DNA from: a virus
Length of the DNA stretch: 37,411 nucleotides
Strand: one strand, 5' to 3'
IMG/VR virus record: IMGVR_UViG_3300030202_002551
Location: 1-37,411 of that record
The position numbers were made by a program, and so were the translations under genes. Under the pieces are notes generated by a model, which had not been told where the DNA came from, searched no databases, and saw nothing but the letters and a program-made list of their open reading frames with translations. This document shows, in pieces, positions 1-37,411 of the stretch (its first letter is position 1; every line of letters begins with the position of its first letter).

Positions 1-759
1 GACGGGCTTCGCAATACCGAGATCTACTTCGCTACTCCAAGTTGTTATATCAGAACTAGCTGCGCTTTTGAGGAATAAGTTGGCTTCGCCATCTTTAGAG
101 TATGTGACAACCCAAGTATTCTTTGTGTATGCAATTCCAACTATTTTATCTACGTCAGCACCCAGCGGGGTTGAGGACGCGAAGGTAGAACCATCGTTCG
201 TGCTAATATGGAATCTATCCTCTTGCGCGAATGCAAAGTGACCGCTGCCATTGCCAGCAATAGAGAGTATTGGTGAGCTATTGTATCCAGACCCCAGGTC
301 GCTGTTGGACTTTTTAGTCCAGTTGGCAGCGCCATTGGTGCTGATAAACACATTTCCGCTAGAAGAGCAAACAAACCAAACGCCCGATGTAGAACTAGAA
401 GAGTCATCACCCCAGCATACAGCGCGAAGTCTTCCGCCCGAAGAAATATTAAGGTTTTTACTGGTCCAGAAACTGTCAGTCGCTATGTCTGCTTCCGTAC
501 GGAAAACAATATCTGCGGAGGTAGACGACTGACCGATTAAGAACAAACCGTTCCCACTCCCGTCTTTGCCATAAGCACCAGCAAACGCAGTCGCATTGCC
601 TGATTGTCTCTTGTATGTGGCCCAAGAAGTTCGATCACTGTTAGCCGCACCACCGATGCGGCCCGTTCCATGCTCGAAACTCACCACCCAGCGAGCAGCA
701 GGGGTTGGGGAACTGTTGGCCGTGGTGGGACCACCCGGCATTCTAAATTTATAAGCCAT
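1..759 (-). CDS. Asp-box repeat fibre-like protein, C-terminus cut by window edge
   Basis: The frame is open from ATG at 759 to base 1, giving 253 residues with no stop, so the gene continues outside the window. AAGGAG lies a good distance before the ATG. The product is rich in Ser, Gly, Asn, Thr and Trp and carries repeated Asp-box-like stretches such as ISTNGAANW and ISTNDGSTF, each followed by short beta-type segments. Asp boxes mark beta-propellers of the sialidase/BNR kind. In phages such proteins are often tail fibres or receptor-binding proteins, so host-surface binding is the likely role. That role is inferred; only the repeats are seen. Enzymatic sialidase residues cannot be judged from the partial sequence. 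Confidence 0.75.
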   Translation of the reverse strand, partial: MAYKFRMPGGPTTANSSPTPAARWVVSFEHGTGRIGGAANSDRTSWATYKRQSGNATAFAGAYGKDGSGNGLFLIGQSSTSADIVFRTEADIATDSFWTSKNLNISSGGRLRAVCWGDDSSSSTSGVWFVCSSSGNVFISTNGAANWTKKSNSDLGSGYNSSPILSIAGNGSGHFAFAQEDRFHISTNDGSTFASSTPLGADVDKIVGIAYTKNTWVVTYSKDGEANLFLKSAASSDITTWSSEVDLGIAKPV

Positions 760-784
760 TTTAAATCTCCTTTTAGGCGTTTAA

Positions 785-1180
785 TTAATTAGTTGCTTGT
801 GACTCTAAGTCATCTGAATTTTTGATTACGGAACCATCCGGTTTAAATAAGAACTGTTCGCCGTCCTCAAAAGTAATAATTGTATTATTTGTGGGGTGGG
901 AACTTACATGAATCTTTACAAAGTCATCGAAAGCATCAAAAAATGCAATGCTTCCGCGCGGTGCCGGTGTCAACCAGTGTATCACAGTATGGCCTGTGGC
1001 GAATGTGGCGCCTTCAATGACAACACCCTCACCAGAAATGCCGGTCTCGTCACTTTGCCGGCATACAGTGAAGGCTCTTATACCTTCTGGTGCTCGATTG
1101 CTTGGTTTCTTCGGTCGAAGACTGTCGGCGTCAGTAGAAGTCTCTTTGGGTTCTTCTTCTGTGTTGGGCTCTTCAATCAC
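785..1180 (-). CDS. Conserved small phage protein, basic/acidic N-terminus and compact C-terminal domain
   Basis: The frame is open from an ATG at 1240, with a second ATG at 1195. I prefer GTG at 1180 because GAGGA stands just before it and it overlaps the stop of the upstream 60-aa gene by 8 bases, as in a coupled pair; this gives 131 residues. The first third is charged and low-complexity. The rest is ordered, with pieces such as RAFTVCRQSDETGISGEG, VIHWLTP and FVKIHVSS, and resembles a small domain common in tailed phages. Its function is not known to me. It lies between a fibre-like gene and a protease. The start is uncertain; the domain is sound. Confidence 0.65.
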   Translation of the reverse strand: MIEEPNTEEEPKETSTDADSLRPKKPSNRAPEGIRAFTVCRQSDETGISGEGVVIEGATFATGHTVIHWLTPAPRGSIAFFDAFDDFVKIHVSSHPTNNTIITFEDGEQFLFKPDGSVIKNSDDLESQATN

Positions 1181-1355
1181 TTTCTTTTTCCTCATGGGCT
1201 TTTTCTTTCGTTGTCGGCTCTTCAGTGCTGATTCTTTCATTAATCATAGCCCTGAATATACGAATACTTGTTTGTATCTCACCAACCTTGCTGTCTAAAC
1301 TCTCAAGAGTATTCATCATATTGGTGTAGAAGCATGGTGTTTTATTTTCTGACAT
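1173..1355 (-). CDS. Small predicted coiled-coil protein, unknown function
   Basis: This 60-aa frame starts at ATG 1355 with AAGGA 8 to 10 bases upstream, and sits 11 bases after the stop of the protease gene. The middle (about residues 13-40) has heptad-like spacing of Leu, Val and Ile, suggesting one amphipathic helix. The C-terminus is Glu/Lys-rich. There is no signal peptide or membrane segment. It overlaps the next gene by 8 bases if that gene starts at GTG 1180. I do not recognise the family. Its placement among fibre-like and virion-like genes makes a structural or assembly role possible, but nothing in the sequence proves it. Confidence 0.5.
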   Translation of the reverse strand: MSENKTPCFYTNMMNTLESLDSKVGEIQTSIRIFRAMINERISTEEPTTKEKAHEEKESD

Positions 1356-1366
1356 TTCGTTTTTCC

Positions 1367-2137
1367 TTATTTTGCTAGGGCCGACCAGTCGACTTTATAA
1401 ATAGGCACTACAAGCATAACATTTTCTAAAATCGCGAAGCCGTATTCTGTACGACCGACATCGATGGCCATAATGTAGCCTATTAGTTTGCCTTTTGTAT
1501 CAAAAACTCCAGATCCAGAAGAGCCAGACCAAGCGTAAGAATGGACGTAGATGTATCCTTGAGGATCAAATCCCATAACAGAACCACCGATAGTTAGTGG
1601 TCCAATTGAATTTGGGTATCCTGTATACATCACCTTATTCATTAATGAAAAAGAAGATTTCCACTGTGTTCCACCATAAGTGAAATGATGAGGAAATTTT
1701 ATTGGTGTTCTGGAACCGATCTTTTCTATTTGCAAAATTGCATAGTCGGTCTTTTTATCTATCTTTTTCACTTCTAAACAATCAAACAGATCACCGTCAG
1801 CTTCAATTTGAATTGTTTCGCAACCACCCATCAAGCCATGGCTTGTCGTTAATACATAATACTGTGAGCGATAACTGAAGTAAGTCGCGCTAGACGTAGA
1901 CATCAGGCCGCGCACCACATCCAGAGACATGATTCTCACAGAGCTGCTTCTGGATCTTTTAATGGCGTTCTTGTGAGTAGCAGGATATAGTTTGGAAACC
2001 TCTTTATTTACCACAAGGGCCCTATCATGGGGCTTATTGTTGGAAATTGCTTGACCGTAAAAAACCAAAAAAGTTAAAAACGATATAGCCGCGGTGCAAC
2101 TTACAAGTTTTAAAATGTTCTTGAGTGTTTTATTCAT
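1367..2137 (-). CDS. Membrane-anchored or secreted trypsin-like serine protease
   Basis: I start at ATG 2137 (256 aa) because residues 1-30 then form a signal-type segment: Lys-rich start, then a long hydrophobic run about 12-28. The open frame itself extends further upstream into the preceding gene. The chymotrypsin-fold triad is visible: His100 in LTTSHG, Asp131 in TDYAIL and Ser207 in SGSSGSG. Length and motifs fit the S1/Deg-type core without a PDZ domain. It should act outside the cytoplasm, on envelope or virion proteins. No clear Shine-Dalgarno precedes ATG 2137, so it may depend on coupling to the large gene that ends four bases before it. The substrate is unknown. Confidence 0.8.
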   Translation of the reverse strand: MNKTLKNILKLVSCTAAISFLTFLVFYGQAISNNKPHDRALVVNKEVSKLYPATHKNAIKRSRSSSVRIMSLDVVRGLMSTSSATYFSYRSQYYVLTTSHGLMGGCETIQIEADGDLFDCLEVKKIDKKTDYAILQIEKIGSRTPIKFPHHFTYGGTQWKSSFSLMNKVMYTGYPNSIGPLTIGGSVMGFDPQGYIYVHSYAWSGSSGSGVFDTKGKLIGYIMAIDVGRTEYGFAILENVMLVVPIYKVDWSALAK

Positions 2138-2141
2138 ATAT

Positions 2142-5100
2142 TCATACTTGTAGTTGGTAGCTGAAGAAGACGGGCACCTCTTGTTGGCCGGCTTTCTTGG
2201 CAAACCATATAATATCTTCACCACCTGTAATTTTTATACGATTATTCTTACCAATTGCAACATACACTGGGGCCCCGGGGCCGTTTTGGATAAAATTCTG
2301 ATACATCCCATCAAACGCATCTTTTGGTGCTCTGAAGTATTTATTGCTTATGTATGGGATCAACTCTTCAACTGGCATCATGACGTGATACTGCATATTA
2401 TGTACGTTCATTGGTCTGTCATAATCCATCACACTGGTGTTTACCCAGTCGCCCAGGATTTGCTGCATCATCTTTCTTTCGGACGGCATGCGAGGGCCCT
2501 GGTGTTGTCGAGCAAAACCCAGACCTCCAACGAGACCACCAAAATTCGAGACTGTGCCGGCGTATTCTTTTAATGTTCTTGGCTTGCTTTCCTGGGTGAG
2601 TCTCTTGCCGCGGAGTGAAACTTGTTCGATTGCGGATGTACGAAGAATTTTCAAGCCTTCTATTCTCATTAAGCCTGGAATAAGGATTCTATCGCGGTAT
2701 GGGACACGACCTTGGGTTCCCAGCAATTCAAATTTAATATTGTATGTCCCTATCTGCGAGGTGCCGATCTTTTGAATCTCTCCAATGGTTCGGACGGTTG
2801 TCACTCCCTCGATGCCACGAATTTCTGTTTCTGTCTGCTGCAGTGTGCCACCCAGATTGTTTTGTAGAGAGACATCTATGCTGATGTTGTATAATCTTAA
2901 ATCATAGTTGGGATCTTTTTCCTGTAACAATCCTTCTATTCTATTGATTTGTTCTTCAATACTCTCTTGAGCTTCAGTGCGTGCAGACCTTGTAATACCG
3001 GGGGCTCCCATTCTCACAAGTTGAGACTGTATGTTTGAATCAAAGTCCGTTGGTTTACCAGCGTCATCGCCATCGACTTCAATCTGAAGGCGAGCGCCCA
3101 TAAGTCTTCCCCCCACCATGGGGCGCAAATATTGGTAGTAAGCGACATACTTGGCAACCTCATCCATCGAAGCGAGGTTCTGGTTGAACCAACGAGCAGT
3201 CATCATCATCTTGGCCGCATCTACATTCTCAGGTCTGTCATCTGCCTGACTGGCATACTGACTGTCAAGCCTTTGAATCATAGACTGAGGCATTTGACCT
3301 GAAACCACTCCTTCTCTTACACGTTCGGCTTCCATCACCGTAGAGGACAGGGCGTCATTGATGGTTTGTAGCGCTGCTTGGTTCACCATCTGTGGGTTTT
3401 CGTCGAAGAAATCTAATATATCTTGGACGACTCGTAGCTCTTCACTTGATGTGTTGGAGTTCATTCGAAGCTCGTAAATCCAATCGATTGGCTGCTTCGG
3501 ATAACTACCACCTTGTGCCACTTCGGATCTGCTGCCTTGGATAATAAAGTGAGAGTCTTTAGCTAAGACCAGTGCGGGCGCTTGAGTGTCGTATCCAGCA
3601 CCGAAGTCCATCTTCTGCTGTTTCGGATCTTCTTGGGTAGCTCTGAAAAGCTTCTCTAGGTTTCTCGCCATGTTGCGATTTAGATCTGGGTTCTCCAACC
3701 TAGGTGGGCGACCCTCCAAGGGTGCAGCGAATACTTGCGAGTATGTTCGACTGACAAGAGAAGCAGAGGAGATCCCATACATTTTCACAACCATTGGAAT
3801 TTCGGCACCGTCGTTTATAACGTTGTTGCCGCCGGCGGCCGCCCATGAGAATGAAAGCGTGGATGACTCTTGGAAGGCATTCCAATGGTTGAATTCTTTG
3901 TCAGCCAATGAGGTGCGAACCTTGTCGTAGGCGCCCTTGATGGCATAGCCCTCATTAACCAAATTAGCTCTGATTTCTTCGATAATCTCTGCGGATTTTT
4001 CTTCTAAGCTGCTGTAAAGATCTCTGGCTATGTCGTTCACTTCATCGAAAGCGACATCTTCCGCCGTCTCACCACCGCGTGGTTCGGCGGTCACAACCTC
4101 AGTAGATCTAATTGTAATACGTAAGTGTGCTGTCTTTCTTTCGGAGCCGGCGGGAACGTTATCGGGCTGAACGCCCATAAGCATCACAACTTCATACTCG
4201 CTCTCAGCGTCACCGGTCATTTCATACCCCCATTCGTCTAAGCCAATCTCAGATTCAAAGTCTGCAGCTAGCGATGAATATGAATTTTCAGGGATTCCCT
4301 CGTAGTTATCGTCTGCCTCATCTGAGTCGCCACCAACTGATGGGTATAATAAGTCGTTCGATCGAACAACGTCGGGCCAACCTAAATTGATTTCAGCAGA
4401 GAATTCGGTGGTAACGTAAATTGATGCTGAGCGCCCATCACCGCCGAAATCTGCCGGATCTTGGACTTCTGCTTTAATTGAAGTATAATCACCATCGTAG
4501 TCGTTGACAACCCTGTCAACGACTTCTTGTAGTGTGTCTACATTCAGCATTCCTTCGAAATTAACATCAGGGTTTTTCGCTTGGAGGGCTTCGTTCATAT
4601 CTTCAAAGCCTTGGAGATCATTGGAGTGTTCGCCGGTTTCAAGAACCTCTGATATCTTCTCTTCCTGAATAAACCAATTAATGTAAGTCCATAAATCAGA
4701 ATCGGGCGCGTCGTTGTTGCGGCCCTTAATTTGGTAAAGAGTATCCATCGTCCAAGTCATCGTAACATAAGAAGATGATGCTTTGCGTTTGTCCTGACGA
4801 CGGCGCAGCGATACAAGGCTGCCGCGAGAATCAGCTCCACAGTGTCCCATTCGCTCCGCTTCAATAGGACAGTTAGAGGTGCGGAGGTCATACCAGTAAA
4901 AGCCATCGTCGAATTGATGCATAATCTGATCGGGATTTTCTTTGCTTTCTAAATCTTCCAGGGCGATGCCAAGAGCCTTGTCGATGCTACTTTCGCCCTT
5001 AATCATTTCGTAGTTGGTGGGTTCATCGTTAAGCCACGCAAACAATTGATCGAATCTACGCCACCACATCCTAAAGCTGCGACTTATGGTGGAGTCAAGT

Positions 5101-5597
5101 TCTTCTTTTACGCCCTCGACCGTTTCGGATGGGACACCAGCCTTGCTTAAGCCCTTGAGAGCCTTCATGAATGTCTTGCGCCAAGTGCCTTCTGGTTTAG
5201 CGAATGCATTGGATACGTTTTGAACGACAAAAGCGATTCGCTCATTTTGTTTTATTTGTTCGTCATCATACGGGGCGCGCTGCTTGCTCGGATCATTAAT
5301 ATCATATGGTGGGACAGTTCTAGCAACTATCTTATTGTCTTGTGTCCTTGCAAGCTTGCTTGCAAAAGCCTGAGACATGAACGTATTCCAATACTCTTGA
5401 GCTTCTCTTACATATCCCGGTGGCATGGTGGTTTCTTTCCACTGATTGCCAGCATACATCTTTGCCTTCTCAGGCGAGTCAGCCATCGCATACTCGATAT
5501 AATCAATAACGCTCTCGGGCAAACCTATGTCTCGTAAGCCCTCTGTTAAAACTTCTTCGCGAAGATACTCAAACCAATTACCTGTAGAAATACTCAT
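2142..5597 (-). CDS. Very large phage protein (1151 aa), probably virion-associated
   Basis: This long frame starts at ATG 5597 with GGAG about 12 bases upstream. It has no signal peptide or membrane segment. A distinctive block near residues 230-310 contains NCPIEAERMGHCG, then SLVSLRRR, then a hydrophobic strand and QIKGRNN. I associate this Cys/His block with uncharacterised large proteins of other tailed phages. The middle is acidic (about 390-480), and the C-terminal third is a mix of helical and beta segments ending in a YQLQV tail. Its size and its place beside fibre, protease and acidic genes suggest a virion or injected internal protein. No enzyme family can be assigned with confidence. 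Confidence 0.75.
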   Translation of the reverse strand: MSISTGNWFEYLREEVLTEGLRDIGLPESVIDYIEYAMADSPEKAKMYAGNQWKETTMPPGYVREAQEYWNTFMSQAFASKLARTQDNKIVARTVPPYDINDPSKQRAPYDDEQIKQNERIAFVVQNVSNAFAKPEGTWRKTFMKALKGLSKAGVPSETVEGVKEELDSTISRSFRMWWRRFDQLFAWLNDEPTNYEMIKGESSIDKALGIALEDLESKENPDQIMHQFDDGFYWYDLRTSNCPIEAERMGHCGADSRGSLVSLRRRQDKRKASSSYVTMTWTMDTLYQIKGRNNDAPDSDLWTYINWFIQEEKISEVLETGEHSNDLQGFEDMNEALQAKNPDVNFEGMLNVDTLQEVVDRVVNDYDGDYTSIKAEVQDPADFGGDGRSASIYVTTEFSAEINLGWPDVVRSNDLLYPSVGGDSDEADDNYEGIPENSYSSLAADFESEIGLDEWGYEMTGDAESEYEVVMLMGVQPDNVPAGSERKTAHLRITIRSTEVVTAEPRGGETAEDVAFDEVNDIARDLYSSLEEKSAEIIEEIRANLVNEGYAIKGAYDKVRTSLADKEFNHWNAFQESSTLSFSWAAAGGNNVINDGAEIPMVVKMYGISSASLVSRTYSQVFAAPLEGRPPRLENPDLNRNMARNLEKLFRATQEDPKQQKMDFGAGYDTQAPALVLAKDSHFIIQGSRSEVAQGGSYPKQPIDWIYELRMNSNTSSEELRVVQDILDFFDENPQMVNQAALQTINDALSSTVMEAERVREGVVSGQMPQSMIQRLDSQYASQADDRPENVDAAKMMMTARWFNQNLASMDEVAKYVAYYQYLRPMVGGRLMGARLQIEVDGDDAGKPTDFDSNIQSQLVRMGAPGITRSARTEAQESIEEQINRIEGLLQEKDPNYDLRLYNISIDVSLQNNLGGTLQQTETEIRGIEGVTTVRTIGEIQKIGTSQIGTYNIKFELLGTQGRVPYRDRILIPGLMRIEGLKILRTSAIEQVSLRGKRLTQESKPRTLKEYAGTVSNFGGLVGGLGFARQHQGPRMPSERKMMQQILGDWVNTSVMDYDRPMNVHNMQYHVMMPVEELIPYISNKYFRAPKDAFDGMYQNFIQNGPGAPVYVAIGKNNRIKITGGEDIIWFAKKAGQQEVPVFFSYQLQV

Positions 5598-5641
5598 TTT
5601 ATTTAAACTCCAACATTATAAATAGTTGTTTTTACCAGTAT

Positions 5642-6400
5642 CTACGCAAAAGGCGCAGTCTTTAATAGTTCCGCGGTTTCTTGCCAGCTATTAACCTCGT
5701 AAGCGGCCCCATTTGGGTGCTGACGGAGTTTCTGAGCTAAGGAGTAGTCGTTGCCCGGAAAAGGGATCCTATCGCCTACAAAGTGAATCTGGTTATGCTC
5801 TATGGCTTCTTCAAAGTAACGAGGAATAACCTGTGCTTTGTCATTACCTTTGTTGAAAATATCTATACTAACTGCACCACCGATTACAAAGTCTAGAGTT
5901 GGGTATGTTTTGGTAAGTTTTTCAACGATTACCTTTCTTTCGTGGTTTTCAGCATCCCAGTGTTCGTAGTATTTCCTCTGGGCTTTGTTGGCGTTGCGGC
6001 CTACAATCGAAAAGTTCATCATACCCACTCTCTTTTCATAGTGGTTGCCTGTCTTTGTGGGGAACTCTGATTTAGCAACAAGAGAATTCAATGAACGAGT
6101 AAGATTCTTAGGGGCTTTAAAGTCATTTTCATATATAATCTCCCACTCGCTGAATCCTGACTCATTTATTTGGTCTCTCTTCTGGTAAAAAATGTTACCC
6201 ATACAAGGGAAAATCCCCCCCGTTTGGTCGATAATATCCTGACCTAACTGATCGACCAAGCGGACAAAGGAGCCACCGGAAACAATATATACTTCTTTAC
6301 TTTCACACCATTTTAGAAACGCCTCTTTAAACGACCGGTCTATTTTGGACTTGGCGGGCGTGAGGGTACCATCCACATCAAAAAGATAAATGTTACTCAT
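5642..6400 (-). CDS. Eukaryotic-type phosphomannomutase-like HAD enzyme
   Basis: The 252-aa product begins with the HAD nucleophile motif FDVDGTLTP (Asp8 and Asp10). It follows the eukaryotic PMM order: VSGGSF near residue 41, a MMNFSIVGRNA block (phosphosugar-cap arginine region), the GGAVSIDIFNKG block, and FVGDRIPFPGNDY with late metal-binding residues. PMM of this class converts mannose-6-phosphate to mannose-1-phosphate in the cytoplasm. Length matches the family (about 245-260 aa). It overlaps the upstream cupin by ATGA. The cupin is a mannose-6-phosphate isomerase type domain, so the pair would turn fructose-6-phosphate into mannose-1-phosphate. A plain sugar-phosphate phosphatase is the main alternative. 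Confidence 0.85.
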   Translation of the reverse strand: MSNIYLFDVDGTLTPAKSKIDRSFKEAFLKWCESKEVYIVSGGSFVRLVDQLGQDIIDQTGGIFPCMGNIFYQKRDQINESGFSEWEIIYENDFKAPKNLTRSLNSLVAKSEFPTKTGNHYEKRVGMMNFSIVGRNANKAQRKYYEHWDAENHERKVIVEKLTKTYPTLDFVIGGAVSIDIFNKGNDKAQVIPRYFEEAIEHNQIHFVGDRIPFPGNDYSLAQKLRQHPNGAAYEVNSWQETAELLKTAPFA

Positions 6401-6729
6401 CGTTCGTAATCATCCGCAAGTCGCACAACATCATCTAAATGTGGCGTGGAAACTTCCATTAGTCTCACCATTTCCTTGCCGGCGCCAAATCTGTGGACTT
6501 GGTTAGGCTTCACATGTAATACATGGCCGGTGTTATATTTTTGTGGTGGGCTTTCTTCGTCGGTCCAGTTAAGAAGGATACCTTCAAGGACATAAACCGT
6601 TTCCTCTTTGACCTCATGGTACTGTAATGATAGTCTCTGCTTGGGTTCAATATGAAGCATCTTGGCTACATAACCTTCAGTTTCGGCCCATATATATTCA
6701 AAGCCCCATGGTTTCTCTACAATCTTCAT
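6397..6729 (-). CDS. Mannose-6-phosphate isomerase-type cupin
   Basis: I start at ATG 6729, which has GGAG 7 bases upstream and opens with KPWGFEYIW, the usual start of the type II mannose-6-phosphate isomerase C-terminal domain. The 110-aa single cupin keeps the metal-binding pattern: QYHEVKEET (His and Glu) and QVHRFG (second-motif His). The guanylyltransferase half found in bifunctional ManC/AlgA is absent. The reaction would be fructose-6-phosphate to mannose-6-phosphate. The ATGA overlap with the downstream phosphomannomutase gene supports a joint pathway. Stand-alone cupins of this type can also bind other sugars, so the substrate is inferred from the pairing. Confidence 0.8.
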   Translation of the reverse strand: MKIVEKPWGFEYIWAETEGYVAKMLHIEPKQRLSLQYHEVKEETVYVLEGILLNWTDEESPPQKYNTGHVLHVKPNQVHRFGAGKEMVRLMEVSTPHLDDVVRLADDYER

Positions 6730-6731
6730 TA

Positions 6732-7082
6732 TTATCTCCAGAATAGTTGTACTGTAACGATCATCATGGATAAGAACACACATAACATCGTCTTCATTGT
6801 AAACATGCTCTCGCCTAAGTAATACCAAGTCAAAATTGGAAACGTTAGATAAGACATGCTAAAAATTAAAAATCTTGGGCCCCAAACTTGGCCCCACTCT
6901 TCGTAACAGATCTTGATCCCGTACCAGAAGCAGATGCCCGTGGGTACAGAAAATAGTACGGCTGTGAAGACTGGCTTGCCCTTCCACCAATCCCATACAA
7001 ATTGAGAGTTTAGTTGAAACCAGCCGAGTGTCTGACCCAAAGCGAAAAGGGCGCATGCAAATATGATATTAGAAGTTGGCAA
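6732..7082 (-). CDS. Small four-helix membrane protein
   Basis: The 116-aa product starts at TTG 7082 with GAGG 6 bases upstream; no better ATG exists before the first helix. Four hydrophobic segments are visible, at about residues 5-20, 36-54, 67-86 and 95-114, with charged loops between. The last half (FPILTWYYLGE then a long helix) is reminiscent of one half of a drug/metabolite transporter (DMT/EamA-like) fold, but the match is by eye. It overlaps the upstream D12-like gene by 14 bases and ends 2 bases before the cupin start, so it is probably co-transcribed with the mannose genes. Its role is unknown. Confidence 0.7.
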   Translation of the reverse strand: MPTSNIIFACALFALGQTLGWFQLNSQFVWDWWKGKPVFTAVLFSVPTGICFWYGIKICYEEWGQVWGPRFLIFSMSYLTFPILTWYYLGESMFTMKTMLCVFLSMMIVTVQLFWR

Positions 7083-7833
7083 TCAAGACCTCGTTGGCGT
7101 ATTTTGTACTGCTTGTTTGTCGACCCCATTGGTCTACGATATACTGATTACAATCTTTGTAAAAATCAGTAACCTGTTTAGAGTACTTGTATAACAGTAT
7201 AACCTTTCTATCGGTGGTGTCTATAAACTTTTTAATATTTTTATGAATTACTTTAGTCTGCTCGAACCCTTCTTCTTTTCCTTTTTCAAAAAGGTTCATA
7301 GAGAAGTTACCAACAGGAATAAAAACATAGTCGCACTTTGTGTCGATGTTGTTAATTGAGTCATAAAACTCTTCTTCTTTATCAAACTGTAGATGGAAGT
7401 TCTGTGTTTTAAAATCTTTGATGTCCTGAATTATACGGGGCAACGATTCGTTCTCAATCAGTTCGCCATGAGTTATCTGGGCTGTGTCTGTAGATTGATT
7501 TAGCAGAAAGTACATGCCGGTTCTTACAAACGGATCAGGATACTTCAGCCAATTCTTCTGCAGCACATAGAATATATTCTTGTTCTCTATCGGATAGAAG
7601 TGTTCGGCGACAGCGCTCACACGCTCAGGGTCATTGAACAGACATTGCCAGAACTCGTAGTTTACATACTTGTTTGTGTGTGATACGACAAACCTCTTTG
7701 TTTTAGAAAGCTCCGTTTCAAGGATGCCATCGTAAAACAAGAAGGTGTGTACTACGGAACCATTAGGGATAATCTTCTTGAGTACCCCTAGTGATTTTCC
7801 TTTATTCCACGGTGATTTCAGCGGACTCTTCAT
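7069..7833 (-). CDS. Degenerate D12-type adenine methylase-like protein
   Basis: The 254-aa product has the layout of Dam/D12 N6-adenine methyltransferases with eroded catalytic motifs. At the N-terminus SPWNKGKS takes the place of WxGGK, then FLFYDGILETEL takes the place of the FxGxGxVF SAM loop. A helix with YFLLNQS matches the YLNR region. DYVFIPVGNF sits where DPPY should be. The end EVLIANF matches the family's usual last strand. Both the SAM-binding and catalytic positions look lost, so a non-catalytic or repurposed fold is likely. It overlaps its upstream neighbour by 32 bases. The alignment is by eye; an unrelated Rossmann-type protein remains possible. Confidence 0.6.
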   Translation of the reverse strand: MKSPLKSPWNKGKSLGVLKKIIPNGSVVHTFLFYDGILETELSKTKRFVVSHTNKYVNYEFWQCLFNDPERVSAVAEHFYPIENKNIFYVLQKNWLKYPDPFVRTGMYFLLNQSTDTAQITHGELIENESLPRIIQDIKDFKTQNFHLQFDKEEEFYDSINNIDTKCDYVFIPVGNFSMNLFEKGKEEGFEQTKVIHKNIKKFIDTTDRKVILLYKYSKQVTDFYKDCNQYIVDQWGRQTSSTKYANEVLIANF

Positions 7834-8233
7834 TGCCGATTCTCTCTGTAAAATCGCTCAGCTTCTGTTGAAGTTCGCTAATGGTGGTCCCCGGTCCTGC
7901 GGAGTCCACAAAGGGATTAGTTGGGCTCGGGTCTTCGTGCTTCTGGGTCGCCTGGGCTTGTTCCGTAGATGGATCCATAGTCATTCTAAGGTATCCTCCT
8001 GCAATTTTAGTTATATCGTCAAGGATGTAATCAACTTTAGATAGCGACATACGCAATGAGTTTATTTCTTCCAGCGTTTTAAGGGTCAAATGATCTTCCT
8101 TGTCAGAAAGATATTGACTGTCCTCTAAAGCTACTTCTAGAAAACTAGTAGAGTTATCTATTAGTCTAGAAATCTCTTCTGGTAAATCTTGTAGATCGAT
8201 TGAATATTGAATGTTTACTCTGGTATCTTTCAT
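7802..8233 (-). CDS. Hypothetical helical protein with disordered tail
   Basis: This 143-aa frame starts at ATG 8233 with GAGG in front. Residues 1-85 look helical, with regular Leu/Ile spacing and many acidic residues. Residues 88-115 are rich in Pro, Thr, Gln and Ser and look disordered. A second short helix lies near 118-132. There is no membrane segment and no Cys. It is 1 base downstream of the 97-aa gene and overlaps the D12-like gene by 32 bases, so it is part of the same unit. I do not recognise the family and assign no function. Confidence 0.6.
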   Translation of the reverse strand: MKDTRVNIQYSIDLQDLPEEISRLIDNSTSFLEVALEDSQYLSDKEDHLTLKTLEEINSLRMSLSKVDYILDDITKIAGGYLRMTMDPSTEQAQATQKHEDPSPTNPFVDSAGPGTTISELQQKLSDFTERIGNEESAEITVE

Positions 8234-8234
8234 T

Positions 8235-8528
8235 TTAACCTCTTATGACGCTCTTGCTTTTATGCAGCATTTCCTCAACAATCTGTGGTGAGCCAATAAC
8301 TACAATCTCTGTACCTGTTTGGCCGCGGTTAATGGTGAGTTTCGTGAATCGATGTTTATTATCCATTCCCGGCAGTAACGAATCACTTTCGTTCAATTGT
8401 CCCAAGCGAGAATCTTCTCGAATCATTACTACATGCTCGGGATTGACGAAAATATCCTGTAATGAATACTCTTGTTTTGAAGAGGTAAGAGTATTTCTTT
8501 GACAGACCTCTGTAAGTTTAACTAGCAT
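8235..8528 (-). CDS. Small beta-rich protein, FlbD-like in outline
   Basis: The 97-aa product starts at ATG 8528 behind a good GGAG. It begins MLVKLTEV and continues with IFVNPEHVVMIRED, a variable loop, then FTKLTINRG and IVVIGSPQIVEEML. This strand-loop-strand-helix order is like the small FlbD/SwrD-type proteins (strand, VNPxxI, strand, short helix), but it is longer and the resemblance is only outline. I considered a GroES role because groEL is two genes upstream, and rejected it: there is no GroES mobile-loop or roof-loop pattern. Function unknown. Confidence 0.6.
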   Translation of the reverse strand: MLVKLTEVCQRNTLTSSKQEYSLQDIFVNPEHVVMIREDSRLGQLNESDSLLPGMDNKHRFTKLTINRGQTGTEIVVIGSPQIVEEMLHKSKSVIRG

Positions 8529-8733
8529 TTTGTTTCTCCATTGGGTATACTTGTTTTTTAAAAACTGTTGCTTCTCTACCGCGAATATAAACCCGGTAAT
8601 ACTTCTCTGCTACTTCTCGCAAGAAAATAGCTGAAGTTGGCTTCATAGTTTTTTCCATTGCAAGAGAACCACCCTCGGGAACATCCCAAAAGCTCGCATC
8701 TTGTGGAACATAAACTAAGTCGCCGGCTTTCAC
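8518..8733 (-). CDS. Small SH3-like hypothetical protein
   Basis: The 71-aa frame uses GTG 8733, whose G is the last base of the groEL stop (TAGTG), with GGAG in the last groEL codons. Short beta segments such as GDLVYVPQ, SAIFLREV, YYRVYIRG and ATVFKKQVY suggest a single small barrel. There is no Cys, signal or membrane segment. The tight junction with groEL suggests translational coupling, but whether it works with the chaperonin is unknown. It overlaps the next gene by 11 bases. Confidence 0.6.
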   Translation of the reverse strand: MKAGDLVYVPQDASFWDVPEGGSLAMEKTMKPTSAIFLREVAEKYYRVYIRGREATVFKKQVYPMEKQNAS

Positions 8734-10316
8734 TATGTGTTCTCCGTCTGTATGATGCCGTGGTTAGTTGTAATCAAAGTCCCGGCGCAACTAGAGGCAT
8801 TCTGTAATGCTGTTCTGGTTACCTTGACAGGATCAATAACACCGTCATTAGCAAGATCGGTAAGCTGGTTGGTTCTAAAGTTCCAGCCGTATCCATCTCC
8901 TGAACTAAGCACCTTATCAACAATAATGTCAGGTGAGAGACCAGCATTCTGAGCCATCTGTTTTATAGGTGAGTAGCATGCGTTCTTTACAATGATCGCG
9001 CCGTTGGCTTGCTCCTGAACTCCGTTTTCGGTAGAGATGGCTATCTTTTGGCATGCCCTGAGTAGTGCGGTGCCTCCACCGGCAACAACACCTTCGTCTT
9101 GGGCGGCTTTGACTGCTTCAAGAGCATCTTCAATCCTGTGCTTTCGCTCTGTCATCTCTACCTCGGTACTACCACCAACTCGGATAACTGCAACACCAGA
9201 GGCAAGTCTGGTAATACGCTTCTGGATAAGATCACACTCTTCTATCGATTCGGTAGTCTCCATCTGCGAGCGCAGGGATTCTATTTTTCCCTGAATCATC
9301 TCCACATTTGAGTTGCCTCCTACAAAGATAGTTCCGTTCTTGGTGCTTTCCACAAACTTGGATGTACCAAAATTTACCATCTTGGTTTCTTGTAGTTTGG
9401 CTCCACCTTCTCTGGAGATGAACGTTGCGCCGAGAGATGTTGCCAAGTCAGACAGTAGATTACGGCGCTCATGACCGTAGCCAGGAGCTTTGATCGCTGC
9501 TACCTTCATGGTACCACGCATGGCATTCATAATCATAGCCGCTAATGCTTGACCTTCAATGTCTTCAGCAACAATAACCAGTGGGCGGCCTTCCCTGGCA
9601 GTCATCTCAAGGATGGGTAGGATTTGTTCCACTGTTGTGATACGGTAATCAGTAACCAACACTAGAGGCTCGTCGTACTGCATCACAGAGCGGCGTTCGT
9701 CTGTTATGAAAGCGCCGGCGCAATATCCAGAATTAAAGCTAAAGCCCTCTGTCACATCCAGGGATGTCTCAATGGAATTTGATTCTTCAATAGTAATCGA
9801 GCCATCTTGCCCCACCCTGTCGAATGCCATAGAGATTAACTTCCCAATGGTTAAATCGTTGTTGGCAGAGATAGTAGCGATGTGTTGGATGTCTTCCAGG
9901 CTATTAACTGGGATAGCCATCTCTTTAAGGTTCTTAGTAACTTCCCTCACCGCTAGGTCGATGCCGCGCTGCAGTTCGATGGGGGAGACCCCTGAAGCAA
10001 TGAACTTCTGAGATTCCGTAAGGATTGCACGAGCCAACACGGTTGACGTTGTGGTGCCGTCGCCGGCGCCATTATTAGTTTCAATAGCGGCCTGCTTGAT
10101 GATCTGAGCCCCAGCGTTTTCGAATGGATCATCTAGTGATACAAACGCAGCTACTGTCACCCCGTCTTTGGTAATGAAGGGTGCCTTACCTTTTTCTTGT
10201 AGCAGGACATTGCGGCCTCTCGGACCGAGTGTAGAAGCAACGTTGTCTGCTAGGACGTTGGCTCCTGTAATAATCTTTTGTTGTAATGATTGGTTGTCAT
10301 CATATGCTCGACTCAT
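8733..10316 (-). CDS. groEL: GroEL-type chaperonin
   Basis: The 527-aa product aligns along the whole of bacterial Hsp60. The N-terminal equatorial part has TLGPRGRNV, the hydrolytic Asp51 in KDGVTVA and the nucleotide loop GAGDGTTT (Asp86). The apical domain has APGYGHERR. The last third has DEGVVAGGGTALLR, with the catalytic Asp just before in RIEDAL. The flexible GGM tail of host GroEL is missing; the protein ends in a polar tail. It folds client proteins in an ATP-driven double ring; in phages the clients are usually capsid or tail proteins. The partner GroES-like gene lies 16 kb away, not beside it. It has its own consensus promoter at 10340-10368 carrying an inverted repeat. Confidence 0.97.
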   Translation of the reverse strand: MSRAYDDNQSLQQKIITGANVLADNVASTLGPRGRNVLLQEKGKAPFITKDGVTVAAFVSLDDPFENAGAQIIKQAAIETNNGAGDGTTTSTVLARAILTESQKFIASGVSPIELQRGIDLAVREVTKNLKEMAIPVNSLEDIQHIATISANNDLTIGKLISMAFDRVGQDGSITIEESNSIETSLDVTEGFSFNSGYCAGAFITDERRSVMQYDEPLVLVTDYRITTVEQILPILEMTAREGRPLVIVAEDIEGQALAAMIMNAMRGTMKVAAIKAPGYGHERRNLLSDLATSLGATFISREGGAKLQETKMVNFGTSKFVESTKNGTIFVGGNSNVEMIQGKIESLRSQMETTESIEECDLIQKRITRLASGVAVIRVGGSTEVEMTERKHRIEDALEAVKAAQDEGVVAGGGTALLRACQKIAISTENGVQEQANGAIIVKNACYSPIKQMAQNAGLSPDIIVDKVLSSGDGYGWNFRTNQLTDLANDGVIDPVKVTRTALQNASSCAGTLITTNHGIIQTENT

Positions 10317-10334
10317 TAGTACCTCTTGGTTGTT

Positions 10335-10357
10335 TTAATATTATATCTCAATATTAA
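10335..10357 (-). repeat. Inverted repeat across the groEL -10 box
   Basis: TTAATATT and its exact complement AATATTAA stand 7 bases apart (10335-10342 and 10350-10357) and cover the -10 box and part of the spacer. The position is typical of a repressor operator. The AT-rich make-up means chance is possible. Confidence 0.5.
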
Positions 10358-10368
10358 GATTATGTCAA
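10340..10368 (-). promoter_or_regulatory. Consensus sigma-70 promoter for groEL
   Basis: Reading the minus strand, TTGACA (10368-10363) and TATAAT (10345-10340) are both perfect and separated by 17 bases. The expected start is near 10333, giving a leader of about 17 bases before the groEL ATG at 10316 with GAGG in it. The preceding gene stops at 10375, so the promoter fills the gap. Confidence 0.9.
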
Positions 10369-10374
10369 TTTGTT

Positions 10375-11772
10375 TTATGATTTATTTAACTCGCCAACTG
10401 CTTTGTCAGTGGCTTGGTCGAGTACGGTAGCATCTCTGATAGCTTGTCTACCGTATTCAGTTCGAGACTCACCTTCAGTTGGTGCAGAAAGGAAGTATCT
10501 GTTAATATTATTAGTGAAGTTATTAAGCGAAGAATAAACTGGACCGATGGTTTGCATTAGTCTCTCTCCATACGCCATCCAAGTCTTCTTGAGTGCGTCG
10601 TCACCCAGTTGCAGAGTACCAAGTTCTCTGTAGGAGTCAATCTTTTCTGTCTGAGATCTGGTAAGGTTAAATTGTTCTGGTCTTTTGTAAGCAGGAGTCT
10701 CACGAAGTGCCTGCAAGATGGCTGCGTTGTCTTTTGACTCAACAGCGGCCTGCACGTCGTTGAAAATCCTTGCGCTTCCAAAATACTGTTTAACTTTCCC
10801 GCCAAACTTCTCGTCGGAGTACTGCACTTCAAATGGTCCATACTCCGCAAGATTTTGCATTGCCAACAACTCTTCAAATTGTTCTGGTTTGATGTTTGTC
10901 ACGCGGTTTAACCTCTTAGATAGTCTAACCTGAAACACCTTGTCACCAAGTTTGTTGAGTGCGTTCTGTAATTTACGTGGAGTGTCTACCACTGCAGTCT
11001 TCTTTTGGTACCTAACAAGTGGGTAGTAGAATGTTTGCAAGAATGTCGGTAGTGTAATATCGAACTCAGAGAACTCAAGATTGCTGCCGGCGCGGCGGGC
11101 ATCCAGATATGTAATCGAATCAATTTCTACAAAGTGATCGACCATGTTCTTAAATGAGCCCATGACGGCTGTCCCAGGCCCAAGCAGTTTCAGAGAATAG
11201 TGTTTACCTGAAAGCACAACATCTGTAATTGGCTTTCCGGCGGCGGAGACAGTTTCGCCTGTCGCAGCAGTGATGTCAGATGGTTGGGTAATCTGTACTG
11301 ATTTACCGCCAAACAAGCCGGCAAGGAAGCCTTCAAAAATAAAACCCCCTGCAGACTCTGTAAACTCACCTAGAATGGAACTAAGAACCTCTACAACCAT
11401 CATAACTGTAAGTACATCGGATATATCGCTAACATTGGGGCTCTGACCCTCAATGACTTGGTTCATAAGTTGGATTTTTTGTTCGACCGAAGTGTTCTCT
11501 CCTCCCAAACTAGCAGTAAAAGATTCAATTACCTCCCGATCTCTGTTGCCAACTTTTCCCCAATCTTCAGTAATCTTAAGAGTTGGTAATAACTTTCTTA
11601 TTTCGTCAGCGGTCTCGGGGGCTTTGGGTGAGCCCGGTTCCTGTTCCTGAATAATACCACTTTGTACTATCTTGGCTACCTCTTCAAAGATCTGATAGAA
11701 GTCATTATCAGGTGCTTGGGTTGGTTTGGGTTCTCTAACTTCGATAAACATATCGTCTGTGTGTTTTGGCAC
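10375..11772 (-). CDS. Conserved phage protein, probably virion-associated (465 aa)
   Basis: It starts at GTG 11772 with AAGGAG 7 bases upstream. The N-terminus (1-60) is acidic and Pro-rich. A core follows from about residue 120: VVEVLSSILGEF, GGFIFEGFLAGLFGG, ITDVVLSGKHYSLKLLG, then a long mixed domain to about 330 and a helical C-terminus. I associate the GFxFExFLAxLxGG and DxxxxxxxYSLKLL segments with a structural protein group in marine myoviruses, from memory. The spacing Glu147, Asp184, Lys195 is faintly like a PD-(D/E)XK nuclease with one residue changed. Neighbours are groEL and a ClpP. No firm function. Confidence 0.7.
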   Translation of the reverse strand: MPKHTDDMFIEVREPKPTQAPDNDFYQIFEEVAKIVQSGIIQEQEPGSPKAPETADEIRKLLPTLKITEDWGKVGNRDREVIESFTASLGGENTSVEQKIQLMNQVIEGQSPNVSDISDVLTVMMVVEVLSSILGEFTESAGGFIFEGFLAGLFGGKSVQITQPSDITAATGETVSAAGKPITDVVLSGKHYSLKLLGPGTAVMGSFKNMVDHFVEIDSITYLDARRAGSNLEFSEFDITLPTFLQTFYYPLVRYQKKTAVVDTPRKLQNALNKLGDKVFQVRLSKRLNRVTNIKPEQFEELLAMQNLAEYGPFEVQYSDEKFGGKVKQYFGSARIFNDVQAAVESKDNAAILQALRETPAYKRPEQFNLTRSQTEKIDSYRELGTLQLGDDALKKTWMAYGERLMQTIGPVYSSLNNFTNNINRYFLSAPTEGESRTEYGRQAIRDATVLDQATDKAVGELNKS

Positions 11773-11783
11773 TTTAATTCTCC

Positions 11784-12428
11784 TTAAATAATGATATCAG
11801 CAATACCCAATTCCACCGCTTCTTCGGCTGTCAGGTATACATTTACTTTTCTTTCTAATAATTTCTTTAAATCTTTCTTTGTCATACTAGTTTCTGCAAC
11901 GAGGGCCTCACTATACATCTTCTGGATTTGTTCGATGGCTTCCATCTCGTTCACCAAGTTGTGAAGAGGGCCGTGGTTCCCACCTATAACTGAGTGTATC
12001 ATAACTCTGCAGTTTTTTCCAATACATCTTTTACCTTTTGTTCCAGAAGCCAACAAGAGAACGCCGGCCGACATGACTTTACCAAGACCGACTGTGTGAA
12101 TTTCTGTTCTATTTCTAATGACTCTCATGATGTCGTACATGCCAAACATGTCGTCCGCTGAACCACCGTATGTCGAAATATAAAATTCAATTGGAAGCTC
12201 AGTCTTTTTAATAGCGTTTACTTCATCTAAGTATATCATTGCATGAATTAACTCTGCTACTTTATCGTCTGTGACTTCCGAAAAAAGACCAATAATCCTA
12301 AGATCCGGGCCTTGAGCTTGGGAAAGTAATTTTTCTAGCTCTGCTTCTAGGGCTAACTGTTCTTGTTCGCTTGGTTTTTCATTGGAAGTGCTTTTGTTTC
12401 CAATAATGTCTAAAATCTTATTAATCAT
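11784..12428 (-). CDS. clpP: ClpP-like serine protease (copy 1, Asp position changed)
   Basis: I start at ATG 12428 (214 aa), which has GGAG in front and an ATGA overlap with the upstream gene. After a charged helical N-terminus (1-38), the ClpP core is clear: STYGGSADDM near 85-93, nucleophile Ser120 in GKVMSAGVLLLASG, His145 in RVMIHSVIGG, and the last segment YLTAEEAVELGIAD. At the triad Asp position, before LTAEEA, I read Asn196. ClpP forms degradative rings with AAA+ partners; phage versions may act in head maturation or host-protein turnover. A second ClpP-like gene at 19202-19804 keeps the Asp, so a mixed ClpP/ClpR-like ring is conceivable. Confidence 0.88.
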   Translation of the reverse strand: MINKILDIIGNKSTSNEKPSEQEQLALEAELEKLLSQAQGPDLRIIGLFSEVTDDKVAELIHAMIYLDEVNAIKKTELPIEFYISTYGGSADDMFGMYDIMRVIRNRTEIHTVGLGKVMSAGVLLLASGTKGKRCIGKNCRVMIHSVIGGNHGPLHNLVNEMEAIEQIQKMYSEALVAETSMTKKDLKKLLERKVNVYLTAEEAVELGIADIII

Positions 12429-12829
12429 TCTTTTAATCTCCAAAATTTGAATGCTTCTTCCTGATGTAGAGTCAGATACATTATCGCAGTTTCCCAATCA
12501 TCAAATCCTAAGACTTCGCGGAAAGTTGGGGGAGTATTATTAATAAGACAATTAATACTTCTTACTTTAAATCCGTGGCGCTCCATTTCGATGCTATTTT
12601 TAAAAGCGTCAATCGTTGCCTGATCTTTGTTTGATTCGTGTAAATGAGATATCATAACTTCCTCGGCAATTTTGTATTTCTCCATTGCCTTTACCATCAT
12701 CAATAAGTAGATAACTCTACTTGATTTCATTAGTTTTAATGATACTCTCGTAGAATTCAAGAAATAAAACGTTTGGCACGTCACATATCCGAATATAAAT
12801 ACAAGTGTATATAGCCACCAAGGGTCCAT
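12425..12829 (-). CDS. Single-pass membrane protein of unknown function
   Basis: I start at ATG 12829, which has GGAG 5 bases upstream, just after the T-run of the terminator at 12839-12873; an ATG ten codons earlier lies in the terminator tract. The 134-aa product has one hydrophobic N-terminal segment (about residues 3-24) and then a soluble helical domain with Cys at about 92. It is the first gene of a unit started by the promoter at 12872-12900 and is coupled by ATGA to clpP copy 1. A role as an anchor or partner of that ClpP is a guess from position only. Confidence 0.65.
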   Translation of the reverse strand: MDPWWLYTLVFIFGYVTCQTFYFLNSTRVSLKLMKSSRVIYLLMMVKAMEKYKIAEEVMISHLHESNKDQATIDAFKNSIEMERHGFKVRSINCLINNTPPTFREVLGFDDWETAIMYLTLHQEEAFKFWRLKE

Positions 12830-12838
12830 AATATCTCC

Positions 12839-12873
12839 AAAAAAAATAACCACCAGCACACGCTAGTGGTTAT
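12839..12873 (-). terminator. Intrinsic terminator overlapping a promoter
   Basis: On the minus strand ATAACCAC pairs with GTGGTTAT (12873-12866 with 12853-12846). Inside is one mismatch, three more pairs and a 4-base loop, and eight T residues follow (12846-12839). It follows the acidic repeat gene and would end its transcript. The -10 box of the next promoter overlaps its 5' arm. Confidence 0.85.
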
Positions 12874-12900
12874 TATAATGACTCACAAAAGTTTTGTCAA
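12872..12900 (-). promoter_or_regulatory. Consensus sigma-70 promoter inside the terminator
   Basis: TTGACA (12900-12895) and TATAAT (12877-12872) are perfect and 17 bases apart on the minus strand. The -35 box abuts the stop codon of the acidic repeat gene. The expected start near 12865 falls just past the terminator's 5' arm, so its own RNA cannot form the hairpin. It should drive the membrane protein and clpP copy 1. Confidence 0.9.
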
Positions 12901-13542
12901 CTATTTTGATGTTAATCGGCTTAAGATTCTTTCTGCAAGTTGATCGACCATTTCGGTCTTGTTGTTTTTAGCCTGAAGGCGCGCTGCCACTCGGCGGGCA
13001 ACTTCGTTAACAACTTCTTCTTCTTCCATCATGGGAGCTGGTGCGTCCATGTCATCATCGTCGTCCATACCGGGCATGGCATCATCCATACCAGGCATAT
13101 CGTCATCCATGCCGGCATCATCCATACCGTCGTCGTCCATGGCGTCATCTTCCATGTCAACTTCTGTTTCAACTGGTTGTCCGGTCACGTCTTCCAGAGC
13201 AGCTTCAAGAGCGCCCATGAAGTCTTCGATGGAAATCATTCCAGGGCCGGCCTCTGCCGCTCCCATGTCAGCGTCCATACCCATTTCGGCATCATCCATA
13301 CCCATTTCGGCGTCATCCATACCCGCTTCGGCATCATCTGCCATTCCGGGCATAGCGTCGTCATCGGCCATATCAGCCATAGGATCTTCTTCTTCTTTCA
13401 TGTCATCTTCGTCATCACTACGCATGCCGGGCATTTTCGTACCGTACATTTCGTGAATTCTGTCGTCGGCGATGTGGTTAAGATCGGCCAGTTTTAAAAA
13501 ACTACGAATCTCAGATTCGGTTAAAAGTGTTTTGCGAGCCAT
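12901..13542 (-). CDS. Very acidic Met/Asp repeat protein
   Basis: The 213-aa product starts at ATG 13542 behind AAAGGAG. It has ordered ends and a low-complexity middle. Residues 1-35 form a helix (LLTESEIRSFLKLADL), residues 38-170 are mostly Asp, Met, Ala and Gly in short MDDAEMG and MPGMDDD units, and the last 40 residues (VVNEVARRVAARLQ, then a second amphipathic helix) are basic-amphipathic. The central repeats are also repeats at DNA level. Strongly acidic proteins in tailed phages include prohead core or scaffold parts such as T4 gp67, so an assembly role is possible but not shown. It ends at a terminator, and the gap before it may hold its promoter. Confidence 0.75.
   Translation of the reverse strand: MARKTLLTESEIRSFLKLADLNHIADDRIHEMYGTKMPGMRSDDEDDMKEEEDPMADMADDDAMPGMADDAEAGMDDAEMGMDDAEMGMDADMGAAEAGPGMISIEDFMGALEAALEDVTGQPVETEVDMEDDAMDDDGMDDAGMDDDMPGMDDAMPGMDDDDDMDAPAPMMEEEEVVNEVARRVAARLQAKNNKTEMVDQLAERILSRLTSK
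13275..13337. repeat. Three tandem 21-base units in the acidic gene
   Basis: Three consecutive 21-base units (13275-13295, 13296-13316, 13317-13337) differ at only a few positions and encode the DDAEMGM-type heptads. Related but less regular units lie at about 13065-13150. Being in frame, copy changes would only lengthen or shorten the acidic stretch. Confidence 0.8.
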
Positions 13543-13636
13543 TATAGTTCTCCTTTAAATTTAAATAAAATTAATAAATTTGGCATCAAAATTAGTCAGT
13601 AATAAATAGTCTTTATTTTCACAAAAACGTATAAAA

Positions 13637-13885
13637 TTACCATTCTATGTTAAAACGCTTGATTTTATTAAGCGCTTTTTGTTCGATTTGTTTAACTCTG
13701 GCAAAGGATATTCCTATTCTTTCACCAATCTCTCTCAGGGTCATTGAGTCATTCTCATTGACCGATATGAGAGTGCAGTTTTTCTCATCTGGGTAATCAA
13801 TCCACATCCTGCAGTCGGTAGAGGGGCACTCTATATCTAGTTCTAAACATTTCCTAGAGCAGTTTCGTAAGCCGTCGTAATTCAT
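13637..13885 (-). CDS. Cys-rich protein with sigma-70 region 4-like helix-turn-helix
   Basis: The 82-aa product has five Cys in the first half (positions 9, 13, 20, 25, 37), perhaps a metal site. A clear region-4-type helix-turn-helix follows at 48-77: MTLREIGERIGISFARVKQI then QKALNKIKR, very close to the DNA-reading helix of sigma-70 factors. Regions 1-3 are absent. It may redirect RNA polymerase to phage promoters, alone or with another factor, or act as a small regulator. It is coupled by ATGA to the ribbon-helix-helix-like gene before it, and the pair looks like a regulatory module. The family similarity is firm for the HTH and open for the Cys part. Confidence 0.8.
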   Translation of the reverse strand: MNYDGLRNCSRKCLELDIECPSTDCRMWIDYPDEKNCTLISVNENDSMTLREIGERIGISFARVKQIEQKALNKIKRFNIEW

Positions 13886-14211
13886 AACTCTGGATACTCC
13901 TCTGCGATTAAATCAAATATGTTTTCCAATTGCGTATCTGAGAATCCAGAGGCGTTCAAGGTTTCTTGCCCTTTTTTGCGAAGTTTGTTTGATTTTGTTT
14001 TTCTTTCGATTGATTGATCCTTTATGTCGTCGAAGAAGCTAACAAGTCTCTCATCCTGATTGATGTAGCCGGTTATAAGACTTCTAAAAAATTGTGATTG
14101 TTTCATTCCGTCAGTTTTTAATCTGACATGCAACTGTGCGTGACGATGATCTGTGTCAGTAAAAACAATTCGTTTATCGTTTTTGCCATATTCGATATCA
14201 TCACTCACCAT
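13882..14211 (-). CDS. Ribbon-helix-helix-like small protein
   Basis: The 109-aa product starts at ATG 14211 with GGGAG in front and overlaps the IMPDH-family gene by 7 bases. Near residues 26-52 a short strand (AQLHVRLK) is followed by two helices (KQSQFFRSLITGYINQD), the order expected of a ribbon-helix-helix DNA-binding domain. A Lys-rich segment (70-82) and an acidic helix (about 88-108) follow. Such proteins are usually dimeric repressors. It is coupled to the sigma-region-4-like gene downstream. The fold call rests on pattern only. Confidence 0.6.
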   Translation of the reverse strand: MVSDDIEYGKNDKRIVFTDTDHRHAQLHVRLKTDGMKQSQFFRSLITGYINQDERLVSFFDDIKDQSIERKTKSNKLRKKGQETLNASGFSDTQLENIFDLIAEEYPEL

Positions 14212-15245
14212 TTTCTCCCAAGAATGTGTGTTCTACTTTCACCCATGCCGGCCGGGGTTTGACGAATAATCTCAGCCGCATGCTGAAACTCCGCCAAATC
14301 TCTGGCGCCACTGTAAGAAAATCCAGACCGAATGCCTCTCTCAATGTCTTCCAGTATACGGACAACGGAACCGCGGTAAGGTACACGAGCAGATACCCCC
14401 TCATAGGAAGAGTAATTACCTCTCCAGCTTACTTGGGCTTCTTTGGAGGCCATTCCTCTGTATGTTTTCCACCGCGTTCCGTTCAAATCTTCAGTGATCT
14501 TGCCGGGAGCTTCATCCGTCCCCGACAAAAGCGAACCGCACATGACTGCATCTGCACCGCCAGCAAAGGCTTTTACCATATCACCAGAGTTTCTTATTCC
14601 ACCATCAGCAATGATCGTTACATCTCTATCTGTCTTGGCACAATCTATGATTGTTTGGAGTCCGGGTACACCGTGGCCGGTCTGAACTCTTGTCGAACAA
14701 ATGGAGCCGCCGCCAATATTGCACCGCACAGAGTCTGCGCCCCAATCTGACAAGTCATTTATACCTTCAAGCGTGGCGACGTTGCCCGCCATGATATGAA
14801 CGCTCTGACCGATGTTCTTGCGTAGATTTTCGATGGCTTCTTTCATCAGTATGTGGTGCCCGTGAGCTACATCAACACACAAAAAAGTTGCACCTGATTC
14901 AAGTAGTGATGCTGCTCTCTCAACATAATCTCCAGATATACCAACTGCAGCACCGATATTAATATCCTTGTTGTATTTTTCCTTAGCTAAGTCTTTAGCC
15001 ATTGCGGTCATTCGAGATTGCATCTCAATGCCATTATACCTGTGAATAATTGCTGCGCCACCAAGGTTTCCAATTGCAACTGCCATAGCAGTTTCCGATA
15101 TTGTATCCATTGGTGATGCAATGACCGGTAGACGCAACGTCAACCCATTACCAAGGTCTGTTGAGACTGATACTTCTGTTCTGCTTCGTATGTCAGAATA
15201 TCGAGGTACCAGCAGCACATCGTCATATGAGAGTGCGTCACTCAT
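14205..15245 (-). CDS. IMP dehydrogenase / GMP reductase family enzyme without CBS domains
   Basis: The 346-aa TIM-barrel protein starts with LSYDDVLLVPRYS and has the substrate loop GGGSICSTR with the catalytic Cys, the phosphate site IADGGIRNSGD, MCGSLLSGTDEAPG and a flap region ending in VPYRGSV. The two CBS domains usual in IMP dehydrogenase are absent, as in GMP reductase. The IMPDH Arg-Tyr pair of the flap is not visible, while the GIRSGFSYSGA segment fits GMP reductase; the AGMGESRTHI end looks more like IMPDH. It either makes XMP from IMP or recycles GMP to IMP. The second option would feed the PurA-like enzyme encoded nearby. It overlaps the previous gene by ATGA. Confidence 0.9.
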   Translation of the reverse strand: MSDALSYDDVLLVPRYSDIRSRTEVSVSTDLGNGLTLRLPVIASPMDTISETAMAVAIGNLGGAAIIHRYNGIEMQSRMTAMAKDLAKEKYNKDINIGAAVGISGDYVERAASLLESGATFLCVDVAHGHHILMKEAIENLRKNIGQSVHIMAGNVATLEGINDLSDWGADSVRCNIGGGSICSTRVQTGHGVPGLQTIIDCAKTDRDVTIIADGGIRNSGDMVKAFAGGADAVMCGSLLSGTDEAPGKITEDLNGTRWKTYRGMASKEAQVSWRGNYSSYEGVSARVPYRGSVVRILEDIERGIRSGFSYSGARDLAEFQHAAEIIRQTPAGMGESRTHILGRKW

Positions 15246-15628
15246 TCTTCACCTTCTGCTTGCTTAGGAGCAGGGGCAGTCTTCTTCTTGCGGACTCTCT
15301 TTGCAGACTGAGAACGCTTCATGGCTGGTGACATTTCTGGGGTTACCACTTTAGATGATTCTGGATCTGGCGCTGGTGGCTTCTCTTTCGGTGGGGGCGG
15401 TGGTGCATTTTCAGCTTCTTTGGCGTTAATATAATCACCAATTGTCTGCTTGAATGTCATAAATGCCCCTTCGATTTGGGTATAATCTTCGACCAACTCT
15501 TGAACCTCTGAAAGGTCTCCGCTGGGATTTTCAAGCATATCCGTGATTTGAACCAAAAGCTCAATTTGTTGTGACTTGAGGCGAAGCAATACAGCCTCAT
15601 ATCTCTTCTTTAAACTAAAATCAGACAT
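15242..15628 (-). CDS. Helical protein with Pro-rich and Lys-rich tail
   Basis: The 128-aa frame starts at ATG 15628 behind a strong AAGGAGG. Residues 1-68 are helical with hydrophobic heptad spacing. Then follows a Pro-run (PPPPP around 76-80), more Pro and Ser, a basic patch RVRKKK near 111-116, and a short acidic end. It looks like a helical dimer or bundle with a disordered nucleic-acid- or protein-binding tail. It is sandwiched by one-base and ATGA-type junctions between thioredoxin and the IMPDH-family gene. The family is not recognised. Confidence 0.6.
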   Translation of the reverse strand: MSDFSLKKRYEAVLLRLKSQQIELLVQITDMLENPSGDLSEVQELVEDYTQIEGAFMTFKQTIGDYINAKEAENAPPPPPKEKPPAPDPESSKVVTPEMSPAMKRSQSAKRVRKKKTAPAPKQAEGEE

Positions 15629-15999
15629 TATCTTTCCTCCTTAATGAAATTACGAATGTCGTTTACACTATACCAAGTGTGTTCGTTGGGTTTTTCAGGA
15701 TCTGACAAGACCCTAATCTTTGATTTTTTATTGTCAGCGTAAGCTTTAATTAGTGATATGGTGGGAACACCATTGAAATTTAATTTCTTTTCTATCTGTG
15801 GGTGATCGTCGGTGTTGAAAGCAAAGAATTGAACGCCTTCATACTCATCAAGCTCAGATAGATCCTGATAATATTCTTTCAAGTTGTGACACAGGTGACA
15901 CCCATTTGAATAGAATTTTATTACGCATACCGCGTCTTCGTTGACCTTGCCTGATAAAATCTTATTCAGAGCTGGCGTTGATATTCGGCGTACTGCCAT
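15628..15999 (-). CDS. Thioredoxin-like protein
   Basis: The 123-aa product has a thioredoxin fold pattern: VCVIKFYSNGCHLCHNL with a CHLC redox motif near residue 34, FFAFNTDDHP for the central strand, and the cis-Pro loop NGVPTISL. A short insertion and an unusual C-terminus follow. It would reduce disulfides in the cytoplasm. Class II ribonucleotide reductase, encoded in the same phage, needs such a reductant for its C-terminal Cys pair. The start (ATG 15999) has AGGAGGT 6 bases upstream, which accepts a 38-base overlap with the zinc-ribbon gene. Confidence 0.85.
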   Translation of the reverse strand: MAVRRISTPALNKILSGKVNEDAVCVIKFYSNGCHLCHNLKEYYQDLSELDEYEGVQFFAFNTDDHPQIEKKLNFNGVPTISLIKAYADNKKSKIRVLSDPEKPNEHTWYSVNDIRNFIKEER

Positions 16000-16231
16000 T
16001 TAGCACCTCCTGCGTCTTTTCAATGCAATCAGGACAAAATAGCCTGACTACCTCCTGCTTGACTACCACACTCCATGATTGTACCATATCTTTGTTCTTC
16101 TTGTCAAAGTCTTTTTGGCACGCATCACATGCTTGTGGCAGTTTTCCAAACTGGGCTACTTGATTAGCCATTTTTTCTTGGGCTTTGGCGCCGACCTGTT
16201 TCTTCATGGCGCGGCGAGTTGAGCGATTCAT
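15962..16231 (-). CDS. Small zinc-ribbon-like protein
   Basis: I start at ATG 16231, which overlaps the methyltransferase stop as ATGA and has GAAGG about 10 bases upstream; this gives 89 residues. The N-terminus is basic (MNRSTRRAMKKQ). Two CxxC knuckles, CDAC near 35-38 and CPDC near 66-69, are about 28 residues apart and should bind one zinc ion. The C-terminus is polar. Such ribbons often bind nucleic acid or RNA polymerase. The role is unknown. Its end overlaps the thioredoxin start by 38 bases, unusually long for this genome. Confidence 0.65.
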   Translation of the reverse strand: MNRSTRRAMKKQVGAKAQEKMANQVAQFGKLPQACDACQKDFDKKNKDMVQSWSVVVKQEVVRLFCPDCIEKTQEVLNGSTPNINASSE

Positions 16232-16701
16232 CGATTTAAACCTTCGACACGCCAAAGATCGCCGCGGCCATCAAAAACTACAACTGCGGATGGAAATGGG
16301 GCAGAGTTAGTACTGTCGCCAAACTTAAGTCGGCCTTTTACAAAATAAATCTCTGATGCCTTCATAACATAATCATGCCAATAACGTGTATCAGTACGAG
16401 CCGGAATCAACATAACAATTTTTGTGTCTGGTTTCTGCGATTCCTTATATGCTTTTTCAATCCACTTCTCAATACCGCGGCCATAGGGTGGGTTAACAAA
16501 AGATGTGAAACCTTCCCAGTCTTTAGACAGGCCGTCTTCTGCTTCCGTATAAAAATTGGCACACTTAGTATTGCCTGCACTGGCACAAGGATCTAAATCA
16601 AATGGCCCGAAGCGCCAATCCAGCTTATTGAAGAACTCTTGGGGCGTAGCCCAGTTTCCAGTCTTTGAGCTAAACATTACTACTTGAGTTGACCTATCCA
16701 T
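16228..16701 (-). CDS. Phage-type DNA N6-adenine methyltransferase
   Basis: I start at ATG 16701, which has GGGGAG 5 bases upstream; the frame itself is open further. The 157-aa product matches the short phage Dam family (DNA_N-6-adenine-MTase): WATPQEFF, FGPFDLDPCA, NPPY at 70-73, then a helix, VMLIPARTDTRYWH and a final GRLKF block. It should methylate adenine in phage DNA, protecting it from restriction or marking it. It overlaps dUTPase by 8 bases and the zinc-ribbon gene by ATGA. The degenerate D12-like gene at 7069-7833 is a separate, unrelated-looking methylase fold. Confidence 0.9.
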   Translation of the reverse strand: MDRSTQVVMFSSKTGNWATPQEFFNKLDWRFGPFDLDPCASAGNTKCANFYTEAEDGLSKDWEGFTSFVNPPYGRGIEKWIEKAYKESQKPDTKIVMLIPARTDTRYWHDYVMKASEIYFVKGRLKFGDSTNSAPFPSAVVVFDGRGDLWRVEGLNR

Positions 16702-17152
16702 CAGTGCTCCCCAGGGCTCCATCGCCCCTATCGGAAATTGTAATTGGGCTTCGATAAAGATCACTGTTAGGGCTCTGAATCGCACGGAAGTTGACAACCG
16801 GAATCATCACCAGTTGTGCGATCTTATCTCCACCACGAACATATTGGGTTTCTTTTCCAATATTGTGAAGATTGACAAACACTTCCCCATCGTAACCAGA
16901 GTCTACCACGCAAGCGCCTACAATAAGCGAGCGTTTGGCTGCTACAGAACTTCGGTTTTTCACCTCCAGCATGTATCCGTGAGGCACACCAAATCGGAGG
17001 CCTGTCGGGATAACACTGCTTTCGCCGGGAGTGATTGCAATGGCTTGGTTGTCTTGTTCTGGCGAATAGAACACATCCAAGCCTGCATCAGAGGGGTTGG
17101 CCCTCTCGGGGTCATGAGCGTTAGTTCGGGTGCGAGTGAACTCAATAATCAC
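16694..17152 (-). CDS. dut: dUTP diphosphatase
   Basis: All five trimeric dUTPase motifs are present in order: PSDAGLDVF, EVKNRSSVA, GACVVDSGYDGEVFVNL, GDKIAQLVMIPV and the C-terminal RGDGALGSTD. The enzyme turns dUTP into dUMP, keeping uracil out of DNA and feeding dTMP synthesis. There is no ATG. The frame is open back to a TTG at 17197, but the family normally begins just before the strand IIEF, so I choose GTG 17152 (152 aa), which overlaps the upstream stop by 11 bases. It is second in the unit led by the promoter at 17414-17442. Confidence 0.93.
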   Translation of the reverse strand: MIIEFTRTRTNAHDPERANPSDAGLDVFYSPEQDNQAIAITPGESSVIPTGLRFGVPHGYMLEVKNRSSVAAKRSLIVGACVVDSGYDGEVFVNLHNIGKETQYVRGGDKIAQLVMIPVVNFRAIQSPNSDLYRSPITISDRGDGALGSTDG

Positions 17153-17390
17153 GGGAACCGCCACTAAACATATTGAAGTTTTCAACAACTTCTTCAATGT
17201 CTACTTTGTCCTTAAAAAGACGGTATGCTTTTACAGCAGCACGAATCTCGTCTGTATCAAGCCATCCGTTTTCTTTGAACTCTGCGCGCAGTTCGCGCTT
17301 TTGTTCTTTATATGGTTCCATCGCTTCTTCGATAGCCACAAGGGAATTGATGTATTCCTTTACATATTGTTTACGTTTATCTTCTGACAC
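17142..17390 (-). CDS. Small helical protein, GapR/DUF2312-like in outline
   Basis: The 82-aa product starts at GTG 17390 with AGGAGGT in front. It is a long helix (QYVKEYINSLVAIEEAMEPY and on to about residue 40), then a GW turn and two more helices. This resembles GapR/DUF2312 DNA-binding proteins, in which a charged helix is followed by a Gly turn and a helix starting with Asp; the match is by eye and moderate. GapR binds overtwisted DNA ahead of polymerases. It is the first gene after the 17414-17442 promoter and precedes dUTPase and the methyltransferase. Confidence 0.55.
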   Translation of the reverse strand: MSEDKRKQYVKEYINSLVAIEEAMEPYKEQKRELRAEFKENGWLDTDEIRAAVKAYRLFKDKVDIEEVVENFNMFSGGSRDY

Positions 17391-17413
17391 TATAACCTCC
17401 TTAGTGTATTTAA

Positions 17414-17442
17414 AGTATAACCATTCTCTGAGAGAAAGTCAA
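17414..17442 (-). promoter_or_regulatory. Near-consensus sigma-70 promoter
   Basis: TTGACT (17442-17437) and TATACT (17419-17414) with a 17-base spacer on the minus strand. The purA stop codon lies inside the -35 box. It should start the unit of the GapR-like protein, dUTPase, methyltransferase, thioredoxin and IMPDH-family genes. Confidence 0.8.
17424..17436. repeat. Palindrome in the promoter spacer
   Basis: TTCTCT and AGAGAA flank one central base and sit exactly between the -35 and -10 boxes, a place where a dimeric repressor would block RNA polymerase. It is short (13 bases), so chance cannot be excluded. Confidence 0.45.
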
Positions 17443-18425
17443 ATAGTTTTTGGGGATGCAGAGAAGAAAATTTCATCTACACACTCTGACATATTGTTGG
17501 TGACAAAATCGATAAAGCCTTCTTCCCCATTGGCAAAAAGAACATCAGGGTTTTTCATACCCCACCTTTTCACCTCTCGCAAGACATCCACCTTATTGAA
17601 TACAAGCTTGTTTACTCCGTTCATTTCAATAGCTTTTTTGAGTTGTCCGAAATTAAGCCAGTTGCATTGTCTCACACGGCCGGTGGTAGCGCCGAACTCG
17701 GAGCCGGCTTTTTGAATACTATCAAATACCGCATCAGATGGTTGAAACTTCTTCTTACCAACATAGGTCTCGTACACCTTTGCAACTCCCCAGATGTCTC
17801 TAATGGAGCGCGGGTTGATTCCGTTGTTAATCACTGCCCCCACGCCACAGTTGCTGCTTGTGACATATGGATAGTCACCCCAGTCAACATCAAGCCAAAA
17901 GCCTTGGGCGCCTTCCATTAATACAACTGCATCCTTGTTCTGATATAGCTCTTCGTGCATATCGATGATGAACGGTTCTAAAAGTCTAACATACTCAGCG
18001 CGGACACCAGTTCTTGCAAACTTGTCTCGGTAAGCTGGTCCGTTACCTGATTTGGTGGTTCCTATTTTTTCATCGGTTGAGTCTTCAAGGATGTGGCCCC
18101 TTGTAATGATGTGTGCGTTGCTCGCAATCTTCACATTGTTTTCCACATCGATGCCATTTTCAGCCAAGTAATTTAATTCCTTGAGAAACTTGTCTATGTT
18201 GAGAACACAACCCGGACCAATAATTGCAGGAATGCCAAAAAATACCGAAGCTGGAATGGCGTGAGTCACAAACTTCTTATCATTGTGGTAAATTGTGTGG
18301 CCTGCGTTTTGGCCACCGTTGAATCTTACACAATGTGTGTAGTTTCCGCTTTTGAGTAAGTGGTGGGTAATTTTACCTTTACCCTCATCACCATGTTGAA
18401 TACCCAAGACAATATCTGTAATCAA
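17439..18425 (-). CDS. purA: Adenylosuccinate synthetase-like enzyme, short form
   Basis: The 328-aa product has the PurA signatures: GIQHGDEGKGK (P-loop with the catalytic Asp), GGQNAGHT (catalytic His), IGTTKSGNGPAYRDK, EGAQGFWLDVDWGDYPYVTSS, GATTGRVR (aspartate loop) and NKVD (guanine site). It is about 100 residues shorter than bacterial PurA (about 430) and close to archaeal and phage short forms. The reaction is IMP plus aspartate and GTP to adenylosuccinate. Phage PurZ, the Z-base enzyme, is a homologue in which, as I recall, that catalytic Asp is replaced; here it is kept, which favours ordinary PurA chemistry. It starts at TTG 18425 with AGGAGG in front, downstream of the J-domain gene. 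Confidence 0.92.
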   Translation of the reverse strand: MITDIVLGIQHGDEGKGKITHHLLKSGNYTHCVRFNGGQNAGHTIYHNDKKFVTHAIPASVFFGIPAIIGPGCVLNIDKFLKELNYLAENGIDVENNVKIASNAHIITRGHILEDSTDEKIGTTKSGNGPAYRDKFARTGVRAEYVRLLEPFIIDMHEELYQNKDAVVLMEGAQGFWLDVDWGDYPYVTSSNCGVGAVINNGINPRSIRDIWGVAKVYETYVGKKKFQPSDAVFDSIQKAGSEFGATTGRVRQCNWLNFGQLKKAIEMNGVNKLVFNKVDVLREVKRWGMKNPDVLFANGEEGFIDFVTNNMSECVDEIFFSASPKTI

Positions 18426-18433
18426 GTTACCTC

Positions 18434-19165
18434 CTAAAAATTAATATTGAATAATTGTTTCATAAATTTTTTAACTAGCCTGTCTTTCTCAGATTCGGTT
18501 TCACATTCTGTAAAGGCATAGTTGTAAGTTTGTTTCTGTTGGTCGACTTGACTTTTTAGCATTTCGATCTCTTTTTTCATCCATCGAATTTGTTGTTTGT
18601 AGTTTCTAGGAGTCTTGATATTGAACTTAGAAGCCAAGTCTAGCAAAACAAAATACTTTCTTTGATCTAAAGATGTTTTTGCTTTGTTGAATAAATGTAT
18701 CATATCAGCTCTCTCCTCGTCTGTCAAGGAGGAACTTAACTTATCTGGGTGTAGCTTCATTGCTAGGGATCTAAAAAGCTTGGTGAATGCCTCATGCATC
18801 TCCATTTCGTCTTGAGTCATCTTGTATTCATTGTTTGGTATCTCTTCTTGTTTTTCTTTGTCAAAAGAGTATACGGTGGGCTCAAGGTACTTTGTTATTT
18901 CGCTGTATGTATCTTCAAGTAGTTTCTTGGTAGACTCAACATCGGCGGCTTTATCTGTAGCTCCGTAGAGTTTACTGATTCTATCATGGTTGTTTTCATT
19001 TAATCTGTCAATGTCAAAACTCATCCTGTCACAGAAACTCTGATAGTAGTCTTGAAAATCTTTATTCGAATCAGATATAACTGATTCTATCAAATCGTTT
19101 TCTTCGTGAAGAAAAGACAGTTCATTTAACAGTCTCTTCCATTTGATTTTGTTAATAGCAGCCAT
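18434..19165 (-). CDS. J-domain (DnaJ-like) protein
   Basis: The 243-aa product has a central J domain at about 122-180: FTKLFRSLAMKLHPDK with the HPDK motif at 139-142, then helix III with FNKAKTSLDQRKYFVLLDLA. It lacks the Gly/Phe and zinc-finger parts of DnaJ. Long helices flank it, including a coiled-coil-like C-terminal stretch. J proteins stimulate the ATPase of Hsp70 (host DnaK) and bring it to clients. In a phage it could help replisome or virion assembly, alongside the phage GroEL. It follows clpP copy 2 after a 36-base gap with no convincing promoter. Confidence 0.85.
   Translation of the reverse strand: MAAINKIKWKRLLNELSFLHEENDLIESVISDSNKDFQDYYQSFCDRMSFDIDRLNENNHDRISKLYGATDKAADVESTKKLLEDTYSEITKYLEPTVYSFDKEKQEEIPNNEYKMTQDEMEMHEAFTKLFRSLAMKLHPDKLSSSLTDEERADMIHLFNKAKTSLDQRKYFVLLDLASKFNIKTPRNYKQQIRWMKKEIEMLKSQVDQQKQTYNYAFTECETESEKDRLVKKFMKQLFNINF
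18699..18727 (-). promoter_or_regulatory. Possible internal promoter before purA
   Basis: Inside the J-domain coding region the minus strand reads TTGACA (18727-18722), 17 bases, TATGAT (18704-18699). It is nearly consensus and would give a transcript reaching purA, whose start is about 270 bases on. The same bases encode SLTDEERADMIH, so the match may be chance. Confidence 0.4.
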
Positions 19166-19201
19166 TTGTTAAACCCCACACCGTATATAGATGCAAGTGG
19201 C

Positions 19202-19804
19202 CTATAGAAAGCCAAATTTAACCTGAACTGATACTGTGAAATCAGGAATGTAGTTGTGGTTAGCTAAATTGTGCTTCAGGCATTCGTCGTATTCCAGAAA
19301 CCAATCTGAATGGCCTTTGTCGTGAACGATATCCAAGAAGTAATCCGAGTGGTGTCCGCAATTTTCTGCCATCATACTGTAGATCTTCTGGTTCAGGCGG
19401 TTGGTTTCCTCAGCGGAGGCCTTGATTTCTTCTACTTTTCCCCAACCCATCGATGATACATCGTGAATCATAAGAGTAGCATCCGGGTCCATATACCTGT
19501 GTCCCTCGTCACCGAAACTAAACAAGATAGCACCGCAAGACATAGCCTTACCTTGGACTATCGTAGCAACTGGAATCTTAGAGTGCTTGATATCTGAAAT
19601 CATAGACATCAAGCTGTATACTTGGCCGCCGTAACTATCTATAATAACTGGTAAAATCTGCTGTCCTGTGTTTTGTGCTCTCATTACAGCCCCCGAAAAG
19701 GCTTTTGCCGTTGGTTCATCAAACTTATTAACTCTGATGATGATTGGCTCATTTTTAAGCTCCACCTCTTTCAGAAGTGGGCTGTAGTTTCTAATGACGT
19801 TCAT
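19202..19804 (-). CDS. clpP: ClpP-like serine protease (copy 2, full triad)
   Basis: The 200-aa product has the ClpP core: DSYGGQVYSLMSM, nucleophile Ser89 in GKAMSCGAILFSFG, His114 in LMIHDVSS, and Asp167 in HSDWFLEYDE. So all three triad residues are present, unlike copy 1 at 11784-12428. It has no charged N-terminal extension and its C-terminus is short and beta-rich. It lies between dnaE and the J-domain gene, with an AGGA about 9 bases before ATG 19804. The two copies are diverged and probably not a recent duplication. Confidence 0.88.
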   Translation of the reverse strand: MNVIRNYSPLLKEVELKNEPIIIRVNKFDEPTAKAFSGAVMRAQNTGQQILPVIIDSYGGQVYSLMSMISDIKHSKIPVATIVQGKAMSCGAILFSFGDEGHRYMDPDATLMIHDVSSMGWGKVEEIKASAEETNRLNQKIYSMMAENCGHHSDYFLDIVHDKGHSDWFLEYDECLKHNLANHNYIPDFTVSVQVKFGFL

Positions 19805-19809
19805 AATTT

Positions 19810-22800
19810 TTATCCTAATAATCTAAAATTGTGTCGGATGGAGCGTGTGGAGAATCCCCACTGTTCGTTATAATCTAGTCTACTCATGTAGGGTCGATTA
19901 ATGTGAAGCTGATCCTTTTCAGGTTTTACTCCCCAACATCTAATTCTAGTTAGTTCATTATTAGAGTCAATCGCCTCGACGATCCAATAAAGCTTACCAT
20001 TTTTGGTCTTCTTTTCTACGATCTTCCGAGGGATAAACCAGCAAATCTGCAGTTCTTGGTCGAATTCTGAGATAGGTGGGATATACTTTTCCTTAAGCTT
20101 TTCAATAGTTTCCGGCGAAATCACCAAGTTGATTGGGAAGACCCCGATCAAATCTGTCTTGAATTGGATGATCTCTTCCTCAGAAAAGTCACCTTCTGGT
20201 CTAAACAGCTCGATGTTATCTCCAAACTTCTTAAGATTCTTAGGCCTCTCAACAACACAAGCCGACCAGAAGTGCTTTCGTCCAGAGAAGCGATCATCAA
20301 CTAGATTATCCAAAGCACCGCCCCTACAGAGCGCATCAAGGGCTTTCTTATTCAACTTGCTATATGACACGTCCTCTCGGAACAAAAGGTCTTCAGCGTT
20401 CATGAAGGGTCGATTGTTGAGAACTTGCTCGATAGCAGACATTCCCAGACCCTTGATTGAGGTCAGAGGCTGGATAAGAGTCTTTCCGTCATCACTAATC
20501 TCCCACACGGTACCAGACTTATTAACGTCCAGCACAGCGATCTCAAAGCCGAACTTCTTGGCGATGTTGATAGCCTTCTCCTTTCGGGACTCAGGCTCTT
20601 TGTCTAGGAACGCTGCCATCCATTCTGCTGGGTAGTAGTTCCACAACCAAGCGCACTGGTAAGAAATGATGCTGTAAGAAACTGCGTGTGACTTGTTGAA
20701 ACCATAGCCGGAGAAGTATTCAAACTTATCCCAGAGGGCTTGTGCCTCATCGCGTGGAATCTTGTTGGTAGCGCAGCCTTTCAGAAACTTCTCATGCAGA
20801 CGGCCCTTAACAGAACCCTTGCCAGTTCCCTTCTTAGTCAGGACTTTGCGGAGCATGTTACCCTCATCGAGAGTAAGACCACCAAGTTTGTGAGCCAAGA
20901 GAGCAATCTGCTCTTGGAAGATAAGGAAACCAAAGGTCTCTTCTGTAATGTCACGAGCATCTTCATTCAAGTATTTGATGTAGTGTGGGCTCTCCTTCGC
21001 TTCTACATACTCATCGTGAACGTTCGCGGCGAGAGGGCCCGGACGATAGATGGAGGTAATAGCTGACACATCAATGATGTTTGTTGGTTTGACACGAGTG
21101 CAGAACTGTTGGGCTCCGTGCTCTGTGAACTGGAATACACCAGCCCACTTGCCAGCATGAAAGACGTTTTCGTATACTTCTTGGTCGTTTAGATCAATCA
21201 CATCAGGATGCAAAGTTTTTTCGTAGTATTCTCTCACGTCAGCGAAGGTTGGGTTTTCATAGCCGTGATGACGCCGGAGGATATGCTCGATGGCACCCTC
21301 CATCATCTTCAGGGTAGAGAGACCAAGCAAGTCGAACTTAATGAAACCCATGGGCTCAAGGTGTCGAACGTTCTGCCCCTCGGACCATGGCGCCTGACGC
21401 ACACCACCGGAGTTAATCAAGGGCATGTTCTCATCAAGGTTCTCTGCAATCACAACCCCACCAGCATGGCGGGAACAGGAACGAACCTGACCCACCAGAC
21501 CTTCAACGTGTGTCTTGACTGCTGGGTGTTTGTTGAGGAAGGACTGCAGTGTAGGCGAGAACTCCATCACCTCTTCCCAAGTGGGGTTGTAGACACCAGC
21601 CTTGATGCCATGCTTCTGCTTAGCCATAGGTGTTGCTTCGCGCATCATGATAGACGTGACTGTGTTGACTTCTGTGAACTCAATGTTGTAGAGCTTGGAG
21701 ATGTCCTTAATCAATGACTTAAGCTGTAGCGTGTTCCAGTTGGAGATGGGTGCAACACAATCTTCACCCCACATTTCTACAAGCTTTTCTTTCAATGACA
21801 TACTGTCGGAGACATCGTAATCGATATCCGGGTAGTCCTTCGCATCAGAGCGGAGGAAACGCGAGAACAGTAGGCCGTTCTTGATTGGATTTACTTGTGT
21901 GATATTGAGTGCGTATGCTACGAGTGAGCCAGCAGCAGAGCCGCGGCCTGGGCCGGTCAGCATCATGTCAGTTGCCACATCCACAATCGACTTCATCGTC
22001 AGGAAATACTTTGAGAACCCTCGTTCATCAATAACATTGAGTTCATGTTTGAGGCGATTGGTGTAGTCCTTGTTAGTATGCAGATTCTTTTCTTTAAGAC
22101 CCTCTAGAGCAAAGTTTACTAGTGCTTGCGTGGCAGTAAAGCCGGCAGGCACAACGAACTCTGGTAGCCTAACGGTGTTGTCAGGGAGAAACTTCTCAAT
22201 ACGATCAAACGCAATCCTGTGGCTCTCTTCAATGCTCTCAAGAACAAGGTCATCATCATACTCAAAGCCTTGTTCCTTGGAGTATTGCTTGTAACTCTCC
22301 CACATCTGATCGCCGTTCTTTGGATACAATTCGTAACCAATCTCTTCGACACCCTCTGGCAGTTGGGACTCATCCTCAGCCCATGATGGAGTGCCTTTCC
22401 CAAGCCAACCAAGACGCTTATAAAGTTCACGGTCCTTCCAAGCTTCAGGGTCTGGATAGTGACTGTCAGCGGTGGTAAGCAAAGAAACACCAAACTCTTT
22501 GGCAACCTGAATAACATATTGATTCAGTTCATGTTGTTCTTTAATGTTGTTCCATTGGATCTCAGCATACCAGCGATCTCCAAAGATATCTACCATCTGT
22601 CGTGTAGACTCTCTCATGGCCTCTAGGACGGCTTCTTCGCCTTCCTCCCGGTATTCCCAGTAGTTACCAGCGTAAACGCCGCCTAGGCATGCTGACGAGG
22701 CGATAATACCTTCATTATACTTCTTCAAGAGGGCGTAGTCAATCCGTGGATACCGGTAGAAGTTTTCGGGCTGATAGGATTCAGACACCAACTTGAAAAG

Positions 22801-23283
22801 ATTGTTGAGTCCAGTTTGGTTTTGAACCAAGAGAACAAGGTGCCGGCGGCGCTTTAGAATGCCTTGGGTCTTTTTACTGTCACCCTCGTCCTCTACCGTC
22901 GCGCCGGACTGGGCGTCCTTCTTGATAGCCCGGGCCCTCTTCTTATCTTCCATCGCTTTGTTGTAGGCGTCGTGCCACTCGGCGATCGATGGAGTGAAGT
23001 ATGCTTCGCAGCCAAAAATAGGCTTGAAGTCCTTGCCGGCTTCTTCCATCTTCTTCGCATGCAGAACTTGGCCGGCTAGCCCGTTCATGTTACCGTGGTC
23101 TGTTAGTGCCAATGCTTCGCAACCATTCTGATATGCGAAGTCCATGTGTGCGCTGGGGTAGCCGATGGCGTCGAAGATAGAGCCGGCTACTGAGTGTGCG
23201 TGCAAACCTACGAACTTAATCTTTGGGTTTGCCCTACTCTTCGTGGTTGCAGCATTCGTGGTCGATTTTGGTGTTGGTTTCAT
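19810..23283 (-). CDS. dnaE: DNA polymerase III alpha subunit with intact PHP domain
   Basis: I start at ATG 23283, with AGGGAA in front, giving 1157 aa; the open frame is longer. The PHP domain keeps all nine metal-site residues in family order: His28, His30, Asp38, His63, Glu93, His148, Cys199, Asp273 and His275. The C-family palm has GRGSAAGS (446-453) and the catalytic PDIDYD (Asp486, Asp488), with the third acid in KFDLLGL. The FNKSHAVSYS and EEQ-type motifs of DnaE are also visible. The C-terminus is short and ends in an OB-like segment. It can make DNA and, with this PHP site, may proofread by itself. The start overlaps the membrane-protein gene by 50 bases. Confidence 0.96.
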   Translation of the reverse strand: MKPTPKSTTNAATTKSRANPKIKFVGLHAHSVAGSIFDAIGYPSAHMDFAYQNGCEALALTDHGNMNGLAGQVLHAKKMEEAGKDFKPIFGCEAYFTPSIAEWHDAYNKAMEDKKRARAIKKDAQSGATVEDEGDSKKTQGILKRRRHLVLLVQNQTGLNNLFKLVSESYQPENFYRYPRIDYALLKKYNEGIIASSACLGGVYAGNYWEYREEGEEAVLEAMRESTRQMVDIFGDRWYAEIQWNNIKEQHELNQYVIQVAKEFGVSLLTTADSHYPDPEAWKDRELYKRLGWLGKGTPSWAEDESQLPEGVEEIGYELYPKNGDQMWESYKQYSKEQGFEYDDDLVLESIEESHRIAFDRIEKFLPDNTVRLPEFVVPAGFTATQALVNFALEGLKEKNLHTNKDYTNRLKHELNVIDERGFSKYFLTMKSIVDVATDMMLTGPGRGSAAGSLVAYALNITQVNPIKNGLLFSRFLRSDAKDYPDIDYDVSDSMSLKEKLVEMWGEDCVAPISNWNTLQLKSLIKDISKLYNIEFTEVNTVTSIMMREATPMAKQKHGIKAGVYNPTWEEVMEFSPTLQSFLNKHPAVKTHVEGLVGQVRSCSRHAGGVVIAENLDENMPLINSGGVRQAPWSEGQNVRHLEPMGFIKFDLLGLSTLKMMEGAIEHILRRHHGYENPTFADVREYYEKTLHPDVIDLNDQEVYENVFHAGKWAGVFQFTEHGAQQFCTRVKPTNIIDVSAITSIYRPGPLAANVHDEYVEAKESPHYIKYLNEDARDITEETFGFLIFQEQIALLAHKLGGLTLDEGNMLRKVLTKKGTGKGSVKGRLHEKFLKGCATNKIPRDEAQALWDKFEYFSGYGFNKSHAVSYSIISYQCAWLWNYYPAEWMAAFLDKEPESRKEKAINIAKKFGFEIAVLDVNKSGTVWEISDDGKTLIQPLTSIKGLGMSAIEQVLNNRPFMNAEDLLFREDVSYSKLNKKALDALCRGGALDNLVDDRFSGRKHFWSACVVERPKNLKKFGDNIELFRPEGDFSEEEIIQFKTDLIGVFPINLVISPETIEKLKEKYIPPISEFDQELQICWFIPRKIVEKKTKNGKLYWIVEAIDSNNELTRIRCWGVKPEKDQLHINRPYMSRLDYNEQWGFSTRSIRHNFRLLG

Positions 23284-23563
23284 GTTTGTTCCCTGAAAGT
23301 TTAATGTATATAGCCCATATAACTGGTACCGCGATAGGATGCAAGCACAAAATCCAACTAATTGGAGCACCTGTCAAATACCAAGGATCAACGTTGTTTC
23401 CTAGCCATATAAAAATGGCAGGGAAAACAACATCCTCCATGATCTCCCATCCAATAAATATTATAACAAAGGCGCGGCCATGTTGCAAGAACAATTTTTT
23501 AATATTTTTGAACTTCCAATGTTTGAGCTTGTGTATAAATTTATTTTTAAGCCAATTCATCAT
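23234..23563 (-). CDS. Two-helix membrane protein
   Basis: The 109-aa product starts at one of two adjacent ATGs (23563), overlapping the preceding gene by ATGA. A basic amphipathic N-terminus (1-30) is followed by two hydrophobic segments (about 31-54 and 68-88) with WLGNNVDPWYLTGAP between them. The tail is polar, with His and Cys (DHECCNHEE). The last 50 bases overlap the start of dnaE. The family seems conserved among marine phages in my memory, but I know no function. Its size is within the holin range, yet it lies four genes from the endolysin, so I do not call it one. Confidence 0.65.
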   Translation of the reverse strand: MMNWLKNKFIHKLKHWKFKNIKKLFLQHGRAFVIIFIGWEIMEDVVFPAIFIWLGNNVDPWYLTGAPISWILCLHPIAVPVIWAIYIKLSGNKHETNTKIDHECCNHEE

Positions 23564-24444
23564 TCTTCGTAGGGGAACTTCTCATGATTGTGTGGTCTGA
23601 TTAATTCTTTGTATGGTTTTTCTATCTTGTTGCCAGACGCCATGTAATCTATATAATCAGACCAGTTGTGGGCGTCGTAAAACCACGGGGTTTCAATCTT
23701 CGATGATTTGTTCGTCATCGTCACTGAATGGAAAACAACGCTCAAAGGGAAGTGACGTGCTGACCATCTCTGGCTCAGTGGCAACTTCTCCGAAGGAAAA
23801 CGCTGGTTTGGTAAAGGGGGTAAAAACTCCCTTGTTGTTTTTTTGTTGACGTGTCTGCGACATTTTTTAAAATCCTCTCCAAACATCGTAAACGAAAGTG
23901 GTAAATCATTTTTAATGTTTTTGTTATTAAATGTAAAGAAAAAGTTACTTTTCTTGTCTCGAATTAGTTTCCTATTTTCCCTAATGACCGAAAAATCGAA
24001 TAAACCTAGTGGAAAAGATACATAATACTTATCTGGGATTAACCATTTGGATATCCTAAACGATGTATGATAGGCCATATATTGGCCGTACAGTACCGAC
24101 CAGCCGTATGAATCTCTCCGATCTCTATCTTTAGGGTGAATAGGGACATAATAAATAGGTATCTCTTTTCTTTCCTGGCTCGCAAATTTAGACATTCTGT
24201 TAAAATATACAGGATCGTAGATCCAATCGCCCACTGTGTGCCTAATAACCGGCGCTAAATCGTCGTTAGCGACAATCCAAATCGTACTGCAGCCGGCAAG
24301 GGCGCATTCGTAAACAGATTTTTGAATCGCTGAAAGTCCATTGTCTATCGTAAGCAAAACTTCTGGCATCACATTCTCATGATCTGTCTTTATGTTTGCA
24401 ACCGGAACAATACCGGCCATGTGTAACCTATATGCTGTAGTCAT
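23560..24444 (-). CDS. Nucleotidyltransferase-like (GT-A-type) protein
   Basis: The 294-aa product opens like a sugar nucleotidyltransferase: a short strand (IVPVANI), then MPEVLLTIDNGLSAIQ, a helix, and GCSTIWIVANDDLAPVIR. Further on are DWIYDPVYFNR, IPIYYVPIHPKDRDRRDSYG and WSVLYGQYMAYH. The nucleotide loop GGxGTRxxP of true enzymes is not visible, so catalysis is uncertain. The C-terminal third is polar and irregular. It overlaps the Rossmann-like gene before it by 17 bases, so the two act as a pair in my reading. With the mannose genes elsewhere, a role in sugar activation is tempting but unproven. Confidence 0.6.
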   Translation of the reverse strand: MTTAYRLHMAGIVPVANIKTDHENVMPEVLLTIDNGLSAIQKSVYECALAGCSTIWIVANDDLAPVIRHTVGDWIYDPVYFNRMSKFASQERKEIPIYYVPIHPKDRDRRDSYGWSVLYGQYMAYHTSFRISKWLIPDKYYVSFPLGLFDFSVIRENRKLIRDKKSNFFFTFNNKNIKNDLPLSFTMFGEDFKKCRRHVNKKTTREFLPPLPNQRFPSEKLPLSQRWSARHFPLSVVFHSVTMTNKSSKIETPWFYDAHNWSDYIDYMASGNKIEKPYKELIRPHNHEKFPYEE

Positions 24445-25318
24445 TTAAATACTTGTACTTTGATAGATCTGACTCAGCGGCCTTCATCAACAAAACGCTG
24501 ATTGGATCTTCAATTTTCTTTACCTTGTAAGTTTCATCCCACGTTGGTGGATCAATCAGATATTTTTGCCGGCTGATGCGGTGAGTTTTCATGGAACGAT
24601 GCAAGGCCTTACCCTGTTTGTTATACCTGTAGATCCTTCCGTTAACCCCATTATCCTTCATCAAACTTATTAATTTAAAGTTTGTCATGGTTTCGGTAAA
24701 GGAGTGGTGTTCTAGCTGTTGATTAGTGAGTATTGAAAGCACACAAGCATCTTTAACCCCAGTATTCCCACAAATTCTGTCACTTGAATAGAACCAAATT
24801 TTGCGAACAAAATCATCGTTTGTCTCACCATAGTCAATATCATGTTTTCCACCATCGGTGAAAGCAATTCTATCATAGGTTTTGTACCTAGCATTATGTT
24901 TCTCCTTTTTATTAACTAATTTATATGTTCTATTATCGCCGAAATAATAGCATTTGTCAAATTTTATTTCGCATAACTTTGAATACTCGTTGGAGCATAT
25001 GAGGTTACTTCCATCATATCTCATGGAATAACACAGGTTTGATAGCGGACACAGACCTTCGATTGAAAGAAGAAACATTAACTTTTCCCAAAGTAGCACA
25101 GACTTCTCACCAAACTCAAAGCTCCGAGTGCCAAATGATTGGAAGCTCTTGGGGGTATTATCTATGTGGAGAAAGTTAGGATCCCATGAGAGATCTAAAA
25201 ATTCAAAATCATGTGGCTGTCTTGGTTCGGTGTATAAGATTGGGTAGTGGTTCGCAAAAGCAAAAAGCAAAGCTTGCAGATCACTGCCTATGACAATGTT
25301 CTCATATTCTAATATCAT
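24428..25318 (-). CDS. Hypothetical protein with Rossmann-like N-terminus
   Basis: The 296-aa product starts at ATG 25318. The first 40 residues read as strand-turn-helix-strand: YENIVIGSDLQALLFAFAN then PILYTEP, similar in outline to dinucleotide- or FAD-binding folds, though GSDLQA replaces the usual GxGxxG. The rest has many aromatic, Lys and Cys residues and a final helical part. No catalytic motif is recognised. It is translated with the downstream nucleotidyltransferase-like gene (17-base overlap). A TATAAT lies just before the start without a matching -35 box. Confidence 0.55.
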   Translation of the reverse strand: MILEYENIVIGSDLQALLFAFANHYPILYTEPRQPHDFEFLDLSWDPNFLHIDNTPKSFQSFGTRSFEFGEKSVLLWEKLMFLLSIEGLCPLSNLCYSMRYDGSNLICSNEYSKLCEIKFDKCYYFGDNRTYKLVNKKEKHNARYKTYDRIAFTDGGKHDIDYGETNDDFVRKIWFYSSDRICGNTGVKDACVLSILTNQQLEHHSFTETMTNFKLISLMKDNGVNGRIYRYNKQGKALHRSMKTHRISRQKYLIDPPTWDETYKVKKIEDPISVLLMKAAESDLSKYKYLNDYSI

Positions 25319-25336
25319 ACAACTCTATTATAATCT

Positions 25337-25858
25337 CTAATCAATATATTTTTTATAGAAAAGTTTTAATTTTAATCCACTTGAATTATGGCCTCCAGTG
25401 TGCCAATTTGAATTCATAATGTGATATGGGCGATTTATGTGAGGCCAACCAAGCGCGTGACCTATCTCATGTTCTAACACTCTTTCTTTTGTGGCTGCCT
25501 TGGGGAATATGAATATTTTTGCTTTCACAATCTCTTTGGTTTCATTAGATACAGTAATTCTAGTGGATGCGAGATTGTCCTCAAAAGAAAAAGTATTGTC
25601 TGGCAGCATTATAATGATTTCTCCGAATCTAGCGTCAGGGCATGGGGCACTGTAATCTATTCTGGTATAATCAAACTTATACCCCAATCTTTGCCAGTAG
25701 GCTAATGCATTTGATATTCGCGGTGGTGTCACGCCAGAATCAGCACAGACTCTTATCACTGGACTCATGATCCACTTGTGATTTCGTGACTTAATTACCT
25801 CTGTGTAATCAGGAGTATTCAAACCCATCATAACCATCAAAATACCTAAGAAGCTCAT
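25337..25858 (-). CDS. Matrixin-like zinc metalloprotease
   Basis: The 173-aa product has the metzincin signature HEIGHALGWPH (His130, Glu131, His134, His140) and a Met-turn HIMN (Met148). The first 14 residues are hydrophobic and could export it, though no positive start is seen. Matrixins cut proteins or peptide cross-links in the envelope. The start overlaps the amidase stop by ATGA, so the two hydrolases are made together, as in a lysis module. The alternative is a virion or cell-surface protease used at entry. Confidence 0.85.
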   Translation of the reverse strand: MSFLGILMVMMGLNTPDYTEVIKSRNHKWIMSPVIRVCADSGVTPPRISNALAYWQRLGYKFDYTRIDYSAPCPDARFGEIIIMLPDNTFSFEDNLASTRITVSNETKEIVKAKIFIFPKAATKERVLEHEIGHALGWPHINRPYHIMNSNWHTGGHNSSGLKLKLFYKKYID

Positions 25859-26775
25859 TCATCAGGCACCTCATCTTTGACATAGAATTTGTCTAACATA
25901 GATTTAATATCTAAGCCAGCACAATCTATTTTCTTCTTATTGATGTGATAATGACTTACGAAGCCTGAGAACTTTCCGTAAGCAACGTCTTGTTCATATC
26001 TGGTAGAGGTTTTTCCAAATTGATTGGTTGGTGTTTCATAGGGAATGCCTGTCGCATGGTGAATGGCTTCCCACAGCGCTTCTGCTGCTTCCAATTGTGC
26101 TGGATAGAAACCTGTGAAAGGATCTAACATTTCGCCATGGACCCATGCATCGTCAATGATGGGCCTTTCTCCAAAGTCTTGTTTCTTATACCAATTTTGG
26201 TATTTTGGATAATATGCATTGGATATTTCTACCCCCACAGATGGTCGATTGGTCCGGGTGGATCCAGCGTGCCAAGCAGCATGCTGAAGATCCAGTGTCT
26301 GATAGATCGTGCCATCGTTGTCAATTAAAAAATGAACCGATATACCTCTCTTATCAAGTATGTTTTGGCAAGAATTAGAGTTTAAGCACACATCCCAATG
26401 GTTTACAAAATAACGTATTTGGCGCTTTGGCCGGCCAGAGTAATCATAGTAGTGTCCGGGCTTGGCTTGCAAGCCTCCCTTTTCCGACCAAAGAACAAAC
26501 TTATCCCAATTAATCGGAAAGAAGTCACCGTTGTAGACGATATAATTTGAAAAATGTTTGCTGGAGGGCTTATAATCCTCTATTTCTGCTTGACGGTCGG
26601 TCCACAAGCGCCTGAACGTAGTGGGTCCGCACAAGCCATCAGCGGCAATAGACCGAGACCTTTGCCACTTTTTAATAGCTCTTACAAGCTTATCATCAAA
26701 GTATTTTTCCCCAAACCAAGAAGGCTCCCAGCCAAGTTTTTTGGCGGAGGCCTCGTTGTAGAAGTTTTTATCCAT
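25855..26775 (-). CDS. N-acetylmuramoyl-L-alanine amidase endolysin
   Basis: The 306-aa product begins with a peptidoglycan-binding domain at about 8-60 (LVRAIKKWQRSRSIAADGLCG then TFRRLW). A type 2 amidase domain at about 110-290 follows, with NHWDV (His126), HFLIDNDGTIYQTLD, HAAWHAG, SVGVEIS and SHYHINKKKIDCAGLD. His277 and Cys285 have the 8-residue spacing of the T7 lysozyme zinc ligands. It cleaves the sugar-peptide bond in the cell wall at lysis. There is no signal peptide, so it would need a holin; none is certain here. It is coupled to the downstream metalloprotease. Confidence 0.93.
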   Translation of the reverse strand: MDKNFYNEASAKKLGWEPSWFGEKYFDDKLVRAIKKWQRSRSIAADGLCGPTTFRRLWTDRQAEIEDYKPSSKHFSNYIVYNGDFFPINWDKFVLWSEKGGLQAKPGHYYDYSGRPKRQIRYFVNHWDVCLNSNSCQNILDKRGISVHFLIDNDGTIYQTLDLQHAAWHAGSTRTNRPSVGVEISNAYYPKYQNWYKKQDFGERPIIDDAWVHGEMLDPFTGFYPAQLEAAEALWEAIHHATGIPYETPTNQFGKTSTRYEQDVAYGKFSGFVSHYHINKKKIDCAGLDIKSMLDKFYVKDEVPDE

Positions 26776-26791
26776 ATTGTGGTATCTCTAT

Positions 26792-27061
26792 TTAATCAGT
26801 TATCCCAATGACATAGTTGTCTAATATAACATCATAATTAGTGCTACCAACGCTTATTTGCTCTACCATGGACCGGTCTACGATGATTTTATCGTTTTGA
26901 TAAAGATCAAAGCGGACATCTTCTGCTGCCTTCAATACAGTTACTTCTGCGTATCTCTGCTCTTCTGGTTGGTAATCTTCTGGTAGAAGAATAATTGAAT
27001 CTTTTTCTGCTACTTTGGGTGGCATTTCAATTAAAATATACCTATTGACTGGGTTAAACAC
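26792..27061 (-). CDS. groES: GroES-like co-chaperonin
   Basis: The 89-aa product has the GroES barrel pattern: PVNRYILIEMPP, a mobile loop where IILLPEDY replaces GGIVL, RYAEVTVLKAA, NDKIIVD and YDVILDNYVIGITD for the last strand. Length and fold order suit phage co-chaperonins such as T4 gp31, which have little identity with GroES. It would cap the chaperonin ring. The groEL gene is 16 kb away. The start is GTG 27061 with a perfect AGGAGGT 5 bases upstream, overlapping the zinc-finger-like gene by 8 bases. Confidence 0.8.
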   Translation of the reverse strand: MFNPVNRYILIEMPPKVAEKDSIILLPEDYQPEEQRYAEVTVLKAAEDVRFDLYQNDKIIVDRSMVEQISVGSTNYDVILDNYVIGITD

Positions 27062-27281
27062 TTGTTACCTCCTTTTCGATAATCTTTTCTTGTGTTTTGT
27101 ATTCTCTTTTACTTAAGAATATATCTTCTCTTTTCTGGCATCTTTTACACATCATGGAAACATGCACGTTATCACCGCCCATGCTTCGGCCCGGGCCAAC
27201 AGGAATCCAATAGCATTCGCTATTGGCAGACCTGCAGGTCATTCTGAGCTTTCTGGGATCCATGAGGTGATTGAAATTCAT
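27054..27281 (-). CDS. Small zinc-finger-like protein
   Basis: The 75-aa product starts at ATG 27281, immediately after the RNR stop (TAAATG). It has four Cys in the pattern CxxxxxxC (16-23) and CxxC (45-48), suitable for one zinc ion, with a GPGRSMGG loop between them. A Lys/Glu-rich helix ends it. No function is recognised. It links the RNR and groES genes in one unit. Confidence 0.6.
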   Translation of the reverse strand: MNFNHLMDPRKLRMTCRSANSECYWIPVGPGRSMGGDNVHVSMMCKRCQKREDIFLSKREYKTQEKIIEKEVTSV

Positions 27282-29249
27282 TTAAATCTCGCAAGAATCT
27301 CCATCGCAGAACTTGGTACCGACGCCAGCAATTTCAGTTTCAAATCTTTGAACTGGGGTAATTTTAGCAGACATTTGATTGTACTGTTTTTCTGTGATTG
27401 GTTCATAAGGTGCCTGTTCGTAGCCTGTATCTTGATATCTCAAGAATGACACCGCCTTAAGGCGAGTTTCATACATTTCCAGGGCACTCTTTAACTGAGA
27501 AGCTTCTTCTCCTTTGAAGGTGATTGTAACCGAAACCGCATTATCAGCCCAGTAATTTTGATATTGAGCTGCGATTTCAAGTTGTTCCCACATGCTAACA
27601 TCTTTCTTTCCTTTTGTAAAATACTCTTCATGAATAGGGAATTCTACAACTGTAGTGTTCGGAGAGTACTTATCTTTTTCTGTTTTATATCCAGCTTCCT
27701 TAAGTTGCACGACAAGTGGAGATGAGGAAGAGAATCTGATTCGACGGATGTAGTACTCACTTTCTGGGAAGTGTATGCCGGGTGTCGAACCGTTTAGTAA
27801 AGAAACCGTACCGGATGGCTTAATTGATGTCATCTTAATAGATTTTGGCACACAAAGCCAATTAGAGTATTCAGTATCCAGTTCTTTTACATAATCATAT
27901 GCGTCGTCACACCAGTTCATCAGGGGCCGGCGGCCGTGCTTATTGAAAGCTTGTACGATACCAGATTGGGACAAACCAATACGCCGGTTTTTAAGCATTT
28001 TAGCATTTGTCTCCGGCCAATGTGTGTTTACGAGGGTCACAGTCTTGCCATAGAGGTAGGCACACTTAAGTGTTTTGACATAATCATCGTAATTCTCATG
28101 CTTTGCTGGGAAAGTCTCTACAAGACAACACATTTCTGCGTTATGTAGACTCTGTTCTACACAAGGGTTGAATCCCATAACTTCCGCGTCATCATAGTTG
28201 ACCCCATCCTTCATGCGCCCAAAGGCGCGGGCGTTTTCAAGCCAAATGTATCCGGGTTCGCCGTTAGTCTGTGACTGTTCTGCATGCCATTCATAGTCCA
28301 TGCCAACTTCTGCGTTGAAAGAGTTGTTAGACCCCCATCGGTGATGATAAAGTTTTTCTTGGTCGTTCTTCATTTCCAAGTAGCGGATATCATCGTGTTC
28401 TCCGATTGCCAAAGCAGCGGAACGACGAACATTGCCAGCGACCACACAGCGGCCGATAAGATTTTCTGTGTCTACGATATCGACTGAAGTGATAGATTCT
28501 CCGACTTTGGTAGTAAAGAGGTCTTTTAGATTCTCGTGAAGCTCGATAAGAGGGGCAGCGCCAGAAGATGTGCCTCCGAAACCATGAATCAGGGCCCCTT
28601 CAGGGCGGATGGCCGAATAGTCAAATCTTGGTACCTTGCCACCTAAAAAGAAGCCATCAAGCAAAGTTTGAACTGAATCGACCCAGCCTTCGCGAGAATC
28701 ATCAATTACAAGAACATCATTAGTGTATGCAGGTTCGGTGATGGTGATGGTTCCAGCGCCTTTCGTATCAAAACCAACCCCAACTCCGACCATCAAAGCA
28801 TCCATAATCCAAGAAAAGATATAACCGCCCTTGCGATCAAGATCCTGAGTAGAACGAAAAGCACAGTTGAATAATGCGGCGCCGGTGCGCTCCTCAACAA
28901 ATTTAGTACCCATCATCCACAAGCCACGGCCGGGTGGGGTCCACTTGAGGTTGAATAAACGGTCATACGCATCTTTTGCCGTCTTTTGGGCTTTGTTGTC
29001 GTTCCATTCCAACCCAAGACGAACAACGTGCTCTTTTTGGATATGAAACATTCCTTCAACCACTCTACGGCAGGTCTGCCACCACTCTTCAGTACCCGTA
29101 GCTCCTGGGTCAAATTCACTTAACCTACGGGCATAGGTTCTTTTATACGTCACATAGCCCAATGGGCCCCATGGTACCTCTGCTGTCTTGAACGGCTCTA
29201 TGAATGAATCGGACAATCTAAATTTTCTAATAGTGTTTAATGTTCTCAT
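27282..29249 (-). CDS. nrdJ: Adenosylcobalamin-dependent (class II) ribonucleotide reductase
   Basis: The 655-aa product matches the monomeric class II enzyme of Lactobacillus leichmannii. Cys129 in LFNCAFRS and Cys374 form the active-site pair; Cys363 in FNPCVEQS is the radical Cys, and the 11-residue gap from 363 to 374 equals that from 408 to 419 in the model enzyme. The C-terminal CDGDSC gives Cys648 and Cys653, the reductant pair with the same spacing as 731 and 736. It makes dNTPs from NTPs and needs vitamin B12 coenzyme from the host, so the host must make or import cobalamin. It overlaps the helicase gene by ATGA. Thioredoxin is encoded elsewhere in the window. Confidence 0.95.
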   Translation of the reverse strand: MRTLNTIRKFRLSDSFIEPFKTAEVPWGPLGYVTYKRTYARRLSEFDPGATGTEEWWQTCRRVVEGMFHIQKEHVVRLGLEWNDNKAQKTAKDAYDRLFNLKWTPPGRGLWMMGTKFVEERTGAALFNCAFRSTQDLDRKGGYIFSWIMDALMVGVGVGFDTKGAGTITITEPAYTNDVLVIDDSREGWVDSVQTLLDGFFLGGKVPRFDYSAIRPEGALIHGFGGTSSGAAPLIELHENLKDLFTTKVGESITSVDIVDTENLIGRCVVAGNVRRSAALAIGEHDDIRYLEMKNDQEKLYHHRWGSNNSFNAEVGMDYEWHAEQSQTNGEPGYIWLENARAFGRMKDGVNYDDAEVMGFNPCVEQSLHNAEMCCLVETFPAKHENYDDYVKTLKCAYLYGKTVTLVNTHWPETNAKMLKNRRIGLSQSGIVQAFNKHGRRPLMNWCDDAYDYVKELDTEYSNWLCVPKSIKMTSIKPSGTVSLLNGSTPGIHFPESEYYIRRIRFSSSSPLVVQLKEAGYKTEKDKYSPNTTVVEFPIHEEYFTKGKKDVSMWEQLEIAAQYQNYWADNAVSVTITFKGEEASQLKSALEMYETRLKAVSFLRYQDTGYEQAPYEPITEKQYNQMSAKITPVQRFETEIAGVGTKFCDGDSCEI

Positions 29250-30658
29250 GCTCTTGGTTTCCTTTTTGTTTTTCTAAATTTACTGTACTTGTTTTGGAGC
29301 AAATCCCTCTGCTCTTTTTGCGTTAGCGTTACTGGGTTAGTGGCTACGTCTGTTATTGGCTTCTTAGGATCCGATGGGATGATAGTGTTTGATTTAGGTA
29401 AAACCTTAATCTTGACACACGAGGTATCCATAAAGATATTATATATCATTCCATCAGGCCCGTTTCTATTTTTTGCAATAAAAATCTTACCAGTGTTGTT
29501 TTGTTTATCTTCGACTGTTCGAGAAACAGACAAGATAAAGTCTGCCACAAAGCATTTATTGAATGCTTCAGAAATTTGCTCCATTGTAATAACTTCTGCA
29601 TTTAAACCCGATCGGTTTGTTTGAGAAGCGGTCCAAATGGGGCATTCGAACTCTGTTGACAGCGCTCGGAGTTCTTCGTAGATGGATTCTAGTTCTGCCC
29701 TCTTTTCTTTTCTAATGACAACGGGCTTAAGTAGGTCGCCATAATCTACAATAATCATGCCCGGAATGGTGCCCCGTTTCCTGAGCTTTGTCAAGTGGGA
29801 GCGGATTGTGTTTGTGGAAGCTGACTTGGTGGGGTACTCCTTAACAATTAACTTTCCCTCTACATCCTTTACTGTATCATAGATTTCATCTTTAAATGAC
29901 ATCAAATCCGACAGTGGGTAACCTGTGATGCAGCTATCATAGCGAGATGCAACAACCGTGTCTTGAAGCTCCAGAGTGTAATGAACTACAGTCTTGCCCT
30001 CAAGGATTGCTTGCGCGCCCAAGTGGACTAAAACCATTGATTTACCGGCGCCTGTGGGGGCTACAACGACTCCAAGCTCCTGCTTTCCTAGCCCACCACC
30101 AACAATCTTATCAATGTCGGCCCAACCGGTTGTAACTGGTTTACGGAACCTGGGCTTGTATCGTTCCTCGAAGTCAGCAAAATAATCATGGCCGAAGTTG
30201 TTTTCTGAACCCAAGATTAAAGATTCATTGATGATCTTTGAGATTTCGTCAAAAGAACTTGTCTGCAAGAGCCCGACAGATTTCATCATGGCTTCTTTTA
30301 AGTTCTGCTTTCTGCAGAAGTCAAGGGAAGTTTCTTTGACATAGCCCTTGTCTTCTTCAATGTCCCTTGAGACAATCCTAGTGAAGTATTCTTTCACTTG
30401 ATGTTGGATTATTTCATCCTCACCTTCAAGATCGGTATTGAGGATAGTCGCGACAGCATTCGCTGACGGGTGGGTTCCGTACTTATGGCGATAGTTTACA
30501 ATCTTTCGCGAAAAGACACGAAGATATTCAAGATCTAAAAAGTTTAGATCCAATACCTCTGTGATCTGATCGGCGAATGGCCTATCTTCGTAAATCAGTT
30601 GAACCAAGTTTTCTTGGAACGATTTACCATAATCGGCAAAATTAGCCTTATTGTTCAA
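29246..30658 (-). CDS. DnaB-type replicative helicase (T4 gp41-like)
   Basis: The 470-aa product has an N-terminal helical part (1-150) and a RecA-fold ATPase: Walker A PTGAGKS at 201-207, a later HYTLEL segment, Walker B GMIIVDYGDLL, the TASQTNRSG sensor, and IAKNRNGPDG toward the end. The C-terminus is strongly basic. It unwinds DNA at the fork. It begins at TTG 30658 (no ATG fits), with GGGAG about 6 bases upstream. It has its own promoter at 30680-30707 and is coupled to RNR downstream. Confidence 0.93.
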   Translation of the reverse strand: MNNKANFADYGKSFQENLVQLIYEDRPFADQITEVLDLNFLDLEYLRVFSRKIVNYRHKYGTHPSANAVATILNTDLEGEDEIIQHQVKEYFTRIVSRDIEEDKGYVKETSLDFCRKQNLKEAMMKSVGLLQTSSFDEISKIINESLILGSENNFGHDYFADFEERYKPRFRKPVTTGWADIDKIVGGGLGKQELGVVVAPTGAGKSMVLVHLGAQAILEGKTVVHYTLELQDTVVASRYDSCITGYPLSDLMSFKDEIYDTVKDVEGKLIVKEYPTKSASTNTIRSHLTKLRKRGTIPGMIIVDYGDLLKPVVIRKEKRAELESIYEELRALSTEFECPIWTASQTNRSGLNAEVITMEQISEAFNKCFVADFILSVSRTVEDKQNNTGKIFIAKNRNGPDGMIYNIFMDTSCVKIKVLPKSNTIIPSDPKKPITDVATNPVTLTQKEQRDLLQNKYSKFRKTKRKPRA

Positions 30659-30679
30659 AGGAACTCCCGTGGATTAGTA

Positions 30680-30707
30680 ATTATAACTCATTCTACTCTA
30701 AAGTCAA
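30680..30707 (-). promoter_or_regulatory. Sigma-70 promoter before the helicase
   Basis: TTGACT (30707-30702) and perfect TATAAT (30685-30680), 16 bases apart, on the minus strand. It directly follows the exonuclease stop at 30709 and should drive helicase and RNR. The leader is about 15 bases to the TTG start. Confidence 0.75.
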
Positions 30708-30708
30708 A

Positions 30709-31683
30709 TCAAAAGCAATCAATTTTGATTCTATTTAAGTTTGTTTTGAGGTCTTCCCAGTTGAGTTCTCCAAAACCATCTTCGCGCATTTTCCGATAGA
30801 TCTCTAACTGATTGAAATTGCAATCAAAGTTTTCTATTGCGTTGTCAACAAAGGTCTTAGACTGAATCGAGAGTATCGGAGAATACAATTGCATCATTTT
30901 GTAATTATGTTCGATCACCTTTCGACCGTCGATGATGTTTGTGAAGAACTTCAGCTTACTGTCGGCACCTTCGCAAAATAAAATAACATCTTCGACTGTA
31001 TAGTCTTTCTCTGAAGCTAGAAAAGACAATCTTTTCTTAACAGATGTAACGCCGGCACCCTTGATACCTGGGAGGTTATCAGATGCGTCCCCAATAATAG
31101 AGCGTGCTAGTGCCATGTTGTTAGGGTGGACGCCAAATGTTTCGATAACACGCTTGGTATTCATTACCTCATCTACTGTTGGGCGGTATAATACCGTATC
31201 TTCATCACACAACTGCAAAAAGTCTTTATCATTGGAAATGATTACTTTCTGCCAGCCATCATAGTGGCGCATTTGAGTTACATACGAAATAACGTCATCG
31301 GCCTCTACTTCAGGAATCATAACTTGAACGATAGGCATGTGATTAACATAATCAATGGTTCGAGTTTGTTGCCAGATCTTGTTTTGTAAGATTTCGTCCT
31401 CAGTGAGGTTCTGAACGGCCCTGTTTAGGCGCAAGGGCTTGCGGCCGGCTTTATAGTTCTTATCCATACTGCGGCGCTTACGGGAGCCGTTAGGGCCATC
31501 CCACACAACAACCACAGAATCGGGTTTTGTCATTCTGATGAGTTTTTGCAGAATCTTAAACGAACCCTTAATACCGCCAATGGGATCACCATTGGTCGAT
31601 AAAGAGGGGTCTACAATGTAAGCCCTCAAAAACATGTTAAGTGCATCGATAACGATGACTCGCTTTTTATCTGTTAGTGTCAT
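30709..31683 (-). CDS. 5'-3' exonuclease / flap endonuclease (T4 RNase H type)
   Basis: I start at ATG 31683 with GGAG 8 bases upstream; an in-frame start 15 codons earlier lies in the preceding gene. The 324-aa product has the PIN/FEN pattern: VIVIDALNMFLRA (first Asp), VVVWDGPNGSRKR, IPEVEADDVIS, IISNDKDFLQL, and the helix-hairpin-helix IIGDASDNLPGIKGAG. It removes RNA primers and flaps at the lagging strand. The neighbours are helicase downstream and a 67-aa gene upstream, all in the unit opened by the promoter at 31894-31922. Confidence 0.92.
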   Translation of the reverse strand: MTLTDKKRVIVIDALNMFLRAYIVDPSLSTNGDPIGGIKGSFKILQKLIRMTKPDSVVVVWDGPNGSRKRRSMDKNYKAGRKPLRLNRAVQNLTEDEILQNKIWQQTRTIDYVNHMPIVQVMIPEVEADDVISYVTQMRHYDGWQKVIISNDKDFLQLCDEDTVLYRPTVDEVMNTKRVIETFGVHPNNMALARSIIGDASDNLPGIKGAGVTSVKKRLSFLASEKDYTVEDVILFCEGADSKLKFFTNIIDGRKVIEHNYKMMQLYSPILSIQSKTFVDNAIENFDCNFNQLEIYRKMREDGFGELNWEDLKTNLNRIKIDCF

Positions 31684-31870
31684 TATATTCTCTCCATAGT
31701 TTGTCTCTTCTTGAAATCGCAGTTGCAATCATATTGTGTAGTCTCGCCCAATCAGGGTTCTTAGACAATATACGTTCTGCTATTTCACCCGGTTGTGGGA
31801 ATTCTTCTGGCGTATACTCAAGTGATACCTTGTCGCATGCACCACACATCTCATGATGTGTCTTACTCAT
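31667..31870 (-). CDS. Small leader-position protein of unknown function
   Basis: The 67-aa frame starts at ATG 31870. Its ribosome site GGAGG (31883-31879) lies inside the 3' arm of the terminator hairpin at 31871-31913, 8 bases before the ATG. The product has CGAC at 9-12 and then a helical segment rich in Ile, Ala and Arg. Its last 17 bases overlap the exonuclease start. No family is recognised. As first gene of the exonuclease unit it may couple translation to the next gene. Confidence 0.65.
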   Translation of the reverse strand: MSKTHHEMCGACDKVSLEYTPEEFPQPGEIAERILSKNPDWARLHNMIATAISRRDKLWREYNDTNR

Positions 31871-31913
31871 AAAAAAGCCCTCCGTCAGTTAATATCATAA
31901 CCGATCGGAGGGC
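31871..31913 (-). terminator. Intrinsic terminator after recA, overlapping a promoter and a ribosome site
   Basis: On the minus strand GCCCTCCG (31913-31906) pairs perfectly with CGGAGGGC (31884-31877). The loop is 21 bases, and six T follow (31876-31871). It lies 19 bases after the recA stop. The loop holds the -10 box of the next promoter, and the 3' arm holds the Shine-Dalgarno of the next gene. Confidence 0.88.
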
Positions 31914-31922
31914 CAGAGTCAA
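31894..31922 (-). promoter_or_regulatory. Sigma-70 promoter embedded in the recA terminator
   Basis: TTGACT (31922-31917) and TATGAT (31899-31894) with a 17-base spacer on the minus strand. The spacer contains the terminator's 5' arm and the -10 box lies in its loop, so RNA begun near 31887 lacks that arm. It should drive the 67-aa gene and the exonuclease. Confidence 0.82.
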
Positions 31923-31931
31923 GTATTTTCT

Positions 31932-33077
31932 TTACTCTTTTACGGGAACTGTTATATCTTCTTGATCTTCATAAAACTCTTTTGCGCTCCCTTGCCGCTT
32001 GTCGAACTTCTGAATGATTTCCTTATCCATGAGATCCAAGACTCTCTTCTTGAAATCCTCATCGGAAGTAATCAACTCCGTCCATTTTGAAGGTTGGAAC
32101 TTCTTCGAGTATCCATCGGGCGTAGCAAATGTATACCATGCGCCGGCAGATGTAAGGTGTTCCGAACCTTTGATTGCATCAAACCAAGATTCCTCATCTC
32201 GAATACCAACCTCGTCAGTGCCCCACATAATGCGGAAAGCACACGAACGACCTGCGGTACCAAAACGAGATTTCTCTAGTTTCACCTTAACTTCGGAGCC
32301 AATACGGAATCCTTTTTCGTCTTCGATGAAGGCAGACTTAGCTTTACGGCCAGTCAACCAAATACGAAGAGAATAAGCATAATGCATTGCCTTACCACCA
32401 GGGGTGATATAAGGTGTCGTCATTGCAATTTGTCGAGCCATAGGGCCCTGTGGAATATTGGTCTTCAACTGATTGAGAACAATAAACGTAGCTTGTTTGT
32501 CCGCGATTGGAATAACAAGCTTTGACATTCCCTTAGCGAGAATGCGGGCTTTGACAGCCATTGATGATTGGGGGTTGAAATCACCCTCAACATCAGAGAT
32601 TGACGGCGTAAATGCCAACGAATCCCAAATAAATACCAACTCTTCATCTGTTGCGCCAAGCAGTTCTTCGATAGTCTCAAGAACAAACTCAACGGATGAT
32701 GCTTGAACGTACATTAATCGCTCTAGGTCGCATCCTGCGCGCTCTAAGAAGGTTGGGTCGATGGCAGACTCCGAATCGAAGTAAACAACCATCTTGCCCG
32801 CTTTCTGGGCGTTTGAGGCAATCTGCGTTGCCATGTAAGATTTACCGGTCGATTGAAGACCTGCAATCTCTGTGATTTTACCGACAGGAATGCCAGCAAC
32901 TTGACCCTTACAAATAATTGAATCAAGCCAGCGTGATCCTGTGGGGATCCACTCCTTGACAGATGTTGGGTTGTCACCGGACAAGTTGTGTGCTACTGTT
33001 TGGCCGGCTTTTTTGTTAACAATTTTCATCAGATCTTGCATGTTAACGCGACCTGCCTTGGGTTTGGCTTTTGCCAT
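31932..33077 (-). CDS. recA: RecA/UvsX-type recombinase
   Basis: The 381-aa product has the RecA core: Walker A GLQSTGKS at 73-80, VVYFDSESA, Walker B LVFIWDSLAF, FIVLNQLKTN for the allosteric loop, and the L2/GGKAMHYAYSLR region. It forms filaments on ssDNA and carries out strand exchange in recombination-dependent replication and repair. The C-terminus is acidic and charged. It starts at ATG 33077 with AGGAG in front and follows the lipoprotein gene and one hairpin repeat. Its transcript ends at 31871-31913. Together with SSB and helicase it makes a T4-like set. Confidence 0.95.
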   Translation of the reverse strand: MAKAKPKAGRVNMQDLMKIVNKKAGQTVAHNLSGDNPTSVKEWIPTGSRWLDSIICKGQVAGIPVGKITEIAGLQSTGKSYMATQIASNAQKAGKMVVYFDSESAIDPTFLERAGCDLERLMYVQASSVEFVLETIEELLGATDEELVFIWDSLAFTPSISDVEGDFNPQSSMAVKARILAKGMSKLVIPIADKQATFIVLNQLKTNIPQGPMARQIAMTTPYITPGGKAMHYAYSLRIWLTGRKAKSAFIEDEKGFRIGSEVKVKLEKSRFGTAGRSCAFRIMWGTDEVGIRDEESWFDAIKGSEHLTSAGAWYTFATPDGYSKKFQPSKWTELITSDEDFKKRVLDLMDKEIIQKFDKRQGSAKEFYEDQEDITVPVKE

Positions 33078-33096
33078 CTGTTCTCCTGTGAATATA

Positions 33097-33127
33097 AGCG
33101 GCAGACTTTTTACCGGTCTGCCAGCGG
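33097..33127. repeat. Hairpin repeat, copy A (before recA)
   Basis: A 31-base element with a 7-pair stem (GGCAGAC at 33100-33106, GTCTGCC at 33116-33122) and a 9-base loop. It is almost identical to copy B at 33261-33290, from which it differs only in the loop. There is no T-run after it on the coding strand. Confidence 0.85.
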
Positions 33128-33136
33128 CTGTTTTTG

Positions 33137-33244
33137 TTACTCTGCGGTATCTGCAGAGTCAGCGGTGTCAACCGCCGTGTCTTCATCCTTTTCTCCGCAA
33201 GCCACCAATAGGGTCACGGCAAGGACTGGTAGAACTAGTCTCAT
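33137..33244 (-). CDS. Tiny lipoprotein (35 aa)
   Basis: A short frame from ATG 33244 to TAA 33137-33139, preceded by AAGGAG at ideal spacing. The product has an Arg at position 2, a hydrophobic stretch (LVLPVLAVTLL) and the lipobox LVAC with Cys16, followed by the polar tail GEKDEDTAVDTADSADTAE. Signal peptidase II would leave a lipidated 20-residue acidic peptide on the membrane. It stands between SSB and RecA, an odd place for an envelope peptide, and is flanked by two hairpin repeats. It could be a spanin-like or superinfection-exclusion peptide; no function is proven. Confidence 0.8.
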   Translation of the reverse strand: MRLVLPVLAVTLLVACGEKDEDTAVDTADSADTAE

Positions 33245-33260
33245 CTTCTCTCCTTAAAAT

Positions 33261-33290
33261 AGCGGCAGACTTTGACCGGTCTGCCAGCGG
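33261..33290. repeat. Hairpin repeat, copy B (before the lipoprotein gene)
   Basis: A 30-base element with the same 7-pair stem (GGCAGAC at 33264-33270, GTCTGCC at 33279-33285) and an 8-base loop. It lies between the SSB stop and the lipoprotein ribosome site. Confidence 0.85.
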
Positions 33291-33309
33291 TTTCCACATA
33301 CTAGACTAT

Positions 33310-34086
33310 TTACTTACTACTCATAAGTTCATCAAACGCTTTATCGACATCGCTAGTGGTACTACTCTTTCCATACGCTGTAGTCTCACTGGAGTGGGAT
33401 TCTGCAGATGATGGGTTTATAAGTTGTTCATCGAGAATCGCGTCGATTTGTTCGGGGGTCTTGCGCTCGAAAAGAGAGGCAAAATCTGGCATGCGATCAA
33501 GTAGGGCGGGGATCGCTTCCGGGTCTTCAAGCAAAGAAGACGTATTTCGCCTCATCTTCATGCTAGTCTGTGGGTAGGCACCAGGAGCCGTAGGCTTGGT
33601 GTAGGTGAGGGTAATATCTGTACCTTCTTTCGAGTCGGTGACATCACCGTATTCAGGGTCAAGAATATAGCCAAGAAGCAACTCGTAAGCCTTCTTGCCG
33701 TAGCCATATACCTTCACACCCTCCTCTTCTCGGCCGCGGACAACTACTGGCGAGAAGTAGCGTGCTCGGACGAACAATGACTTTGCAAGATTCTTAGAAT
33801 CAGTGTCATTGGTTTCTGTACCTTCCTTCCAAACTGCGGAAGCGAAGTCACAGATAGGGCAGCGTTCACCGAAGTTACGCTTCGGACATACGATACCGCC
33901 CTTGTGTTGTCCCACATTGTAGTGGAAATACATTTCTTTAAGTGGATCACCATCACTGGTTGGTACGATCCGAATATCTTGGTCTCCCTCGTCTGGTTTG
34001 AAAAAGACAGAATCTGCGCTGTTTTTAGATCCCTCACCACGAAGTGTGGCAAGCTTTTTACGCATTAGTTCCATATTGATTGACAT
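33310..34086 (-). CDS. gp32-like single-stranded DNA-binding protein
   Basis: The 258-aa product fits T4 gp32. The N-terminal LRGEG-type region is followed by a zinc site with His55, Cys67, Cys76 and Cys79; the spacing is close to the gp32 pattern H-x12-C-x9-C-x2-C. Then come OB-fold strands and a C-terminal Ser/Thr linker ending with an acidic amphipathic segment (DVDKAFDELM) of the kind that binds partner proteins. It coats ssDNA at the fork and in recombination. It has its own promoter at 34135-34163 with an inverted repeat at the start point, and AGGAG before ATG 34086. Confidence 0.92.
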   Translation of the reverse strand: MSINMELMRKKLATLRGEGSKNSADSVFFKPDEGDQDIRIVPTSDGDPLKEMYFHYNVGQHKGGIVCPKRNFGERCPICDFASAVWKEGTETNDTDSKNLAKSLFVRARYFSPVVVRGREEEGVKVYGYGKKAYELLLGYILDPEYGDVTDSKEGTDITLTYTKPTAPGAYPQTSMKMRRNTSSLLEDPEAIPALLDRMPDFASLFERKTPEQIDAILDEQLINPSSAESHSSETTAYGKSSTTSDVDKAFDELMSSK

Positions 34087-34112
34087 TAGTTTTCTCCTGT
34101 TGTTGTAAAGTA

Positions 34113-34131
34113 TATCGAGCTTTCCTCGATA
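34113..34131. repeat. Inverted repeat at the SSB transcription start
   Basis: TATCGAG and CTCGATA (34113-34119, 34125-34131) around a 5-base centre, a perfect 7-pair arm. It overlaps the start expected from the promoter at 34135-34163, as an operator or a leader hairpin would. There is no T-run. Confidence 0.6.
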
Positions 34132-34134
34132 TCT

Positions 34135-34163
34135 AATGTATCACTCTTGCTCTAGCTTGTCAA
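34135..34163 (-). promoter_or_regulatory. Likely sigma-70 promoter for SSB
   Basis: Perfect TTGACA (34163-34158), 17-base spacer and a weaker TACATT (34140-34135) on the minus strand. The -35 box lies in the last codons of the upstream gene. It should drive SSB, the lipoprotein and recA. Confidence 0.65.
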
Positions 34164-35007
34164 GAGTATTTTTGTTTGATTGTGTCGCATTTGTATGGGC
34201 CACGACAAACCCAAAATCTGACAGTTGTGTTTCATATATCGAATAGGAGATCTTTCGAAAAGCATTCCGTGGTTTGCTTTTAAGAATATCAACCAACTTT
34301 TTATGAAGACCAACTTCGCCCTCAAGTCTTTCTGAATTTATACACATATAATAACACAGTTCTCGTTCCATGTCAAGGTCATAAAGCCACATTTCATCCA
34401 ATTTATTCATGCTAAGCATGCCGATCGATCGTATACGGCTGATATCGCTAGGCTTTGACATGTTGCCAATGTGTGGTTCTGTGTGTTCGAAATAATTAAG
34501 ATAATGAACCGAAGAATAGATTGTCTCATTCAAGGTATCATAATAGGTCTTCAAGTTAATTGAGGAGTGTATCTTCTCGATACTCTCATTGGAGAAAATT
34601 GTAAAAGTTCGAAGCTTTCCAGAACGTGCGTATTCTTGCAAAACCCCGAAGACTGCATTTTCTACAAGGAGCGGGACACCAGTCAACAGTTCGGTGTCAG
34701 GTTTGATATAAAATACATCGATTTCTTTGTTCTGAACCTGCTCCAGTATTCCAAGACTGTAAATAGAGCTTAAAGACGCTCCGGTAATAAACACCTGAAT
34801 ACGATCATGCATGTCAGTGAAAAAACTGGTTAAATCTGGTATGTTCTGCTCGTATTCTTCTGGATTTTCAAACTTATTTAATTTGTACTTACGCTTCGTG
34901 TTCTTCTTTACTTTATCATTAAGAAGATATACATCGTACTGAGGTACATCAGAAAACTTGCTAGCAATCGCTGAACCAGCGCTGCCAATGCCAACAATAG
35001 AAATCAT
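34141..35007 (-). CDS. Divergent tubulin/FtsZ-like protein (candidate)
   Basis: The 288-aa product starts with a Gly-rich strand-loop-helix, ISIVGIGSAGSAIASKF, then VYLLND. It continues with RIQVFITGASLSSIYSLGIL, IDVFYIKPDTELLTG, a helix, and LRTFTIFSNESIEKI. This order equals the FtsZ core: N-terminal Rossmann loop, tubulin signature strand, a strand ending in KP, a helix, then a strand ending in xxN. The GTPase signature GGGTGTG is replaced by GASLSSIYS, so nucleotide use is doubtful. It overlaps DNA polymerase by ATGA. Alternatives are a ThiF-like or plain Rossmann protein. The fold call is by eye. Confidence 0.5.
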   Translation of the reverse strand: MISIVGIGSAGSAIASKFSDVPQYDVYLLNDKVKKNTKRKYKLNKFENPEEYEQNIPDLTSFFTDMHDRIQVFITGASLSSIYSLGILEQVQNKEIDVFYIKPDTELLTGVPLLVENAVFGVLQEYARSGKLRTFTIFSNESIEKIHSSINLKTYYDTLNETIYSSVHYLNYFEHTEPHIGNMSKPSDISRIRSIGMLSMNKLDEMWLYDLDMERELCYYMCINSERLEGEVGLHKKLVDILKSKPRNAFRKISYSIYETQLSDFGFVVAHTNATQSNKNTLDKLEQE

Positions 35008-36203
35008 ATTTTCAACTCTTCTAAATCAAGATAGTTTTTACCAGCACTAAGATTTACCATGAAGTTATCAAGCTTGTTGTCCGAAAAAACATCTTTAATG
35101 TCTTTTATCATATCACGCTCATCGTCTGACAAATCAATAACAATCTCATCGTGAATAATATGGGAAATAAAGGTTTTTTTACCAGCCAACATCTTGTTAA
35201 TCTCGATAGCACGCTCCAAAACCAAATCAGATGTAGTGCTCTGGATAATGTAACTCAATGCGCGGCGTTCGTCAACCTCTATTTCACGACCAAAGATGGT
35301 TTTGACCTTTCCATCAACATAATACTTGTCTATGACACCTTGGCGATCATATAAATTCGATTTGATTACTTCTGATTCTGGATTATACAGCCACCCAAAG
35401 AACAAAGCTTTCGCATCAGTACGTGTGGGGTGCTTGTCATATCCAGATTGACTGAAGATGTTGGCAATATTCCAAGCATGGATATCACCTTCTGGTTGTT
35501 GGTGTCCCAAAAGGCTTAAAACGGTCCTAACTTCGGCGCCATTATAATCTAAGGAAACAAACCAATCATTATGAGGCTTCACAATACGCCTGAAATCCTT
35601 TTTCATCGTTAGCATTGGGAAAGACCCAGGATAAGTGGTTAAACGCCCTGTAACCGTCCCAAAGAGGTTATAATCAATATGTTTGGAGCCGTTAGCAATC
35701 TTCTGGAGGCCTAAGCGGTTATTTGTGGACGTAAACATGGGTTTACAGTCAGAAATATCGATATTGAGAGATCTTTCTCGGATGCCGTAGATAAGCTTGT
35801 AAGCCTCGTTCAAGAAATCATAGTTTTGAGGCTTCTTCTGAGTTGCGAAAACGTACTCAGTGATTTTGTTTTTTATCTCGCAAAATGCGGACAAGGAATC
35901 TTCAGGTATGAGATCGAAGATACAGTGCTGTGACATATCTATTTTGGCAATCTGGAAAGATTTGAAAAAAGCTTCCATTTTCTTGGTGCTTGCTTTCAGT
36001 TCTTTTTCATATTCTGGGGGGCATGCTTCTTTGAGTGGTTTTCCTTGCGTAAAGAGCCAACCATATTCGATGTCTTTGTCGGTTATCGAACCAGAATATT
36101 TCCAAGTTCTCTTGAGATCCCCTGGAAAGTTATCAAAATGTAGTTGCCCGTCTTTATATACACCAACGCACTCAGTTTTATCATCAAGTGTTTGAAAGTA
36201 CAT
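35004..36203 (-). CDS. polA: Short family A DNA polymerase
   Basis: The 399-aa product has the palm and fingers motifs of family A: LFGTVTGRLTT, motif A DYNGAEVR (Asp219), motif B RTDAKALFFGWLY (Arg261, Lys265, Tyr273) and motif C HDE (351-353). There is only a short N-terminal part, and no 3'-5' exonuclease motifs are visible. Motif A has Asn-Gly-Ala where Ser-Gln-Ile is usual. It is a polymerase in its own right, short but with all catalytic residues, and works beside a DnaE encoded in the same genome. The start at ATG 36203 overlaps the previous gene by 20 bases. Confidence 0.93.
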   Translation of the reverse strand: MYFQTLDDKTECVGVYKDGQLHFDNFPGDLKRTWKYSGSITDKDIEYGWLFTQGKPLKEACPPEYEKELKASTKKMEAFFKSFQIAKIDMSQHCIFDLIPEDSLSAFCEIKNKITEYVFATQKKPQNYDFLNEAYKLIYGIRERSLNIDISDCKPMFTSTNNRLGLQKIANGSKHIDYNLFGTVTGRLTTYPGSFPMLTMKKDFRRIVKPHNDWFVSLDYNGAEVRTVLSLLGHQQPEGDIHAWNIANIFSQSGYDKHPTRTDAKALFFGWLYNPESEVIKSNLYDRQGVIDKYYVDGKVKTIFGREIEVDERRALSYIIQSTTSDLVLERAIEINKMLAGKKTFISHIIHDEIVIDLSDDERDMIKDIKDVFSDNKLDNFMVNLSAGKNYLDLEELKI

Positions 36204-37401
36204 CCTCTTCCTCTTGTTTTCTCACTATATCACGCCTAACCATATCTGTCAAGGAACCAGATTCATTATATGTGCTTGCAATTATCGTTTCAAATTCACG
36301 AACAGTTGGCATCAAACCTTTAAGTCGGTATAATTGCTTCATTCTTATCATTATATTGTTTTTTTGCTGTTCTGTCAAGACTGTTTCATCTTCTACCATA
36401 CGAATTGCCATATATAATTTTAAAACATCCGTCTCGCTCATCAAACTCTCCACATCACTGAAAGAGTATCTAATGGGGTCTACTATCTTTGGTATGGTCG
36501 AGCCATCTTGGCAGCGCTCTATTATGTTGTATTGTCTTCTTGAGGATGTGTATATTTCTAAAAGAATTGTCGTCATTATTGGCATAAAAGTTCTTTGAGC
36601 TTCGGTGTACCCAACATTCAAAATTGCGGTTGTCGTGTTGTAACCATAGGCGGAAGCATACTGAAGCATGGCTGTTGAGCCTATATCAGCTACTAATCGC
36701 CATGGATTGTTTATATCTACTGAGAATCCATAGGATTTGCACGCATTTAAGTAAAATTCCCAATTTGGGCTATTTTTGAATTCTGCGATCTTCTTTTCAT
36801 CGTTTGCGCTGTCGGCTTCAGCTATTTCTATCACCAAACCACTGACAGTCATCGGGCAGTACCTACTCTTTATAAACCCCGAATAGGTAAACGGCACATT
36901 CTTAGACATTTTAATGATGATTGGGGTGACTGCGGTGAGGAACTCGTTAAAGTTGGAAAATCTAATATTGTTTTTCAGTATGCTTTTTACAACCGAGTCT
37001 TTGATTGTCTTTACATGTGAGTTATACAGTGTTTTTGGACTCTCATAGGCTTTTTGTACTTCAAGCTTTGACAGGTGTCGGTCAGTGGTGGATATCTGGG
37101 CGATTGCTGCTTTTTTATCAAACTGGCTGGATAATTCAACAAATGCGTCTACTACAAACGACACTGCCTGAAAACTGTGATTACTCTGGTTAGTGATACT
37201 CAAAGATGAAAGTGGCAGTTGAGTGCTTAACTCCATCGGTACGTAATTTGTCTTAACTCGACCATAGAGGTATTTTTCAGCGAATTCAAAAGAAATAAGA
37301 TTTTCATAATTTGGATTTATCATCTTAAAATCATAAATTAGAGATTTGTCAAACAAGTTCTTAGCGGTCTCGCCATTTGATTTTTTGTAAAATATAGACA
37401 T
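36184..37401 (-). CDS. Conserved phage protein of unknown function (405 aa)
   Basis: The frame runs from ATG 37401, near the window edge, to 36184. It is soluble and helical, with recognisable blocks: FAEKYLYGRVKTNYVP, VVDAFVELSSQFDKKA, KAYESPKTLY, FTYSGFIKSRYCP, VSGLVIEIAEADSANDEKK, FYLNACKSYGFSVD and NPWRLVADIGS. I remember similar proteins in marine phages, always unnamed. It lies just before the replication genes and contains two promoter matches in its last third. Neither signal, membrane segment nor catalytic motif is seen. A virion or replication accessory role cannot be separated. Confidence 0.75.
   Translation of the reverse strand: MSIFYKKSNGETAKNLFDKSLIYDFKMINPNYENLISFEFAEKYLYGRVKTNYVPMELSTQLPLSSLSITNQSNHSFQAVSFVVDAFVELSSQFDKKAAIAQISTTDRHLSKLEVQKAYESPKTLYNSHVKTIKDSVVKSILKNNIRFSNFNEFLTAVTPIIIKMSKNVPFTYSGFIKSRYCPMTVSGLVIEIAEADSANDEKKIAEFKNSPNWEFYLNACKSYGFSVDINNPWRLVADIGSTAMLQYASAYGYNTTTAILNVGYTEAQRTFMPIMTTILLEIYTSSRRQYNIIERCQDGSTIPKIVDPIRYSFSDVESLMSETDVLKLYMAIRMVEDETVLTEQQKNNIMIRMKQLYRLKGLMPTVREFETIIASTYNESGSLTDMVRRDIVRKQEEEDVLSNT
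36224..36252 (-). promoter_or_regulatory. Promoter just before DNA polymerase A (inside the upstream gene)
   Basis: TTGACA (36252-36247), 17 bases, TATAGT (36229-36224) on the minus strand, within the last codons of the 405-aa gene. The expected start near 36217 is about 14 bases before the polymerase ATG. Confidence 0.65.
36350..36378 (-). promoter_or_regulatory. Perfect consensus promoter match inside the 405-aa gene
   Basis: TTGACA (36378-36373), 17 bases, TATAAT (36355-36350) on the minus strand, all within coding sequence. It would give a leader of about 140 bases to the polymerase gene and forms a tandem pair with 36224-36252. Confidence 0.6.
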
Positions 37402-37411
37402 TACTTAGGCC

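Follow-up and report, generated by a model that had tools for sequence, protein, structure and literature searches.

A hairpin with nested promoter, terminator and ribosome-site signals downstream of recA in a marine phage: a candidate self-insulating gene junction

The recA locus and the hairpin that follows it

The window analyzed here spans 37.4 kb of a marine phage whose IMG/VR virus record is 54.4 kb long. On its minus strand, a DNA polymerase A-like ORF, a gp32-like SSB gene, a small lipoprotein-like ORF, and recA/UvsX are followed by the element described here, which lies directly 3' of recA, and then by a 67-aa ORF, a 5'-3' exonuclease gene, a DnaB-like helicase gene, and a class II ribonucleotide reductase gene. 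With regard to membership of the T4-type phages, the window mixes a gp32-like SSB and a UvsX-like RecA with a DNA polymerase A and a class II RNR. The recA/UvsX-like gene (31932..33077, minus strand; 381 aa) matches Pfam RecA (4e-35) and a UvsX-like PHROG, and its stop codon ends at 31932. The 67-aa ORF (31667..31870, minus strand) has homologues that are 76-96% identical and found at the same place in relatives; it has no Pfam or PHROG match and no known family. The exonuclease gene (30709..31683, minus strand; Pfam 5_3_exonuc_N, 4e-28) begins with the ATG at 31683, with GGAGAG upstream. The first-pass annotation of this DNA had the ATG at 31870 open an exonuclease unit; the unit stands, but it begins with the conserved 67-aa ORF, with the exonuclease gene in second place. 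The nearest relatives of the window are uncultured viral contigs. BLAST searches against annotated phages with the window DNA and with the 67-aa ORF gave no match, and thus no annotated phage was found with the post-recA element. Elsewhere on the minus strand, a promoter-like TTGACT-16-TATAAT site (30707-30680) without a strong hairpin is located right after the exonuclease stop codon and before the helicase gene, and a strong terminator-like hairpin (12874-12845; 13-bp stem, 4-nt loop) is followed by a T-run and then by GGAGA and an ATG, with this SD outside the stem.

We found that terminator, promoter, and ribosome-site signals share one 52-base hairpin after recA. The first-pass annotation had placed the −35 and −10 boxes, the stem, the T6 tract, GGAGG, and the ATG exactly, base for base. 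All lie on the minus strand. The −35 box TTGACT (31917..31922), which is invariant in the aligned relatives, is separated by a 17-nt spacer (31916-31900) from the −10 box TATGAT (31894..31899), which reads TATAAT, TATGCT, or TATTCT in relatives. Based on sequence, folding, and covariation, the 5' arm of the terminator stem, GCCCTCCG (31906..31913), lies within the promoter spacer and constitutes the anti-SD. The 3' arm, CGGAGGGC (31877..31884), assigned from sequence and fold, holds the SD GGAGG (31883-31879). It is followed by the T6 tract of the terminator (31871..31876), which doubles as the spacer between the SD and the ATG of the 67-aa ORF (31870-31868) and is of the kind linked to a 5' arm in the enrichment test described below. 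In the full RNA fold, the 8 bp of GCCCTCCG/CGGAGGGC and an outer G-U pair are separated by a bulged A (A31905) from a 7-bp inner helix, UCGGUUA/UAACUGA, whose arms are TCGGTTA (31898..31904; MFE and centroid) and TAACTGA (31885..31891) and which is capped by the 6-nt loop UGAUAU (31892..31897). Because 31904-31898 pair with 31891-31885, the −10 box is paired at its first two bases, leaving only its last four in the loop. The hairpin is, therefore, larger than initially described: the 8-bp stem and T6 were recognized, but the bulge and the inner helix were missed, and the proposal that the −10 box lies in the loop holds for its last four bases but not for its first two. The transcription start, deduced from the −10 box, would be expected at ~31889-31885, within the 3' arm of the inner helix.

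The hairpin has an MFE of −29.8 kcal/mol compared with −12.5 ± 2.7 kcal/mol in shuffles (z −6.4; 0/200 as stable), and it also forms in a longer read-through RNA context (MFE and centroid). The first-pass annotation had claimed a switch in which read-through RNA hides GGAGG and RNA started at the promoter frees it. Folding predicts this behavior: GGAGG has a computed probability of being unpaired of 0.000 in the read-through RNA versus 0.946 in the promoter-started RNA, and GGAGG is unpaired in the MFE structure of RNA begun at 31889. Across the family, the computed unpaired probability of GGAGG in read-through RNA is <0.1 in 24 of 32 distinct post-recA elements, including that of the window. 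A detector that combines a promoter, a nested hairpin, a T-run, and an SD in the 3' arm returned a single match in the window, the post-recA site, and none in 12 shuffles of both window strands. No Rfam family matched the window above its gathering score.

Conservation and natural variants among relatives

Reading the DNA 3' of recA in 80 loci whose RecA is 82-99% identical, we found the TTGACT promoter in at least 43 of the 80, with two more (L048 and L053) having it with an 18-nt spacer and two contigs ending too early to judge; many relatives lack the element. Most relatives that keep the promoter also retain the hairpin; in these, stem pairs have changed on both sides, G-U pairs occur, and the spacing is still 17 bases. 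In the aligned relatives, TTGACT and the 17-nt spacing stay constant while the stem sequence changes, e.g., from GCCCTCCG/CGGAGGGC in the window to CCCTCTGA/TCAGGGGG in L004 and CCCTCCAA/TTGGAGGG in L002, and the diverged stem of L015, CCCTGATC/GATCAGGG, is still paired. Among 12 distinct unshifted elements, 98.1% of cells are paired, compared with 41-58% in registers slid by 1-3 columns, and three stem pairs are changed on both sides compared with 0.3 in shuffles (0/500 reached this value). The modest count of double changes reflects how similar these sequences are. G-U pairs are frequent at inner and outer stem positions, which fits an RNA structure rather than a DNA operator. The closest relatives keep both the stem and the promoter boxes, the loss of which the first-pass annotation had named as counterevidence, and the compensatory stem changes at fixed −35/−10 spacing that it had suggested looking for are present.

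The gene after the element differs among relatives, i.e., it is the 67-aa ORF, the exonuclease gene directly, or a gene for a UvdE-like endonuclease. Copies that fit a strict pattern were found once in each of the genomes G000, G001, and G002, and the detector found one SD-type copy per genome; every match checked from a family-specific scan lies after recA.

The natural variants separate the three signals. Both hairpin and promoter persist in L011 and L015-L017, but their SD lies outside the stem, arguing that SD hiding is dispensable and making the translational half of the model less certain than the terminator/promoter half. In L032, L042, L044, L045, L048, and L051-L053, the T-run is degraded and the SD-containing hairpin is kept, suggesting that termination may be dispensable in places. 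The promoter occurs without the hairpin in L038 and L057 and with only a weak hairpin in L050. In other relatives, the element is absent and the next gene abuts recA; examples are L029, L030, and L069, in which the 67-aa ORF starts with an ATG overlapping the recA stop codon, and L046, where the exonuclease gene immediately follows recA. In none of the 80 loci did we see a hairpin without a promoter. Altogether, these partial variants show that the promoter is the constant core and that some relatives do without the terminator and others without SD hiding.

Recurrence before unrelated genes

We scanned IMG/VR with the pattern TTGAC-N18-TATNNT-N(6-22)-GGAGG-N-TTTTT, in which the 5' arm is left unspecified. 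In many of the matches, the spacer holds a perfect complement of its own GGAGG arm, e.g., TTGACAAAGCCTCCCTATTCGTGTATAATATATGTATATTGAATAGGGAGGCTTTTT. A first statistic that allowed G-U pairs was replaced by one restricted to Watson-Crick stems because its baseline was too high. Among the matches listed, 7 of 33 viral clusters have a Watson-Crick stem of ≥8 bp that joins the spacer to the SD arm, with 0.29 expected from shuffled spacers, as do 6 of 65 clusters in bacterial genomes, with 0.33 expected. A matched viral scan without T after GGAGG gave a spacer arm in 0/75 clusters among the matches listed; with a threshold of ≥7 bp, the comparison, again among the matches listed, is 7/33 viral clusters with a T-run versus 0/75 without (Fisher p 1.5e-4). 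The spacer arm is thus tied to the T-run, which argues for a terminator. Among the matches listed, the 5' arm lies in the spacer/−10 zone in 44 cases, upstream of the −35 box in one, and after the −10 box in one, a bias that is partly forced because terminators limit loop length.

At least about 45 good elements, phage and bacterial, precede 23 unrelated protein families among the matches listed. These families include dUTPase, deaminase, sigma factor, phosphoesterase, and RNA ligase as well as products of chromosomal-type genes (Ogt, a BirA-like protein, a response regulator, and flavin reductase); the nested layout precedes chromosomal-type genes in L345, L347, L370, L373, L429, L454, and others, and many of the contigs are from Clostridia. 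The −35 box of the unrelated elements usually begins 5-15 nt past the upstream stop codon. In all 44 unrelated nested elements among the matches listed, the computed unpaired probability of GGAGG is >5-fold higher in the promoter-started RNA than in the read-through RNA. This recurrence before unrelated genes suggests a reusable way of separating neighboring genes. With a relaxed whole-genome detector, matches other than the SD-type were not clearly above the shuffled expectation, so that detector does not support a claim about the number of elements per genome. For one unrelated case (L127), the annotated T5-like D2 homologues carry ordinary, non-nested promoters, and in Microcystis phage Mel-JY01, the nearest annotated phage by RecA, recA is followed by a plain terminator-like hairpin.

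Known systems and interpretation of the junction

We consider it likely that the element functions as a one-piece, self-insulating gene junction. According to this model, a polymerase passing through recA would make the whole hairpin, and the 15-16-bp stem together with U6 would end the transcript. The −35 box sits just before the hairpin, with the 5' arm filling the spacer and the −10 box at the hairpin top, so that a transcript begun at ~31889-31885 would carry the 3' arm only. Without the 5' arm, this RNA could not form the terminator; consequently, it would not terminate itself and its GGAGG would be free, allowing the unit with the 67-aa ORF and the exonuclease to be translated. RNA reading past the terminator would keep GGAGG paired and, hence, be translated poorly at the ATG at 31870. 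Sequence and computation show the parts, their conservation and covariation, the G-U pairing, the predicted opening of GGAGG, and the recurrence before unrelated genes; we infer that the promoter is active, how efficiently transcription terminates, where it starts, and how translation is affected, and recognition of the −35 and −10 boxes is likewise deduced from consensus only. The interpretation is supported as a model, with SD hiding less well supported than termination and initiation. The predicted leader of the nested-promoter RNA, which is only ~15-19 nt long, counts against it.

Arbiol et al. (2010) and Comeau et al. (2014) reportedly described PeSL (promoter-early stem-loop) cassettes in the T4-type phages RB49, phi1, PST, and nt-1, with the title of the latter calling them composite promoter-terminator motifs; the stem-loop is said to be an effective terminator, with many copies in hyperplastic regions (dozens in RB49) and an association with gene shuffling. 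In RB49 intergenic regions, we found that some hairpins fill the −35/−10 spacer and that in others the 5' arm occupies the spacer and the loop contains the −10 box, as in the window element; the copies examined have a separate SD (GGAGAATCAAA-ATG and similar) downstream of the hairpin and no T-run. Like a PeSL, the window element fuses a compact sigma70-type promoter with a stem-loop that ends upstream transcription, termination being predicted here from the stable stem and T6, and several RB49 intergenic regions share its nested layout. By contrast, the SD of the window element is the 3' arm itself, with its T6 tract, and its family has one copy per genome rather than dozens. PeSLs are mentioned in PMC4503421.

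In the T4 genes e, soc, 49, and I-TevI, long read-through RNA hides the SD in a hairpin, whereas a promoter located at the hairpin's 5' strand gives rise to RNA that lacks this strand and is translated (PMC3014915, PMC2988022). A 100-fold block was reported for gene e (PMC3014915), and the late promoters delay lysis or endonuclease genes (PMC3014915, PMC2988022). The window element resembles this arrangement in that, by computation, its SD is paired in the read-through RNA and free in the RNA from the internal promoter. It differs in having a −35/−10-type promoter with TTGACT instead of a T4-type late promoter, and in the terminator T-run of its hairpin, which, unlike the gene e-type hairpin, would also stop the transcript. 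An intrinsic terminator followed by an independent promoter would do the same job of ending one unit and starting the next; however, in the window, the two share bases in an arrangement that keeps RNA started at the promoter from folding into the terminator. The most fitting name for the window element is a PeSL-like junction whose stem incorporates the SD. Both halves are known, from PeSL cassettes and from T4 gene e-type SD hairpins, and their fusion appears to be new: in the literature searched, which covered few subscription papers, we found no earlier description of a nested promoter-terminator-SD element.

Overlapping the signals could also be a matter of pure compaction, in which case termination and initiation would be real and SD hiding would be an unselected by-product of a GC-rich GGAGG/CCTCC stem. 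We regard this as possible, if somewhat doubtful: the relatives with the SD outside the stem (L011 and L015-L017), the RB49 PeSLs, which are nested hairpins with a separate downstream SD, and the upstream stop codons, often only 5-15 nt before the −35 box, all speak for economy of space, but the SD-containing stem persists in the relatives whose T-run is degraded, and an SD in the stem recurs before at least 23 unrelated protein families. It is rather improbable that the element is a PeSL-like mobile regulatory cassette that also serves as a homology patch for the exchange of neighboring genes between related phages. The three different genes that follow it after recA, its absence elsewhere, and an architecture that matches one RB49 PeSL form are consistent with such a cassette; however, the close relatives that have it carry a single strict-pattern copy per genome, compared with dozens in RB49, and the checked matches of the family-specific scan all lie after recA.

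We find it very unlikely that the hairpin is an ordinary terminator with a chance promoter-like match. In this AT-rich DNA, a 17-kb stretch has 55 promoter-like sites versus 34 expected, and a promoter match of 10/12 is weak alone; rather, the promoter is credible because it is conserved in relatives, where TTGACT and its 17-nt spacing persist despite stem change and where L038 and L057 keep the promoter without the hairpin, while the reverse case was seen in no relative. Least credible, and rejected here, is a DNA operator, in which the dyad would be a repressor or activator site over the promoter and the RNA fold incidental: the dyad center is near the −10 box, a usual operator position, but the G-U pairs and the asymmetric A bulge break DNA symmetry and keep the RNA stem, the T-run, where present, is on one side only, the arm sequence varies between relatives and phages with pairing kept, and a GGAGG-pairing arm was found in 0/75 clusters without a T-run among the matches listed.

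Returning to the self-insulating junction, a broader version of the model holds that the element belongs to a repeatedly evolved and widespread class of tripartite junctions in unrelated phages and bacteria, many of them Clostridia. In this class, one palindrome would act as terminator, promoter, and SD. Which RNA is made and translated would depend solely on whether its 5' end is upstream or downstream of the 5' arm, and each gene unit would thereby be sealed from its upstream neighbor in both transcription and translation. To us, the case for and against this generalization is evenly balanced. If the model is correct, ~50 bases would form a natural one-way insulator that stops the upstream message, starts a new one, and blocks leak translation, and would provide a small, ready-made insulated promoter. 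It would also change the annotation of promoters and terminators in compact phage genomes, where the two kinds of signal are generally annotated independently. Variants found in nature, with the SD outside the stem or without the T-run or the hairpin, offer a ready set for separating transcriptional from translational effects.

Hairpins also occur on the other side of recA. Upstream of recA in L024, a hairpin fills the −35/−10 spacer (TTGACT-CCACTAATATACAGTGG-TATTAT), which is the other form of RB49 PeSL, and L019, L021, and L022 have a spacer hairpin with weaker pairing at this place. Between the SSB gene and recA, the 35-codon lipoprotein-like ORF of the window is flanked by copies of another conserved hairpin, GCCGCTGGCAGACCGGT(N)AAA(A)GTCTGCCGC, at 33290-33258 and 33127-33095 on the minus strand. 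This hairpin has no Rfam match; we found 79 copies in 55 loci with the loop kept and one two-sided stem change, from CAGAC/GTCTG to CACAC/GTGTG.
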